From Roseibaca calidilacus (GTDB taxonomy: Bacteria > Pseudomonadota > Alphaproteobacteria > Rhodobacterales > Rhodobacteraceae), in the NCBI RefSeq assembly GCF_001517585.1, contig NZ_FBYC01000004.1:806001-870000 (forward strand): a stretch of DNA of 64,000 nucleotides. The letters run 5' to 3'. Positions 1-64,000 of this stretch are shown piece by piece. A program made the position numbers and the translations under genes. Position 1 is the stretch's first letter. Every line of letters starts with the position of its first letter. The notes below the pieces were generated by a model. That model did not search any database. It was not told the DNA's origin and saw only the letters and a program-made list of their open reading frames with translations.

Positions 1-763
1 CGACCTGAAAGATATCGCCCGCGCGTATGTAATCCTTGGCCTTTTCCACAGCGGCAAGGTAGTCGGGCTTGCTGAAATTCGACACTGGCGCACCGATGGG
101 GGCATCGCCTTCGGCCAGCTCGCGCGGGGTGCCGGGAAGCCCGCGTTCCAGATCGCGCACGGCATCCATAACGCGCTCGGCAGCTTGGGCATAGGCGGCG
201 CGCGCAGGCAGGCCGCTGGCGGCCCATGCGGGTGCGACCACGATCACCTCGCCCTTCACCCCATCCAGCACCGCCACGACGGACGGGCGCAGCATCAGCG
301 CATCGGGCGCGCCAATCGGGTCGGGGTTTACGTCGGGCAGATGTTCGACCAGCCGGATCATGTCATATCCCAGATAGCCGAACAGCCCGGCACAGGCGGC
401 GGGCAGATCATCGGGAATGTCGATCCGCGATTCGGCCAAAAGCGCGCGCAGGCTGTCAAGCGGGGGGGCGGCCTGATCCTCCCACGCGTCGGGGTCGAAT
501 CGTGCCTGACGGTTCAACCGCGCGCGGCCATCGTGGCATTGCCAGACCAGATCGGGTTTCATCCCGATAATCGAATATCGCCCGCGCACCTCGCCGCCGG
601 TGACGGATTCCAAGATGAAACTGTCGCGCGCCGCGCCCGCCAGTTTCAGATATAGCGACACCGGCGTGTCCAGATCGGCGGCCAGCCGCATATAGACAAG
701 CTGGTTCTCACCGCGTGCCCAAGCTGCTTCGAAATGGTCGAAGTCGGGGGTCAGGCTGGCCAT
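1..763 (-). CDS. trpE: Anthranilate synthase component I, N-terminal part (cut by window edge)
   Basis: TrpE converts chorismate plus glutamine-derived ammonia to anthranilate, the first step of tryptophan synthesis. The visible 254 residues start at the ATG complementary to 761-763 and run off the left edge. They contain the TrpE N-terminal domain (SFILESVTGGEVRGRYSIIG, then AGLFGYLGYDMIRLVE) and the start of the chorismate-binding domain (KAKDYIRAGDIFQV). The start lies 3 nt after the stop of the PpiD-like gene, so the two are probably co-transcribed. The catalytic C-terminal half is outside the window. A paralogue such as PabB is less likely given the overall TrpE-like N-terminal domain. 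Confidence 0.93.
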   Translation of the reverse strand, partial: MASLTPDFDHFEAAWARGENQLVYMRLAADLDTPVSLYLKLAGAARDSFILESVTGGEVRGRYSIIGMKPDLVWQCHDGRARLNRQARFDPDAWEDQAAPPLDSLRALLAESRIDIPDDLPAACAGLFGYLGYDMIRLVEHLPDVNPDPIGAPDALMLRPSVVAVLDGVKGEVIVVAPAWAASGLPARAAYAQAAERVMDAVRDLERGLPGTPRELAEGDAPIGAPVSNFSKPDYLAAVEKAKDYIRAGDIFQV

Positions 764-766
764 GCG

Positions 767-2614
767 TCAAAAGCTCTGCTCAACAGCGTCGATCATCTGT
801 TGGTTCAGCGTGACCGGCATGGATTGGCGCAGCGCGTCACCAAAATACCCGAACAGGTCTTGCGCATAGCTTTGGGTGATCTGCTGGTCCAGCGCGCGGC
901 GAATTTGTTGGGTGCTGTCCATATCCGGGTCGGGGGCATTGACGGCGTGCAATTGCACCACATGCACCCGCGCACCATCGGCGACGGTTGCCAGCGCGCC
1001 CTCGTCCAGTTCGAAGGCCTGTTCCAGCACGGCGCCGGGCAGGTCCGGCACCGGGTCAGAGCGCGACAGGTCGGCAAAGCGCAGACTGTCAAGGCCCAGA
1101 GCGTCGATCGCGGTGCCGCCCTCGACCTCTTCCATCAGCGCTTCGGCCAGCGTGGACAGGCGCGCGCGGATCTCGTCGCTTTGCCAATCCTGCACAACCT
1201 GCGTGCGGATGTCATCCAAGGGGCGCGGCGTGGCAGGCAGTCCTTCGACCAGTTCAAGCGCGAACATGCCGCCATCGTCCAACAGCAGGATTTCTGCGAA
1301 ATCCCCGGCTTGCACGTCGCGCGCGGCGTCGCGGAATTCTTCATAGGCGGCAATGCCGCTTCGAACATCCGGGCGCCAGTCGATCTGGCCTTCCTGCATC
1401 TCTGTTTCTGCCGCCAGTTGGGTCACGGTGGCCCCGCCTGCCAGCAGGTCTTCATACAGGTCAAGGTTTTCAGCCAGAATACGGCGGGCACGGTCCATCA
1501 GCAGCGCATCGCGCAGCTCTGCGCGGGCCTCTTCAAACGGGGTTTCACGCGCGGCCAGAATCGCGTTCATCCGGAAAATCGCGGGGCCAAGGTCGGTCTC
1601 TACCGGGCCGGTGACACCCGGTTCTTCCAGCGCGAAAACAGCTTCCGCGGCGTCGCCCAAAGCATCGCGGGTGACATCGCCCATATCGGTGTCATCCAGT
1701 GTCAGACCGCGATCTGCCACCACGTCTTCGAAAGTGGCCTCGCCCGCGCGGATGCGGTCCATCGCGGTTTGCGCGGCACTCATGTCGGGCAGGATCAGCC
1801 GTTCCACCAGCCGCCGTTCAGGCTGACGATACTGCGCCGCGCGCGCTTCATAGGCGGCGCGCAATTCCTCTTCGTCGGCATCCAACGTATCGAGCAGCAT
1901 CTCCGGGGTGATCCAAGCATAGTCCAGCCGCTTGCCAGCGGGCTGGGTGTAGCGGTCCAGATTGGCGTCGTAATAGGCGGTCAATGCCGCGTCATCGGGT
2001 TGGCCGACAGGGCTGTCAAGGTCATCGGCTGTCAAGGTCAGCACGGTGAAATCGCGGGTCTGCGCTTGGTAGTCCAGCAGCGGTTGCACCAGCCCCTCGG
2101 GGGCGCTGGCGCCGCCCACTGTGGCCAGTTGCAGGATCGAGCGTGCGATCTCCTCGCGGATAGAGGTCTCGAATTCGCCCTCGCTCAGCCCGGCATTCTG
2201 CAAGGCGAAGCGATAAGCTTCGCGGTCGAATGACCCGTCAATCCCCTGAAAGCTGGAGATGCCCAGAATTTCTGCCTGCACGGTCGCGTCGCCCACAGAA
2301 ACGCCAAACCGCTCTGCTTCGGTGTCAAGCGCGGCTTGGTCGATCAACTGTTGCAGCGCACGCTGGTCCAGCCCGAACAGGCGCGCCTGTTCAAGTGTGA
2401 CCGTTTCGCCAATCTGCGCTTGCAGCGCGCGCATGTCGTTTTGCAGCGTGCGCGCGTAGTCGTCGGCGGTGATGTCGCGTTCGCCCACGGTGCCGATGGT
2501 TTGGCGCGCCGTGCCAAAGCCCTCAACCCCAAAGCCCAGCAAGCTGAGTGCCAGCAGGCCCATCAGCAGCCCGGCGCCAAGTTTCTTGCCCTTGGAATTC
2601 TTGTTCGACGACAT
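767..2614 (-). CDS. ppiD: PpiD-like periplasmic folding chaperone / peptidylprolyl isomerase
   Basis: A 615-aa protein with a short basic N-terminus and one membrane anchor (about residues 12-30, LGAGLLMGLLALSLLGFG), so the bulk should face the periplasm. A SurA_N-type chaperone segment (about 35-190) is followed by a parvulin-like segment near residues 240-350, then a long C-terminal region. Length and order match PpiD/SurA_N proteins, which help fold exported envelope proteins. Many alphaproteobacterial PpiD-like proteins have weak or no isomerase activity, so chaperone function is the safer call. It sits immediately upstream of trpE in the same direction. This trpE neighbour is commonly seen in Rhodobacterales (from memory). 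Confidence 0.85.
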   Translation of the reverse strand: MSSNKNSKGKKLGAGLLMGLLALSLLGFGVEGFGTARQTIGTVGERDITADDYARTLQNDMRALQAQIGETVTLEQARLFGLDQRALQQLIDQAALDTEAERFGVSVGDATVQAEILGISSFQGIDGSFDREAYRFALQNAGLSEGEFETSIREEIARSILQLATVGGASAPEGLVQPLLDYQAQTRDFTVLTLTADDLDSPVGQPDDAALTAYYDANLDRYTQPAGKRLDYAWITPEMLLDTLDADEEELRAAYEARAAQYRQPERRLVERLILPDMSAAQTAMDRIRAGEATFEDVVADRGLTLDDTDMGDVTRDALGDAAEAVFALEEPGVTGPVETDLGPAIFRMNAILAARETPFEEARAELRDALLMDRARRILAENLDLYEDLLAGGATVTQLAAETEMQEGQIDWRPDVRSGIAAYEEFRDAARDVQAGDFAEILLLDDGGMFALELVEGLPATPRPLDDIRTQVVQDWQSDEIRARLSTLAEALMEEVEGGTAIDALGLDSLRFADLSRSDPVPDLPGAVLEQAFELDEGALATVADGARVHVVQLHAVNAPDPDMDSTQQIRRALDQQITQSYAQDLFGYFGDALRQSMPVTLNQQMIDAVEQSF

Positions 2615-2705
2615 GCGTGCACTCTCGATTGGCGAGGAAAGGTTGTTTTCGCCTGTCTAAAGAATGCGCGGGGCAGGGGCAAGGCTGCCCCGCGCCCCGT
2701 AATGC

Positions 2706-2727
2706 ACCTGCGGTCAGAATCGCAGGT
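2706..2727. terminator. Small hairpin in the gap between gpt and ppiD
   Basis: A 7-bp perfect stem (ACCTGCG/CGCAGGT) with an 8-nt loop lies in the otherwise featureless 295-bp gap 2615-2909 between two minus-strand genes. It is followed by TGTTTT on the plus strand, with no clear T tract on the minus strand. It could stop read-through from gpt or be incidental. I see no gene or RNA in the rest of this gap. Confidence 0.25.
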
Positions 2728-2909
2728 TGTTTTGCCGCGCCAGACCATGTTCCATGCCGAAATTGCCGCGCAAAGGGCCAAGGGGCGTGGCGGTTACGGC
2801 AGGGCGGATAGCTGCCCGACTAAATGTGCGGTTAAGCAACTTTGGGTTGAGTAAAGCCTGCCCGTGCTATTGTGCAAAGAAGCCCGCTTGGCCCTAGCGG
2901 CCTACAGGT

Positions 2910-3413
2910 TTAGGTGCCGCGATAGGGTTCGACATATTGCAGCGCCATGTCCCACGGGAAGAAAATCCAAGTGTCTTGGCTGACTTCGGTGATGAAGCTG
3001 TCCACCATGCCACGCCCCTGCGGTTTGGCATAGACCGTGGCGAAATGCGCCTTGGGGAACATGCGGCGCACCAATTCCAGCGTTTTGCCGGTATCGACCA
3101 GATCGTCGATAATCAGCACGCCTTCACCATCCGTGCCCATGATATCGGCCTGCGGGGCTTTCAGCACCGTGGCCTGTGCCTGCGTCTGGTGGTCGTAGGA
3201 TTTCACGCTGATCGTATCGACCACGCGGATATCCAACTCGCGAGCGATGATCATCGCCGGGGCCAGCCCGCCGCGCGTGATCGCCACCACTGCGCGCCAA
3301 TCGCCACCATCGGGGCCGTGCTTGTCCAGCCGCCAGGCCAGTGCGCGGCTGTCGCGGTGGATCTGGTCCCAGCTGATATGGAAGCCTTTTTCATGCGGCA
3401 GACGGTCAGACAT
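2910..3413 (-). CDS. gpt: Xanthine(-guanine) phosphoribosyltransferase
   Basis: A 167-aa cytosolic type I phosphoribosyltransferase that salvages xanthine/guanine using PRPP. The PRPP-binding motif [13 protein letters not shown] is clear, preceded by the ITRGGLAPA segment; the C-terminal FFPWD is characteristic of the Gpt branch. An upstream in-frame start would add nine residues (to 3440), but the ATG at 3413 gives the usual [15 protein letters not shown] start. That start lies 1 nt after the fabI stop, so fabI and gpt form a two-gene unit. Confidence 0.92.
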
Positions 3414-3414
3414 A

Positions 3415-4236
3415 TCAGGCGTCCTTCTTGCCGGTGACAACGTCGATATCGGGCGCGTCCACCGCTTTCATGCCGACAACGTGATAGCCCGCATCAACAT
3501 GCAGGTTCTCGCCCGTGGTGCCGGTGCCCAGATCGGACAGCAGATACAGCGCGGCCTTGCCGACCTCTTCTTGCGTGACATTGCGCCGCAGCGGAGAGTT
3601 CAACTCATTCCATTTCATGATATAGCGGAAATCGCCGATGCCAGAGGCCGCCAGCGTCTTGATCGGCCCGGCGCTGATTGCGTTGCAGCGGATGCCGTCC
3701 TTGCCCAAATCTTCGGCGATATATTTGACCGAGGCTTCCAATGCGGCCTTGGCCACGCCCATGACGTTGTAATGCGGCATGACCTGTTCGGCGCCGTAAT
3801 AGGTCATGGTCAGCAGGCTGCCGCCATTCGGCATCAACCGGGCGGCGCGTTGGCACACGGCGGTGAACGAGTAGACAGAGATATCCATCGTCATGGCGAA
3901 ATTGTCGCGGCTGGTATCGACATAGCGACCGCGCAATTCCGCCTTGTCGGAAAAGCCGATTGCATGAACGACGAAATCAATCGTGCCCCATTGCGCTTCA
4001 AGTGCAGCGAACATCGCATCGACAGAGCCCATATCGGTCACATCGCATTCGAACAAATGCGCAGCGCCCAAGCTTTCGGCCAAGGGCAGCACCCGCTTTT
4101 TCAGCGCGTCGCCCTGATAGCTGAACGCCAGCTCGGCACCATGTTCGCCTAAAATTTTGGCAATGCCCCAGGCGATGGATTTATCATTGGCCACGCCCAT
4201 AATCAGGCCACGTTTGCCGCTCATCAAAAGGGACAT
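3415..4236 (-). CDS. fabI: Enoyl-[acyl-carrier-protein] reductase (NADH), FabI
   Basis: A 273-aa short-chain reductase catalysing the last step of each fatty-acid elongation cycle. The Rossmann entry [17 protein letters not shown] is diagnostic of FabI, and the catalytic Tyr-x6-Lys is present (YNVMGVAK). The C-terminal segment [13 protein letters not shown] is also FabI-like. A longer frame reaches 4320, but the ATG at 4236 is preceded by an AGGAG ribosome site and gives the family start. Transcription is divergent from pdxH across about 190 bp. It is followed 1 nt later by gpt. Confidence 0.95.
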
Positions 4237-4428
4237 GATCTTGCTCCTACTACCCGCTGCGCCTGCTTTAGGGCATTGCCCGGAATGCTGCAAGCGACAG
4301 GCGCGGGTTCTCGCCCGCATGGGCTATGCTTGCATCGTGCATCTTAAGTGTTAATACTCACAACCATAGCAAGTTCGGGAGCCGTTCACGGATCATCCCG
4401 CGAAAACACAAAAAGTGATGGTGGCAGC

Positions 4429-5034
4429 GTGAACGAACGGGACGGAATCTTTGCAGGGGAAGATCCCTTCAAGATTGCTCGCAGATGGTTGGCGGAAGCG
4501 GAACCTCTGGAACCCAACGACCCGAACGCCATAGCGTTGGCCAGTGTGGACCCTGACGGCATGCCCAATGTGCGTATGGTGCTGCTGAAAGACATTCTGG
4601 ACGATTCCTTCGTGTTCTACACCAACTACACCAGCGCTAAGGGGCAAGAGATTACAGCAAGCGGCAAGGCGGCGTTCGTGCTGCATTGGAAATCGCTGCG
4701 GCGTCAGATCCGCGTGCGCGGCAGGGCGGAACGATATGAGGGGCCAGAGGCAGATGCCTATTACGCTTCTCGGTCGTTGAAAAGTCGGCTTGGGGCATGG
4801 TCCTCGCCGCAATCGCAACCGCTTGCATCGCGTGCCAGCCTGATGGCAGAGGTCGCCCGGCAGACCGCACGCCATGGCACCAATCCGCCGCGCCCGCCAT
4901 TTTGGGGCGGCATTCGTATTGTGCCGTCTGAGATCGAGTTCTGGGCGGATGGTGCTTTCCGCTTGCATGACCGGTTTCAATGGCGCAAAGGGGCGTCCGT
5001 CGATACTTGGGCGGTCACGCGCCTGGCGCCTTAG
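4429..5034 (+). CDS. pdxH: Pyridoxamine 5'-phosphate oxidase
   Basis: An FMN enzyme that oxidises pyridoxine/pyridoxamine 5'-phosphate to pyridoxal 5'-phosphate. The 201-aa protein shows VRMVLLKDI and the FMN-binding stretch [12 protein letters not shown], the RQIRVRG strand, and the C-terminal signature [10 protein letters not shown]...W.V.RLAP. I chose a GTG start at 4429 because it gives the normal length and MNERDGIF-like beginning. A GTG at 4348 in the same frame would add 27 non-conserved residues. With pdxA (32598-33551) in the window, two steps of vitamin B6 metabolism are represented, though the genes are not linked. Confidence 0.93.
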
Positions 5035-5121
5035 CGCCCAGCACGGGTTTGTTCTGGCCAGAGTTCCGGCTAACTCATGAAATTGCGCCGAAGAGCGCTT
5101 AGACCACGAGCGAGAGACAGC

Positions 5122-5649
5122 ATGGCGTCCGAATATCATCCCGATGAACAGGTTCAGGGAGCGGTGAAATGGTTCGACCCGGCGAAAGGATTCGGTTTTA
5201 TTGTTGCCGCTGAGGGCGGCCCCGATATTTTACTGCATGCCAATGCGTTGCGCAACTTTGGGTTGAGTTCGGTTTGCGACGGCGCGCGCATGACCGTCAC
5301 CGTCCAAAAAACCATGCGCGGGTATCAGGTGACAGAGGTTTTCGCGGTTCTGCCGCCGATCGACAGCGCCGGGCAGGATACCGAAAGCGGCGAAGCGGCC
5401 CTTGTGGTGGACCGGTCCGTCCCGCTGGAAGCTGCGCGCGTCAAATGGTTTGATAAGGTCAAAGGCTTTGGGTTTGCCAATTGTTTCGGCAAATCCGAGG
5501 ATGTCTTCGTGCATATGGAAACCCTGCGCCGCGCGGGTCTGGCCGAATTGCTGCCCGGTGAAGCCATTGCAATCCGCGTAGTGGACGGCGAGCGCGGGCG
5601 CATGGCCGTAATCATCGAACCCTGGGAGGCCGCGCTGCATGAAGGCTAG
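5122..5649 (+). CDS. Tandem cold-shock domain protein
   Basis: A 175-aa protein with two cold-shock domains. Each has an RNP1-like motif (VKWFDPAKGFGFI about residue 13; VKWFDKVKGFGFA about residue 106) and an RNP2-like motif (ILLHANAL; VFVHMETL). Such domains bind single-stranded RNA/DNA and act as RNA chaperones. Double-CSD proteins of about this size are common in Alphaproteobacteria. The start at 5122 follows a GAGAGACAG purine stretch; an upstream in-frame ATG at 5077 would add an arginine-rich leader unlike the family. Its last 11 bp overlap the next gene, indicating translational coupling. Confidence 0.9.
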   Translation: MASEYHPDEQVQGAVKWFDPAKGFGFIVAAEGGPDILLHANALRNFGLSSVCDGARMTVTVQKTMRGYQVTEVFAVLPPIDSAGQDTESGEAALVVDRSVPLEAARVKWFDKVKGFGFANCFGKSEDVFVHMETLRRAGLAELLPGEAIAIRVVDGERGRMAVIIEPWEAALHEG

Positions 5650-6127
5650 GGGGCTTGTCGGGGCGCTGCTTGGTGCGGCGCTGTTGCTGCTGTCGCTGGC
5701 AGCGCAAGCTGCCGCGTCCTGCGCGCCCGACCGGGTGGACCTGCGCGGCCCATGGGGGCAGGCGCGGTTCACCGCAGAGGTCGTGGACACCCCCGAAACC
5801 CGCGCCCAAGGGTTGATGTTTCGTGAAAGCCTGCCGCGCTCTGCCGGGATGCTGTTCATCTATGAAGCGCCCACCACCGCCAGTTTCTGGATGCGCAACA
5901 CCTTGATCCCGCTGGACATGATCTTTGTTGGCCCGGATGGCGCGGTGCGCCATGTCCATCACAACGCGGTGCCGATGGATGAAACGCCCATTCCGGGCGG
6001 TGACAACGTGCTGATGGTGCTGGAAATCAACGCCGGCTTGGCCGAAACCTTCGGCATCGCAGAGGGCAGCGAATTGCGTCATCCGCGCTTGGACCAGTCC
6101 TTGGCGCTTTGGCCCTGCGAGCCTTGA
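5639..6127 (+). CDS. Exported DUF192 family protein
   Basis: A 162-aa protein with a signal peptide (about residues 1-27, ending near AAQAAAS) and a DUF192/COG1430 domain: EVVDTPETRAQGLMFRESL, FIYEAPTTASFWMRNTLIPL and the C-terminal VLEINAGLAETFGI. The molecular function of the family is not established. It overlaps the upstream cold-shock gene by 11 bp, a conserved pairing that implies one transcript. The ORF is followed by a hairpin terminator and then tRNA-Pro. Confidence 0.88.
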   Translation: MKARGLVGALLGAALLLLSLAAQAAASCAPDRVDLRGPWGQARFTAEVVDTPETRAQGLMFRESLPRSAGMLFIYEAPTTASFWMRNTLIPLDMIFVGPDGAVRHVHHNAVPMDETPIPGGDNVLMVLEINAGLAETFGIAEGSELRHPRLDQSLALWPCEP

Positions 6128-6164
6128 GCCGCGCTTTACCGCGGGTAGAAGATTTTTCAACAAT

Positions 6165-6183
6165 GGGCGTTTTCGCCCTTTCC
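6165..6183 (+). terminator. Hairpin terminator after the DUF192 gene
   Basis: GGGCG-TTTT-CGCCC followed by TTTCC. A weaker CCGCG/CGCGG hairpin with a T5 run lies just upstream (about 6129-6157). Both sit 3' of the cold-shock/DUF192 operon and before the tRNA. Confidence 0.55.
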
Positions 6184-6215
6184 TAGCAGGTCATGGGCTT
6201 GTAAACGAAGCCTGT

Positions 6216-6292
6216 CGGGGCGTGGCGCAGCCTGGTAGCGCGACGGTTTTGGGTACCGTAGGTCGTAGGTTCGAATCCTATCGCCCCGACCA
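6216..6292 (+). tRNA. tRNA-Pro (anticodon TGG); integration target
   Basis: A complete 77-nt cloverleaf with encoded CCA. The acceptor stem is CGGGGCG/CGCCCCG, the D-arm includes GCGCAGCCTGGTAGCGC, and the anticodon stem ACGGT/ACCGT encloses the loop TTTGGGT, giving anticodon TGG. The T-arm contains GGTTCGAATCC. From the anticodon loop onward the 3' half is also the left attachment repeat of the island, so integration has kept the tRNA functional. Confidence 0.97.
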
Positions 6293-6294
6293 TT
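6248..6294 (+). repeat. attL: left 47-bp direct repeat within tRNA-Pro
   Basis: The repeat starts at TTTGGGTACC in the anticodon loop and ends with CGACCATT just past the tRNA CCA. It is identical over all 47 bp to 16629-16675. The flanking bases differ immediately on both sides, which defines the core. Confidence 0.95.
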
Positions 6295-6360
6295 GAAAAC
6301 CTCATGAAAACATGGCTTTACAAGCCTTTTTCAACCGATAGCCATGACCGGGTATCGGGC

Positions 6361-6380
6361 GGTTTACAGTTTGGTTTACA
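6361..6380 (+). repeat. Two GGTTTACA direct repeats inside the left end (candidate integrase arm sites)
   Basis: GGTTTACA occurs at 6361-6368 and 6373-6380, a 12-bp period, about 70 bp inside attL. The same motif in the same orientation recurs three times just inside attR. Short repeated motifs near both ends are what arm-type integrase binding sites look like. This is pattern evidence only. Confidence 0.45.
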
Positions 6381-6534
6381 AACCCCGAAATCCCCGATCT
6401 CACCGCTCGAATCTCGGGAAACCCTTTTCTGATAGGGGGTTGACCACAATATCTTCGAAGTCATGATCGCCATCAACGGTAACTGCGTGTGACCTGGTTG
6501 TCGATTGACAACCGCGAGACCTGGAGGTATATGT

Positions 6535-6801
6535 ATGGGGCGATCAAGGCATCCCGACAAAGACATCGAAAGTGCCTTGGCTGAACTTGAGGCGATGGGA
6601 TGGACCGTCGAAATGGCAAAGGGGCGCAGCGCCCACGCTTGGGGCTATGCCCTGTGCCCAGCAAATGCGGGAGATGCCTGTAGATCAGGGACCTTCTGCC
6701 GGATGTCGATCTGGAGCACCCCAAAGAACCCTCGGGGAACCGCACGGGGTCTCATCGGAAGGGCTCAGGGCTGTGTAATGAAGGATGAGACCGATGAGTG
6801 A
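6535..6801 (+). CDS. HicA-like small protein, putative toxin of a two-gene pair
   Basis: An 88-aa protein starting GRSRHPDKDIESALAELE, with GWTV, a conserved-looking AHAWG and three Cys in the middle (YALCP, DACRSG, FCRMS), then SIWSTPKNP. The layout resembles a family of small proteins I recall as HicA-like (dsRBD-fold mRNA interferase relatives), found next to an HTH protein as here. A GGAGG site 8 nt upstream fixes the start at 6535. Its stop overlaps the start of the next gene (ATGAGTGA), so the two are co-translated. Toxin activity is inference; the Cys residues might bind metal. Confidence 0.55.
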   Translation: MGRSRHPDKDIESALAELEAMGWTVEMAKGRSAHAWGYALCPANAGDACRSGTFCRMSIWSTPKNPRGTARGLIGRAQGCVMKDETDE

Positions 6802-7276
6802 CGTTCAGGAATTCGAGTTTGACCTCATGATTGCCCTTCCTGCTGGGGAGCGTGATGAGGACGCTATGCTGGACGCCCTCTATGAGGCGGGGTGCGATGA
6901 TGCAATCGTGGGCACCGGCGCCGCCGGCCTTGTCGCCCTCGGGTTCATTCGGGAAGGCGCCGATGCGGAGGCTGTCATCGCAGAAGCGGTCGGACAGGCG
7001 CTGAAGGCGCTTCCTGAAGGGGCCACACTGCGCGAGGTCCGTCCGGACCTGGTCAGCCTTGCGGATGTCGCTGCACGTCTTCAGGTGAGCCGCCAGGCGC
7101 TCCAGAAGCGGGAAATGCCGCCCCCCTCACTCGGGGGGCTGTATCGGGTCACCGAGATGGTCCGATACCTGGAGGGGCAGCCCGGGAAGATCCGGGAAGG
7201 GTTCTCAAAGGCCGGATCCTGGTTCGCTGCCGCACCGGCAGCGCAGAAGATCAACGCTCAGCTCGGGCTGAAGTGA
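6794..7276 (+). CDS. HTH protein, putative antitoxin partner of the HicA-like gene
   Basis: A 160-aa protein. The N-terminal half (FDLMIALPAGERDEDAMLDALYEAGCDDAIVG) is an alpha/beta domain; the C-terminal part is a helix-turn-helix (SLADVAARLQVSRQALQKRE) followed by YRVTEMVRYLEG. It overlaps the upstream gene by 8 bp and has an AAGGATGAG site. An ATG at 6785 is also possible. In a toxin-antitoxin reading this would bind DNA at its own promoter and neutralise its partner. The family is uncharacterised as far as I know. Confidence 0.55.
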   Translation: MSDVQEFEFDLMIALPAGERDEDAMLDALYEAGCDDAIVGTGAAGLVALGFIREGADAEAVIAEAVGQALKALPEGATLREVRPDLVSLADVAARLQVSRQALQKREMPPPSLGGLYRVTEMVRYLEGQPGKIREGFSKAGSWFAAAPAAQKINAQLGLK

Positions 7277-7296
7277 CTTCGTAATCGAATTTCCTG

Positions 7297-7848
7297 TTAT
7301 TCTTCGATATTCTTGTATAAATAACCAGAAAAACTCCACATACCGCCTAAGAACCAGTGGTGCCATGGTATTATCAGGCCGTCAGTTTTCGGCATCCCGA
7401 GAATACTTACCGTTTCATTATGAGCCTTTGCGTCAATCGCACGTAGAACTGGCGGTTCTGAAGATGTTATGGTAATCATCTGAGATCGCCATCGTGCGAA
7501 ATCAGACGCACTTGGGCTTGTTTGAGCTTCCATCTCGGAGAGTAGCAAGTAGTAGCTCTTCTGGAAAAACTGATGATCTCCAGATCTTCGCCCGAAGTCA
7601 AAGACCAAGTGGATGGTAGCGAGTATCGATATAACGAGACCGACCCAGGCTTGATCCACAATGCTTGTTTTGGGGATGATCTCCCCCACGGAAGAAGCCC
7701 CCAAAACCACCACAAGAAGTGCTAGGAGTCTGCTTCTAAACTCCATTATTCTTCGACAATGAGAGTGATAGATCGCATTCCGAAGTACGTCGAACTGCGT
7801 CAACTGAGCGTTTTTGCGCTCATCACATATGTCGTTTTCCTGATTCAT
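7297..7848 (-). CDS. Two-transmembrane protein, possibly SLATT-like effector
   Basis: A 183-aa protein with a helical N-terminus (RNAIYHSHCRRIMEFRSRL), two predicted membrane helices (about 43-60, LLALLVVVLGASSV; about 70-87, WVGLVISILATIHLVFDF) and a soluble C-terminal region. This resembles the SLATT domain (two TM helices plus a following long helix), a predicted pore-forming effector in several defence systems, but no partner nucleotidyltransferase or SLOG gene is adjacent. The codon use and base composition are more AT-rich than the chromosome. It is convergent with the HicA-like/HTH pair. The SLATT assignment is tentative; the two-TM topology is clear. Confidence 0.5.
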   Translation of the reverse strand: MNQENDICDERKNAQLTQFDVLRNAIYHSHCRRIMEFRSRLLALLVVVLGASSVGEIIPKTSIVDQAWVGLVISILATIHLVFDFGRRSGDHQFFQKSYYLLLSEMEAQTSPSASDFARWRSQMITITSSEPPVLRAIDAKAHNETVSILGMPKTDGLIIPWHHWFLGGMWSFSGYLYKNIEE

Positions 7849-7857
7849 CTTTCAGTC

Positions 7858-7873
7858 GCTCCCTACTGGGAGC
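7858..7873 (-). promoter_or_regulatory. 5'-UTR hairpin covering the ribosome site of the two-TM gene
   Basis: On the minus strand the leader reads GCTCCC-AGTA-GGGAGC about 10 nt before the ATG at 7848. The GGGAGC arm is the only good Shine-Dalgarno match, so a 6-bp stem would hide it. On the plus strand the same hairpin is followed by T-rich sequence and could also act as a terminator. Confidence 0.35.
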
Positions 7874-8085
7874 TTTGTTTGTTTTTATCTGTCGAAGGTG
7901 GATTTTGTTTCGGTTCCCTCGCAATCGAGGAGGGCCTTGAAACACCGAGCGTTCTTTCCGAAAAAAATCCTTGATCATTTTTGCGATCAATACCCGGGGA
8001 TCTTCTCTGATTGGTAGTCATGATTATCTCTCATTTTTAGGATATTCTGAAATATGTCCGGGAAACACGTCTTTCAAGAAAATCA

Positions 8086-8121
8086 AGGTCGCCCAAAAAC
8101 ATTAGTAATCTCGGGCGACCT
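8086..8121 (-). terminator. Hairpin downstream of the integrase gene
   Basis: A 9-bp perfect stem (AGGTCGCCC/GGGCGACCT) with an 18-nt loop, 12 bp past the integrase stop. On the minus strand it is followed by TTGATTTTC. The 285-bp gap 7849-8133 otherwise contains no gene that I can support. Confidence 0.45.
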
Positions 8122-8133
8122 GAAATATTTATT

Positions 8134-9213
8134 TTATTTTTTCCTGCGCTCCTCCTCCCGCTTCACCTTCTCCAGGATCCCGTCACTCATATCCGGGTCC
8201 AGCGCCGCATACCGCTCCAGCATCGCCGCCGCATGCGCCAGGCTCCAACCCATATGGGTCGCAAGCTCCGAGAGGTTGCAACCGGCCCGCACAAGCCGGG
8301 TCGCGGCTGTCCCGCGGGCGTCATAGAGGCGAAGCTCCTTGCGCAACCCCAGCTCGTCCCGCCATTGCGACACCGCAGATCCAAGCGCCTCGGAGGTCTT
8401 GAACGGCTCCCCGTCCGAATTGAGAACCAGATGTTCCTGATCCTCCGGGATCTCCTTGATCAGCTCGGCCAACCGTTCCGTCACCGGCACGGAAGCGAAA
8501 TTCCGCCCCCGGCTTTTTCTCGTACGCATCAGGAGGCGACGATTGCCGTTTCCGGTCGTCTCGATATGGCTGCGCTTCAGGACCTGGATATCGCCCGGCC
8601 GAAGCCCGGTCTCGACCGCCACCCGAAGGATGCGCCCGACATAGGCCGGCGCCCCCGCAATGAAGGTCTCCAGCTCATCCGGGGTCCAGACGATCTCCGC
8701 CCGGTTCTTCTTGACCTTCTTACGCACCTTCAGGAGGTGATGGTGCTGCAAGATCCCCCGATCCAGCCCGAAGGACAAGATGCGCTGGAGGGTCGCGAAG
8801 ATGTTGTCACCGGTGCCGTCGGAGAAGGTGTCCCGCCATTTCAGGACATTCTGGCGAATACGGACATCGTCAAAGACCTTCAGGGGAACCTTGCCGTATT
8901 TCTCCTCGATACCGCCGGGGCGGGACACGTTGATCTTGTGGTCCCGCTGGGTCCGGGGGGCGAGCCTCCGGAAATCGGTCGAGTCGAAGAAGGAGTTGAT
9001 CAAAGCCTGAAAGCTGTCGCCCGGGTCCCTGCGCTCCATCAGCCGATCCTTCAGGGCGCCCGCATAATCGAGCGTGTGCTTCCCGAAGGGCATGCTGCTG
9101 TCCCAGAATTTCGGGCCACCACGCCAGGCGTAGTGGTATTCCATGGTGCGGCCGTCCGCCAGGCGCTTGCGCACCCGGTGGACCCCTTTCACTTTCACAC
9201 GAAACTTACCCAT
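8134..9213 (-). CDS. Tyrosine recombinase / phage-type integrase
   Basis: A 359-aa integrase with an N-terminal arm/SAM-like region (to about 160) and a C-terminal catalytic domain. Visible catalytic residues are Arg205 (TGLRPGD), a Lys near 233 (TRKSRGR), Arg300 in the second box, Trp323 (MGWS) and nucleophile Tyr335 (MLERYAALDPD). The second box reads YDAR where most relatives have HxxR, so His is replaced by Tyr297. It would catalyse insertion into and excision from tRNA-Pro. It overlaps the upstream small gene by 8 bp, so both share a transcript. It lies 1.8 kb from attL, with cargo between. Confidence 0.9.
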   Translation of the reverse strand: MGKFRVKVKGVHRVRKRLADGRTMEYHYAWRGGPKFWDSSMPFGKHTLDYAGALKDRLMERRDPGDSFQALINSFFDSTDFRRLAPRTQRDHKINVSRPGGIEEKYGKVPLKVFDDVRIRQNVLKWRDTFSDGTGDNIFATLQRILSFGLDRGILQHHHLLKVRKKVKKNRAEIVWTPDELETFIAGAPAYVGRILRVAVETGLRPGDIQVLKRSHIETTGNGNRRLLMRTRKSRGRNFASVPVTERLAELIKEIPEDQEHLVLNSDGEPFKTSEALGSAVSQWRDELGLRKELRLYDARGTAATRLVRAGCNLSELATHMGWSLAHAAAMLERYAALDPDMSDGILEKVKREEERRKK

Positions 9214-9478
9214 TTTCGGCCTCGAAGAAGCTGTCGACCTCCGAGAGCCCCTTGCGGCACTGCTCGGCGTTCGGTTTCGTGACGAGGTGGATCTTCTCCC
9301 CCTCGATGGTCAGCCCGTAGATCGTCAGCCCGAGATCCCGGGCGCAGCCGATCGCACGCTCGATCTCCGTCTTGGTGATCTTGCGCTGACGCGGGGCCCG
9401 GGTCCGTTTTGCCGGGGCGGAATAGCCCGGAAGCTGATGGACATTCCGGGCGTCGGTGGTTTTCTGGAGACGATTCAT
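9206..9478 (-). CDS. Small conserved protein upstream of the integrase
   Basis: A 90-aa protein with a basic middle (APAKRTRAPRQRKITKTEIE) and a compact C-terminal fold (RAIGCARDLGLTIYGLTIEG, then KIHLVTKP). An AAAGGGGGG ribosome site precedes the ATG at 9478. It overlaps the integrase start by 8 bp, so expression is coupled. Small genes of this kind are frequent directly upstream of integrases in alphaproteobacterial islands. An excisionase or integrase-regulator role is plausible from position, but no MerR/Xis-type HTH is evident. Confidence 0.7.
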   Translation of the reverse strand: MNRLQKTTDARNVHQLPGYSAPAKRTRAPRQRKITKTEIERAIGCARDLGLTIYGLTIEGEKIHLVTKPNAEQCRKGLSEVDSFFEAENG

Positions 9479-9688
9479 CGGTCCCCCCTTTCATGCTCAA
9501 GGAAACCGGCGGCCGAGTATCCGGCCGACGGGAACATTGATCGGCCGTCCCGGGTCAGGGGCGGCCCACACGTCATGAAACCCCTGAAAATAAAGGGTCT
9601 ACGCGTGATTTTTTGCGGGGAAGTCCTTGCGTGTGGCGCAGATTGATGCTAACCAAACGGTGTTTTCTGGGACTACCCTTTCGAAAAG

Positions 9689-9719
9689 CCCTGAGGTGTT
9701 GGCGCACCTCGGGGTTTTT
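9689..9719. terminator. Strong bidirectional-looking terminator
   Basis: A 10-bp stem (CCCTGAGGTG/CACCTCGGGG, one G-T pair) with a 6-nt loop followed by TTTTTGCTTTT on the plus strand. On the minus strand it is followed by GCTTTTCG and would end transcription of the gene at 9822-10451. The 343-bp gap 9479-9821 otherwise holds the leader of the integrase operon. No plus-strand gene precedes the better, plus-strand T run. Confidence 0.7.
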
Positions 9720-9821
9720 GCTTTTGAAATCAGGTCATCTGCTTCTCCTTTGCTGAGTCACGGGTGCAATCACCGTCACCGGCGTTGATGGGTTGGTGTT
9801 GGGAATGATCCCTTACTGGCC

Positions 9822-10451
9822 TCAGTCGCGAAGAATCCCGGCGATCTTTCTCAGGAACGGTTCACGATAACCAAAGGTGAAAAAGGGAAGGTCCGGGTTC
9901 TCCGGGCTGTCCACATCGCCGAATTCGATCCGATAGAGCTTGTCCTCGAGCCGAAAGCCGATCTCCGCAACCAGCGGATCCCAGCGAACGATCACACGAA
10001 GACCGCTCAGATCCCGGATATCGGGAAGCTGATCGACGATATGAGCGAGGGATTCACCGAAGGTGTCACCAAGCGGGATCTGGTCACGCGGGTAATTCTG
10101 CAGGAAATGCCCATGCAGGATGCCCTCCGGAGTGAGGGATGCGCCGTGCTTTTCATAGTTCACCCCTTCCGTTTCCGGGTCGACGACCCGCAGTTGACAT
10201 TCCCCACGCCGCAACGGCATCCCGGTGATCTCTCTCACCTCGGCGGCCGCGTTGCGCACATACCGACGCCCTGTGAGGGCGAAGGTGACATGAACGACAT
10301 CCAGAGCGGACATGGCCGCAAGGGCCCGGCCCCGGGGGCTTCTTGCCCTGAGACCGCCATCCGCCAGAGCCCGATCAAGCACGTCGACCGTGCCCTCAAG
10401 GGTCTGGAATATCCCGGCCAGCCGGGTGATCATCTCTCCGCGGGTGGCCAT
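9822..10451 (-). CDS. Island protein of unknown function
   Basis: A 209-aa soluble protein that I do not recognise. A helical N-terminus (RGEMITRLAGIFQTLEGTVD) is followed by an alpha/beta region with VVHVTFALTGRRYVRN, LRVIVRWDPLVAEIGFRL and a C-terminal FFTFGYREPFLRKIAGIL. There are no membrane segments, Cys clusters or obvious catalytic motifs. The ATG at 10451 is chosen because CAGGAG lies 8 nt upstream; the frame continues to 10571 without such support. A promoter with a palindrome in its spacer lies just upstream. Confidence 0.6.
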   Translation of the reverse strand: MATRGEMITRLAGIFQTLEGTVDVLDRALADGGLRARSPRGRALAAMSALDVVHVTFALTGRRYVRNAAAEVREITGMPLRRGECQLRVVDPETEGVNYEKHGASLTPEGILHGHFLQNYPRDQIPLGDTFGESLAHIVDQLPDIRDLSGLRVIVRWDPLVAEIGFRLEDKLYRIEFGDVDSPENPDLPFFTFGYREPFLRKIAGILRD

Positions 10452-10482
10452 GAATATCTCCTGATGTCGAAATTCTTTTTCG

Positions 10483-10511
10483 CATATGGAATCGATTCGA
10501 GCTTTTGTCAA
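10483..10511 (-). promoter_or_regulatory. Promoter with a palindromic operator candidate for the gene at 9822-10451
   Basis: On the minus strand a perfect -35 TTGACA (10506-10511) is separated by 17 bp from CATATG (10483-10488, a weak -10). The spacer contains the perfect 10-bp palindrome GAATCGATTC at 10489-10498. A dimeric repressor site is a reasonable inference. The rest of the 363-bp gap 10452-10814 holds the leader of the PIN gene and no further gene that I can support. Confidence 0.4.
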
Positions 10512-10814
10512 GCTTGTGTATAAGTTATCCATAAGAATCAAGGGCGGGCTGAGGGGGGATTGCCTGGTCAAACCTGACTAGGTCAGGCCGATCCTCTTCC
10601 TGAAATCAGGGATGAGCTTCGCGATGGAAGATGTTGTTTTCCCATCGAAACCCCAAGGCCGCACCCGTGGCTTCACGTTCTGATGCTGAACGGTTGCGGT
10701 TTCCAGGTCACAGATGGCATCCGCCGTGAAAGGCTCGAAAGAGGGCAAGTGCGGAGGACGGTCAAGGCTACCGAAGGTATGGACAATATCACAGGTGATG
10801 ATATATATGATATC

Positions 10815-11252
10815 ATGATTGTCGTGGACACGAATGTTGTCGTTAGTGGATTGAGGTCTCGTCAAGGGGCTTCAAACCTCATTCTCAACAACATGTTGAG
10901 TGGCAGAACTCAATTTGCCTTATCGCCAGCTTTGGTCTTGGAGTATGAGGACGTGTTGAAAAGGCCCGGGATGCTTGGTCAGAACTCGCCAATCTCCCAT
11001 GATCAGATTGACATCGTTCTGGATGCACTGTGCTTGATGGCTGTTGAGGTATCTCCGTGGTTTCGCTTCAGGCCGTTTCTGAATGACCCGAAAGATGATC
11101 ACGTCATTGAATGCGCCATGGCTGCGAATGCGCAGATCATCCTGTCTGGTGACAAAGTCTTCAATCATGCTGACGTTTCAGCATTCGGCCTGACCGCGAT
11201 GAAAGCGAGCGACTACGTATATAACACGAGCCTGGAAAGGAAACCAAAATGA
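10815..11252 (+). CDS. PIN-domain toxin (COG1569 type)
   Basis: A 145-aa PIN-fold ribonuclease. The acidic residues of the active site are visible: Asp5 (VVDTNVVVSGL), Glu43/Glu45 (VLEYEDVL), Asp94-Asp95 (NDPKDDHVIECA) and Asp113 (LSGDKVF). Members of this putative-toxin PIN family cleave RNA in toxin-antitoxin modules. The ATG at 10815 gives the family start; an ATG at 10779 in frame has GAAGG before it and is possible. Directly upstream is the AT-rich, partly palindromic stretch ATGATATATATGATATCAT, a candidate autoregulatory site. The last four bases overlap the antitoxin start. Confidence 0.85.
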   Translation: MIVVDTNVVVSGLRSRQGASNLILNNMLSGRTQFALSPALVLEYEDVLKRPGMLGQNSPISHDQIDIVLDALCLMAVEVSPWFRFRPFLNDPKDDHVIECAMAANAQIILSGDKVFNHADVSAFGLTAMKASDYVYNTSLERKPK

Positions 11253-11524
11253 AAGCATTTCCACTTCGTATGCCTGATCATATTATGGAACAGGCGAGAG
11301 AGGCTTCTGAACAAGAAAACACCTCCATCAACCAGCTTCTCCTTTCTTTGGTGGCGGAAGGTCTTGGACACCGAAGGGCTGTCCTCGATATGAGACGCAG
11401 GGCTGCAAAGGGTGATCCGGAAGCCGCTCTTCACATCCTCAACACTGTCGTTCCTGACGTCGCGCCGGATGAGGGAGACGAGTTGAAAGAGGACAGCGAT
11501 CGAAGTCCCGATTTCTCAATGTAA
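11249..11524 (+). CDS. Ribbon-helix-helix antitoxin paired with the PIN toxin
   Basis: A 91-aa protein whose first 50 residues look like an Arc/CopG-type ribbon-helix-helix (FPLRMPDHIMEQAREASEQE, then TSINQLLLSLVAEGL), with an acidic, probably disordered tail that would contact the toxin. The start overlaps the toxin stop as ATGA, so the order is toxin then antitoxin, the reverse of most modules. A hairpin follows the stop codon directly. Confidence 0.8.
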   Translation: MKAFPLRMPDHIMEQAREASEQENTSINQLLLSLVAEGLGHRRAVLDMRRRAAKGDPEAALHILNTVVPDVAPDEGDELKEDSDRSPDFSM

Positions 11525-11543
11525 GGCCGCAGATTGCGGCCTT
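11523..11543. terminator. Terminator hairpin after the PIN/RHH pair
   Basis: A perfect 9-bp stem AAGGCCGCA/TGCGGCCTT with a 3-nt loop, starting at the antitoxin stop codon. It is followed by ATTGCCTTAT, a weak T run. It also lies downstream of the convergent nucleotidyltransferase gene. Confidence 0.55.
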
Positions 11544-11597
11544 ATTGCCTTATCAACATATACCTTAACGCAAACCCTCTTGGTGGTGAAAATTTCT

Positions 11598-12635
11598 TCA
11601 CCAGTCCGGGGAGGTGCTGTCCGCTCCGGATGGAGGCTTCCCGGACATCATCACTCGCAATTCACCGGGGAGTTTTGCCAGAAATTCCTCATCCAGGGGG
11701 AACTGCGGCAGTCGATCCCGGATCAGGTTCAGGACAAGACGGCCCTGCTTATCATCACGCAAGCTTTTCGCAGGGTCACGATCCTCTCGTGTGGCAAGCC
11801 ATAGCTTATGTGCAGCCCAGTGACGTGGATCAGGGCAACGCATCGGAGCGGGGAAGCCACGCTCGTCCATGACAATCACATCAATAGCCGGGGCATGCAC
11901 GAGCCACTGAAGCCCGAAAATCGGCGCCGGCTCAACATCCCCCTCCGTAAGGGGTTCTGCACCCGGCATCTTACGATAAATCGGACGTGGTTCCGGCCGG
12001 ACGAACTCCACCATGTAACCCTTGTCATTTGTGAGCCGGAAATCGCGGGGGCCGCGGGACTTGAAGGTTCGATCGACCTGTTTCTGGATCATACTCATCA
12101 GCCCGATCGGCTCCTGCTCCTCGGTGACAAGCTTCATCCGGTTGCGATCATCAATCAGGAAATCGATATCCCCTGTCGCTGTACTTGCAGAGTCAAACCG
12201 AACACCGGCCATCGCCTCAAAGGCGTAAAGGGCGTTTGTCCCGATGACCCGGGCAGGGGGGCGATCTCTTTGCGTCGCGAAGGTCCGCAGGATTCTCGCC
12301 GCCATGACGGGGATACGACCCGCACCAATCGCACGAAGCACCGCGGCCTGACGGTCCATCTCCCCGGATAAAACCCGGAGCCGCTCCGCGTTCTCCTCTT
12401 TGCCTTTTTGAAATGCGGATCTAGCCCGTTCCGTTTCAGGACCGAAAAGACCAAAGGATTTGACCGTTCCGCCCTTTCGGCGATACAGATACCTTCGACC
12501 GTTCCTCTCTTCCCAATCCAGCGTCCCCATGAAGCTGTGTCTGCGCATCCGGTCCGCATCGATCCAGGCTGACCAGAGCTGGGCCTGATCAACCTGTTCC
12601 TTGATTGATCTTGCATCTAACTCATTGAAAAACAT
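11598..12635 (-). CDS. GSU2403-family nucleotidyltransferase-fold protein
   Basis: A 345-aa protein with a long helical N-terminus (1-125) and a nucleotidyltransferase core. IGTNALYAFEA (about 131-141) corresponds to the GS/GT-type motif and GDIDFLID (about 155-162) to the metal-binding DxD. A later WLVHAPAIDVIVMDERG segment and DPRHWAAHKLWL belong to the same family. It matches the GSU2403 (NTP_transf_8) group, whose biological role is unknown. Members often sit in islands, and a defence or toxin role is possible. It is convergent with the PIN/RHH pair. Confidence 0.75.
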   Translation of the reverse strand: MFFNELDARSIKEQVDQAQLWSAWIDADRMRRHSFMGTLDWEERNGRRYLYRRKGGTVKSFGLFGPETERARSAFQKGKEENAERLRVLSGEMDRQAAVLRAIGAGRIPVMAARILRTFATQRDRPPARVIGTNALYAFEAMAGVRFDSASTATGDIDFLIDDRNRMKLVTEEQEPIGLMSMIQKQVDRTFKSRGPRDFRLTNDKGYMVEFVRPEPRPIYRKMPGAEPLTEGDVEPAPIFGLQWLVHAPAIDVIVMDERGFPAPMRCPDPRHWAAHKLWLATREDRDPAKSLRDDKQGRLVLNLIRDRLPQFPLDEEFLAKLPGELRVMMSGKPPSGADSTSPDW

Positions 12636-12753
12636 GAATTTGGTTTCCTGACGTGTCGATCATGGGTCATATTATACCAAAAGCATAAAAAACAACAGCT
12701 TAAAGTGATTTTTGGTTGCTCTTTCATGAGGAGGGTAGGTTTCGGCCGATGAT

Positions 12754-12987
12754 TCATGGGTAAATTCGGGGGCTTCCTGATGCCCGCCTGGCAAGCTCCG
12801 CCATCTCACCTGTGGGGCCAATCAGCTTGGTGACATCCCCGACCAGAAGGGCTGCGACTTGCTTGCAGAACATCCCGCCTTTGCGACCGGCCGGGCAGGA
12901 ACAGAATATGCGGAAGTCAGGGCCTTCGCCCTCTGCGGTGATGGAGTGGGGGGCCTTGCCGCTGCCTTGGACCTGAAAACGGAGCAT
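12754..12987 (-). CDS. Small SWIM-like zinc-finger protein
   Basis: A 77-aa protein with the motif FCSCPAGRKGGMFCKQ (about residues 26-41), which matches the SWIM pattern CxC-xn-CxH except that the last ligand is Gln. SWIM modules mediate protein or DNA contacts. The ATG at 12987 has an excellent AGGAGG site 5 nt upstream; a longer in-frame version to 13089 lacks that support. It stands alone between the nucleotidyltransferase gene and the HEPN-like gene. Confidence 0.6.
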   Translation of the reverse strand: MLRFQVQGSGKAPHSITAEGEGPDFRIFCSCPAGRKGGMFCKQVAALLVGDVTKLIGPTGEMAELARRASGSPRIYP

Positions 12988-13181
12988 TTTTCCTCCTAAG
13001 GCTTTTGGAGCAACGGAAGCACAGGAAAGGGAGCAAGGCAATCCGGGTTGTCCACATAAACAATGACCTGCAGGGATTCTATTCTGCAAGGTGACGAGCT
13101 AAAATACGATCAAAGTTCACTCAAGAAGACAGTGGTTCTGATCTCTTTTCATGAAGATGCTATGGATCAAGGAGGTAATCT

Positions 13182-14123
13182 GTGACGATAGTTAACGTTC
13201 CGTCTGCAGAAAAGCTTAATGATCTCGCCTTGGCTTTGTATTTTGATGCATGGGAACGTTTGTATAGGATACATGAATCGTTCCTAAATTTTTATCCTGG
13301 AAAAGCTTCATCGTGGCCTAATGAATGGAAAAAATACACTGAGGCCTCGAGTAGAGATTTTGAAACCATAATTAATTTAGTCGCTCAGTCCGCTGAAATT
13401 GCAATGAAAAGCAAGCTTTGCTCTGTGAGTCCATTTTTATTGCTACTTGGTCAAGGTTTATCCTTCAAGAGGGTCGATGGAGAATTGGATTTCTCTGAAT
13501 TAAGAACGATTGATTCAGTTGACCTTCCAGGGGTTGTTAATGCTTTTTGCCCTGAAAAATTAACTGATTCCTTCATCCAAGATTTCAACAAGGTAAGGAG
13601 GCTTAGAAATAAATCCGTTCACCTCGGTGAAGCCTCTGAATCAATAGATCCAAGATATGTTGTTGATGTTCTGGTGAATTTTTTTCATCATCTTTGGGGG
13701 GAAGGTAACTTTTTCTCTGAATGGGTTAGGATTTCATCAAGAGATCCACATTTCTTGTTTGATGATGGATCTGGTGGAGATTCACGCAGTCGAGTTCTTG
13801 ATAGTCTTGATATAATTCTTGAGATAATCACAAAAAGTCAATTCAAAAAAATTACAGGAGTAAGTAAATCAAAAAGAAGGTACTATTGCTTCAGATGTAC
13901 TGCCAAGGGAAAAAGTGACTACAAAGACTATTTTTTTGAGGATAGCTGCAAGACTGCTTATCTTTTAGACGGGGAGGATCAAATTTATTGCTTCATGTGC
14001 AAAGGGAGATTTGATATTATTCGAGAGAAATGTGATGATTGCGGTTGTCCTGGTGACGTAATTTCATCACCTCATATTAAATGCGATTTCCACTGTCATA
14101 GTTGCGGAAGGGATCGTGAATAG
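13182..14123 (+). CDS. HEPN-like domain plus multi-Cys zinc-ribbon protein, AT-rich
   Basis: A 313-aa protein with an all-alpha N-terminal part. The motif RRLRNKSVHLG (about 139-149) gives R142-x4-H147, the Rx4-6H signature of HEPN ribonucleases. The C-terminal 80 residues hold ten or more cysteines in pairs (YCFRC 236/239, YCFMC 270/273, CDDCGC 284/287/289, CDFHCHSC 301/305/308), consistent with two zinc ribbons. A GTG start at 13182 follows AAGGAGG. Base composition is far more AT-rich than all neighbours, indicating recent acquisition. No antitoxin is adjacent, so it may be a stand-alone abortive-infection nuclease. Function is inferred from motifs only. Confidence 0.55.
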   Translation: MTIVNVPSAEKLNDLALALYFDAWERLYRIHESFLNFYPGKASSWPNEWKKYTEASSRDFETIINLVAQSAEIAMKSKLCSVSPFLLLLGQGLSFKRVDGELDFSELRTIDSVDLPGVVNAFCPEKLTDSFIQDFNKVRRLRNKSVHLGEASESIDPRYVVDVLVNFFHHLWGEGNFFSEWVRISSRDPHFLFDDGSGGDSRSRVLDSLDIILEIITKSQFKKITGVSKSKRRYYCFRCTAKGKSDYKDYFFEDSCKTAYLLDGEDQIYCFMCKGRFDIIREKCDDCGCPGDVISSPHIKCDFHCHSCGRDRE

Positions 14124-14154
14124 ATACTGTGAAAATCTCCCCTACAATATTCTG

Positions 14155-15327
14155 TTATTTATTTGCATTTATGAAATCACCTCCTTGTTGTGATGCTATT
14201 ACCTGAAACCACTCTTCCAGCCCAACCCCTCCCGTCTGCCCCTCCGCCCAATACTCATACGCCCTCCGAAAATCGAGCTGCGCCAGATTGAACCCCAACT
14301 CCAGGGGCACCTTGTACCCGGCATTCTCCGTATAATGCTTGTTGATGTCGTTGGGGTTCGGGAAGACCCACCCGGTCCGGTCCCCGCGGCCGATCAGCCT
14401 TGCCTTCTGCAGGATGTCCCATAGCCCGTCGTGCAGGCGGATCTCGACGATCTCTCCGTCCTCCTTCTGCATATTGGGGAAGCGCCACACACGGCGCTCT
14501 CCGTCGATCTGTGACCAGGTTGCAAGCCGGCACTCCTTGGGGTGTCTGAGGCTGAGGAGGGTGAACTGGATCAACAGCACAATACCGGGCCGGCGCCCGC
14601 TGTTGCGGAGCGCATCCAGAAAGGCGGGCAGCTCCGAGAGGACCCGGCGATTTCTCGCATCCCCCTCGGACGTGACTCGCCGCGTCTTCTTGACGATGAC
14701 GATCTCCCTGGAGCGGACCGGGTTATCCGGCCGGATCCTTGCCTCGATCGACTCATCGAAGAGGATGGCGAGCTGACGGCGCACCGCGTCCGCGGTGTTC
14801 GTGTTGGTCTTCGAGATCTCCGTGATGACCCGTTGGATATCCTCGACGCTCACCCTGGCCATCGGGATGCGCCCGATCCTGGGGATGACGAGCCGCACAA
14901 TACGGCTCCGCTCCTCCTTGATCCGTGTCAGGCCCAGGCCGGCGGCCAGGAGGCGCCTGTGCCGTGTCAGGGTGAACCGTGAGAAGGTGATCTCTCTCGG
15001 CTCCGTGCGGGGGCTGCGCCGCCCGTCCGGCTGCGGGGCGAGGGGGTTCCCGCCGGCCCGGGCGATCTCCCGGTTCCTGAGGGCCTGTCTGCGGGCCTGG
15101 GCGGGGGTGATCAGGTGGGCGGAGCCCAGACCGATATCCTGCCGCCGCCCCTGAATGGTGATCCGCTGGATCCAGCTCTTGCCGCCGCCCTTGGAGACGG
15201 TCAGGATCAGCCCGTCCTGATCGTAATACCGGCCCGGCTCCCGGACCCGTCGGACGAAGGAGAGGGTCAGTCTGCGTGGGGCTTCAGGCGTTGTGCCTGA
15301 CCCTGTCTTTCGAAAACCAATGAGAAT
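14155..15327 (-). pseudogene. Degenerate P4-type integrase without start codon or catalytic tyrosine
   Basis: An open frame of 391 codons begins directly after the HepT stop codon (TAA, 15330-15328), in the same frame. Its N-terminus is a recognisable P4-integrase arm-binding (DUF4102-type) domain: LTLSFVRRVREPGRYYDQDG, then ARRQALRNREIARAGGNP. No ATG, GTG or TTG occurs until a GTG at 14898, after that domain. In the catalytic part Arg is kept (LLSLRHPKECRLATW), but the HxxR box reads LDFRRAYEYW and no LGH...Y nucleophile follows. I read it as a decayed second integrase near attR. Initiation at ATT or CTG, or a repurposed DNA-binding protein, are alternatives. Confidence 0.65.
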
Positions 15328-15861
15328 TTACGGAGGACCATCATCGATATCTGACCTTGAAGTGTCAGGCTCATCCGGCTTGTCGATATGTTCACTCAAG
15401 GCCTTCAGGGACGAGAAGATCTGGGGAATAACCTCATTGATAAGCGAGGCATATTTATCCTCAATTTCCGATTTCCGAAAACTCACCCCGTAACTGTTAC
15501 GAAAGAAGTGACGAAATCTCATAAGGTCCCGGGTCGCTTCAAGAATGTCACCGGGTATTACGGCCGGACGAAGAGGGGTTTCAGACCCAAGCTGATCCAG
15601 AAGGTCACTGTACCATGTCGTGCCGCCTGGAAGACCCCCATCCAGATCACGGGCAATATCCTCGAGTATCTGCTCAATCCCGTTATAGACATTGTGGATC
15701 GCAAGTGCGGTTTGTGAGCTGACGATTTCAGAAAGATCCTGGCCCGACTCAATCCCCTGGAGGGCGCTTCGGTTCCGATCGATCTTTTCCAGTTCCGCCT
15801 CGATCCGCTGAAGCTTTACATTGATCCGGATAATGAGGGGGGATGATCCCAAAATCTTCAT
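15328..15861 (-). CDS. HepT-like HEPN toxin
   Basis: A 177-aa helical protein with a long N-terminal coiled segment (KLQRIEAELEKIDRNRSAL), a central ALAIHNVYNGIEQILEDIA helix and the HEPN signature RDLMRFRHFFRNSYG (111-125), giving R111-x6-H118. This matches the HepT-like ribonuclease toxins that pair with MNT nucleotidyltransferases. The start at 15861 is 1 nt after the stop of the MntA-like gene. In the characterised type VII system the nucleotidyltransferase AMPylates the HEPN toxin to neutralise it. The last codons run straight into the in-frame degenerate integrase. Confidence 0.8.
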   Translation of the reverse strand: MKILGSSPLIIRINVKLQRIEAELEKIDRNRSALQGIESGQDLSEIVSSQTALAIHNVYNGIEQILEDIARDLDGGLPGGTTWYSDLLDQLGSETPLRPAVIPGDILEATRDLMRFRHFFRNSYGVSFRKSEIEDKYASLINEVIPQIFSSLKALSEHIDKPDEPDTSRSDIDDGPP

Positions 15862-15862
15862 G

Positions 15863-16174
15863 TCAGATAGCCCGTGCAAGATCAGGAAAATCATTCTCAA
15901 AAACGATGTCGACAGGAATGCCGGTGTCGCTGGATGCCCGCTCGGCCCTGCGCATGATCTCCCGCTTCAGGTCAAGAGGGGGCTCTCCAAGGATCATCAC
16001 ATCAAGATCTGACATCTCACTGCATCGATCCTCGGCGACCGATCCGAAAACCTTCGCCTCGACCCCGCGAGACGCAAGGAAGGCTGACAGGACATCCCAA
16101 GTCCGTTGCGCAGCCAGCATTCTTGCCTGCGCCCGATCCCTCTTGAGTCTCTGGTATCTTGTCATGACTTCCAT
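15863..16174 (-). CDS. MntA-like minimal nucleotidyltransferase antitoxin
   Basis: A 103-aa MNT-fold protein with the canonical GS-x10-DxD motif: G44-S45 (KVFGSVAED) and D56-x-D58 (SDLDVMIL), plus a third acidic residue D89 (IPVDIVF). In type VII toxin-antitoxin systems this enzyme transfers AMP to a tyrosine of the HEPN toxin. It is directly upstream of the HepT-like gene, separated by one base, here antitoxin first. The start could be 16174 or 16165; neither has a strong ribosome site. Confidence 0.82.
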   Translation of the reverse strand: MEVMTRYQRLKRDRAQARMLAAQRTWDVLSAFLASRGVEAKVFGSVAEDRCSEMSDLDVMILGEPPLDLKREIMRRAERASSDTGIPVDIVFENDFPDLARAI

Positions 16175-16299
16175 GCCCGAAAGGTAAAGGAAAAGACCGG
16201 AAATTGAAAGATGACATGGCGGCTGCGGAGGCATGTTTTGCACCCAACCCTATCAAGGATCGGAAATCATGTGGTCATGGTGCGAAAAACTGCCCGCAA

Positions 16300-16351
16300 C
16301 CCCACAATCGGACCCCACGATCCGCCCCCACAATCCAACCCCACAAGTGTG
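16300..16351 (+). repeat. Four 13-bp iteron-like tandem repeats near the island right end
   Basis: Units starting at 16300, 16313, 16326 and 16339 each begin CCCCAC(A/G)A, with an exact 13-bp period; the last unit is the most diverged. They lie in the gene-free 454-bp stretch 16175-16628 between the MntA-like gene and attR. A DNA-binding array (iteron, integrase accessory or control site) is possible. Confidence 0.5.
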
Positions 16352-16379
16352 GGTAAGGATGTGAAATACTATATGTTGT

Positions 16380-16594
16380 GGTTTACAGGAAAAATTCACG
16401 GGTAATCCATTGAAATCATCAGGTTGCGCTTGACCGATTCTGGAAACTCCTGCTATCTGGGATGAGAATACGAGAAATGAAAAGAGGGGATTTTCTTGAC
16501 CGTGATCTACGGGCAACATTGCGACCGGAAATTTCGGTTTACAATCCGGCCATAACCCCTTGATTCTCGGGGGGTCATGAAGGGGCGGTTTACC
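16380..16594 (+). repeat. Three GGTTTAC repeats inside the right end (candidate integrase arm sites)
   Basis: GGTTTACA at 16380-16387 and 16536-16543, and GGTTTACC at 16587-16594, all in the same orientation as the two copies inside attL. No gene is supported in this stretch. Confidence 0.4.
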
Positions 16595-16628
16595 GGAAAT
16601 CCCTTTGAAATCAATGTCAGGGGCAGCC

Positions 16629-16675
16629 TTTGGGTACCGTAGGTCGTAGGTTCGAATCCTATCGCCCCGACCATT
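16629..16675 (+). repeat. attR: right 47-bp direct repeat, tRNA-Pro 3' fragment
   Basis: A perfect copy of 6248-6294. Only the anticodon-loop-to-CCA part of tRNA-Pro is present, so it is not a functional tRNA. It marks the right boundary of the island; chromosomal sequence resumes after it. Confidence 0.95.
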
Positions 16676-16898
16676 TTTCCTAAGAGTGCAGGCAAGGTGG
16701 GCAGGTTCTGGGTGCCTTGGCAGCGGCACAAGTGGCCGGATGCCAACAGGCAGGGCCGCGTCTGCGGCCCTTGTGCGACAGCGTATGACATGCCTTGACC
16801 GGGTGTTGTAACGCTGTCGGAACCTTGCTGTATCCCAATGGTCCAAAGCGGCGTCCGGGGCAGCGGCGGCAATCATGCGAGCTGCGTTTCTGGACAGA

Positions 16899-18776
16899 TT
16901 ACCTGTCCCAAGGCAGGGCAAAGCGGTCCATGCGTTCGGCCAGTTTCGGATCGGCGGCATCCGCGCCCGCGATCTTGGCGACCAGCCCGCGTTTTTTGTC
17001 CTCGAACACGACGGCCACATGCGCGTCCAGCCCGGCTTCTGCCAGATCGGCATTAAGCACGCGGGCCATGGCCAGCTTGCGCAGATCGGGCTTGAACACC
17101 TTGCCCACGGCGGTTTTTGGCAGTTCGGCCAACACTTCGATATGCTTGGGAATGGCCGCCCGCTCTGAAATGCGCGGGGTGGCATGGGCCAGCAGGTCTT
17201 CCGGGGTGGCTTGTTGGCCTGCGACCAGTTCGACATAGGCGCAGGGCATTTCGCCCGTAACCGGATCGGGCTGGCCGATGGCGCCTACGAAGCTGACCGC
17301 CGGATGCGACAGCAGGGCTTCCTCAATCTCTGCCGGGTCCAGATTATGACCACCGCGGATGATCAGGTCTTTTGCGCGACCGGTGATCCACAAATACCCA
17401 TCCGGGTCAATGCGCCCCAGATCGCCCGTGCGCAAAAAGCGGTCATGCGCGAATAGATTGTGGTTCTTATCCAGCTCTGTATAGGTCGATCCCTCGAACA
17501 CACCGGGCGAGGAGACGCAGATCTCGCCCACTTCGTCGGTGGCGCATTCGCTGAAACCATCGGGACCGGCGCGCAGGATCTTCACCTCTGTATAGGGCAG
17601 CGGGATGCCGACGGACCCGACCTTTTTCAACCCATCGACCGGGTTGCAGGACACAAGGCAAGTGGCCTCGGTCAGCCCGTAGCCTTCGGAAATCTGTACA
17701 CCGGTCGCCTCTTCGAAGCGGCGATACAATTCCTTGGGCAAGGGCGCAGAGCCGGAAATACCGGTGCGCAGGCTGGACACATCGGCATTGACCGGGCGCT
17801 GCATCAGTGCCGCCAGTGCGGTGGGCACGGTAATCATGAAGGTGGCATTCCAGCGTTCGATCAGCTTCCAGAAATTGTCGAACACACCTTCGCCCCGATA
17901 GCCTTGCGGGGTGGGAAAGACCACATGCGCGCCCGACATGATGCAGCACATCAGGATCGGGTAAGCGGCAAAGACATGGAACAGCGGCAGCGGGCAAAGC
18001 AGCACGTCGCGTTCGTTGAACAACAATTCCGCGCCCAGCCAGCCATTGTAGATCATGCCGCCAAACCGGTGCTGCGCCACTTTCGGCGTGCCCGTGGTGC
18101 CCCCGGTGTGGAAATAGGCGGCCACGCGGTCGGTCTCTGGCGCGGTAAAGGACAGCGCCTTGCTGCAATCGTCCAGCGCAGAATGGAAATCTTGCACGCG
18201 TGCATGGTGATGCACCGTCACCTTGGGGCGGATCAACGGCACGATCCAGCTTTTCGGCGGTGACAGGTGGCGCAGCAGGTCCACTTCCAGCACATGTTTC
18301 ACGTCGGGGGCATGGGCCACGGCTTCGGCCACTTTCTGCGCCACGTCGGTTTTCGGAAAGGCGCGCAGCGTGACAACGACCTTGGCCTTCGTCTCGCGCA
18401 GGATGGCAGAGATCTTTTCGGGTTCCAGCAACGGGTTGATCGGGTTCACACGCCCCGCCGTCATACCGCCCAAAAGCGCGATGGCCGTGTCATTCAGCGT
18501 GGGCAGAACATAGGCGACAGTGTCATCTTCCTGCACGCCAAGGCTGCGAAACAGGTTCGCGGCCTGCGTGACGCGGTTGTGCAATTCGGCCCATGTATAG
18601 GTTTCTGCACGCGCCGTGGGGTCGGAAAACAATTGAAACGAGATCGCAGGACGATCGCCCCACATGTTGCGCGCGCGTGTCAGCGCGTCATAGACGGATA
18701 CCGGCAATTCGCGCGCCTCCCACGCGCCCTCAGCCTCGACCGTGCGTACATCTTCGGGTGATCTGAAATCCCGCAT
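16899..18776 (-). CDS. Acyl-CoA synthetase (AMP-forming ligase)
   Basis: A 625-aa adenylate-forming enzyme that activates a carboxylic acid with ATP and CoA. The P-loop-like motif YFHTGGTTGTPKVAQH is clear, as are EGYGLTEATC, the hinge region FLRTGDLGRIDPDGYLWITG and the C-terminal K in LPKTAVGKVFKPDL. Length and motifs suggest a medium- or long-chain substrate, but this cannot be fixed by reading. The ATG at 18776 has GGGAGGGGGAAGGC upstream. It is the first chromosomal gene to the right of the island; the stretch 16676-16898 after attR holds nothing I can support. Confidence 0.9.
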   Translation of the reverse strand: MRDFRSPEDVRTVEAEGAWEARELPVSVYDALTRARNMWGDRPAISFQLFSDPTARAETYTWAELHNRVTQAANLFRSLGVQEDDTVAYVLPTLNDTAIALLGGMTAGRVNPINPLLEPEKISAILRETKAKVVVTLRAFPKTDVAQKVAEAVAHAPDVKHVLEVDLLRHLSPPKSWIVPLIRPKVTVHHHARVQDFHSALDDCSKALSFTAPETDRVAAYFHTGGTTGTPKVAQHRFGGMIYNGWLGAELLFNERDVLLCPLPLFHVFAAYPILMCCIMSGAHVVFPTPQGYRGEGVFDNFWKLIERWNATFMITVPTALAALMQRPVNADVSSLRTGISGSAPLPKELYRRFEEATGVQISEGYGLTEATCLVSCNPVDGLKKVGSVGIPLPYTEVKILRAGPDGFSECATDEVGEICVSSPGVFEGSTYTELDKNHNLFAHDRFLRTGDLGRIDPDGYLWITGRAKDLIIRGGHNLDPAEIEEALLSHPAVSFVGAIGQPDPVTGEMPCAYVELVAGQQATPEDLLAHATPRISERAAIPKHIEVLAELPKTAVGKVFKPDLRKLAMARVLNADLAEAGLDAHVAVVFEDKKRGLVAKIAGADAADPKLAERMDRFALPWDR

Positions 18777-18879
18777 GCCTTCCCCCTCCCGTTCCGGCTT
18801 TTTATTGTAAAGCACAGAAAAGCACCGGCGCACGGGGCGCGCAAGCAAAACTGGATATCACGTTGCGTCACAAGCGGCG

Positions 18880-20109
18880 TTATGGGGCCTGAACGTCTTT
18901 CGGGCGCATGGCCAGCCAGATCAGCGCGCCACCGGCCAGCACAAGGAAGGGGATCATCGCCATATTGACGAATTGCCAGCCGGTTTGCGTGGTCCCGCCC
19001 GAACAATTCATCAACGTGCCCGAACTGAGCGAGGCAAGGAAGACGCCACCGAACACGATCATGTCGTTCAAGCCCTGCACGCGCCCGCGTTCTTCGACCG
19101 AATGCGCGGCAGTCAGCATGGTCGTGGCCCCGATAAAGCCGAAATTCCAGCCGATGCCCAACAGGATAAGCGCGATATAGAACTGCTCCAGCTCGACCCC
19201 GGAAATGGCTACGGCCCCTGATAGCGCCAGAATGACAAGCCCGGTCGCCACCACCGCGCGCGACCCGAACCGCGCGATCACATGCCCGGTGATGAAGGAC
19301 GGCGCATACATGGCCAGAACATGCGCCGAGACGATATTCGCCGCATCGCCGGTGTCGAACCCGCAGCCGACCACCGCCAAGGGCGTCGAGGTCATGACAA
19401 GGTTCATCAGCGCATAGGCCACGGTGCCGCAGATGATGGCCACGGCAATCACCGGGCTGGTCAGCAATTCGCGCACCGGGCGGCCCTTGGGCGCGCCGTC
19501 TTCGGGTTTCAGCGGGGTGGGGATGTCAAGGAACGCCAGCAGCAGCATGCCCGCAATGTTCAGCCCGATCACTACCAGATAGGTGGCCAGAAACGGCACG
19601 GCCATAGTGTCGGATGTGGCCGACACGATCTGCGGGCCGAAAATGGCCGACAAAAGCCCCCCCGCCATGACAAAGGAAATCGCCTTGGGGCGAAATTCCG
19701 GGCTGGCTTGGTCGGCGGCGGCAAAGCGGTAAAACCCGTTTGCCGACATGTAAACGCCCGACAACAAGCTGCCCAGCAGGAAAATTTTGAACGATCCGCT
19801 ATATAGCCCATAAGCCGCCAGCACTGCGCCCATGGCGCCGCACAGACAGGCCAGCCAGAACCCCGCGCGCCGGCCATATGCTTGCATGATGGCCGACAGC
19901 GGCGTTGCCGCCAGCATGGACCCAAGCACGATCATGGAAATCGGCAGTGTGGCCCAACAGGGATTCGGGGCCAACATCTGCCCTGACAGCCCGCCAATAA
20001 TGAACATGATCGGCAGTTGCGCGCCGACCACGGCTTGCGCCGCGACCAGAACGGCAACATTGCGCTTGGCGCGGGCGTTATCGGCGGGGGTTGCAATCAC
20101 GTCGCTCAT
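18880..20109 (-). CDS. MFS transporter
   Basis: A 409-aa integral membrane protein with about twelve hydrophobic helices. The cytoplasmic loop motif AYGRRAGFWLACLCGAMGA after helix 2-3 fits the MFS A-motif region. Substrate is unknown; the pattern resembles small alphaproteobacterial drug or metabolite exporters. The start at 20109 (MSDVIATPADNARAKRN) was chosen because an upstream extension in the same frame is antisense to alkA. It is divergent from alkA with less than 50 bp between the starts, so their promoters overlap. Confidence 0.85.
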   Translation of the reverse strand: MSDVIATPADNARAKRNVAVLVAAQAVVGAQLPIMFIIGGLSGQMLAPNPCWATLPISMIVLGSMLAATPLSAIMQAYGRRAGFWLACLCGAMGAVLAAYGLYSGSFKIFLLGSLLSGVYMSANGFYRFAAADQASPEFRPKAISFVMAGGLLSAIFGPQIVSATSDTMAVPFLATYLVVIGLNIAGMLLLAFLDIPTPLKPEDGAPKGRPVRELLTSPVIAVAIICGTVAYALMNLVMTSTPLAVVGCGFDTGDAANIVSAHVLAMYAPSFITGHVIARFGSRAVVATGLVILALSGAVAISGVELEQFYIALILLGIGWNFGFIGATTMLTAAHSVEERGRVQGLNDMIVFGGVFLASLSSGTLMNCSGGTTQTGWQFVNMAMIPFLVLAGGALIWLAMRPKDVQAP

Positions 20110-20157
20110 GGGCGCAGGATTAACGCGGAGACATTCCATTTGGAAGTGGTGTTTTAC

Positions 20158-20805
20158 ATGTGCAACGATCCGGCGTCGGTTGGTCGCATCCTGACATCTG
20201 AAGGCTGCATGGCCGAAGGGGCCGCGTGGTTGGCCGCGCAGGAGCCGCGCTTTGCCCATGCGCTGCAACTGACCGGCGTGCCGCCCTTGCGCCGCAGGCC
20301 AGAAGGGTTTGCGCATTTGCTGGGCGCGATCGTCGGCCAGCAGGTCAGCACCCATGCCGCCCGCGCCATCTGGGACCGGATGGAGGCAGCGGGCCTTACC
20401 ACGCCCGACGCGGTTCTGGCTGCGGATGATGACACGTTGCGCGCGCCGGGCCTGTCACGCCAGAAAATCCGCTATGCGCGCGCGCTCGCTGCCGCCGGGA
20501 TCGATTTCGACGCCCTGCGCCATGCGCCCGATGCAGAGGTCACGGCAACGCTTGTGCAGGTTACCGGAATTGGCCGCTGGACTGCCGAGATTTACGCCAT
20601 GTTCAGCCTTGGCCGCGCCGATGTGTTTGCGCCCAACGATCTTGCCTTGCAAGAATCCGCGCGCCGCCTGTTCAATCTGCCCGACCGCCCGCGCGAAGCA
20701 CCCATGCGCCGGATGGCCGAGGCGTGGTCGCCATGGCGGACGGTTGCGGCGGGGCTTTTGTGGGCCTATTACCGTGTGGAAACCGACAGGGAAGGCGTCA
20801 TATGA
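20158..20805 (+). CDS. alkA: DNA-3-methyladenine glycosylase II (AlkA type)
   Basis: A 215-aa HhH-GPD base-excision glycosylase removing alkylated purines. The helix-hairpin-helix reads LVQVTGIGRWTAEIYAMFSL and the catalytic Asp lies in DVFAPNDLALQ. It is short compared with E. coli AlkA because it lacks the N-terminal domain, as is common in Alphaproteobacteria. The stop overlaps the start of the following esterase (ATGA), so the two are co-translated. Confidence 0.9.
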   Translation: MCNDPASVGRILTSEGCMAEGAAWLAAQEPRFAHALQLTGVPPLRRRPEGFAHLLGAIVGQQVSTHAARAIWDRMEAAGLTTPDAVLAADDDTLRAPGLSRQKIRYARALAAAGIDFDALRHAPDAEVTATLVQVTGIGRWTAEIYAMFSLGRADVFAPNDLALQESARRLFNLPDRPREAPMRRMAEAWSPWRTVAAGLLWAYYRVETDREGVI

Positions 20806-21467
20806 CTCGGGTGTTGAAATCGGACAAACGCGGCCCGGCCAGCGGCGGCAAGGCGACCTCTGCGGTCGTGTTCGTGCATGGCTATGGCGCCGATGGCGGC
20901 GATCTTCTGGGGCTGGCCGACCCTTTGGCGCCGCATATGCCGGGAACGGTGTTCTATGCGCCCGATGCGCCCGAACGCAGCGTGGCCAATCCGATGGGGT
21001 TTCAGTGGTTCCCGATCCCGTGGATCGATGGCTCTTCCGAGGAAGATGCGCAGGCGGGGCTGCTTGCAGCCTCGAATGATCTCAATGCGTTCTTGGACGA
21101 AATCCTGACCAATGAGGGGCTTGCCCCCGGCGCGCTGGCGCTGGTCGGCTTCAGCCAAGGCACTATGCTGTCCTTGCAAGTCGCACCGCGCCGCGCCGCG
21201 CCCTTGGCGGCGGTGGTGGGCTTTTCCGGGCGGTTGCTGCTGCCTGAAATGCTGGAAACCGAGACTGTCAGCCGCCCGCCAGTGCTGTTGGTGCATGGCG
21301 ACCGGGACGAGGTTGTGCCGGTCGAATCCTTGCCCGCAGCGGCCGATGCCTTGGTGGCGGCAGGGTTCGAGACCTACAGCCATATCTCCAAGGGCACCGC
21401 GCATGGCATCGCGCATGACGGGCTGTCGCTGTCGCTGTCCTTTCTGCGCGACAAGCTGCCGGGCTAG
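20802..21467 (+). CDS. Alpha/beta-hydrolase, carboxylesterase/phospholipase family
   Basis: A 221-aa hydrolase of the phospholipase/carboxylesterase family. The nucleophile elbow is GFSQG, the acid is in HGDRDEVVP and the His in KGTAHGIAHD; the oxyanion region is FVHGYGADGGDLLGLA. It overlaps alkA by 4 bp. The physiological ester is unknown. Confidence 0.88.
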   Translation: MTRVLKSDKRGPASGGKATSAVVFVHGYGADGGDLLGLADPLAPHMPGTVFYAPDAPERSVANPMGFQWFPIPWIDGSSEEDAQAGLLAASNDLNAFLDEILTNEGLAPGALALVGFSQGTMLSLQVAPRRAAPLAAVVGFSGRLLLPEMLETETVSRPPVLLVHGDRDEVVPVESLPAAADALVAAGFETYSHISKGTAHGIAHDGLSLSLSFLRDKLPG

Positions 21468-21470
21468 GGG

Positions 21471-22391
21471 CTATCGCGCGCCGCCCAGCGGTCTGAGATG
21501 TGGGCCAAAAAGCGCCGCCAGTGCCAGAATGACGCCGGACACCACCGCGATCATCCCCGCCGCGCTGATCGCGTTCTGCGCGCCTAGCCAAAGCGGGCCG
21601 TAACCTGCCAGCACATAGCCCAGAATGGCCGAGAGCGCGGCGAACAGAAGCGACCACCAGATTTGCGCGGCCAAATGGTTGGTCATCAGCCGGGCGGCAG
21701 CCGGGGGGCAGATGAACATGGCAATCACAAGGATCGATCCCACCGCCTGAAACGCCGCTACCGCGGCCAGCGCCGCCGCAATCACCAGCCCAAAGCCCAA
21801 GGCGCTGGTGGGAATGCCCAAAGATTGCGCGAAGCCTTCGTCGAATGTGGCGATTTTCAGCCAGCGCCAGAACAGGGCCACCAGCGCCGCGATCACCGCG
21901 CAGGCCAGCGCCATGCGGGGCAATTCGGGGGGCAGGGCGGCCAAGGCGGAGGGGTCGGTCAAGGATTGCCAGCCAGAGGCGCGCAGCCAGATCAACTGTT
22001 CAAGATTGCCCATCAGCGCGTGTTCTACATCCAGATGCACCTGCGCGCTGCCGGTCTGTTCCAGCAGCAACACGCCCGCCGCGAACATGGTGGTGAACAC
22101 CACGCCCATCGCCGCGCCCGGCTCGACCCGGCCATAGCGGCGGATGGCTTCGATCAGCACCACAGCGACAATCGCCGCCCCGGCGGCCCCCAGCCCCATC
22201 GGCCCGGCTGCAATGCTACCGCTGACCAGAAACCCCACCACAATGCCGGGCAGCACCACATGGCTGATCGCATCCCCGATCAGGGCTTGTCGGCGCAGGA
22301 TCAGGAAATTGCCGGGCAGCGCGCAAGCCATGGCGGCCAGCGTGCCGATCAGCATGGGTGTCAGCGAGAATTGCACAAATTCGGCACCCAT
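21471..22391 (-). CDS. Metal ABC transporter permease (distal gene)
   Basis: A 306-aa ABC-3 family permease with eight or so membrane helices and the family segment ALIGDAISHVVLPGIVVGFL. It forms the membrane channel with the permease encoded just upstream. Start 22391 overlaps the upstream stop by one base (TGATG). Paired permeases of this kind occur in Sit/Mnt-type Mn/Fe importers. Confidence 0.9.
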   Translation of the reverse strand: MGAEFVQFSLTPMLIGTLAAMACALPGNFLILRRQALIGDAISHVVLPGIVVGFLVSGSIAAGPMGLGAAGAAIVAVVLIEAIRRYGRVEPGAAMGVVFTTMFAAGVLLLEQTGSAQVHLDVEHALMGNLEQLIWLRASGWQSLTDPSALAALPPELPRMALACAVIAALVALFWRWLKIATFDEGFAQSLGIPTSALGFGLVIAAALAAVAAFQAVGSILVIAMFICPPAAARLMTNHLAAQIWWSLLFAALSAILGYVLAGYGPLWLGAQNAISAAGMIAVVSGVILALAALFGPHLRPLGGAR

Positions 22392-23311
22392 CACGCGTTC
22401 CTCATCCGGCGGCGCAGCCGTGCATGGCGCAAGGCCCGCCACAGCAGCCCGCGCGCGGGTGCCAGCAGCATCGAAACCGCGAAACCCGCCGCCAAGACCA
22501 GCACAATGACCGGGCCCGTGGGCAAGTCGGGGGCCGTGGCAGAAATCGCGGCCCCGATATAGGCCCCAAAGCCCCCAATTGCCCCCGCGATCCAGACCAT
22601 GGCGCCCACGCGTTCGGTCCAGAAGCGCGCGGCGACCGGCGGGATAATCAGCAGCGCCACGATCAGCACCAGCCCGACCAGCTTTAGCCCAATGATCGTG
22701 ACGGCCATGGCCAGCCCCATGATGGCCAGATCAATCGCGCGCGTGTTGTAGCCCAGTGTTGCGGCATAGGCCGGATCAAACGCCACCAGCGTCATGGGCC
22801 GCCGCATCAGCCAGCACAGTGCCAGCACCACCGCGCCGCCAAGCGCGATCAGCACGGCATCTTCGCGCAGCATTCCGGCGGTGGAGCCCAGCAAAAACCC
22901 TTCCAGCCCCGCCTGACGACCCGCGCGCATGGTCTGGACCAATGTCAGCAGCACCACGCCCGCGCCGAAAAACACGCCCAGAACCGCGCCGATGGCAGCG
23001 TCTTCGGCCAGCCTTGTGCGGGTGGTGATCCATGTCATGGCCAGCAGGCCCAACCCGCCGCTTAGGGCCGCGCCCAGCAGCAACCCCGCCAAGGAACGCC
23101 CGTCGCCGCCAAGCGCGACCATGACCATGAAGGCCAGCGCGATGCCCGGCAGCGCGGCATGGGCAACCGCATCCGACACCAGCGCGCGTTTGCGCAAGGC
23201 GATGAAGCTGCCGGCCACGCCCGCCGCCACGCCCAGCAGCGCTGCGCCAATCGCGACCAATGCCGCGTTATAGCCTGCTTGCAGGCTTAGGGCTGCCAGC
23301 AGGTCTGTCAT
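22391..23311 (-). CDS. Metal ABC transporter permease (proximal gene)
   Basis: A 306-aa ABC-3 permease with the conserved [19 protein letters not shown] and [13 protein letters not shown] segments. It partners with the distal permease. It overlaps the ATPase gene by 4 bp. The His-rich loops of zinc-specific ZnuB are not seen, which slightly favours Mn/Fe. Confidence 0.9.
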
Positions 23312-24066
23312 TCCGCCGCAAGGCCGAAGGGCGCTGTGCCTAGCCGCCCGCCATAGGTGGCGTGCAGATTTGCAGGGGTGAACGCCGTGGCCACCGGCCC
23401 TTCGGCAATGCGGCTGACATTGACCAAGAAAACATGGTCGAAATATTCCGCGACGGTGGACAGATCGTGATGCACGGCGATGACCGACTTGCCCGCGGCG
23501 CGCAACTCGCGCAGCACATCGACAATGGCGCGCTCTGTCGCGGCATCGACACCGGCGAAAGGTTCGTCCAGCAGGTATAGCTCTGCCTCTTGCGCCAGCG
23601 CACGGGCCAAAAACACGCGCTGTTGCTGGCCGCCTGAAAGCTGGCCAATCTGGCGGGTGGCGAAATCGGTCATGCCAACGCGGTCAAGGCACTCCAGTGC
23701 CTGCGCGCGCAGGCCAGCCGACAAGCGCCCCCATAGCCCGGCACGGCGATATTGGCCCATCTGCACCACGTCCAGCACGGTCGTGGGAAAATCCCAGTCC
23801 ACGCTGGCGCGTTGCGGCACATAGGCCACGCGCGAGCGCGCAGCGGCAAGCGGCTGGCCGAAGAACGCAATCTCGCCCGACAGGTGTTGCACGATCCCAA
23901 GGCTGGCTTTCAGCAGGGTCGATTTGCCCGCCCCGTTCGGCCCGATGATGGCCGAAAGCGCAGCATGCGGAAACCGGGCGTCAACCACGCTTAGGGCGGG
24001 TTTGTCGCCATAGGTTACGCTCAGGCCGCGCAAGGATAACGGGCTTTGGGCGGGCAAATCTGTCAT
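23308..24066 (-). CDS. Metal ABC transporter ATP-binding protein
   Basis: A 252-aa ABC ATPase: Walker [15 protein letters not shown]-loop [13 protein letters not shown], signature [15 protein letters not shown], Walker [12 protein letters not shown] and switch His in AVHHDLSTV. The VPQRxxVDWDFP Q-loop is typical of Mn/Fe (SitB/MntB-like) importers. It overlaps the solute-binding protein gene by 4 bp. Confidence 0.93.
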
Positions 24067-25022
24067 TCGGCAAGCATCCCGTTCAGGCCGCGCGCAGGGG
24101 CGGTGCCGCCAAGCGCGCGCGCAATGGTGGTCGCGTTATGGTCGATCATACCGATATAGGTCCCTTCATAGCTGCCCGGCTCGCCCATCGCGTCGGAAAA
24201 CAGCTCGCCGCCGATGGCAACGATGTGGCCCTGCGCGGCGGCGCCTTCAATCAGCGCGCGGATGTTGCGATCACTGACAGAGGTTTCGACAAAGACCGCG
24301 CCAATCTCGCGCGTGACCAGCATGTCGACCATGTCGGAAATGCGGTTCAGCCCCGCTTCAGATGCGGTGGACAAGCCTTGAATGCCGACCACCTCGAACC
24401 CGTAGGCCGCACCGAAATAGCCAAACGCGTCATGCGCGGTCAGTAGAACACGGGCGGATTCGGGCACAGAGGACAGCACGTCGCGCGAATAGCTTTCAAG
24501 TTCTTCAAGCTGGCTCAGGAAGGCGTCGGTATTGGCGGTGAAGGTGTCGGCACCTTCTGGATGCGCTTCGATCAGCGCATCGCGGATGGTCAGGCTAACC
24601 TCTGACCAAAGCGTCGGGTCCATCCAGACATGCGGGTCGAACCGGCCCTCGTAATCTTCATGTGCCAGCAGGCGGTCCTGTGGCAGGCTTTCGGCCACGG
24701 CCACCACATGGCTGTTTTCCCCAAGTTCCAACAGGAAATCTTCCATCTGGGCTTCAAGGAACAGCCCGTTCCAAAGCACCAGATCGGCGCGCGCCATGGT
24801 CACGATATCGCTGCGGGTCTGGCGGAAGGCATGCGGGTCCACGCCCGGCCCCATCAGCGCGCGCAGCTCGACCAGATCGCCGCCAATGGCGCGGGCGGTG
24901 TCGGCGATCATGCCGGTCGTGGCAACCACGCTCAGCCGGTCTTGCGCGGCTACGGGGGCGGCAAGCAGGGCGGTGCTGCCCGCAAGGGCGATGGCGTGAA
25001 ACAGACGTGTCATGGCGCGCAT
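24063..25022 (-). CDS. Periplasmic metal-binding protein of the ABC importer (cluster A-I)
   Basis: A 319-aa TroA-like binding protein with a signal peptide (ending near AAPVAAQD). Metal-ligand positions of the family are visible: His in GPGVDPHAF, His in FDPHVWMDP, Glu in AVFVETSVS and Asp in YIGMIDHNA. There is no His-rich loop as in ZnuA, so manganese or iron is more likely than zinc. It is the first gene of the four-gene importer operon. Start at 25022 (AAGGAG 11-12 nt upstream); 25013 is an alternative. Confidence 0.9.
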
Positions 25023-25050
25023 GGCAGACGTTACTCCTTGGTTGATGGAG

Positions 25051-25079
25051 GATATATTGCGAATAAGTCGCAAGGTCAA
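25051..25079 (-). promoter_or_regulatory. Metal-importer promoter with palindromic operator in the spacer
   Basis: On the minus strand TTGACC (25074-25079) and TATATC (25051-25056) are separated by exactly 17 bp. That spacer is the perfect palindrome TTGCGA-CTTAT-TCGCAA (25057-25073). A second AT-rich site resembling a Fur-family box, ATGCAAATCATTCTCAAA on the plus strand, lies at 25085-25102 just upstream of the -35. A Fur-family repressor (Mur/Fur) is the natural candidate; the regulator is not in the window. Confidence 0.6.
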
Positions 25080-25149
25080 CGTAAATGCAAATCATTCTCA
25101 AAAACAAGCACAGACCGTGCGGATCAAGATCACAAACCCGACAGCCGGG

Positions 25150-25510
25150 CAGGGTGATCCCCCTTGCATCGGACCCGGCATGCGCCTACATCTGGGGTGT
25201 CCCGCAAGGGGCTATGGGCATAAACGCGCTCGGAATAAGCGGATCGGACCCGGGGGCGGTACCCGGCGGCTCCACCAACATCCTTCATTTGGGGATCATG
25301 GGGCCGAAACAGGATCGACGAACGTGTAAAGGGGTTAGCTTTGCCTCGGTGAGCCACCACCGTTATCGGTGCAAAACGTACAGTTGCAAATGACAACCGT
25401 GCTCCGGTCGCAGTCGCTGCGTAAGCAGTCACAAGACCGAAACTTAAGCCCTTGCGCCTAGCAGCGTAAGGCGGGGTTCGCAGGCACCTGGCAACAGAAG
25501 CCTGCACTTT
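25150..25510 (+). ncRNA. ssrA: tmRNA, circularly permuted two-piece alphaproteobacterial type
   Basis: tmRNA rescues stalled ribosomes and adds a degradation tag. The acceptor piece comes first and ends CGGCTCCACCA at 25277. After a short linker the coding piece begins GGGGCCGAAACAGGATCGACG at 25300. The tag codons at 25386-25421 read ANDNRAPVAVAA, with TAA at 25422-25424. The acceptor-before-coding order is the permutation known from Alphaproteobacteria; the linker is removed during maturation. A GCAGGC/GCCTGC stem near 25480-25505 followed by ACTTTTC closes the locus. The outer ends are approximate. The SspB adaptor that recognises such tags is the next gene. Confidence 0.93.
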
Positions 25511-25595
25511 TCACTCCCAAATTTCACTGCACCTCTATCGCGCCCCTTTCAATCGGGTTCAGGATGGGTATGTTGGGGGAGCACTGGGAAAAGGC

Positions 25596-26075
25596 ATGAC
25601 CGGAATGAGCGGCGAAATCGACTATGGCAACCTGATGCATGACGCGATGCGCGGCCTGATCCGGTCGGTGATGGAGCGTGTCGCGCAGGACGGCTTGCCG
25701 GGCGAGCATCATTTCTTCATCACGGTGGATACGCAGCATCCCGACATGCAGATGGCCGATTGGTTGCGCGACCGCTACCCAGAAGAGATAACGCTGGTCG
25801 TGCAGCATTGGTTCGAGAATCTGGTGGTGGACCCGAACGGCTTTGCCATCACGCTGAATTTTGGCAATGCGCCAGAACCCTTGTATATCCCGTTTGATGC
25901 GATCTCGACCTTCGTGGATCCGTCGGTGGAATTCGGGCTGCGGTTTGAGTTGCAGCATGACGACGCGGACGAGGATTTCGACGACGATGACGACGACGAA
26001 GCCCCGATGATCGAAGACGCCGAACGGGTCGAGCGAAGCGCTGATGTGGTCAGCCTCGACCAATTTCGCAAGTAA
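25596..26075 (+). CDS. sspB: SspB-type ClpXP adaptor (DUF1321)
   Basis: A 159-aa alphaproteobacterial SspB homologue that tethers ssrA-tagged proteins to ClpXP. The core fold (YGNLMHDAMRGLIRSVMERV, FFITVDTQHPDMQM, NFGNAPEPLYIPFDAI) is followed by a very acidic linker (about 120-140) and a C-terminal tail ADVVSLDQFRK, the expected ClpX-docking peptide position. It is directly downstream of ssrA, so tag source and tag adaptor are neighbours. Confidence 0.93.
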   Translation: MTGMSGEIDYGNLMHDAMRGLIRSVMERVAQDGLPGEHHFFITVDTQHPDMQMADWLRDRYPEEITLVVQHWFENLVVDPNGFAITLNFGNAPEPLYIPFDAISTFVDPSVEFGLRFELQHDDADEDFDDDDDDEAPMIEDAERVERSADVVSLDQFRK

Positions 26076-26156
26076 GCGGTATGCACTTGCATACTGATTG
26101 ATCTTGCAGCCTATTGGCGCTAAGCGGTGTTCAAACAGCCGCAAGGAGCGCCGCTT

Positions 26157-27551
26157 ATGACCGATATCCGCGTTGAAACCGACAGCTTTGGCCCGCTGGA
26201 CGTGCCCGCCGACAAATATTGGGGCGCGCAAACGCAGCGTTCCATCCTGAATTTCCCGATTGGCTGGGAACGTCAGCCTGTGCCGATCATCCGCGCGCTG
26301 GGGGCCATCAAATGGGCCTGTGCGCTGGTGAACATGGCGCAAGGCACGTTGGACGAGCGCCGGGGCGGCGCTATTGTGCAAGCCGCGACCGAGGTGTTCG
26401 AGGGCAAGTTCGACGACAATTTCCCCTTGGTCGTCTGGCAGACCGGGTCCGGCACGCAAAGCAACATGAACGCGAACGAGGTGATTTCCAACCGCGCGAT
26501 CGAGATTCTGGGCGGCGTGATGGGGTCGAAAGATCCGGTGCACCCGAATGACCATTGCAATATGGGCCAGTCCAGCAACGACACATTTCCGACCGCGATG
26601 CATGTCGCTATCGGGATGTTGGCGCGCGATGTGCTGCTGCCCGGTCTGACCAAGCTGCATAGCGCGCTTGCCGCCAAGTCCGAAGAATTCAAGGACATCA
26701 TCAAGATTGGCCGCACCCATACGCAAGATGCCACGCCGCTGACGCTGGGGCAGGAATTCGGTGGCTACGCGCATCAGGTGAAAATGGGTATTGCGCGCAT
26801 TGAGATGTGCCTGCCGCATATCTACGAATTGGCGCAAGGCGGCACCGCTGTCGGCACCGGGCTGAACACCCGCAAGGGTTGGGATACGGGCGTGGCCGCC
26901 CATATCGCAACGATCACCGATCTGCCCTTTGTCACCGCACCCAACAAGTTCGAGGCGCTGGCTGCGCATGACGCGATGGTCATGTTCTCTGGCGCGCTGA
27001 AAACCGTGGCGGCGTCGCTGTTCAAGATCGCCAATGACATGCGTTTGCTGGGCTCTGGCCCGCGTTCCGGCCTGGGCGAATTGATCCTGCCGGAAAACGA
27101 GCCGGGCAGTTCCATCATGCCCGGCAAGGTCAACCCCACGCAGGCCGAAGCGCTGACCATGGTCTGCGCCCATGTCATGGGCAATGACGCGGCGGTGGGG
27201 TTTGCCGGAAGCCAAGGCCATTTCGAGCTGAACGTCTACAACCCGATGATGTCCTATAACGTGCTGCAGAGCATGCAGCTTTTGGGCGATGCGGCCAGCA
27301 GCTTTACCGACAACATGGTTGTGGGCACGCGTGCGAATGTCGAACGGATTGACAAGCTGATGAAGGAATCGCTGATGCTGGTTACGGCGTTGGCCCCCAC
27401 GATCGGCTATGACAATGCCACCACAGTCGCCAAGACCGCGCATAAAAACGGCACCACGCTGAAGGAAGAAGCGATTGCGCTGGGGTTTGTCGATGAAGAA
27501 ACCTTCGACCGCGTCGTGCGCCCCGAAGACATGATCGGGCCGAAGGGCTGA
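26157..27551 (+). CDS. fumC: Fumarate hydratase class II
   Basis: A 464-aa iron-independent fumarase of the TCA cycle. The superfamily signature [11 protein letters not shown] and the substrate-binding [14 protein letters not shown] and [11 protein letters not shown] are intact. Start 26157 has AAGGAG 9 nt upstream. It is followed by a strong terminator shared with the convergent methyltransferase. Confidence 0.96.
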
Positions 27552-27561
27552 TCTGACATTT

Positions 27562-27583
27562 CCCCCCGGTTCAATCCGGGGGG
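27562..27583. terminator. Bidirectional terminator between fumC and the methyltransferase
   Basis: A perfect 8-bp GC stem CCCCCCGG/CCGGGGGG with loop TTCAAT lies in the 35-bp convergent intergenic gap. T runs are short on both sides. Confidence 0.7.
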
Positions 27584-27586
27584 ATC

Positions 27587-28504
27587 TTACTGCGCGACCA
27601 GGCCCCCCGGCTTGCGCCAGCTTGTCACCAGAACCGAGGCGCGCAATTCTTCATCGCTGAAGCCCTGCAATTCGCCTGCTACGCGCAGCGCGTCCAGATC
27701 GTCTTGCGCCGGGTAATCCTCTGTCACCAGCCAGTCTGTATGCCCCGGCCAGTGATCTTCGAAGGTGCGCCGATAATCTGCCAGACGCCATTCGTTCAGA
27801 TAAGAATTGGACTGAACCATTCCGCGCGTGGTGTCGCGCAGATGCGCCCAAGGCGGCAGCGCGTACAGGTTTGCAAACAGCCGCGTATCATGTGCGCCGG
27901 TGTGGCTGGTGAACAGATGCGCTATCATTTGCGCCACGCCGCCGGGGCGCAGCACGCGCGCCACCTCTGCCGCAGCGCGGTCCGGATGGGTCAGATGTTC
28001 GAACACGGATGTGGACACGACCGCGTCGAAACTGGCATCGGGGAAGGGCAGCGCCTCGGCATCGCCTTCGACGATCCGCACCGGCATTTTCAGCGGCGGC
28101 ACCCCAAGCTGACGGGTCAGTTCCGCGCGGGTCCGGCGGTCCACCCCCAGCGCGTGGCGGCCCACAGTCTTGACCAGTCGCAGGGGGCCATTCTTGCGCC
28201 AGATGCGCCACAGTTCCGCCAGCCCCAGACGGTCGGGCGCGGGTTCTATATCGACCCCGACCGCGCGGTTGGTCAGCCCCGTCGCCATCAGGAAAATCCG
28301 GGTTTGGCCGGGGCCAAGCTCTAGCACATCGCAATCTAGCAAAGGCGCGCCGCGCAAATCTTCCAGCCGGCGCACGGTGTCGCGTTGAATGTCCAGATGG
28401 TCGGCAACCCGGCGCGGAATGTCTTGGGTTTGCTGGCGATAGAGTGCCAAAAGCTCTGCCATATTGGCGCGAATCCCGCGATCACCGCGCAAATAGGATT
28501 TCAT
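27587..28504 (-). CDS. SAM-dependent methyltransferase (class I)
   Basis: A 305-aa protein. Motif I is VLELGPGQTR, followed by the acidic VGVDIEPAPD, and motif III is in the Methyltransf_11-like stretch FPDASFDAVVSTSVFEHL. The 200-305 region probably defines the substrate, which is unknown. The ATG at 28504 was chosen over an upstream TTG. It is divergent from lolC. Confidence 0.8.
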   Translation of the reverse strand: MKSYLRGDRGIRANMAELLALYRQQTQDIPRRVADHLDIQRDTVRRLEDLRGAPLLDCDVLELGPGQTRIFLMATGLTNRAVGVDIEPAPDRLGLAELWRIWRKNGPLRLVKTVGRHALGVDRRTRAELTRQLGVPPLKMPVRIVEGDAEALPFPDASFDAVVSTSVFEHLTHPDRAAAEVARVLRPGGVAQMIAHLFTSHTGAHDTRLFANLYALPPWAHLRDTTRGMVQSNSYLNEWRLADYRRTFEDHWPGHTDWLVTEDYPAQDDLDALRVAGELQGFSDEELRASVLVTSWRKPGGLVAQ

Positions 28505-28643
28505 AGCACGCCCTTGCACACCCAGCTTAACCAAAGCGTGACCCAGAATCCGGGCAAGTTCAAGCGTCTTGCTGCCGCTTTGGCTTTGCGCTTGGGGCGT
28601 GCAGCGGATAGACAGGCGCAGCGCCGCAATTCAACCCAAGGCC

Positions 28644-29939
28644 ATGCCCGCCATGTCGCACCAAACCCCGCCCTTCGCGCCATTCGAATGGATGATTGCC
28701 TGGCGTTACCTGCGTGCGCGACGGGCGGAGGGGGGCGTCAGCGTGATGACGGTAATTTCCTTTGTCGGGATTACGCTGGCGGTGTTTGCGCTGATTGCCA
28801 CGCTGGCCGTGCGCTCTGGGTTCCGCACCGAATTCGTGGGCACGATCCTTGGGGCCAATGCGCATGTCACGGTCTATTCCGCCGTGAATGTCGATGAAGC
28901 GGGCCGCACCAGCCGCGTGATCGAGGATTATGACGACATGGCCGACCGTCTGGCCGCGGTCGAGGGGGTCACCCGTGTTGCGCCGCTGATAAAGGGGCAG
29001 GTCATGGCCTCTGCCAATAGCCGCAACACCGGGGTAGAGGTGTTCGGCATCAGCCCCGAAAACCTGTCCACCATCCCGCGCATTGCCGATCCGGAAACCG
29101 CCATGGGCGATATCGGGCAGTTCAAGGATGGGGTTGCCATCGGCTCTGGCGTGGCGCGCGAATTGAACCTTGGCGTGGGCGACACGATCCGCCTGATTTC
29201 CCCGGACGGGGTGCGCACCGCCTTTGGCACATCCCCGCGTATCTCGGCCTATGAGGTGGTCTATATCTTCACCGCCGGGCGCTACGATATCGACCGCACC
29301 CGGCTTTATATGCCCTTTGCCGAGGCGCAGACCTATTTCAACCGCGATGGCGTGGCCGATGAAATGGAGGTCATGGTCGAAAACCCGGACCAGATTGACA
29401 GGCTGCGCACCGACCTGCTGCGCGCGGGGGGGGAAAGGGCCATGCTCTGGACATGGCGCGATAGCGCCGGATCGTTCCTGCGCGCGCTAGAGGTCGAGGA
29501 CAATGTGATGTTCGTGATCCTGTCGATCCTTGTGCTGATCGCTTCGATGAACATCATTTCGGGGCTTATCATGTTGGTCAAGAACAAGGGCCGTGACATT
29601 GGCATCTTGCGCACGATGGGGCTGACCGAAGGGTCCATCCTGCGGGTATTCTTCATCTGCGGTGCCAGCATCGGGCTGCTGGGCACGGTCGCGGGCGTGG
29701 TTCTGGGGTGCTTGTTCGTGATCTATATCGACCCGATTTTCAGCCTTGTGAACTATGCCTCTGGCGGCGGGGTCTGGGACCCGGAGATCCGTGGCATCTA
29801 TGCGCTGCCAGCCGAATTGCGGCTGGAGGATGTGCTGAAATCCGTGGCGCTGTCGCTGTCGCTGTCCTTCATCGTCACCATCTTCCCGGCGCGGCGTGCC
29901 GCGCGCATGAACCCGGTAGAGGCCTTGCGCTATGAATGA
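28644..29939 (+). CDS. lolC: Lipoprotein-releasing ABC transporter permease (LolC/E family)
   Basis: A 431-aa inner-membrane permease with one N-terminal helix, a large periplasmic MacB-PCD-like domain (about 60-265) and three C-terminal helices ([17 protein letters not shown] onward). It extracts lipoproteins from the inner membrane for LolA. The N-terminal signature [12 protein letters not shown] and the C-terminal [18 protein letters not shown] are typical. Many Alphaproteobacteria have a single LolC/E-type gene, so C versus E is not distinguished. It overlaps lolD by 8 bp. Confidence 0.92.
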
Positions 29940-30621
29940 CCCGCTGGATCAGGCGCTTGTCCTGAACGACATCTGCAAGACCTATAACGTGGGCCGCCCG
30001 AACGAGGTGCGCGTGCTGCATGATGTATCTGTCACGCTGGACCGGGGCGAGGTGGTGGCGCTTGTGGCACCGTCTGGCGCGGGAAAATCCACGCTGCTGC
30101 ACATCGCGGGGCTGCTGGATGCGCCCGATACAGGCGATGTGCTGGTCAATGGCACCAACATGACCCGGCTGGGGGATGATGCGCGCACCGCCGCGCGGCG
30201 CGGGCGGATCGGGTTCATCTACCAGTTTCACCACCTGTTGCCCGAATTCACGGCGCTGGAAAACATCGTGCTGCCGCAACTGGTGAACGGCGTGAGCGCG
30301 GCGCAGGCCCGTGACCGTGCCAGCATGCTGCTGGACCGCGTGGGCGTGGCCCAGCGCGCCGACCATCGGCCCGCGGCCTTGTCGGGTGGCGAACAGCAGC
30401 GCGTCGCGTTTTGCCGCGCGCTGGCCAATGCGCCGGGGCTGTTGCTGGCGGATGAGCCGACCGGGAACCTAGACCCGACAACATCGGATCAGGTCTTTGG
30501 CGCGTTGATGGACCTTGTGCGCGAAACCGGTCTGTCGGCGCTGATCGCCACCCATAACCTTGACCTTGCCCGCCGCATGGACCGTGTGTTGCGGCTGGAG
30601 GATGGCCGGGTGGTCGGGTAA
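29932..30621 (+). CDS. lolD: Lipoprotein-releasing ABC transporter ATPase LolD
   Basis: A 229-aa ABC ATPase of the MacB/LolD branch: Walker [17 protein letters not shown]-loop [16 protein letters not shown], signature [15 protein letters not shown], Walker [13 protein letters not shown] and switch His IATHNLDL. The QFHHLLPEF stretch is characteristic of LolD. It overlaps the permease gene. Confidence 0.94.
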
Positions 30622-30641
30622 TCTACTATCTTTTGCGTGAA

Positions 30642-30656
30642 CCCCGAAGGTCGGGG
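30642..30656. terminator. Hairpin between convergent lolD and alr
   Basis: CCCCGA-AGG-TCGGGG, a 6-bp perfect stem in the 88-bp gap. There is no long T run in either direction, so termination strength is uncertain. Confidence 0.4.
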
Positions 30657-30709
30657 GGATATGCCGCGCGACAAGCTAGCGCCCTCGGGGGCTGTCAGGC
30701 GGTGATGGC

Positions 30710-31744
30710 TTACGCCAAATAGACCCGTTCATACCGCGGCCCAAGCCCGGTCAGCACCTCATACCCGATGGTGCCGATCACATCGGCCAAGGCATCGACC
30801 CCCTGATGCGGGCCAAGCAGGTCCAGCGCCTCTACCGGGCCATCCACGGCGCTGACATCTATTGTCAGCAAATCCATCGACACGCGGCCAAGAAGCGGGC
30901 AGGGCACATCGCCCGCCCAAAGCGTGGCACGCCCCGACAGCGCGCGCTGGATGCCATCGGCATAGCCCGCCGCGATGGTGGCCACCCGCATATCTTGCGG
31001 GGCGACAAAACTATTGCCATAGCCCACACTTTCACCCGCCTGCACAACCCGTGTCTGGATCACCGGGATCGACAGGCGCACAACCGCTTGCGCGTCCGTA
31101 AAGGGCCGCCCGCCATACAGGCCAATGCCGGGCCGTGTCAGGTCGAAATGATAGTCGCGGCCCAGCAGCACCCCGCCCGTGGCCGACAAAGAGCGCGGCA
31201 CGCCCGCGCCATCGGTCAGATCGCGGAAGGTGGCCAGTTGCTGCGCGTTCATGGCGTGGTCCGGTTCGTCCGAACAGGCCAGATGCGACATAATCAGCGC
31301 AGGGCCCTGACCCAGAGCAATCTCTGCCACGCTGGCCCATTCGCCGGGTTCCATTCCCAAGCGGTTCATGCCGGTGTCCAGCTGAATGCCAAAGGGCGCA
31401 GCGGGCAGCGCTTCGAAATGGCGCGTCAGTTGCTCGACCGAATTCAGCATCGGGATCAGCCCCGCGTCCCGGATCGCGGCCGCATCGCCCGCCATATGCC
31501 CGCCATAGACATGGATGGGCAGATCAGGGCCGATGGCCGCGCGCACCGCCGCGCCCTCTTCGGCCACGGCCACGAAAAAGCGCCGCGCGCCAGCCTTGGC
31601 CAACGCCTCTGCCACGCGCGCGGCACCCAGACCGTAGCCATTGGCCTTTACGGTCGCTGCCGTCTCGACCGTGGTCATGCGGTCAAGCGCCTGCCAATTC
31701 GCGGCCAAAGCGCCCAAATCTATCTCTAGCCGTGCCTGTGCCAT
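30710..31744 (-). CDS. alr: Alanine racemase
   Basis: A 344-aa PLP enzyme providing D-alanine for peptidoglycan. The PLP lysine is in [12 protein letters not shown] and the catalytic tyrosine of the C-terminal domain in [14 protein letters not shown]. Both barrel and beta domains are complete. It lies just downstream of ksgA on the same strand (20-bp gap), probably co-transcribed. Confidence 0.93.
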
Positions 31745-31764
31745 ATCTGCCCTCGCATCGCTTG

Positions 31765-32601
31765 TCAGTTGTTCTTGAGCGCACGCGCCAAGGCGCAGAA
31801 TTGCTCTAGCCCGATTTCTTCGGCCCGCGCGGTGGGCGCAATGCCCGACGCCTGTAGCAGCGTTTCAATATCTGGGTGAAGCCCTTTCAGCGCCGCGCGC
31901 AGCATCTTGCGCCGTTGGTTGAACGCCATGGCGACCACGCGTTCCAGCACTTTTGCATCCGCCGGAAAGCGGGGCGCGTTCAGCTTGGTGATATGCACCA
32001 CGGCAGAGCTGACCTTGGGCGGCGGTGTGAAGGCCTCTGGCGGCAGGTTCAGCACGATCTTTGCATCCGCCCGCCACCCGACCATCAGCGCCAAGCGCCC
32101 ATAGGCCTTGGACCCCGGCTTGGCCACGATCCGCTCGGCCACCTCGCGCTGGAACATCAGCGTCAGGCTGTCCCAGAAGGGCGGCCAGATGTCGGGCGTC
32201 ATCCAGCGGATCAGCAGTTCGGTGCCCACGTTATAGGGCAGATTGGCCACCACTTTGACCGGCGGGGTCAGATGCGCCAAGGCATCGACCGCCAGCGCGT
32301 CGCCTTCGATCACCTGCAAGCGGTCCGGATAGGATTGGGCGATCTCCGCCAGCGCGGGCAAACAGCGCGCGTCTTTCTCAATTGCCAGCACGCGGCGCGC
32401 GCCTTCCGCCAGCAGCCCGCGTGTCAGCCCGCCGGGGCCGGGGCCAACCTCTAGCACATCGGCGCCGGACAAATCCCCCGCCGCGCGCGCAATCCGCGCC
32501 GTCAGGTTCAGGTCCAGCAGAAAATTCTGCCCAAAGCTCTTTTTCGCGCGCAGATCATGCGTGCGGATCACATCGCGCAGGGGCGGCAAGTCGTCAATCA
32601 T
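31765..32601 (-). CDS. ksgA: 16S rRNA (adenine1518/1519-N6,N6) dimethyltransferase
   Basis: A 278-aa RsmA/KsgA that dimethylates two adjacent adenines near the 3' end of 16S rRNA late in 30S assembly. Visible motifs are [11 protein letters not shown], the SAM site [16 protein letters not shown], catalytic [11 protein letters not shown] and the C-terminal [15 protein letters not shown]. The start overlaps the pdxA stop (ATGA), the classic pdxA-ksgA arrangement. Confidence 0.96.
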
Positions 32602-33551
32602 GCGCCCATATTCCACGCCATGCGGATGGCCGCAATCAGGCTGTCGGGCTTTGCCACGCCTTGTCCCGCAATATCATAGGCCGTGCCATGGTCGGGCGAG
32701 CTGCGCACAAAGGGCAGCCCCAGCGTGACATTCACACCCTCGTCGAAAGCGAGCGTCTTGATCGGGATCAGCGCTTGATCGTGATACATGCAGATCGCGG
32801 CGTCATAGCGGGCGCGGGCAGGGGCGTGGAACATCGTGTCGGCGGGCAGCGGCCCGCGCAGGTCCAGCCCGTCTGCCCGCAGCCGCGCGATCACGGGCGC
32901 GATCACATCGCGGTCCTCATGCCCCATGGTGCCATCTTCGCCCGCATGGGGGTTCAGCCCGGCCACCGCCAAGCGAGGCGCGGCAATCCCGAAATCGCGG
33001 ATCAGGGCGGCGTGGGTGATGCGGATCGTGTCTTCCAACAGCGTAGGGGTCAATGCCCCCGGCACCTCCGATACCGGAATGTGAATTGTCACCGGCACCA
33101 CGCGAAGCGCGCCCGATGCCAGCATCATGACCACCCGGTCCACACCCGCCAGATGCGCCAGATACTCGGTATGGCCCGGAAAGCCAAAGCCCGCCCCCGC
33201 TTTCAGCGCCGCCTTGTGGATGGGGCAGGTCACAAGCCCGCGCGCGGCCCCTGATTGCACCAGTTCCACCCCGCGCCGAACAGCTTCGATCACGCCTGCC
33301 GCATTGGCCGGGTCGGGCTGGCCCGCGCGGGCAGGGGCCGCAAAAGCGACAGGCAGCACCGGCATAGCACCGCCGCCGCAATCGGCCAGATCCTGCACAA
33401 CCCGATACGCCACGCCACCGGGCAAATGCCGCGGGTCGCCCAGCCAGACAAAGGGGCAGTCGCGCCCGACCACATCCCAAGCCTTGGCTGCAATCTCTGG
33501 CCCAATGCCCGACGGGTCGCCGCAGGACATCACCAAGGGTCGCTTATCCAT
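32598..33551 (-). CDS. pdxA: 4-hydroxythreonine-4-phosphate dehydrogenase
   Basis: A 317-aa metal- and NAD-dependent enzyme of the DXP-dependent pyridoxal phosphate pathway. Metal ligands are in [18 protein letters not shown] and [13 protein letters not shown]. The N-terminus [17 protein letters not shown] is diagnostic. Translationally coupled to ksgA by a 4-bp overlap. Confidence 0.95.
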
Positions 33552-33621
33552 GCGCGGACATCCTTTTCATCTTGCCAGAGATACGCTGCGAAGGCGGACT
33601 GGGGCGGCGCACGCCGTCGCC

Positions 33622-34761
33622 CTACCGCCCTTTCCAGATCCAGCCACCGCCAAACACGCGCGTGCCCTCGCCATCGTAGAAGACACAAGCCTGTCCGGGG
33701 CTGATTCCTTCCTCGGGCGTCAGAAGCTCCACCTCGGCCTCATGCGCCGACAGGGGCCGGATGATTGCAGGCGCGGGCGGCCGGGTCGAGCGCAGCTTGA
33801 CCGACAGATGCCATTCGGCTTGGCTGTCAAAGGGCGCATCGCCCAGCCAGTTGATCTCGCGCACTGGCACTTTGCGGGTGGCCAAAGCCTCTTTCGGGCC
33901 GACGATAACGCGGCGTGCATCGGGGTCCAGCTTGACGACATACAAAGGCTCTGACAGCCCGCCTATGCCCAAGCCCCGCCGCTGCCCGATCGTGTAATGA
34001 ATGACACCCTCATGCACGCCTAGAACGGTCCCGGCCATATCGACAATCTCGCCCGGCTCGCCCGCGCCGGGGCGCAGCTTTTCAATGACGGCGGCATAAT
34101 TGCCATCGGGCACAAAGCAGATGTCCTGACTGTCGGGCTTGTCGGCAACCGCCAGACCGTGCTTGGCGGCCAATGCGCGCGTTTCGGCCTTGGTGGCCAG
34201 ATGCCCCAAGGGAAAGCGCAGGAAATCCAACTGCTCTTGCGTGGTGGAAAACAAGAAATAGCTCTGGTCGCGCACGGGGTCTGCGGCGCGGTGCAGTTGC
34301 GCCCCCGAAGCGCCGGATTTGCGCTGAATGTAATGGCCCGTTGCCATGCAATCCGCGCCCAGGTCCTTGGCGGTTTCCAGCAGGTCGCGGAACTTCACCC
34401 GCTCGTTGCAGCGAATGCAGGGCACCGGGGTGGCCCCGCCCAGATAGGCATCGGCGAATTCGTCGATCACCGCGTCGCGGAATTTCGATTCGTAATCCAG
34501 CACATAATGCGGAAAGCCCATCTCCTCGGCGACGCGGCGGGCATCGTGAATATCACGGCCCGCACAGCAAGCCCCCTTTTTCGCCAAGGCGGCACCATGG
34601 TCATAAAGCTGCAAGGTCACGCCCACCACGTCATAGCCTTCGGCGGCCAATTCGGCAGCCACGACGGAACTATCAACGCCGCCGGACATGGCCACGACCA
34701 CGCGCGTTTCGGCCACGGGCTTGGGCAATCCCAGCGAACTGAGCGGCGGGTCGAAGGGCAT
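33622..34761 (-). CDS. mnmA: tRNA-specific 2-thiouridylase
   Basis: A 379-aa PP-loop ATPase that thiolates U34 of tRNA-Lys, -Glu and -Gln. The PP-loop [14 protein letters not shown], the catalytic cysteine pair ([22 protein letters not shown]) and [13 protein letters not shown] are all present. The N-terminus [20 protein letters not shown] is typical of alphaproteobacterial MnmA. It is divergent from sciP. Confidence 0.95.
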
Positions 34762-34826
34762 TTTGGTGTCTCCAGAAAATCAAGGGCGAAATATAAGAAA
34801 ATGCTCTGTATTCTCAAGCCCTGCAT

Positions 34827-34841
34827 TCAACCTCTGCTTAA
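34827..34841 (+). promoter_or_regulatory. Candidate CtrA box upstream of sciP
   Basis: TCAA-N7-TTAA, matching the TTAA-N7-TTAA consensus at 7 of 8 positions, 52 bp before the sciP start. This is pattern-level evidence. Confidence 0.4.
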
Positions 34842-34892
34842 CATTCACGCGCAATTCTATGGTCAATCTGGTGAAGGACCATGGAGGGTGCC

Positions 34893-35171
34893 ATGTATAT
34901 CAAGAAAGTCGAAGGGCCGCGCGCGGTTAATCTGGACGACGGAACGGTTCTGACATTGGCGGATTTGCCGCCAAGCGACACTCGGCGCTGGGTTGCCAGC
35001 CGCAAGGCGGTGGTGGTGCAGGCTGTGCGCGCGGGGCTGATCTCGCGCAAGGCCGCGCTGGAACGCTATGAACTGTCTGATGAAGAATTCGACCTTTGGG
35101 CCAAGGCCGTCGAAACCCACGGGGTAGAGGCGCTGAAAGTGACCGCGCTGCAAAAGTATAGACAACCATAG
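34893..35171 (+). CDS. sciP: SciP, DUF1153 CtrA-inhibitory cell-cycle protein
   Basis: A 92-aa HTH protein of the DUF1153 family, to which Caulobacter SciP belongs; SciP binds CtrA at promoters and blocks transcription activation. The segment RKAVVVQAVRAGLISRKAAL and YELSDEEFDLWAKAVETHG form the helical HTH region. The start at 34893 follows GGAGG and gives MYIKKVEGPRAVNL, the family N-terminus. ctrA is 89 bp downstream on the same strand. Confidence 0.92.
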   Translation: MYIKKVEGPRAVNLDDGTVLTLADLPPSDTRRWVASRKAVVVQAVRAGLISRKAALERYELSDEEFDLWAKAVETHGVEALKVTALQKYRQP

Positions 35172-35198
35172 GGAGAGTGTGGTCTTTGTAAGCGCACG

Positions 35199-35213
35199 GT
35201 AACCTTGAATTAA
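35199..35213 (+). promoter_or_regulatory. Candidate CtrA box upstream of ctrA (autoregulation)
   Basis: GTAA-N7-TTAA, 7 of 8 matches to TTAA-N7-TTAA, 48 bp before the ctrA start. A further TTAA lies nearby at the GGTTAACGG stretch (about 35235-35238). Autoregulation of ctrA is established in Caulobacter. Confidence 0.45.
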
Positions 35214-35260
35214 CAATTTTGCGTGAGCCTTACGGTTAACGGCGACAATGGAGAATCCTT

Positions 35261-38193
<2,933 letters not shown>

Positions 38194-38194
38194 C

Positions 38195-40285
38195 ATGGCC
38201 GCGCGGCCCGAAGTGCTGTTCCCGCTGTTCGCAGCACTTGATGGGCTGGACGGGATCGGCCCCAAAACCGCGCGCGCCTTTGACGGGCTGGACATTGCCA
38301 CGCCGCGCGACCTGCTGTTTCACCTGCCGCATGGCGTGATTGACCGGCGCAGGCGGGACACCCTGCGCGGGCTTGATTTTCCAGCCATCGCCACGGTCGA
38401 GGTTGTGGTGGGCCAGCATCAGGCACCACGGATGCGCGGGCGGCCCTATCGGGTGTTCGTGCAAGATGCCGAGATGGAATTCCAACTGGTTTTCTTTCAT
38501 GCGCGCGGCGATTACCTGCAAAAACTGCTGCCAACGGGGCAGCGGCGTGTCGTGTCGGGCAAGGTGGAATTGTTCGATGGGATCGCGCAGATGGTGCATC
38601 CTGACCATATTCTGCGCACTGACGAGGCCGAGAGCCTGCCGCAATATGAGCCGGTCCACGCGTTATGTGCCGGTGTCAGCCAAAAGCTGATGGGTCGGGC
38701 CATTGCGGGCGCGCTGGACCGTGTGCCGGTGCTGGCGGAGTGGGTTGACCCCGCGCTGAAGGCGCAAAAGGGCTGGCCGGATTGGGCCGAAGCTGTGCGC
38801 GCGGCGCAAGCCCCGCAAGGGTTGGCCGATCTGGCGCTGGACGCCCCGGCGCGGGCGCGGCTGGCCTATGACGAGGTGTTCGCCCATCAGATGACGCTGG
38901 CTTTGGCACGGGCGCGCGCGCGGCGCAAACCGGGGCGCGAAACGCGCGGGACCGGCGCGTTGCAGGCCCGTGTTCTGGCCAGCCTGCCTTATGCGCCAAC
39001 CGGGGCACAGACCCGCGCACTTGGTGAGATTGCCGCCGATATGGCCAGCCCGCGCCGCATGAACAGGCTGTTGCAGGGCGATGTCGGTGCTGGCAAAACG
39101 CTGGTCGCCATGCTGGCGCTGCTGATCGCGGTGGAGGCTGGCGGGCAGGGCGTGTTGATGGCCCCGACCGAGATTTTGGCGCGGCAACACCTTGAGAGCC
39201 TTGCACCGCTGGCACAAGCGGCAGGTGTGCGGCTGGAGTTGTTGACCGGCCGCGACAAGGGAAGCGAGCGCGCGGCCAAGCTGGCGGATCTGGCGGCGGG
39301 GCGGATTGCCATTCTGGTCGGCACCCATGCGGTGTTCCAGAAGGGTGTCGATTTCGCCGATTTGCGCCTTGTCGTGGTGGATGAACAGCACCGTTTCGGC
39401 GTGGCCCAACGCGCGGCGCTGGCGGCAAAGGGCGAAGGCGCGGATGTGCTGGTCATGACGGCCACGCCTATCCCGCGCTCGCTGGCTTTGGCGCAATATG
39501 GCGATATGGACGTGGCGGTGCTGGATGAAAAGCCACCCGGGCGCAAACCGATCACGACCGCGCTGGTTTCGTCTGCGCGGCTGGATGAAGTTGTCGTCAA
39601 GCTGCGCCATGCGATGGCCGAAGGGCGCCAAGCCTATTGGGTCTGCCCGCTGGTGGAAGATAGCGAAGTCAGCACCCTGACCGCCGCCCAGACCCGGTTC
39701 GAACATCTGCGCGCGGCGTTTGGCGCGGGCGCGGTGGGGCTGGTGCATGGGCAACTGCCCCCGACCGAGAAAGACGCCGCCATGGCCGATTTCGCGGCAG
39801 GCCGCACGCAGCTTCTGGTCGCCACCACGGTTATTGAAGTGGGCGTGAACGTGCCCAACGCCACGATCATGGTGATCGAGCGCGCCGAAAGCTTTGGGCT
39901 GGCCCAGTTGCACCAGTTGCGCGGGCGCGTGGGGCGCGGGGCCGATGCCTCGACCTGCCTGCTGATCTACGAGCCGCCCTTGGGTGACACCGCCGCGCGC
40001 CGTCTGAAACTGCTGCGCGACAGCGAGGATGGCTTTCGCATTGCCGAAGAAGACATGGCCATTCGCGGCGCGGGTGACCTGATTGGCACGGCGCAATCCG
40101 GCCTGCCACGGTTTCGCGTGGCCGATCTGGAACGGCAAGCGGCGCTTATGGCACTGGCGCAATCGGATGCGCGCAAATTGTTGGCAGACGATCCCGACCT
40201 GACCAGCCCAAGGGGTCGCGCCGCGCGCGTGGCGCTGTGGCTGATGGAGCAGGACAAGGCGATTCAATACCTTTCCGTTGGTTAA
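38195..40285 (+). CDS. recG: ATP-dependent DNA helicase RecG
   Basis: A 696-aa branch-migration helicase acting on stalled forks. The N-terminal wedge domain contains GPKTARAFDGL; helicase motifs are LLQGDVGAGKT (I), VVDEQHRFG (II), MTATPIPRS (III) and QLHQLRGRVGRG (VI). It is in an operon with ligA. Its stop is 1 bp before a LexA box that controls the next small gene. Confidence 0.96.
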   Translation: MAARPEVLFPLFAALDGLDGIGPKTARAFDGLDIATPRDLLFHLPHGVIDRRRRDTLRGLDFPAIATVEVVVGQHQAPRMRGRPYRVFVQDAEMEFQLVFFHARGDYLQKLLPTGQRRVVSGKVELFDGIAQMVHPDHILRTDEAESLPQYEPVHALCAGVSQKLMGRAIAGALDRVPVLAEWVDPALKAQKGWPDWAEAVRAAQAPQGLADLALDAPARARLAYDEVFAHQMTLALARARARRKPGRETRGTGALQARVLASLPYAPTGAQTRALGEIAADMASPRRMNRLLQGDVGAGKTLVAMLALLIAVEAGGQGVLMAPTEILARQHLESLAPLAQAAGVRLELLTGRDKGSERAAKLADLAAGRIAILVGTHAVFQKGVDFADLRLVVVDEQHRFGVAQRAALAAKGEGADVLVMTATPIPRSLALAQYGDMDVAVLDEKPPGRKPITTALVSSARLDEVVVKLRHAMAEGRQAYWVCPLVEDSEVSTLTAAQTRFEHLRAAFGAGAVGLVHGQLPPTEKDAAMADFAAGRTQLLVATTVIEVGVNVPNATIMVIERAESFGLAQLHQLRGRVGRGADASTCLLIYEPPLGDTAARRLKLLRDSEDGFRIAEEDMAIRGAGDLIGTAQSGLPRFRVADLERQAALMALAQSDARKLLADDPDLTSPRGRAARVALWLMEQDKAIQYLSVG

Positions 40286-40286
40286 T

Positions 40287-40301
40287 GTTCCAAATTTGTT
40301 C
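40287..40301 (+). promoter_or_regulatory. LexA (SOS) box, alphaproteobacterial type
   Basis: A perfect GTTC-N7-GTTC (GTTCCAAATTTGTTC), the established LexA motif of Alphaproteobacteria. It directly abuts TTGACT (40302-40307), a good -35 for the microprotein gene at 40358. Confidence 0.75.
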
Positions 40302-40357
40302 TTGACTAGATGCAGAGCAAATGAGAACATTCAAGCAACAGAGCAAAGGAGGTTGCC

Positions 40358-40471
40358 ATGTCACAGCTTAACAGCAAAGCCGGTCGCACAATGTTCATTC
40401 AGGATTTGTGCGGCGGTCTGTCGCTTGTGGTTCTGGTGGTTGCCGCCTTTCATCTGCCGCTCTTGACCTGA
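40358..40471 (+). CDS. 37-aa membrane microprotein under LexA control
   Basis: A small ORF with an excellent AAGGAGG site 6 nt before the ATG. The 37-residue product has a polar N-terminus (MSQLNSKAGRTMFIQD) and one hydrophobic helix (about 17-36, with SLVVLVVAAFHLPLL), so it should be a single-pass inner-membrane peptide. It has its own LexA box and -35 upstream and a strong terminator downstream, forming a complete SOS-controlled monocistronic unit. Caulobacter SidA, a 29-aa LexA-regulated membrane inhibitor of division, has the same architecture. I cannot claim sequence homology, so a division-inhibitor role is inference. Confidence 0.7.
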   Translation: MSQLNSKAGRTMFIQDLCGGLSLVVLVVAAFHLPLLT

Positions 40472-40519
40472 GCCGATTACACTGCCAGCGGGTTTGCCTG
40501 CCCGCGCCTGACCTGACTG

Positions 40520-40558
40520 TCGCCGCCATGCACCCCCACGCATGCGCGGCGATTTTTT
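40520..40558 (+). terminator. Strong rho-independent terminator of the microprotein gene
   Basis: The stem TCGCCGC/GCGGCGA is extended by CATG/CATG with one bulged base and a 10-nt loop, followed by TTTTTT. It lies 49 bp after the microprotein stop. Confidence 0.85.
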
Positions 40559-40622
40559 AGGCGCGCCATTTGCCAAAGCCCTTGGGCGCGGTTATCTGGG
40601 GCCAAACAGGAAAGGGCTGGCT

Positions 40623-41978
40623 ATGGACAAGGTTCTGAACATCGTGGGCGGCGGTATGGCGGGGGCAGAGGCCGCGTGGCAGGCCGCCAAAATGGGGGTT
40701 GATGTGGTCATCCACGAAATGCGCCCCAATGTCGGCACCTTCGCGCATCAGACCCAGCACTTGGCGGAAATGGTCTGCTCCAATTCCTTCCGCTCGGATG
40801 ATGATGAAAACAACGCTGTGGGCCTGTTGCATTGGGAAATGCGCGCGGCGGGCGGGATTATCATGGAAATGGCCGATGCCCATGCACTGCCCGCCGGTGG
40901 CGCGCTGGCCGTGGATCGCGACGCGTTTGCTCAGGCCGTGACGGCACGGCTACTGGCGCACCCGCGCATTTCCGTGCAACGCGGCGAGGTGACGGCGCTG
41001 CCCGAGCAGGGGCAGTGGGTTTTCGCCACCGGGCCGCTGACATCCGGCACATTGGGGCAGGCGATTGCGGCGGAAACCGGCGCCGAAGCATTGGCGTTTT
41101 TCGACGCCATCGCGCCCATTGTCTATTTCGACAGTATCGACATGTCGCAAGCTTGGTTCCAGTCGCGCTATGACAAGGGCGAAACCGAAGAAGAGCGCAC
41201 GGCCTATCTAAATTGCCCAATGGATCGCGCGCAATATGACGCGTTTATCGACGCGCTGTTGGCCGCAGAGAAGACAGAGTTCCACGAAGGAGAAACGGCG
41301 GGCTATTTCGATGGCTGCCTGCCGATTGAAGTGATGGCCGAACGTGGCCGCGAAACCCTGCGCCATGGCCCGATGAAGCCCGTGGGCCTGACCAACCCGC
41401 ATGCGCCCGATGTCAAACCCCATGCTGTGGTGCAACTGCGCCGCGACAACGCGCTTGGCACGCTGTTCAACATTGTGGGGTTCCAAACCAAGATGAAGTA
41501 TGGCGCGCAAACCACTGTTTTCAAAATGATACCGGGGTTAGAGAATGCCTCTTTCGCGCGGCTTGGCGGCATTCATCGCAACACGTTCCTGAATTCGCCG
41601 ACCTTGCTGGATGACCAGTTGCGCCTGCGCAAACGCCCCAATCTGCGCTTTGCCGGGCAGATCACGGGGGTCGAGGGCTATGTCGAATCCGCTGCCATGG
41701 GGTTGCTGGCAGGCCGGATGGCGGCGGCGGAAATACTGGGGGCGCATGTGCCCGCACCGCCGGGCGACACGGCCATGGGCGCATTGGTGCATCACATCAC
41801 CGGTGGCGCAGAGGCCAAGACCTTTCAGCCGATGAACGTCAATTTCGGGCTGTTCCCGCCGATTGACGCGCGCGGCGGGCGGCGCGGGCGGCGCGAACGC
41901 TACAAGGCCTATACCGACCGTGCCAAGGCTGCGTTCCGCGGTTGGCTGGCTGCCCAAGCGCACCCCGATGCCGCCTGA
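40623..41978 (+). CDS. trmFO: Folate/FAD-dependent tRNA (uracil-54-C5) methyltransferase
   Basis: A 451-aa flavoprotein making ribothymidine-54 in tRNA using methylene-THF. The FAD-binding [15 protein letters not shown] and the conserved [20 protein letters not shown] (residues about 52-71) are diagnostic. The start at 40623 is preceded by AGGAAAGGGCT. The last 11 bp overlap gluQ. Confidence 0.95.
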
Positions 41979-42831
41979 GGGCGCTGTCACACGCTTTGCC
42001 CCGTCACCCACGGGGCCGCTGCATCTGGGCCATGCCTATGCGGCCTTTATCGCGGCGGACCGCGCCGGACCGCAGGGGCGGTTCTTGCTGCGCATTGAAG
42101 ATATTGACCGCGAACGCTGCCGCGAAAGCTATATTCGCGCCATCATGGATGACCTGACATGGTTGGGCCTGACATGGCATGGGCCGGTTTGGCGGCAATC
42201 CGACCATCTGGGCAGCCACCGCGCGGCCCTGAAACAGCTTATGGCACAGGGGCTGATTTACCCGTGCAAATGCTCGCGCGGCGATATTCGCGCGGCGCTC
42301 TCGGCCCCGCAAGAAGGCGCGCCGGTGATCGGCCCGGACGGGTTCGTCTATCCGGGGGCGTGCCGAGGGCGCAGCATGGCAGAGGCACATGCGCAAGATG
42401 CGTTGCGCCTTGACATGCGGCGTGCGCTGTCCCGGGTTGGGCGGTTGTCCTTTGTCGAAAACGGGCCATTGCGCGCAGGTCTGCACGTGCTCGACCCCGA
42501 TTGGATGATTGCCCAGATTGGCGATGTGGTCCTGTCGCGCCGCGATATGGGGACCAGCTATCACCTGTCGGTGGTGCTGGACGACGCGGCGCAAGGCATC
42601 ACAGAGGTCACGCGCGGCGTTGACCTGTTCGAGGCAACGGCGATTCACGTTCTGCTTCAGGCGTTACTTAAGCTTCCGCCCGTAACCTACTGGCATCACG
42701 ACCTTATCCGTGATGAGGGTGGCAAACGTCTGGCCAAGCGTGATGATGCGCGCGCGCTCTCAACCCTGCGCGCCGAAGGGGCCACGCCCGCGGATATTCG
42801 CGTCAGCTTGGGTCTGCCATCGGCGCCATGA
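41968..42831 (+). CDS. gluQ: Glutamyl-Q tRNA(Asp) synthetase
   Basis: A 287-aa GluRS-like catalytic domain without anticodon-binding domain; it glutamylates queuosine-34 of tRNA-Asp. The HIGH box is [16 protein letters not shown] and the KMSKS-like loop [18 protein letters not shown] carries the zinc-binding cysteines. It overlaps trmFO at the 5' end by 11 bp and convergent hisI at the 3' end by 29 bp. Confidence 0.93.
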
Positions 42832-43171
42832 TCTCGACCTCTGCGCCGTCGCGCAGCGCGGTGTAGAAACAGGACCGCCGGTTCGTGTGGCAGGCCGGCC
42901 CGGTCTGGCGCACCAGCACGAGCAGGCAGTCGCGGTCGCAATCCACGCGCATCTCGACCAGGTCCTGCACATGGCCCGAGCTTTCGCCCTTGACCCAAAA
43001 GGCCTGCCGCGAGCGCGACCAATAGGTCACGCGCCCGCTTTGCAATGTGCGGCTGACAGCTTCGGCGGTCATCCAAGCCATCATCAGCACCTCGCCGCTA
43101 TCGGCATCTTGTGCGATGGCCGGAATTAGCCCCTTTTGATCATATGTCAGGGTTTGCGGATCGAATTTCAT
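42803..43171 (-). CDS. hisI: Phosphoribosyl-AMP cyclohydrolase
   Basis: A 122-aa zinc/magnesium enzyme of histidine synthesis (third step). Conserved motifs are VLMMAWM, GRVTYWSRSR, the Asp/Cys metal site VDCDRDCLL and the C-terminal PACHTNRRSCFY. It stands apart from hisB-hisH (55139-56372), and there is no fused HisE domain. Confidence 0.95.
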   Translation of the reverse strand: MKFDPQTLTYDQKGLIPAIAQDADSGEVLMMAWMTAEAVSRTLQSGRVTYWSRSRQAFWVKGESSGHVQDLVEMRVDCDRDCLLVLVRQTGPACHTNRRSCFYTALRDGAEVEIMAPMADPS

Positions 43172-43224
43172 GGGCTATGTCCTTTTCCGAAAGCAATACC
43201 GTGCCCAGACGCCAAGGAAAAGCC

Positions 43225-43677
43225 ATGAGCGATAATGCCCAGATGATGAAGCTCTATTCCGCCCGCATTCTGGCACTGGCGGCGGATATTCCGCATCTTG
43301 GGCGGCTTGACGCGCCGCAAACCAGCGTGAAGCGGCGCTCGCCGCTCTGTGGTTCGACCGTGACGGTCGATCTGGATATGCAAGAAGGCCGTGTCACCCG
43401 TTTCGCGCAAGATGTGAAAGCCTGCGCCTTGGGGCAAGCGGCGGCGGCACTCTTGGGTCAAGTCGTTATCGGGCGCAGTGCCACAGAGCTTGCGCAGGCC
43501 CGCACCCAGTTGCACGCCATGCTGACAGCGGACGGCCCGATCCCCGATGCCCCCTTTGATGGCTACGAAGTGCTTCTGCCCGCGCGGGAGTATCGCAATC
43601 GGCACGCCTCTATCCTTTTGGCGCTCGACGCCGCGCTCGAAGCTGCCGAAAGCCTCACGTCTGAAACCACATCCTGA
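43225..43677 (+). CDS. IscU/NifU-like iron-sulfur scaffold family protein
   Basis: A 150-aa protein of the Fe-S scaffold fold with two of the usual Cys positions (RRSPLCGSTVTVDL; VKACALGQAAAALLG). The third ligand region reads REYRNRHAS, with no Cys, as I recall for a subfamily common in Rhodobacterales, so cluster assembly may differ from IscU. Start 43225 has AAGGAAA upstream. It is divergent from hisI and followed by an intergenic repeat element. Confidence 0.8.
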   Translation: MSDNAQMMKLYSARILALAADIPHLGRLDAPQTSVKRRSPLCGSTVTVDLDMQEGRVTRFAQDVKACALGQAAAALLGQVVIGRSATELAQARTQLHAMLTADGPIPDAPFDGYEVLLPAREYRNRHASILLALDAALEAAESLTSETTS

Positions 43678-43680
43678 TTT

Positions 43681-43740
43681 CATCCTTGCATAAATATCCT
43701 GGGGTGAATGGGGCCAAAGGCCCCAGAGGGGCAACGCCCC

Positions 43741-43742
<2 letters not shown>
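43681..43742. repeat. Dispersed intergenic hairpin element, copy 1
   Basis: It begins CATCCTTGC, contains ATATCCTGGGGTGAATGG, a hairpin GGGGCC-AAA-GGCCCC, then AGAGGGGCAACGCCCCTT with a second hairpin. The same element with a different first stem is at 55065-55126. It lies between the scaffold gene and convergent pgm and probably acts as a terminator. Confidence 0.75.
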
Positions 43743-45417
<1,675 letters not shown>

Positions 45418-45477
45418 TCAAATTATTGAAGTCATTGCGGTGTATTCAGGCGCGGGACGTATCCATAAAGGTGAGCT

Positions 45478-47274
45478 ATGCGGATTTTGGTATTCAACGC
45501 GGGCAGTTCCTCGCTGAAATTTGGGGTGTTCGACCTGTCTGGTGCGGCGCTTGGGCAGGTGCAGGAATGTCTGCGCGGCACGCTGGACCGGTTTTCGCCC
45601 GAAGGCTGCGAGCTGAAATTGTCGGGGCAGACAGAGGGCCGCGCCGCCCCGCGCGATCTGGCAGAGGCCGCCGCCCATGTGCCCGACCTGTTGGCCAAGG
45701 CGGGGCTGGACAGGTTCGACGCCATTGCCCACCGCATTGCCCATGGCGGCGAGCGGTTCGACCGCGCCACCCGGTTGGACGGATCGACGCTGGACCAGAT
45801 ACGCGCGCTGACACCGCTTGCCCCCTTGCACAACCCCGCCAATTTGGCGGCGGTCGAGATGGCGCAGCGCCTGTGGCCCGATCTGCCGCAATGGGGCGTG
45901 TTCGACACGGCCTTTCATCTGGCCAACCCGGCGCGCGCAACCACCTATGCCGTGCCTGAAACATGGCGCGCGGCTGGGTTGCGGCGCTACGGGTTTCACG
46001 GCACCTCGCATAAATATGTCGCCATGCGCACGGCAGAGGCTTTGCAGACCCCGCTGCGCGAAATACGGCTGGTCAGCTTGCATTTGGGCAATGGTGCCAG
46101 CGCCTGCGCCATTGCGGGTGGACAATCTGTTGACAGCTCCATGGGGCTGACGCCGCTGGAAGGGCTGGTCATGGGCACGCGCTCGGGCGATGTGGACCCC
46201 GGCCTGTTCGGGTTCCTGCACCGCCAGATGGGGCTGAACGCGGCGGAAGTGGAAGACGCGCTGTACCGCGAGAGCGGGCTGCTGGCGCTGGCCGGTGTGG
46301 CCGATATGCGCGAGGTCGAGGCGCGCGCGGCCTCTGGCGACGCGGCGGCGCAACTGGCGATCAATATCTACGCTTACCGCGCGCGCAAGTATGTCGGGGC
46401 CTATGCCGCCGCGATGGGCGGGTTGGACGCGCTGGTCTTTACCGGAGGGATTGGCGAGAATTCGGCCTCGATGCGGCGGCGCATTTGCGACGGGCTGGAA
46501 TTTCTGGGCCTGCGTCTGGACGACGACCGCAACACGACGGTAGATCTGGATAACCGCGCCGCGCCGCAAATTCAGGCCTATGGCGCGCGGGTGAATGTGC
46601 TGGTCACGCAAACCGCCGAACAGTTGATGATCGCGCAAGAGGTCGCAGAGGCCATGCGCGCCGCCCAGCCCATGCCCAAGCGTCGTTTGCCTGTGGCCGT
46701 TTCTGCGCGCCATGTGCATCTGGACCGCGCGGCGGTGGATGCGCTGTTTGGCGCGGGCTACGACCTGACGCCCGCGCGCCCATTGCGCCAGAAGGGCCAT
46801 TGGGCAGCAGAGGAGCGCGTGGCGCTGGAAGGGCCGAAAGGGCGGCTGGAACATGTGGCGATCCTTGGCCCCTTGCGCCCCCACACGCAGGTGGAAGTGT
46901 CGCGCACCGACAGTTTCGCGCTGGGGCTGGATGCGCCGGTGCGGCAATCGGGCGATATTGACGGCACGCCGCGCATTCGCCTGCATGGGCCAGCGGGGGC
47001 CTATGACACGACCGGCCTGATGGTGGCTGCGCGGCATATTCATATGTCTGCCGATGATGCCCGCGCATGGGCGCTGGCAGATGGCGATATGGTCGATGTA
47101 AGCCTTGACCAAACCGCGCGCGGCTTGACCTTTACGCATGTGCTGGTGCGGGTGTCGGACAAGGCCTTGACCGAGATGCATATCGACACGGACGAAGCCA
47201 ATGCCGCCGGGATCGTGGGTGCGGTGGATGGCGAGATCATGGGCGATGTCGCCATCACGGCACGACATGCCTAA
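45478..47274 (+). CDS. Acetate kinase fused to PduL-type phosphotransacylase
   Basis: A 598-aa two-domain protein. Residues 1-395 are acetate kinase: [56 protein letters not shown] and FTGGIGENS. Residues about 400-598 are a PduL phosphotransacylase: [10 protein letters not shown] and [12 protein letters not shown] carry the two His-x-His zinc motifs. Together they could convert acetyl-CoA to acetyl phosphate and then acetate plus ATP (or the reverse) within one chain. No shell or diol/ethanolamine genes are near, so microcompartment use is unlikely. The 3' end overlaps convergent dtd by 4 bp. Confidence 0.92.
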
Positions 47275-47717
47275 AAGGTGGCGGTGTCCATCCAGATCGT
47301 GACCGGCCCGTCATTGACCAGATGCACCGCCATTTCGGCCCCGAATTGCCCGGTCTCTACGGCCACGCCCAAGCCGCGCAGGCTTTGGGCGAAATGCAGA
47401 TATAGGTTTTCGCCCTCGGCCGGCGGGGCGGCGGTGGAAAACCCGGGGCGGTTGCCGCTGCGCGTATCGGCGGCCAGTGTGAACTGGCTGACCACCAGCG
47501 CGCTGCCGCCGGTATCTTTCAGCGCAAGGTTCATCTTGCCCGCAGCGTCGCGGAAAATGCGCAGTTTGTGGATTTTGGCCGCCAGCTTTTCTGCCTCTGC
47601 CACGGTATCGCCCTGCATGGCGCAGACCAGAATAAGCAGGCCCGGCCCGGTCTGGCCGATGGTTGCGCCCGCTACCTCGACACGGGCTTGGGCCACGCGT
47701 TGCAGCAAGGCGCGCAT
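47271..47717 (-). CDS. dtd: D-aminoacyl-tRNA deacylase
   Basis: A 148-aa proofreading enzyme that removes D-amino acids from tRNA. The active-site motifs SQFTLAADT and the C-terminal [11 protein letters not shown] (cross-subunit Gly-Pro) are present. The N-terminus [15 protein letters not shown] is typical. The upstream kinase gene ends immediately before its start codon. Confidence 0.95.
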
Positions 47718-48635
47718 TTACAACTCATCCCGGCGCGGCGGATTGGCCCCGGCGCGGCTGACGGTGACGGCGGCGGCCTTGGCACCCAAGGACAGCGCGG
47801 CCTTCAAGGCCTCATCGCTCAAACCCGCCACGGCATCGCCGCGCAGATACCCGGCATCGTCCAGCGCCGCCAAAAAGCCCGCGTTGAACGTGTCGCCCGC
47901 GCCCACGGTATCGACCACTTTGACCGGCGATGCCGCCGCTTGCGCCATGCCGCCCGCGTGGAAGGCGCGCGCGCCCTTGGCCCCTTCGGTCACGATCACC
48001 AGCTTTGGCCCCTTGGCGCGCAAGCCCTGCGCCAGTTCTGCCACATCGCCCGCGCCCATCAGCCAGTGCAGGTCTTCGTCAGAGACTTTCACGATGTCCG
48101 CGCGCGCCAGCATCGCGTCCAGCCGCGCGCGACAGGCCGCCTCGTCGCGGATGAAACCGGGGCGGATATTGGGGTCCAGCATTACCACCCGGTCGCCGGC
48201 ATGGGCGCAGAGCGTGGCAAAGCCCGCGCCGCACGGGTCCCCCACCAGCGAGATGCCGCCAAAGAACAGCGCGCGCACGCTGTCATCCAGCACCGGCAAT
48301 TCCGCCAAGGTCATGTCACGAAGCGCGGTGCCGGTGTCATAGAACGCGTATTGCGCCTGTCCGCCTGTAAGCGTGACAAAGGCCAAAGTGCAGGGGCGAT
48401 CCACCGCAGGGCTAAGCGCGTGGGTCACGCCTGCATCGTCTAGCGCCGCGCGCAGGCGCTCCCCGAACAGATCGTCCGACATGGGGCAGAAGAACCCCGC
48501 CGCCACGCCCAGCCGCCCCAGCGCGATCGCGGTGTTGAACACAGCCCCACCCGGATAGGGCGCGAAAGCCGCCTCGCCTGAGGCGGTTTCGCGTGGCAGC
48601 ATGTCGATCAGCGCTTCGCCGCAACACAGGATCAT
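47718..48635 (-). CDS. PfkB-family sugar kinase, fructokinase-like
   Basis: A 305-aa ribokinase-fold kinase. The N-terminus MILCCGEALIDMLPR and GGAVFNTAIALGRLG resemble fructokinases; the anion hole and catalytic Asp are in VDTVGAGDTFNAGFL. The exact hexose cannot be assigned. The ATG at 48635 has AAGGGGA upstream. Stop codon directly abuts dtd. Confidence 0.85.
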   Translation of the reverse strand: MILCCGEALIDMLPRETASGEAAFAPYPGGAVFNTAIALGRLGVAAGFFCPMSDDLFGERLRAALDDAGVTHALSPAVDRPCTLAFVTLTGGQAQYAFYDTGTALRDMTLAELPVLDDSVRALFFGGISLVGDPCGAGFATLCAHAGDRVVMLDPNIRPGFIRDEAACRARLDAMLARADIVKVSDEDLHWLMGAGDVAELAQGLRAKGPKLVIVTEGAKGARAFHAGGMAQAAASPVKVVDTVGAGDTFNAGFLAALDDAGYLRGDAVAGLSDEALKAALSLGAKAAAVTVSRAGANPPRRDEL

Positions 48636-48646
48636 GGCTATTCCCC

Positions 48647-49738
48647 TTAAAATCCGCCCATTTCCGCGACATAAAAGGCGGTGGCGGCGAAAACCAGCCC
48701 CAATGTTACCGCAAACGCGATCTTCCATGCGGAATAGGGCCGCTCGCCCTGCACGCGGCCAGATTGGCCGTTGACGATAAAGCGGTAGCTTTTGCCCTTG
48801 TAGCGATAGGCCGCCATCCAGATTGGCAGCAGGATATGTTTGAAGCGTTCTTCATCATAATCGGTCGCCACGCTGCCGATGCGCTGCTCATCCCCGCCAA
48901 TATCGCGGCGAATATCGGCGCGGATGACATCGGCCATGCGCTCTTTGCCGATCTCGTAGCCGGGGCCAAGATCGACCGTATATCCCTCGGCGCGAAAGCC
49001 CGACAGGTAATCGGCGGTATAAGGGGTCAGCTCTGACAGGGTCCAAGGTTCCAGCGCGCGCAGGTTCTTGCGCGGCAAGCTGTCACTGGCCACGACCAGC
49101 ACATCGGTAAACGCGCGCGCCACGCGGCCAGAGGCCGGGGTCCAGCGGGTGCGCCGCTCGGTGCGCTTGTTCTTGCCGCTTCCTACGGTGACATAATAAT
49201 GCGTGCCGCGCTGGCCGGTATAGCGGGTTTGGGTGTCCGCATCGAAGGCCCAGTAGGGCAGATACAAGCCATTCAGCTTGCCCGTGTCGCGCGCGTATTT
49301 TGCCAGCCCGTTGGGGGCAAACCACAACCCCTTCAGCCAGTCGCGCATCTTGCCTTGCGCCTCGGATTGCCCCAGCTTGAAGGGCAACAGCGCTTGCGGC
49401 TTGATATGCCGGTGCGCGCCCGTGTCGGCCACGACAGGGCTGGCGCAGAACGGGCATTCGGCGGAATGGATGTTGGGATCGAACTGCACCTCTGCGCCGC
49501 AAGTGTCGCAATGCGAAACGCGGGTTTCTTCCATCGCCTCTGGGGCCAGCCGTTCTTCTAGCGCGGCGTGCAGATCAAGCGTGGCCAGCGCCTTGGCGCG
49601 CGCATGGTCTGACACTTCGGGCACGTCTTGGGCATAGCCGCAATAGGCGCAGGTCAAACGCCCCTGACCGGGCGTGAAGCGCAAGGACGCGCCGCACTGC
49701 CCGCAGGGAAACCGGTGGTCTGTCGCGCTGTCGGTCAT
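48647..49738 (-). CDS. Double zinc-ribbon membrane-anchored protein (TFIIB-type finger)
   Basis: A 363-aa protein with two four-Cys ribbons (CGQCGASL ... CAYCGYAQ, about 12-35; CDTCGAEV ... CPFCASPV, about 76-101), a conserved middle (KLNGLYLPYWAFDADTQTRY) and one C-terminal membrane helix (about 340-357). Homologues are sometimes mislabelled as primosomal protein N'. It is the last gene of a conserved-looking operon with XpaC, TelA, DUF2927 and SPFH proteins. Function unknown. Confidence 0.75.
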   Translation of the reverse strand: MTDSATDHRFPCGQCGASLRFTPGQGRLTCAYCGYAQDVPEVSDHARAKALATLDLHAALEERLAPEAMEETRVSHCDTCGAEVQFDPNIHSAECPFCASPVVADTGAHRHIKPQALLPFKLGQSEAQGKMRDWLKGLWFAPNGLAKYARDTGKLNGLYLPYWAFDADTQTRYTGQRGTHYYVTVGSGKNKRTERRTRWTPASGRVARAFTDVLVVASDSLPRKNLRALEPWTLSELTPYTADYLSGFRAEGYTVDLGPGYEIGKERMADVIRADIRRDIGGDEQRIGSVATDYDEERFKHILLPIWMAAYRYKGKSYRFIVNGQSGRVQGERPYSAWKIAFAVTLGLVFAATAFYVAEMGGF

Positions 49739-49840
49739 CGGTCCTTGTCTACCCTTGTCGCCCGAACGGGGGCAGGTGGCGCGAAACGCGGCCCAACTTC
49801 ATCTTGCCAAAAATACTCACGGCACTGTCACAAGCCACCC

Positions 49841-50929
49841 TTACGCCGGTGGGGGGGGCGGTGGCATGGCGGCGAACAGGCCGCGCAGGGCAGGGACATC
49901 GCCCGCCTTGGTCCAGCCGCTTTGCCCTTCGGTCCAAACAAGCGTGTCGCGGGTGATCTGGCTGGCCAACTGGCTTTGCGCGATCGGTCCGCGCGTCTGC
50001 CCGTTTTCGGCAATGTGCCACATGGGTTCGGACGGCGGCGGCGGCGGGGCGCTTGCAGCCGGTGCGGCTTGGGCCGGTTGGCCAAAGCCCTGCGCCATGC
50101 CCATACCCATCGCCATGCCAAGGCCCGCGCCCAGCCCTTCACCCATGCTGCCATTGCCCGCTTCGGCGGCCTTGGACATGGCTTGCGCGGCGGAAAACTG
50201 GCTGTATTTGTTCAGATCACCGACAATCCCCATGCTGGTGCGCTGATCCAGAACCTTTTCAACCTCGGGCGGCAGAGAGATATTCTCGATATACAGCTCC
50301 GGCATCTCCAGCCCGTAAGCGTCAATGGTGGGGGCCACGGCCTCTGTCACCATGCGCGACAGATCGGTTGTGTTCGCGGCCATGTCCAGCGCCGGAATGC
50401 CGCTGGCGGCCAACACGCGGCTGACCTTCTGCACCACGATATTGCGAATCTGGCCTGCGATTTCATCTTGGGTGAATTCGCCATCGGTGCCGACAATCTC
50501 GGTCATAAAGCGCGGCGCATCGGTCACGCGGATGGTGTATGACCCGAAGGCGCGCAGCCGCAGCGGCCCGAATTCCGGGTCGCGCAGCATGACGGGGTTC
50601 TGCGTGCCCCATTTCAGGCCCGGAAACCGGCGCGTATTGACGAAATAGATTTCCGATTTGAAGGGCGATGCGAACCCATGGTCCCAATGCTGCAAGCTGG
50701 TCAGGATGGGCATGTTGTTGGTTTCTAACATGTACAGCCCCGGCCCGAACACATCGGCCAATTGCCCTTCATGCACGAAGACCGCAATCTGCCCTTCGCG
50801 CACGGTCAGCTTCGCACCATATTTGATCTCGTTGCCATACCGCTCGAAGCGATACACCATCGTGTCGCGGCTATCATCGGTCCAATCGATGACATCGATG
50901 AATTGACCCTTGAGGAAGCTGAAAACCAT
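49841..50929 (-). CDS. SPFH-domain protein with C-terminal GYF_2 domain
   Basis: A 362-aa protein. Residues about 30-230 form an SPFH/band-7-like domain of the virion-core (YdjI-like) type (REGQIAVFVHEGQLADVFGP, then TLRLRAFG-like FGPLRLRAFGSYTIRV). A Gly/Met-rich linker and a proline run follow. The last 60 residues (MWHIAENGQTRGPIAQSQLA) are a GYF_2 domain. SPFH proteins organise membrane microdomains. It sits next to the zinc-ribbon gene, its usual partner in such operons. Confidence 0.82.
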   Translation of the reverse strand: MVFSFLKGQFIDVIDWTDDSRDTMVYRFERYGNEIKYGAKLTVREGQIAVFVHEGQLADVFGPGLYMLETNNMPILTSLQHWDHGFASPFKSEIYFVNTRRFPGLKWGTQNPVMLRDPEFGPLRLRAFGSYTIRVTDAPRFMTEIVGTDGEFTQDEIAGQIRNIVVQKVSRVLAASGIPALDMAANTTDLSRMVTEAVAPTIDAYGLEMPELYIENISLPPEVEKVLDQRTSMGIVGDLNKYSQFSAAQAMSKAAEAGNGSMGEGLGAGLGMAMGMGMAQGFGQPAQAAPAASAPPPPPSEPMWHIAENGQTRGPIAQSQLASQITRDTLVWTEGQSGWTKAGDVPALRGLFAAMPPPPPPA

Positions 50930-50968
50930 ATTTGTGCTCCTTGGTCCCGAACGCGGGACAACTATTGC

Positions 50969-51901
50969 TTAACTCTGCCCATCCATCAACTCTGCCACAA
51001 TGCGGCGCAGGATCGGCTGGGCGTCATTTCGCCGCTGGCCCGGTTCCAGACGCGGGTCATACAGGATGCGCAGCAATTGCTCGTCCAGCACCGTCATCAC
51101 AGCGAATTCGGCCGAATCGTTGAACAGCGACGGGCGGGCTTCGGGGCTGTCATTGGCCAAGCCCAAGCCTTGCGCGATTTCTTCGAAATAGCACGCGTCG
51201 CGCGACAGGTCCGGCAATTCGGCGCGAATGATCGCCACGGCGTCGGTATAGGTGCTTGTGCCATCTCGAGAGAAGGCCAGCACAAGGCAGGACACGCTTA
51301 GCGGCAGGTCTTCCACCAGCGCCTGGCTTGCTGCGTCAATGCCGGGCACAAGGTCACGCAAGCGCGGCGCAATGGCGCGGCGCTCGTCTTCATTCAAGAC
51401 CAATACGTTGAAATTACACTCTCCGCGGGTCACGGAAACCGGGTGTCGGGCGATTGTTGCCAAGCGTCGCGCGAAATCGGTGACAAGGCTTGTGTCGCGC
51501 ATGCGCCGTGCTGACGGCATGCTATCGCCAAATTCCAGCGCGATCCGAACCGGATCTTCCCAGCGCCGCAAGGGGGCAGGGGCACTTTGCTGCACGATGC
51601 GCCCCCCGACGAACTGGTATTCGTCGCGCAGGGCGACGGCTTCGAAAGCGCGTTCCAGCCGGGTGCGTGTTATCGGCAGATCGCGCGGCGCGCGCTCGGT
51701 GCGCAATAACCCTTGCGCAATCCGGCGCTCTTGCAGCTGCGCGAAATACCGCTCGACAGAGGTTTGCGCGGGTTCCGGTTCCGTCACCTCTGGCGCGACC
51801 GGGTCTGCTGGTGCGGGCCGAGAGGCGGGTGGCGGCGCCGCCGTGCACCCGACCAGCCCGGCCAAGGCCAGCACTGTCATTGGGATGCCAACCACCCGCA
51901 T
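50969..51901 (-). CDS. DUF2927 lipoprotein
   Basis: A 310-aa envelope protein with a lipobox (ALAGLVGC, Cys about 19) followed by a Pro/Ala-rich linker. The main domain matches DUF2927: VRIALEFGDSMPSARRMRD, NFNVLVLNEDERR and FEEIAQGLGLANDSPEA, the last resembling a zincin-like region found in that family. It lies between telA and the SPFH gene, 5 bp after telA. Biochemical role unknown. Confidence 0.78.
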   Translation of the reverse strand: MRVVGIPMTVLALAGLVGCTAAPPPASRPAPADPVAPEVTEPEPAQTSVERYFAQLQERRIAQGLLRTERAPRDLPITRTRLERAFEAVALRDEYQFVGGRIVQQSAPAPLRRWEDPVRIALEFGDSMPSARRMRDTSLVTDFARRLATIARHPVSVTRGECNFNVLVLNEDERRAIAPRLRDLVPGIDAASQALVEDLPLSVSCLVLAFSRDGTSTYTDAVAIIRAELPDLSRDACYFEEIAQGLGLANDSPEARPSLFNDSAEFAVMTVLDEQLLRILYDPRLEPGQRRNDAQPILRRIVAELMDGQS

Positions 51902-51906
51902 CAGCT

Positions 51907-53085
51907 TTATCCTTGTGTTGCAGTTGTCCCGGTGTCGGCCCGCGCGGTCGCCGATGACAGCGATTTGCGCAGCTCTTGTTCCATCTTGCCCAGTTCTTCC
52001 TCTGCGGCGGCGCGCTTGGCGCGGCCCGCATCGGCAATTTGCAAACTGTCCTCGATGGTTGCGATCAGTGTCTCGTTGGCCTTTTTCACGGCCTCAATGT
52101 CGAACACACCGCGCTCGATCTCCTCGCGGACCTCGCGATTGGCTTGGCGCAGGTTCTCGGCATTGGCGTTCAACAGCTCATTCGTCAGGTCATTGGCCGC
52201 GCGCACAGATTGCGCCGCCTCGCGCGAGCGTTGGATGGTCAGCGCCTGCGCCAGTTGGGTTTCCCACAGCGGCACGGTGTTCACCAAGGTCGAGTTGATC
52301 TTGGTCACAAGCGATTTGTCATTCTCTTGCACCAGCCGGATAGAGGGCAGCGATTGCATCGTCACCTGCCGTGTCAGCTTCAGGTCATGCACCCGGCGTT
52401 CCAGATCGTCGCGCGCGGCGCGCAGATCGCGCAATTCCTGCGCTTTCAGGATCTTGTCGGCTTCTGGTGCGGCTTCGACCTCGGCTTCCTTGGCGGGAAT
52501 ATCGGTCGCGTCCAGATCGCGCAGCTTGGCTTCGCCGGCGGCAATATACAGTGCCAGTTCGTGGTAGAAATCCAGCGTCTTCTCATACAGCTTGTCGAGC
52601 GATTTGATGTCCTTCAGCAGCGTCGTTTCATGCTGCAACAGGTTGTCGCTGATCCGGTCGATCTGGTCTTGGACATTGCTGTAACGCTCTTGGAACTTCA
52701 CAATCGGCGCGGCGCGCCCCAGAAGCTTCTCCCACCAGCTACGCTTGCGCCGCGTGTCCAGTTCCGACACAGAGAAGCCGCGCAGCGTTGTGACCATCGC
52801 GCGCAACCCGTCGCCTGCGGGGCCAAGGTCTTTGTTCTTCACATCGGCCAGCATGGATTGGCTGATCTGCTGCAATTCCATCTGCGCGCGCGACCCAAAG
52901 CCGATGATGCTGGACGTTTCGCCCATGTCGATCTCGCCCATGCGCTTGCGGATATCTTCAGCTTCCGGCGCAGGCGCGTCGTCGATGGTGACAAGCGCGC
53001 TTGCAGGCTCTGCCAGCGGCTGCGCGACCAGCGCGTCAATTTCCTTGGTCAGGCTTTCAGCCTTGGCGCGAATCGTGTCGGACAT
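51907..53085 (-). CDS. telA: TelA/KlaA-type toxic-anion resistance protein
   Basis: A 392-aa mostly alpha-helical, coiled-coil protein of the TelA family (tellurite and other toxic-anion resistance). The core includes SWWEKLLGRAAPIVKFQERY, LYEKTLDFYHELALYIAAGE and SLPSIRLVQENDKSLVTKIN. TelA commonly pairs with XpaC, as here. The true function is thought to concern envelope stress; the tellurite phenotype is historical. Confidence 0.9.
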   Translation of the reverse strand: MSDTIRAKAESLTKEIDALVAQPLAEPASALVTIDDAPAPEAEDIRKRMGEIDMGETSSIIGFGSRAQMELQQISQSMLADVKNKDLGPAGDGLRAMVTTLRGFSVSELDTRRKRSWWEKLLGRAAPIVKFQERYSNVQDQIDRISDNLLQHETTLLKDIKSLDKLYEKTLDFYHELALYIAAGEAKLRDLDATDIPAKEAEVEAAPEADKILKAQELRDLRAARDDLERRVHDLKLTRQVTMQSLPSIRLVQENDKSLVTKINSTLVNTVPLWETQLAQALTIQRSREAAQSVRAANDLTNELLNANAENLRQANREVREEIERGVFDIEAVKKANETLIATIEDSLQIADAGRAKRAAAEEELGKMEQELRKSLSSATARADTGTTATQG

Positions 53086-53134
53086 GGGTTCCCTCGTGTT
53101 TCGTGTTACTTTTCACTCTTGGCCCGCCGCGACC

Positions 53135-54010
53135 TTATCCCTCGCGGCGAATTCCTTCGCGCTCCAGCCTTTCGCGGAGCACCTCTATCTCGATATCCAA
53201 TTCGGTGCGATTGTCTTCCAGAAGCGCGGTGCGCCGCAACGTGAACTGCTTTTCCAGATCGTCGAGCAGCGCTTCATAATCGCTGCGCGCCTGCGCGTCG
53301 CGCCCACGGGCATAGAAATCCGCGAATTTCACCGTCGCATCGCGCGCGCCGATCAAGTAGATGCCCAGATACCGCCGCGCCGCGCTCAATTGGCGCGGAT
53401 CGTCCTGCACGGCGCGAAACAGCGGGCGGATGGTGTCTGAAAAGCGCGCCACACGATCCACCAGCGCGCGGTCGCCCGCGCGGCGGATCGCATCGCCGAT
53501 TTCTGCCAGCGTCTCTTCGGCCTCTTCCACCGCGCGGGCGGCGCGATCGGTCTGATGGGCGTCGATCCCTTCCATCCCCTTGTCGCGCATCGGGTCGGCC
53601 CCGAAGGCCGCAAAATGCAACCCCGCGCCCAAAACGCCGAAAACCAGCGCTTCGGCCATGCTTGCGCCAAGCCCCGCCAGCCCAAGGCCCAGCCCGGTCA
53701 AAACCGAGGCGAATATCTTGCGCGGAATCGCGGGGCGGCGGGCAACCTTGCGCGCATCGAACGCGGCTTGTGCAAGCACGCCCTCGCGCGTCAGCCACGC
53801 GGCCAGCATCAAGAGGCCAAAGGCCCCAAGGTTCAGCGCCAAGCCAAAGGGATCATGGAAAAACGCGCGAATGGCAAAAGCAAATGGCAGCACGAACAGT
53901 AAGTTCACCCGCGCGCCAACCGGGTGCAACCGCGCCATGGCAGGTGTGCTTACCGGGACATCACCCTGCGCTGTGCCCGGGCTGTAGCGTCCACCAAACC
54001 GTTGCGCCAT
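53135..54010 (-). CDS. XpaC-like membrane protein
   Basis: A 291-aa protein with four hydrophobic helices in the first 140 residues (VNLLFVLPFAFAIRAFF, LALNLGAFGLLMLAAWL, VLTGLGLGLAGLGASM, ALVFGVLGAGLHFAAF) and a helical cytoplasmic C-terminal region. It matches the 5-bromo-4-chloroindolyl phosphate hydrolysis (XpaC) family, the standard partner of TelA. The name reflects an old assay and not a proven reaction. Confidence 0.8.
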   Translation of the reverse strand: MAQRFGGRYSPGTAQGDVPVSTPAMARLHPVGARVNLLFVLPFAFAIRAFFHDPFGLALNLGAFGLLMLAAWLTREGVLAQAAFDARKVARRPAIPRKIFASVLTGLGLGLAGLGASMAEALVFGVLGAGLHFAAFGADPMRDKGMEGIDAHQTDRAARAVEEAEETLAEIGDAIRRAGDRALVDRVARFSDTIRPLFRAVQDDPRQLSAARRYLGIYLIGARDATVKFADFYARGRDAQARSDYEALLDDLEKQFTLRRTALLEDNRTELDIEIEVLRERLEREGIRREG

Positions 54011-54013
54011 GGG

Positions 54014-54094
54014 TCAGCCTCCGACCAGTGCGACATAAAGCATCAGGGCCACCAACAGCGCATAAGAGGTTTTCTGCAACCCTGTCGTCGTCAT
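54014..54094 (-). CDS. 26-aa hydrophobic peptide at the head of the XpaC-TelA operon
   Basis: An ATG at 54094 with AAGGA 9 nt upstream opens a 26-residue ORF (MTTTGLQKTS then SYALLVALMLYVALVGG), ending 3 bp before xpaC. It would be a single membrane helix. It may be a leader or a genuine microprotein of the operon. Confidence 0.4.
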   Translation of the reverse strand: MTTTGLQKTSYALLVALMLYVALVGG

Positions 54095-54201
54095 GAAACC
54101 GGATCCTTGGCAAACAAAAGCACCAAGTTCGATATATGGGAACACCGCACATATTAAAAGACAAAGCCCAGCCCCAAAGTTGAAAAACCGCTGCCCTGTG
54201 T

Positions 54202-55053
54202 TCAGCTTGGGCGGCGCTTTGGGCTGCGCAGGGTTTTGCCGCCCGGCGCATTGGGCCGGGTCGTGCGTTGCGCGGGCCGCTTGGCTGTGGGCCGCGACGG
54301 GGGCTGGGTGTCCGGGCCGGGCGCATCTTCGCCCAATTGCTCGCGCAAGACCTTGGGCTTGACCTGCTCGACCGCGCCACGCTTCAATGTGCCCAGTTGG
54401 AACGGGCCATAGCTGATGCGGATCAGCCGGTTCACGCTTAGACCCACATGGTCCAACGCGCGCCGTATCTCGCGGTTGCGCCCTTCGCGGATGCCCACGG
54501 TCAGCCAAGCATTCGCGCCTTGCTGGCGATCAATGCTCACCTCCATTGGCTGAAACCGCTCGCCCTCCAGCGTGATGCCTTGGCGCAACGGCTCCAGCAT
54601 GGCCGGGGTGGGCGCGCCATTCACCCGCGCGCGGTAGCGCCGCAGCCAGCCTGTGCTGGGCAATTCCAGCCGGCGTTTCAAGGCGCCATCATTGGTCAGC
54701 AGCAACAACCCTTCCGAATTCAGGTCAAGCCGGCCCACTGACAACACGCGCCCCAATTCGGGTGGCAGGGCTTCGAACACGGTTGGGCGGCCTTGCTCGT
54801 CGCGCTCGGTCGTCACCAAACCCAAGGGCTTGTGATACAGCCACAGCTTTGTCGGTTCGGCATCGGGCAGGGGCTTGCCATCAACCATAACCCGGTCGCG
54901 CGGCCCCACATTCAGCGCCGGGCTGTCTATGACGCGCCCGTTCACCTTCACACGCCCCTCTACAATCAGGATCTCTGCCCCGCGCCGCGACGCCACGCCT
55001 GCGCGCGCCAGAACCTTGGCAATCCGTTCGCCTTGCTTCGCGTCATCTGCCAT
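54202..55053 (-). CDS. rluB: Ribosomal large subunit pseudouridine synthase B
   Basis: A 283-aa RsuA/RluB-family synthase. An N-terminal S4 domain (RIAKVLARAGVASRRGAE) is followed by the catalytic motif SVGRLDLNSEGLLLLTND with its Asp, and a basic Pro/Arg-rich tail (about 245-283). It isomerises a uridine in the 23S rRNA peptidyl-transferase region. It follows hisH across an intergenic repeat element on the same strand. Confidence 0.9.
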   Translation of the reverse strand: MADDAKQGERIAKVLARAGVASRRGAEILIVEGRVKVNGRVIDSPALNVGPRDRVMVDGKPLPDAEPTKLWLYHKPLGLVTTERDEQGRPTVFEALPPELGRVLSVGRLDLNSEGLLLLTNDGALKRRLELPSTGWLRRYRARVNGAPTPAMLEPLRQGITLEGERFQPMEVSIDRQQGANAWLTVGIREGRNREIRRALDHVGLSVNRLIRISYGPFQLGTLKRGAVEQVKPKVLREQLGEDAPGPDTQPPSRPTAKRPAQRTTRPNAPGGKTLRSPKRRPS

Positions 55054-55064
55054 GGCCTGTCCTT

Positions 55065-55126
55065 CATCCTTGCCCAAATATCCTGGGGTGAATGGTCCCG
55101 CAGGGACCAGAGGGGCAACGCCCCTT
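55065..55126. repeat. Dispersed intergenic hairpin element, copy 2
   Basis: Same framework as 43681-43742 (CATCCTTGC, ATATCCTGGGGTGAATGG, CCAGAGGGGCAACGCCCCTT), but the first hairpin is GGTCCC-GCA-GGGACC. Both arms change together, preserving pairing. The second hairpin is followed by TTTT, fitting termination after hisH on the plus-strand view or read-through control on the minus strand. Confidence 0.75.
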
Positions 55127-55138
55127 TTACAACGCCCC

Positions 55139-55777
55139 TCAGGGGCGCCAGCGCAGGAAATTCGCGATCATCCGCAACCCGGTCGCCTGAGACTTCTCTG
55201 GGTGGAACTGCGTCCCGATCACATTGCCCTTCGCCACGATGGCGGTCACATCGCCGCCATAGGCAACATGCGCCAGACGGTCCGCCGGGTTTGCCAAGCG
55301 GAACTGGTAGCTATGCACGAAATAGGCGTGATCGCCGCTTGTCACACCGTCCAGAACCGGGTGCGGGTGCTCGACCACAAGGTCATTCCAGCCCATATGC
55401 GGCACTTTCAGGCTTGGGTCATCTGGTGCAATCGGCACCACCTCGCCGCCGATCCAGTCCAGCCCGGCGGTATCCGCATATTCGCGGCCCACTGTCGCCA
55501 GCATCTGCATGCCCACGCAAATGCCCATGAAGGGCACGGCGCGGGTCTGCACGGCTTCGGTCAATGCGTCAATCATGCCATCGACTGCGCCCAGCGCATG
55601 GCGGCAGGCCGGGAACGCCCCGTCACCGGGCAGCACCACGCGGTCGGCGCGCGCCACATCCTCGGGCCGCGAGGTGACAATCACCGCGCCGCCGCCCACT
55701 TCGGCGGCCATACGCTCGAACGCCTTTTGCGCGGAATGCAGGTTGCCGCTGTCGTAATCGACCAGAACCGTCAGCAT
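55139..55777 (-). CDS. hisH: Imidazole glycerol phosphate synthase, glutaminase subunit
   Basis: A 212-aa class I glutamine amidotransferase that feeds ammonia to HisF. The triad is Cys in MGICVGMQMLA, and His/Glu in GTQFHPEKSQ. It follows hisB by 7 bp. hisA and hisF are not in the window. Confidence 0.95.
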   Translation of the reverse strand: MLTVLVDYDSGNLHSAQKAFERMAAEVGGGAVIVTSRPEDVARADRVVLPGDGAFPACRHALGAVDGMIDALTEAVQTRAVPFMGICVGMQMLATVGREYADTAGLDWIGGEVVPIAPDDPSLKVPHMGWNDLVVEHPHPVLDGVTSGDHAYFVHSYQFRLANPADRLAHVAYGGDVTAIVAKGNVIGTQFHPEKSQATGLRMIANFLRWRP

Positions 55778-55784
55778 GACCGCC

Positions 55785-56372
55785 TCACAATGCGCCCTTG
55801 GTGGATGGGATCGCATCCGCCTGCCGCGGGTCTGCTTCCACCGCCATGCGCAGCGCGCGGGCCAGCGCCTTGAACGCGGCTTCGGCAATATGGTGGCTGT
55901 TAACCCCATGCACCCGGTCCATATGCAGCGTGATGCCGCCATGCGTGCTGATCGCCTGAAAGAACTCGCGCACCAATTCAGTATCGAAGATGCCGATCTT
56001 CTGTGTCGGGAAATCGACATTCCACACAAGGAAGGGCCGCCCCGACAGGTCCAGCGCGCAGACAAGTTGCGCGTCATCCATCGCCAAGCGGCATTCGCCG
56101 TAGCGCCGAATACCGCGTTTGTCGCCCAAAGCCTGCGCCAGCGCCTGCCCAAGTGCGATGCCCACATCCTCGACCGTGTGGTGATCGTCGATATGCAGAT
56201 CGCCCGTGGCGCGCACCGTCAGATCAATCATCGAATGCTTCGCCAACTGGTCCAGCATATGGTCGAAGAACCCAACGCCGGTCTGGCAGTCATAGGCTCC
56301 GGTTCCGTCCAGCGTGACGGCCACCGAAATCTCGGTCTCAGAGGTTTTGCGGGAAATCTCTGCCTTGCGCAT
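55785..56372 (-). CDS. hisB: Imidazoleglycerol-phosphate dehydratase
   Basis: A 195-aa manganese enzyme of histidine synthesis. The repeated metal motifs are seen: [22 protein letters not shown], and [12 protein letters not shown]. It is monofunctional, with no phosphatase domain. The start at 56372 gives [15 protein letters not shown]. First gene of the hisB-hisH pair. Confidence 0.95.
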
Positions 56373-56582
56373 GCTATCACCTGTTTGTCGCTCAGGGCCG
56401 GGTATAGGCGCTTGATTGCTGCGGGGGAAGGGGGAGTTGCACTTACACCACAGCACGCAGCGCGATATCAATGCCAACGGTGCTCATCGCGTGTATCCGC
56501 GCTAGACATGTATAAGCTTCAAACTTTTGTTCGACCCAAGGTTTCCTTTGATTTTATCGGTATTTGATCGAGGAGCATTCCT

Positions 56583-56843
56583 ATGACCCTGATCCTGATA
56601 ACCGTGATCGTGTTCTTTGCGATCAAGCCCTTCGTTTGGCAGGCGTTTGCAGTTGTGGTGGCCACGGGCATTCTTCAAGGCTTCGCGATCGTGCGCAACC
56701 GCGATCAAGGTGAGCGGCTTGGCATTGATCCGACCAGCATGGATCAGCGCGTGGTGATGTTTATGGGCTTGGTCATCGTCATGATCGCACTTTTGGGCCT
56801 GATGCACTGGGCGCGGTATTTGGTCAGACGAGCAAAGGCTTAA
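56583..56843 (+). CDS. Small two-helix membrane protein, unknown
   Basis: An 86-aa protein with an N-terminal membrane helix (LILITVIVFFAI...AFAVVVATGIL) and a second near residues 58-75 (VVMFMGLVIVMIALLGLMHW). GAGGAG lies 7 nt before the ATG. No family recognised. The following membrane-protein gene starts 6 bp downstream. Confidence 0.6.
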   Translation: MTLILITVIVFFAIKPFVWQAFAVVVATGILQGFAIVRNRDQGERLGIDPTSMDQRVVMFMGLVIVMIALLGLMHWARYLVRRAKA

Positions 56844-56849
56844 CGCGCT

Positions 56850-57242
56850 ATGAATTGGTCAATGTCTGTCTTCGGCGCATTTGTTATGGTCGCTTATCTT
56901 TTTCCAGATCAGGTCGATAAGCTTTTTATATTGTTGCTTTTTGGAGGCGCCTGCATTGCGCCCTTGCTGCCGTTTTTTCTTGGCGCGGCTGGCGATAACA
57001 GCAGTGAACCAAACGAAAAATGGTCGTTCGACTTCACCAGCCCTGCGGCGCTTCTGCAATTTGGCTTCGGCGCTATCATGTTTGTTGGTTATTTCGGCTT
57101 TTTCGGCGGGCTGTTCCTTGCGGTTCTGGGATTTGAACCCACGACGAGCAACGGCACGAAACTCTGGCTGATTTCGGGCGGTGTCACGCTGTTCGGTATG
57201 GCTGGTGCCGGACTGACAGAGTGGATAAAAACTAGGTTCTGA
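56850..57242 (+). CDS. Membrane protein of unknown function
   Basis: A 130-aa protein with about four hydrophobic segments (FGAFVMVAYLF, LFILLLFGGACIAPLLPFFL, FGFGAIMFVGYFGFFGGLFL, LWLISGGVTLFGMAGAGL). No recognisable motif. It is linked to the preceding small membrane gene by a 6-bp gap, so both likely share a transcript. No strong ribosome site was found. Confidence 0.55.
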   Translation: MNWSMSVFGAFVMVAYLFPDQVDKLFILLLFGGACIAPLLPFFLGAAGDNSSEPNEKWSFDFTSPAALLQFGFGAIMFVGYFGFFGGLFLAVLGFEPTTSNGTKLWLISGGVTLFGMAGAGLTEWIKTRF

Positions 57243-57372
57243 CATCACACCTACCCATTTTGCAATGGCAGAGCGCCTGTGATCGGGTCATTTTCAAGCC
57301 GCGATTGCTCGGGATGCTGCTTGCGCGGCACGGGGGAAGGGGGCAATCATGCCCTAAAACAAGGAGCGCCGC

Positions 57373-58080
57373 ATGACCATCCATATCGGGGCCGAACCGG
57401 GCCAGATTGCCGAAACCGTGCTGATGCCGGGCGACCCGCTGCGCGCGAAATGGGCGGCGGAGACATTTCTGGACGCGCCCGAATGCGTGAACAAGGTGCG
57501 CGGCATGCTGGGCTATACCGGCACATGGCGGGGCCACCGGGTCACGATCCAAGGCTCTGGCATGGGCATGCCGTCCTTGTCGATCTATGCCAATGAACTG
57601 ATCCGCGATTATGGCGCGAAGCGGCTGATCCGGGTTGGCTCGGCGGGGGCGATGCAACCTGATGTGGCCGTGCGCGACATCGTGCTGGCACAGGGGTGCA
57701 CAGCGCTCTCGACCCCCTCACGCGGGATATTGCGCGAGGTAAACCTTGCCCCCTTGGCCGATTTTCACCTGCTGACGGCAGCGCACCGTGCTGCGCAAGA
57801 CAGCGGCGCGCGGGTGCATGTGGGCAATATCTATTCGTCAGACGTGTTTTACGACGAACGCCCCGACCTGAACGAGATCATGCAGCGCCACGGGGTGCTC
57901 TGCGTGGAAATGGAAGCGGCAGAGTTGTACACCGTCGCCGCGCGCCATGGTGTGCAGGCGCTGGCGGTGCTGACCATTTCTGACCACCTGCTGACGGGCG
58001 ATGCGCTGCCAGCGTCCGAGCGGGAGCAGAGCTTTGGCCAGATGATCGAGATTGCGCTGAGGGCTGCATTCGAGGGGTAG
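57373..58080 (+). CDS. deoD: Purine nucleoside phosphorylase, DeoD type
   Basis: A 235-aa hexameric-type PNP that phosphorolyses purine (deoxy)nucleosides. The phosphate loop [31 protein letters not shown] and [12 protein letters not shown] are conserved; the catalytic Asp is in [16 protein letters not shown] precedes the ATG. Confidence 0.95.
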
Positions 58081-58217
58081 GGGGCGCGGGTGGCACATGC
58101 GCCACAGGCAGACCGCCTTGCACAGATCGGCGGAATTCCGCTCTGGATCGGGGCGCGGAACTTGCAGTATCAACGGCGCGAGGCAGGCAAAAACAGGCAA
58201 CCACAACAGGTTGCACC

Positions 58218-58925
58218 ATGAAGTTCATTTCCCGGCGCGGGTTTATCGCCTCTGCCACCTCTGCTCTGGCGCTGGCAGGTTGCCAGACCACCACCCATTC
58301 GGGCACCACCACCCGCACCACATCCGATGGCCGCCCCATTGCCACCACGCGGGCCGAACCGCTGAATGCGGTTGCAGCGCGCTACGGGATTGAGCCCGTC
58401 GACTATGCCGCGCGACCCGATGGACCGCATGAAATGCAGGCGGCGGGCGTCAGTATGCTGGCCCCTGAACATCATCGGCAGGTCGTGCCGTATACCGGGC
58501 CGCACAAGCCCGGCACCATCGTCATCGACAATGGCAAGCGACAATTGTTCCTGATCTTGGAAGGCGGCCACGCGCTGCGCTATGGCATTTCCGTGGGGCG
58601 CGAGGGCTTTACCTGGCGCGGCGCCGGCACCATTTATCGCCGCGCGCATTGGCCAACATGGACGCCCACCGCCAACATGATCCGGCGCGACCCGGCCCTG
58701 CGCCAATATGCGGGCGGCTACCCGCCGGGGCCGTCGAACCCGCTGGGCGCACGCGCGCTTTACCTAATGACCGGCGGCGCGGATCGGGGCTACCGCATTC
58801 ACGGCACGCCGGAATGGTGGCTGATCGGTAAATATGTCTCTTCGGGTTGTATTCGCATGATAAATCAGGACGTGGCCGACCTGTATGACCGCGTGCCCAC
58901 TGGCACCCGCGTAATCACGCTTTAG
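58218..58925 (+). CDS. L,D-transpeptidase (YkuD) lipoprotein-like
   Basis: A 235-aa exported enzyme that crosslinks peptidoglycan or attaches proteins to it. The N-terminus has SRRGFIASATSALALAGC, a Tat-like RR followed by a lipobox Cys at about 22. The catalytic motif is IHGTPEWWLIG ... SSGCIRMINQD, with the nucleophile Cys in SGCIRM. The substrate side reaction is not distinguishable by reading. Confidence 0.9.
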   Translation: MKFISRRGFIASATSALALAGCQTTTHSGTTTRTTSDGRPIATTRAEPLNAVAARYGIEPVDYAARPDGPHEMQAAGVSMLAPEHHRQVVPYTGPHKPGTIVIDNGKRQLFLILEGGHALRYGISVGREGFTWRGAGTIYRRAHWPTWTPTANMIRRDPALRQYAGGYPPGPSNPLGARALYLMTGGADRGYRIHGTPEWWLIGKYVSSGCIRMINQDVADLYDRVPTGTRVITL

Positions 58926-59208
58926 CCAAGCTCCCGGCTTCGCAAGGCTTTGCTGCGACCGCGCCCAATCGTTCTGCCGTGGGGCGCGGTCGGGGTTGCC
59001 ACATACGCCGCATGCCAGACTGGGCGCTGGTCTGGTATGCCGCGCCCAAAGCGGGTGGTTGCGCATGTTGCTGCGTGGCGTGACCTGACCTCTGCGCCAT
59101 GCCGCGCATGGAAATCTGGTCATCGTCATTCAGGTGAGGCGCCCGTAACAATTGCTTGAGTTCCAAGGCCAAACCCCTATCCTGCACCGCAGAAAAACAG
59201 GGGCGCCA

Positions 59209-61737
59209 ATGCCGAAATATCTGACCCTTACCGACTATGCCTTGATTACCAATTCCGCACCGATCAAGCGGGAAACCCATGGTTGGCGGGCAAAATGCCT
59301 GCAACGGCTGGTGCGGTTGGACATGCCGGTGCCGGTCACGATTGCGCTGTCATTCGGCGTGGTGCGTGAAATCGCAACCGGCGCGCAGATGACGCTGCGG
59401 CATTTGCTGGGGCATTTTCCCGAAGGCCAGCTGTTGTCCGTGCGCCCCAGTGCCGAACACCCGCAATGGGGCGGCCCGGCGACGGTGTTGAATATTGGCA
59501 TGAATGACGCAATGCATGCCAAGCTGTCGCAAACCCATGGCGAAGAGGTCGCGACCGCACTGTATCTGAATTTCGTTCAGGCCTTTGCCCAGCATGTCGC
59601 GCGGCTGGACCCCGACATGTTCGATGCCGACACGCCCAGCCGTGCCGCGCTTGATGCGGCCCTGCGCGCCTATGAGGACGAGATGGAAGACCCGTTCCCG
59701 CAATCGGTCGCGCAGCAACTGGCCGATGTGCTGCGCTCCATGGCGCGGGCATGGGAAGGCACCTCGGCGCGGCTGTTGCGCCAAGCCAAGGGCGCGCCGG
59801 TCGATGCGGGGCTGGGCCTTGTTGTGCAGGCCATGGCGGGCGGCATGGGTGTGGGCTGCGGCACGACCGACACCTGTGGCGCAGGCTCCATCCGCTTCAT
59901 TGATGCCATCACGGGCGAACGGCAGGTCATGGGCCGCTTTCGGACGGACCGCAACGAAGCGCCGTTGTTCCTGACTCGCGACCCGCGCGGCCCGTCGCTG
60001 GAAGAGCGCAGCCCAGAGGCTTTTGCGCAGCTTCTGGCCTACGGTGCCAATGCCCGCAAGCGCCTGCGTGAGGAAATGGAGATCGAGTTCACGCTGGAAG
60101 ATGGCAAGCTGTGGATACTTGATGCGGTGACAGTGCCGCGCTCGTCGCGCGCCGCGGTTCGCGTGGTGGTGGATCTGGCCAATGACGGGGTCATCATCCG
60201 CGACGAGGCGATTTCCCGCATCGCGCCCAAGGCGCTGGGGGAATTGCTGCACCGGCAGGTTGACCCCACGGCCCGCGCCACGGTTCTGGGGCGCGGCATT
60301 GCCGCCAGCCCCGGCGCGGCGGTTGGGCGGCTGGTGTTCAGCACGGCTGCGGCCTTGGCCAGTGCCGCCCGCGACGAACCTTGCATTCTGGCCCGGCGCG
60401 AAACCACGCCCGAGGATATTCGCGGCATGCATTCGGCCCGCGCGGTGCTGACCGAACGCGGCGGCATGACCAGCCACGCCGCCGTGATTGGCCGCGGCTT
60501 GGGTGTGCCTTGTGTTGTGGGCGCGTCCAACATCACCATCGACGCGCGCCGCAAAACCCTGCGCGCCAATGGCCAAACGCTGAACGAGGGCGATCTGATC
60601 ACCATTGACGGCACCAATGGGCTGGCCTTGGCCGGCGAGGTGCCGCTGCTGGAACCCGCCTTGGATGACCGCTTCACCACGCTTCTGGATTGGGCAGATG
60701 CGCGCCGCGACATTGGCATTCGCGCGAATGCCGACACCCCTGCCGATGCCCGCATTGCGCGCGATTTCCGCGCGCAGGGAATTGGCCTGTGCCGGACCGA
60801 ACATATGTTCTTCGAGGAAGATCGCCTGACGCTGATGCGCGAGATGATCTTTGCCGACACTGCCGAGGACCGGCGTGACGCCTTGGACCGTCTGCTGCCC
60901 ATGCAGCGCGCCGATTTCATCGACCTGTTCGAGATTATGCAGGGCCAACCTGTGTGCATTCGCCTGTTCGACCCGCCCTTGCACGAATTCCTGCCGCATT
61001 CGCGCGAAGGGATGCGCTTTCTGGCCGATGCCTTGGACAAGCCCTTGTCCGAAATCACCCGCCGGGCAGAGGCGCTGGCGGAATTCAACCCCATGCTGGG
61101 AATGCGCGGGGTGCGCTTGGGGATCACCATTCCCGAGATCTACGAAATGCAGGCCCGCGCGATTTTCGAGGCCACGATTGAAGTGACGCGCCGTGGTGCG
61201 CCCATCGTGCCTGAAATCATGATCCCGCTTGTGTCGGCGATGCGCGAGGTGGAACTGGTGAAATCGCGCATAGACGCCTGCGCGGCGCAGGTGCGTGGGC
61301 GCGCGGGCGTTATGTTCGACTACAAGCTGGGGGTGATGGTCGAAACCCCGCGCGCGGCGCTGCGGGCGGGCGATATAGCGCAGCATTCGGCATTCTTGTC
61401 CTTTGGCACCAATGACTTGACGCAGATGACCTATGGGCTGTCGCGTGATGATGCCGGGCGCTTCATGTCGGATTATGTGCAACAGGGCGTGTTCGTCGAA
61501 GACCCGTTCCACACGCTGGATGAGGATGGCGTGGGAGAGCTGTTGCGACTTGGGGCCGCGCGGGGGCGGGCCGCGCGCGACGATCTGACGCTGTCGATCT
61601 GCGGCGAGCATGGCGGCAGCCCCGAAGCAATCCGGTTCTGCCGCGATTTGGGCTTTGATTACGTCTCCTGTTCGCCTTTCCGCGTTCCGGTCGCACGGCT
61701 TGCAGCGGCGCAGCTGGTGATTGCCGAGCAAGGTTAA
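59209..61737 (+). CDS. PPDK-like PEP-utilising protein with altered N-terminal domain
   Basis: An 842-aa protein related to pyruvate phosphate dikinase. The swivelling phospho-His domain is intact (TERGGMTSHAAVIGRGLGVP), and so is the C-terminal PEP/pyruvate barrel (GLCRTEHMFFEEDR, FGTNDLTQMTYGLSRDDAGR, CGEHGGSPEAIRFC). In the ATP-grasp part, the PPDK stretch around DSGTGVAFTRNP is replaced by TDTCGAGSIRFID, and the N-terminus is divergent. It may be a variant dikinase or a regulator that lost ATP use. Start 59209 follows a GGGGCGCC stretch; upstream in-frame codons to 59152 are not conserved-looking. Confidence 0.78.
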   Translation: MPKYLTLTDYALITNSAPIKRETHGWRAKCLQRLVRLDMPVPVTIALSFGVVREIATGAQMTLRHLLGHFPEGQLLSVRPSAEHPQWGGPATVLNIGMNDAMHAKLSQTHGEEVATALYLNFVQAFAQHVARLDPDMFDADTPSRAALDAALRAYEDEMEDPFPQSVAQQLADVLRSMARAWEGTSARLLRQAKGAPVDAGLGLVVQAMAGGMGVGCGTTDTCGAGSIRFIDAITGERQVMGRFRTDRNEAPLFLTRDPRGPSLEERSPEAFAQLLAYGANARKRLREEMEIEFTLEDGKLWILDAVTVPRSSRAAVRVVVDLANDGVIIRDEAISRIAPKALGELLHRQVDPTARATVLGRGIAASPGAAVGRLVFSTAAALASAARDEPCILARRETTPEDIRGMHSARAVLTERGGMTSHAAVIGRGLGVPCVVGASNITIDARRKTLRANGQTLNEGDLITIDGTNGLALAGEVPLLEPALDDRFTTLLDWADARRDIGIRANADTPADARIARDFRAQGIGLCRTEHMFFEEDRLTLMREMIFADTAEDRRDALDRLLPMQRADFIDLFEIMQGQPVCIRLFDPPLHEFLPHSREGMRFLADALDKPLSEITRRAEALAEFNPMLGMRGVRLGITIPEIYEMQARAIFEATIEVTRRGAPIVPEIMIPLVSAMREVELVKSRIDACAAQVRGRAGVMFDYKLGVMVETPRAALRAGDIAQHSAFLSFGTNDLTQMTYGLSRDDAGRFMSDYVQQGVFVEDPFHTLDEDGVGELLRLGAARGRAARDDLTLSICGEHGGSPEAIRFCRDLGFDYVSCSPFRVPVARLAAAQLVIAEQG

Positions 61738-61843
61738 GAGCGCGGGCTGGACTTTTGCCCCGGTTTTGGGTAAGCACTCACCAAATAGTGAAGTTGCACG
61801 TTACTTGGGCGGGACGCACACATCCGGTGTGCTATGAAAATTT

Positions 61844-62902
61844 ATGGTCAAACGACTGTTCAGCAATCTGCGATCCGGTGTTTCGAGAGCGTTCTCGGAG
61901 GGTGCCGTGCGCCGTTCCGGCGCGGTTGTGCGGTTCGCGTCGCGCCGTTGGTATCGCAAAACCACCTTTGTCGGGGTCTGGAGCGTGTCGCTGTTGATCG
62001 CCGTGCCGGGCACCGGGTCTTCGGTGGCGGACGCGACCTTGTCGAGCGCGACCCAAAGTGCGTTGGTTTTGGCTTCGGTCAACAACGCGCCGCGCGTAAT
62101 GGCGCATGTTCCCGAAAGCGCGGCACCCATGGTCCGCATGGTGCGCCTTGACCAATCGCAGCTGCGTTCTGATCTGGGTGTGCCGCAAGGCGCACCGATG
62201 GTGTTGGAAGATGGGTTTTCCGATCTGGCGGGCCGCCCCGAACTGCCGCATGAGGTGGATCTAAGCCGCTTGCAGACCGCGTGGCTGGCGCAGTTTGCGC
62301 CGCAAGCAACCCTGCGCCCGACCTTGCGCCCGGTGCCGCCTGCGCGCAGCCTGTCGACCAGCGGTGTGATCGCGGCCCCGGCCGCGCTCTCGCCAGAGGT
62401 TACAGCGCCGCGGGTCAGCCTTGTGCCGGTTGCGCGCCCCGAAGGCCTGTCGCGCCGCATGGTGCAATATTCGCGCAGTTGGCTGCGCAAGGTTGCCTTG
62501 CGCCCGTTGACCGAACAGGAAGCCTGCCTTGCCACCGCCATCTATCACGAAGCGCGGGGTGAGACGTTGAAAGGCCAGTTCGCCGTGGCAGAGGTTATCC
62601 TGAACCGTGTCGCGTCGCGCAGGTTCCCCGCTGACATTTGCGGCGTCGTGTTTCAGGGCGTGCGTGAAGGGCGCTATGGCGGGTGCCAGTTCAGCTTTGC
62701 CTGTGACAGCAAACCGGACGAGATGCGCAACGGGTCGGCCTCTGACCTTGCGCGGCGTATCGCGCAGGTGATGTCGGATGGCGCGCATCGTGGTCTGACA
62801 GGGGGCGCGTTGTATTTCCACACAACGGCTGTCGCCCCGTCATGGTCCAAACGCATGACCCAGACCACGCAGATCGGCGCGCATCTGTTCTTTCGCGGAT
62901 AA
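61844..62902 (+). CDS. Cell-wall hydrolase (SleB/CwlJ type)
   Basis: A 352-aa protein with an N-terminal signal-anchor (about 40-62, TTFVGVWSVSLLIAVPGTG), a long Pro/Ala-rich linker and a C-terminal Hydrolase_2 domain: EQEACLATAIYHEARGETLKG, with catalytic Glu in HEARGE, and GGCQFSFACD. SleB-type domains hydrolyse peptidoglycan; in Alphaproteobacteria the role is in envelope remodelling and not spore germination. Confidence 0.88.
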   Translation: MVKRLFSNLRSGVSRAFSEGAVRRSGAVVRFASRRWYRKTTFVGVWSVSLLIAVPGTGSSVADATLSSATQSALVLASVNNAPRVMAHVPESAAPMVRMVRLDQSQLRSDLGVPQGAPMVLEDGFSDLAGRPELPHEVDLSRLQTAWLAQFAPQATLRPTLRPVPPARSLSTSGVIAAPAALSPEVTAPRVSLVPVARPEGLSRRMVQYSRSWLRKVALRPLTEQEACLATAIYHEARGETLKGQFAVAEVILNRVASRRFPADICGVVFQGVREGRYGGCQFSFACDSKPDEMRNGSASDLARRIAQVMSDGAHRGLTGGALYFHTTAVAPSWSKRMTQTTQIGAHLFFRG

Positions 62903-63018
62903 ACAGCAGGGCGCGTGCGGGTGTCGCATCGGGGCACCCATGCGGCGCAATCACCCTTTGCCGGGCCGGGACGGGCGGGTAAGACTGCGCGCATAGCAGA
63001 CTCGGAAAGCCCGACCGC

Positions 63019-63933
63019 ATGAGCACAGATATTCGACTGGCCTTCGCCCATCCCGAAGCGCGCGCCGAGGCATCGGCCCCGGCAGACCCGCGCGACCGCA
63101 TTTCCTTGCGCGACCATTTGGTCGAGGTCGAGATCGGCGCCTTTCAGGCCGAGCGCGGCGTGCGCCAGCGTCTGCGCTTCAACGTTGTGGTCGAGGTGCG
63201 GCCGCATCCCGAACCGCTTCAGGATGATGTGGATCGCATCTTATCCTATGACCGTATCACAGAGGCGATTTCGGCGGCGCTGGCCGAAGAACGTCTGAAC
63301 CTGCTGGAAACCCTGTCAGAGCGCGTGGCTGCGCGTGTGCTGCTGGAACCGCAGGCGATGCGGGTGTTCGTGCGGGTCGAAAAGCTGGACCGGGGACCGG
63401 GCGCGCTTGGGGTCGAGATTGTGCGCACGCGCGCGGCGGCACCTTTGCGCGAGGTCACATCCAGCGGCGCGGAAGAGGCCGTGCACCCTTTGGTCGTGTA
63501 TCTGGACAATGACATGATCGCGTCTGACGGCCTGACCGCCTGTCTGGATGCGGTGCAGATGCGGGGCGCGCCGGTCATTCTATGCGTGGGTATGCCCCCC
63601 GAAGGCGCGCCAGAGGTCGCCTTGTCGCCGGTGCAGCGCCGCATTGACCTGCTTGCGATTGAACAAAATGCATGGCGGCTGGCCGCAAAGGATGCGCGCT
63701 GTGTGGTGGTCGCCAGCCGCACAGAGATCGACTGGGCCATGAAACAGGGTCAGATGATTGTCTGGGCACCCTCAAAGCTGATCCTCGATTCGACCGACAG
63801 CCCCAATTGCAGCCCGCGCGACGGTGCCGCTTTGGCGCTGTGGTTGGCCGAACATATGGCCGCAAGCCGCTTCCTTGCACCAGAGGGGATTCGCGTGCCG
63901 CCGGGCAGCCACATGCTGTTGGAACGCTTCTGA
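63019..63933 (+). CDS. folB: Dihydroneopterin aldolase with C-terminal extension
   Basis: A 304-aa protein. Residues about 25-145 are FolB-like (ISLRDHLVEVEIGAFQAERG, DRILSYDRITEAI, LLETLSERVAARVL, MRVFVRVEKLDRGPGALGVE). The remaining 150 residues (from about VVYLDNDMIASDGLTA) form a second domain not present in classical 120-aa FolB. The fusion is, as I recall, usual in Rhodobacterales. The likely next gene is folP, starting at 63976. Confidence 0.85.
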   Translation: MSTDIRLAFAHPEARAEASAPADPRDRISLRDHLVEVEIGAFQAERGVRQRLRFNVVVEVRPHPEPLQDDVDRILSYDRITEAISAALAEERLNLLETLSERVAARVLLEPQAMRVFVRVEKLDRGPGALGVEIVRTRAAAPLREVTSSGAEEAVHPLVVYLDNDMIASDGLTACLDAVQMRGAPVILCVGMPPEGAPEVALSPVQRRIDLLAIEQNAWRLAAKDARCVVVASRTEIDWAMKQGQMIVWAPSKLILDSTDSPNCSPRDGAALALWLAEHMAASRFLAPEGIRVPPGSHMLLERF

Positions 63934-63975
63934 CAAGGCTTGCACCCGCGCGCTTGCTGCGGCAACAGGACAGGC

Positions 63976-64000
63976 ATGAGTTACGCCATGCCCTTGCTGC
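63976..64000 (+). CDS. First codons of the next gene, possibly folP
   Basis: An ATG at 63976 preceded by CAGGACAGGC opens MSYAMPLL and then the window ends. Position after folB suggests dihydropteroate synthase, but eight codons cannot prove it. Confidence 0.25.

Follow-up and report, generated by a model that had tools for sequence, protein, structure and literature searches.

The window analyzed here, a stretch of 64,000 nucleotides from the 3.35-Mb genome of Roseibaca calidilacus, contains an SOS-type locus at positions 40287-40558, directly 3' of recG. We consider it very probable that the microprotein gene in this locus is real and SOS-controlled. The locus is best explained as a single-gene SOS operon with its own promoter and terminator. 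Judging by the selection that acts on it, the open reading frame (ORF) is a real, conserved and translated gene, and its product is predicted to be an inner-membrane protein of about 31-49 residues (37 in the window) with its N-terminus inside. A preliminary description of this DNA had proposed a LexA-controlled microprotein with a single transmembrane (TM) helix, its own promoter and its own terminator. The gene turned out to be conserved, its translation is supported by selection and its control by LexA is very probable. Two features go beyond that description, a second, inverted box-like repeat in the promoter and a structured 3' RNA in many relatives.

The window protein belongs to no Pfam or NCBIfam family, and no description of it was found in the searched literature, in agreement with the earlier statement that no such protein is named in this group. 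The same literature yielded no SOS division inhibitor from the family, which includes abundant marine bacteria and standard laboratory species. A gene that is present in 126 of 149 sampled genera and has no Pfam or NCBIfam family is a candidate for filling this gap. Should the conserved head-to-head operator and the attached RNA prove functional, they would represent a new arrangement of LexA control and an SOS-linked RNA in the alphaproteobacteria. The main text of a Dinoroseobacter paper (PMC6473078) mentions neither recG nor SidA nor a 'cell division inhibitor'. Neither recG nor LexA is mentioned in the main texts of two sRNA papers, one about Ruegeria pomeroyi (PMC4809877) and one about Paracoccus denitrificans (PMC5107571).

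The locus, its operator and the SOS regulon

The recG gene occupies positions 38195-40285; its boundaries come from the list of ORFs and its name from similarity to annotated recG records. This gene and the features of the locus described below are on the forward strand, except for one inverted repeat. Box 1, GTTCCAAATTTGTTC, at 40287-40301, is an exact GTTC-N7-GTTC and a predicted LexA site; the same pattern is the LexA box of Caulobacter (PMC12700426). The box adjoins, with no gap, the -35 element TTGACT at 40302-40307, for which the family consensus is TTTACA. The -10 element is non-canonical (GAACAT, 17 nt 3' of TTGACT), and a simple sigma-70 scan of 40100-40800 returned no promoter. A Shine-Dalgarno sequence, AGGAGG, at 40347-40352 precedes the gene of the 37-residue, single-TM microprotein, which extends from its ATG at 40358 to 40471, stop codon included. 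In the fold of the 3' untranslated region (UTR) a short hairpin at 40488-40505 carries TTTGCCTG at its tip and may represent the conserved 3' RNA in reduced form. The intrinsic terminator, a hairpin with a T run, is at about 40519-40558. The fold of 40505-40562 has an energy of -28.6 kcal/mol and a z-score of -5.9, and none of 200 shuffled sequences folds as well; a simple terminator scan misses this element. The next long ORF in the 3' direction, 40542-41978, is presumably trmFO, and a TrmFO gene is found within 2.5 kb of recG in Paracoccus as well. The perfect box abutting a -35 element, the perfect Shine-Dalgarno sequence, the 37-residue single-TM ORF and the strong terminator, all claimed in the preliminary description, are thus present.

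The bare box is within chance expectation in the window, where three exact copies are seen compared to 1.54 expected and 19 of 100 shuffles reach three. The other two copies are at 4373-4387 (+) and 6726-6740 (-). Genome-wide, the exact box has 97 matches versus 178 for a reversed control pattern. Conservation is the deciding test. An exact box lies within 200 nt of the start codon in 111 of 115 homologous loci, which puts box 1 above chance, and in all 29 loci read from the window's genus. The distance from the box to the start codon is 66-115 nt, with a median of 78 nt, in these 111 promoters. A chance box as the whole story is ruled out because the box is kept together with the ORF across loci. 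Four loci have no exact box: in G037 the spacing is N6, G048 lacks box 1 but has a perfect GAAC-N7-GAAC, and G085 and G124 have degenerate half-sites.

The relationship also holds in the reverse direction. The 20-nt operator/-35 pattern GTTCTNANAAAGTTCTTTAC was scanned over a species-level genome collection (84,980 species) and was found in at least 118 stretches. Among the matches listed, the microprotein follows on the 3' side in 114 of 118, and recG lies no more than 900 nt upstream in 113 of 118. Of the four stretches without the ORF among the matches listed, two break off right after the promoter, and the other two come from assemblies of a Muribaculaceae and a Butyrivibrio. These two assemblies also account for the only non-alphaproteobacterial titles among 80 titles of the matches listed.

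The 111 promoters aligned on the box have the consensus GTTC-N6-GTTC-N7-GTTC-TTTACA-N17-GAACAA. The outermost GTTC is found in 90 of them and is absent from the window's promoter. Downstream of box 1 the window contains a second LexA-like repeat, GAACATTCAAGCAAC, on the reverse strand at 40325-40339. This GAAC-N7-CAAC is inverted and degenerate and covers the -10/start region. A GAAC-N7-NAAC is found at this place in 109 of 111 promoters (89 with CAAC, 8 with GAAC and 12 with A/TAAC), and in 100 of these 109 it is 27 nt from the second GTTC. The narrower pattern GAAC-N7-[GC]AAC occurs in 97 of 111 promoters compared to a mean of 0.38 and a maximum of 3 in mononucleotide shuffles, a comparison that ignores shared ancestry. 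In the window's genus the repeat is found in 21 of 29 loci. In G037 (L019, upstream of 1468) the spacing has gone from N7 to N6 in the box array and in the inverted repeat alike, which would be expected of two sites read by a single protein. Because of this joint change, the 11-nt period and the inverted orientation, the second repeat is read as a LexA site, probably a weaker one, that faces the first. Alternatively, GAAC may simply be the -10 element and CAAC a start-site preference. The doubled operator may in part be a promoter feature.

The recA and lexA genes of the window's genome have one GAAC-N7-GAAC box each in the stretch examined; among 20 stretches around other exact boxes of this genome, recA was recognized by a sequence motif and lexA by a profile. 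Some of the other exact boxes have AT-rich spacers (L201:1001-1015 (+), L202:1001-1015 (+) and L203:2001-2015 (-)). The genes after them look by eye like rimP, an aldo/keto reductase gene and accA, respectively, and are possible further LexA targets. Boxes GTTCCTATTATGTTC and GTTCCTGTTATGTTC, on the small contigs C2 and C3 (L204:1001-1015 (+) and L205:2001-2015 (-)), precede what seems to be the same small gene, which in L204 has about 97 residues and begins with MESTTYALP. It is possibly an SOS gene that has been duplicated and is carried on plasmids.

Distribution and coding selection of the microprotein gene

The sampled family, judging by the named relatives, appears to be the Rhodobacteraceae in the wide sense. 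A tblastn search with the 37-residue query (E <=1) found matches in 67 of 149 family genomes, one per genus. Thirty of these loci were read; 29 contain the microprotein gene and 28 of the 30 the exact box, and L025 was dropped as a false match. A profile built from the 29 members was then used at a threshold of E <=0.01 in the family search. It has matches in 126 of 149 genera (112 of 132 near-complete genomes), in 35 of 37 genomes of the window's genus (24 of 24 near-complete), and, within the order, in 114 of 121 genomes of high completeness, all of them listed under this family; the three samples overlap and the window's own genome is counted. A class sample of 385 genomes gave no convincing match outside the family. 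Five listed family genomes scored below 1e-12 and 28 others 0.002 or weaker, mostly in long frames.

Loci were read from 115 of the 126 profile-positive genomes, plus G099 and G116; nine weak profile positives (G018, G022, G030, G040, G045, G057, G074, G120 and G146) are outside the count. In 110 of the 115 loci the sequence immediately upstream encodes, on the same strand, the C-terminal 160 residues of RecG. The protein is 40 residues long in 97 of 115, a share that is partly built in, since start codons were picked by a score favoring ATG, a Shine-Dalgarno sequence and a length near 40 residues. Members from the window's genus have 32-37 residues (29 loci), and those from Paracoccus, with 31 (L118:2971-3066 and L297:7422-7514), are the shortest seen. 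In Paracoccus ferrooxidans (CP038202) the box and a 31-residue ORF lie in an interval with no listed gene, the gene table being incomplete. Two further records inspected are entirely unannotated in this interval.

Of the 23 genera with no profile match, 19 gave a match to recG. The gene is genuine in 18; the nineteenth match is a weaker one that falls in a longer frame, probably mfd-like. In 12 of the 18, recG is followed by a hydrophobic ORF of 37-44 residues that has diverged, and divergence thus accounts for part of the absences in the profile search. The ORF has a Shine-Dalgarno sequence in L221-L227, L230 and L234, and further members are L229, L235 and L238, the last a 40-residue ORF behind recG in genome G033. 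Nine of these 12 loci have the exact box, L227 has N6 spacing, and L230 and L238 have no box. L237, where a 36-residue hydrophobic ORF lies behind a perfect GAAC-N7-GAAC, is ambiguous, and no ORF was seen behind recG at L228, L231, L232, L233 and L236. Neither the exact box nor the microprotein was found after recG in any of 28 genomes of other alphaproteobacterial families, which are the best recG matches of a 142-genome sample (best profile E 0.16). The conservation of box and ORF behind recG, on which the preliminary description had staked its reading, is thus borne out within the family.

The idea of a mobile gene was dropped after a tblastn search of plasmids and phages with one member gave no match. 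This null result says little because a 1.58-Mb plasmid record of Pseudorhodobacter turbinis carries a member that can be read by eye and was missed by tblastn.

Selection was analyzed in 218 distinct sequences free of N, from 229 coding sequences. For pairs from distant genera the mean pN/pS is near 0.76 and synonymous sites are nearly saturated; close pairs were used instead. In 24 independent close pairs pN/pS is 0.21, and the changes at codon positions 1, 2 and 3 number 132, 71 and 333, respectively; one close pair, L310/G044, has a pN/pS of 1.0. The codon-position bias and the pN/pS ratio rule out a chance ORF.

The conserved positions of the family are Asp19, Gly22, Leu26, Leu34 and Pro37. 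Asp19 is invariant in the 218 sequences, Gly22 is nearly so, and Leu34 and Pro37 are conserved in 98% and 94%, respectively. Lysine and arginine occur solely before the helix, with a mean of 2.7 per protein in the first 18 columns and none after the helix start, where the alignment columns are hydrophobic. AlphaFold2 predicts a single helix for the window protein, residues 7-36, with a mean pLDDT of 79 that rises to 94 in residues 21-30. Conservation has only a weak helical period, with a p of about 0.03 at 100 degrees and of 0.057 for the best of 90-110. A search with 72 members returned four weak families each in Pfam and NCBIfam, with one or two members each, and none of them is a toxin by name.

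The structured 3' RNA

In many relatives the region between the stop codon and the terminator encodes an RNA that shows covariation, has C-rich loops and is roughly 100-160 nt long. It is probably part of the same transcript as the ORF and may have a function of its own. Within 160 nt of the stop codon, 76% of 115 loci have CTGCCTG and 75% have CTGTCCC, with means of 1.14 and 1.06 per locus compared to 0.04 in dinucleotide shuffles. A hairpin directly before TTTT lies within 300 nt in 106 of the 115 loci, a count with no shuffled control. Of the 213 3' UTRs taken, 203 could be delimited (median 173 nt) and 148 pass a trimming rule (CTGCC near the stop codon and a length of 95-160 nt). Because of this rule, the RNA counts describe members that resemble one another.

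Among the 148 trimmed 3' UTRs, 147 fold at minimum energy with a closing helix of 7 or more pairs, compared to 49 of 148 mononucleotide shuffles. In a swap test the two strands of this helix fit each other better than 95% or more of 60 swapped partners in 84 of the 148 UTRs, and better than all 60 in 39, versus 7 of 148 for a control region; a coarser version of the test gave 33% versus 12% (191 UTRs). The motifs are 70-74% unpaired compared to 42% overall in the 203 UTRs, a figure that includes the terminator and has no composition-matched control. Hairpin loops hold 50% of the bases of CTGTCCC and 77% of those of TGCCTC, compared to 14% overall.

With 72 whole 3' UTRs aligned by sequence, RNAalifold recovered the terminator and nothing else; the swap test and a covariance model from related loci were used instead. 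The model, R1, was built from 8 related loci and searched against 847 kb from the window and 99 loci. It has 35 matches at E <=0.01, eight being the model's own sequences, and each is located 1-80 nt behind the ORF. When 64 R1 matches are fitted to the model, both partners have changed in 25 of 26 pairs, and the signal is lost on sliding; this alignment is biased towards the structure, and some of the matches in it are weak. In 100 whole genomes R1 has a single match in each of 13, placed by its coordinates immediately after the ORF; the model is narrow and the filters were strict, so the 87 misses say little. R1 has no match at the window's locus. The window's genus has a short 3' UTR with a much reduced RNA, and a loose motif set (CTGCC, TGCCTG or CTGTC) is found in 28 of its 29 3' UTRs. 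No Rfam 15 family matches the window at 40200-40700, and the nine matches in 19 relative loci all fail to reach the gathering score and lie a long way from the 3' UTR.

These properties raise the question of whether the RNA is the main product of the locus. The transcript would then be an SOS-induced sRNA, or a dual-function RNA resembling SR1/SR1P, whose C-rich loops pair with other mRNAs, and the microprotein would be its companion. The closing helix, the swap test, the pairs that change on both sides and the enrichment of CTGTCCC and TGCCTC in hairpin loops all speak for such an RNA. The ORF, however, is under clear protein-level selection, and the window's genus retains the protein while its RNA is reduced. 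Folding energy with the terminator left out is only modestly below that of shuffles (mean z -1.2, 25 sampled), and the RNA has no pairing preference for its own leader (3 of 78). On balance, we think it unlikely that the RNA comes first.

Proposed function and relation to known systems

Reasoning by analogy, and with about as much ground for belief as for doubt, we propose that the microprotein is an SOS-induced division brake working like SidA of Caulobacter. LexA would sit on GTTC-N7-GTTC over the -35 element, and probably also on the inverted repeat over the -10/start region, and keep the gene tightly off. DNA damage would cause a quick and brief production of the microprotein. Its single helix would then dock onto a late-divisome membrane protein (FtsW, FtsI or FtsN) and hold septation until repair is done, the same job as that of SulA in E. 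coli and SidA in Caulobacter. The tight double operator could reflect a product that does harm if it appears at the wrong time. The binding of LexA, the induction, the insertion and orientation of the protein in the membrane, and the divisome target are all predicted steps of this scheme.

Damage-induced small single-TM proteins acting on FtsW or FtsN are a recurrent solution (PMC4211646, PMC13396833). SulA (PF03846) was not detected above the cut-off in any of the 149 family genomes, the E. coli control being positive, and the window protein does not match this or any other Pfam family. A weak SulA match was found in G120 alone (E 8.6e-4), with two stops inside. That occupant of the role is therefore absent; the search was for SulA only.

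Some observations count against a division brake. The recG neighborhood speaks for DNA repair rather than division, the helical period of the conservation is weak, and the presence of the microprotein appears to have no clear relation to that of lexA. The lexA gene was undetected in 6 of 149 genera, and the microprotein is present in four of them (G028, G033, G069 and G147); of the six assemblies, four have a completeness below 90%. The ORF is retained in G033, where neither box 1 nor lexA was found in an assembly that is 74% complete. Among 11 genera counted as ORF-less lexA is undetected in two, versus 4 of 138 others (p 0.06). A link between the two absences was rejected at this value, which has L238 counted as a carrier; p was 0.007 before.

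The division brake might be half of a larger, family-wide and so far overlooked SOS device, in which one LexA-controlled transcript with two facing sites gives both a division-arresting microprotein and a structured regulatory RNA whose C-rich loops act in trans on other mRNAs. We put this forward tentatively, as more doubtful than not.

A membrane toxin like TisB or DinQ, which would depolarize the inner membrane and lead to dormancy with no divisome partner, seems to us rather improbable. Such peptides are of the same size class, with a single hydrophobic helix and LexA-type control, and a doubled, seemingly tight operator is what one would expect of a toxic product; TisB and DinQ are SOS-controlled membrane peptides (PMC8145889, PMC3567139). 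The present protein, in contrast, has no lysine or arginine after the helix start, where Asp19 is the only common acidic residue, and its strict residue conservation suggests a specific partner. The Pfam copy searched presumably holds the TisB model, yet the window protein has no Pfam match and the 72 relatives have stray weak ones. There is no Rfam RNA at the locus. Furthermore, tisB and dinQ have long regulated leaders, whereas the leader here should be short, given the median box-to-ATG distance of 78 nt.

Equally little probability is given to another target, such as an envelope protease, a transporter, a component of DNA uptake or of a gene transfer agent, or repair proteins such as RecG for which the microprotein would be a membrane anchor. 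The linkage to recG in 110 of 115 loci favors it, as does the connection of LexA with the networks of gene transfer and competence known from Rhodobacter and Dinoroseobacter (PMC6473078). The gene has its own promoter and terminator, however, so the linkage may be merely an inherited position, and recG has neither the exact box nor the microprotein behind it in the 28 genomes of other alphaproteobacterial families that are the best recG matches of the 142-genome sample.

The proposed division brake can be placed beside several known systems. SR1/SR1P resembles the present locus in combining a small ORF and a regulatory structure in one RNA (PMC8501984); unlike SR1/SR1P, the structured part is here 3' of the ORF and its activity as an RNA is presumed. 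TisB and DinQ of E. coli share SOS control, predicted for the present gene, one hydrophobic helix and a similar size. The tisB gene has an antisense RNA. Antisense RNAs are also known for dinQ (PMC3567139); at the present locus the Rfam search recognized none. YneA, SosA and ChiZ, division inhibitors of Gram-positive bacteria, are membrane-anchored and damage-induced, as is predicted for the present protein. YneA and ChiZ have a LysM domain and SosA has an extended helix outside the membrane (PMC13396833), whereas the present protein has few residues after its helix.

Caulobacter provides two further comparisons. DidA is likewise a small single-TM protein and belongs to the damage response, but it has 71 residues, is SOS-independent and is induced by DriD (PMC4211646). 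SidA of Caulobacter crescentus is an SOS-induced division inhibitor of 29 residues that interacts with FtsW, and it shares with the present system the GTTC-N7-GTTC box of LexA type, an inner-membrane microprotein (predicted here) and an alphaproteobacterial host (PMC4211646, PMC12700426). The likeness is one of layout, and the role of the present protein would follow by analogy. The SidA-type features found are the box over the promoter in 111 of 115 loci and, in the window, a protein of 37 residues with one predicted TM helix at residues 7-36.
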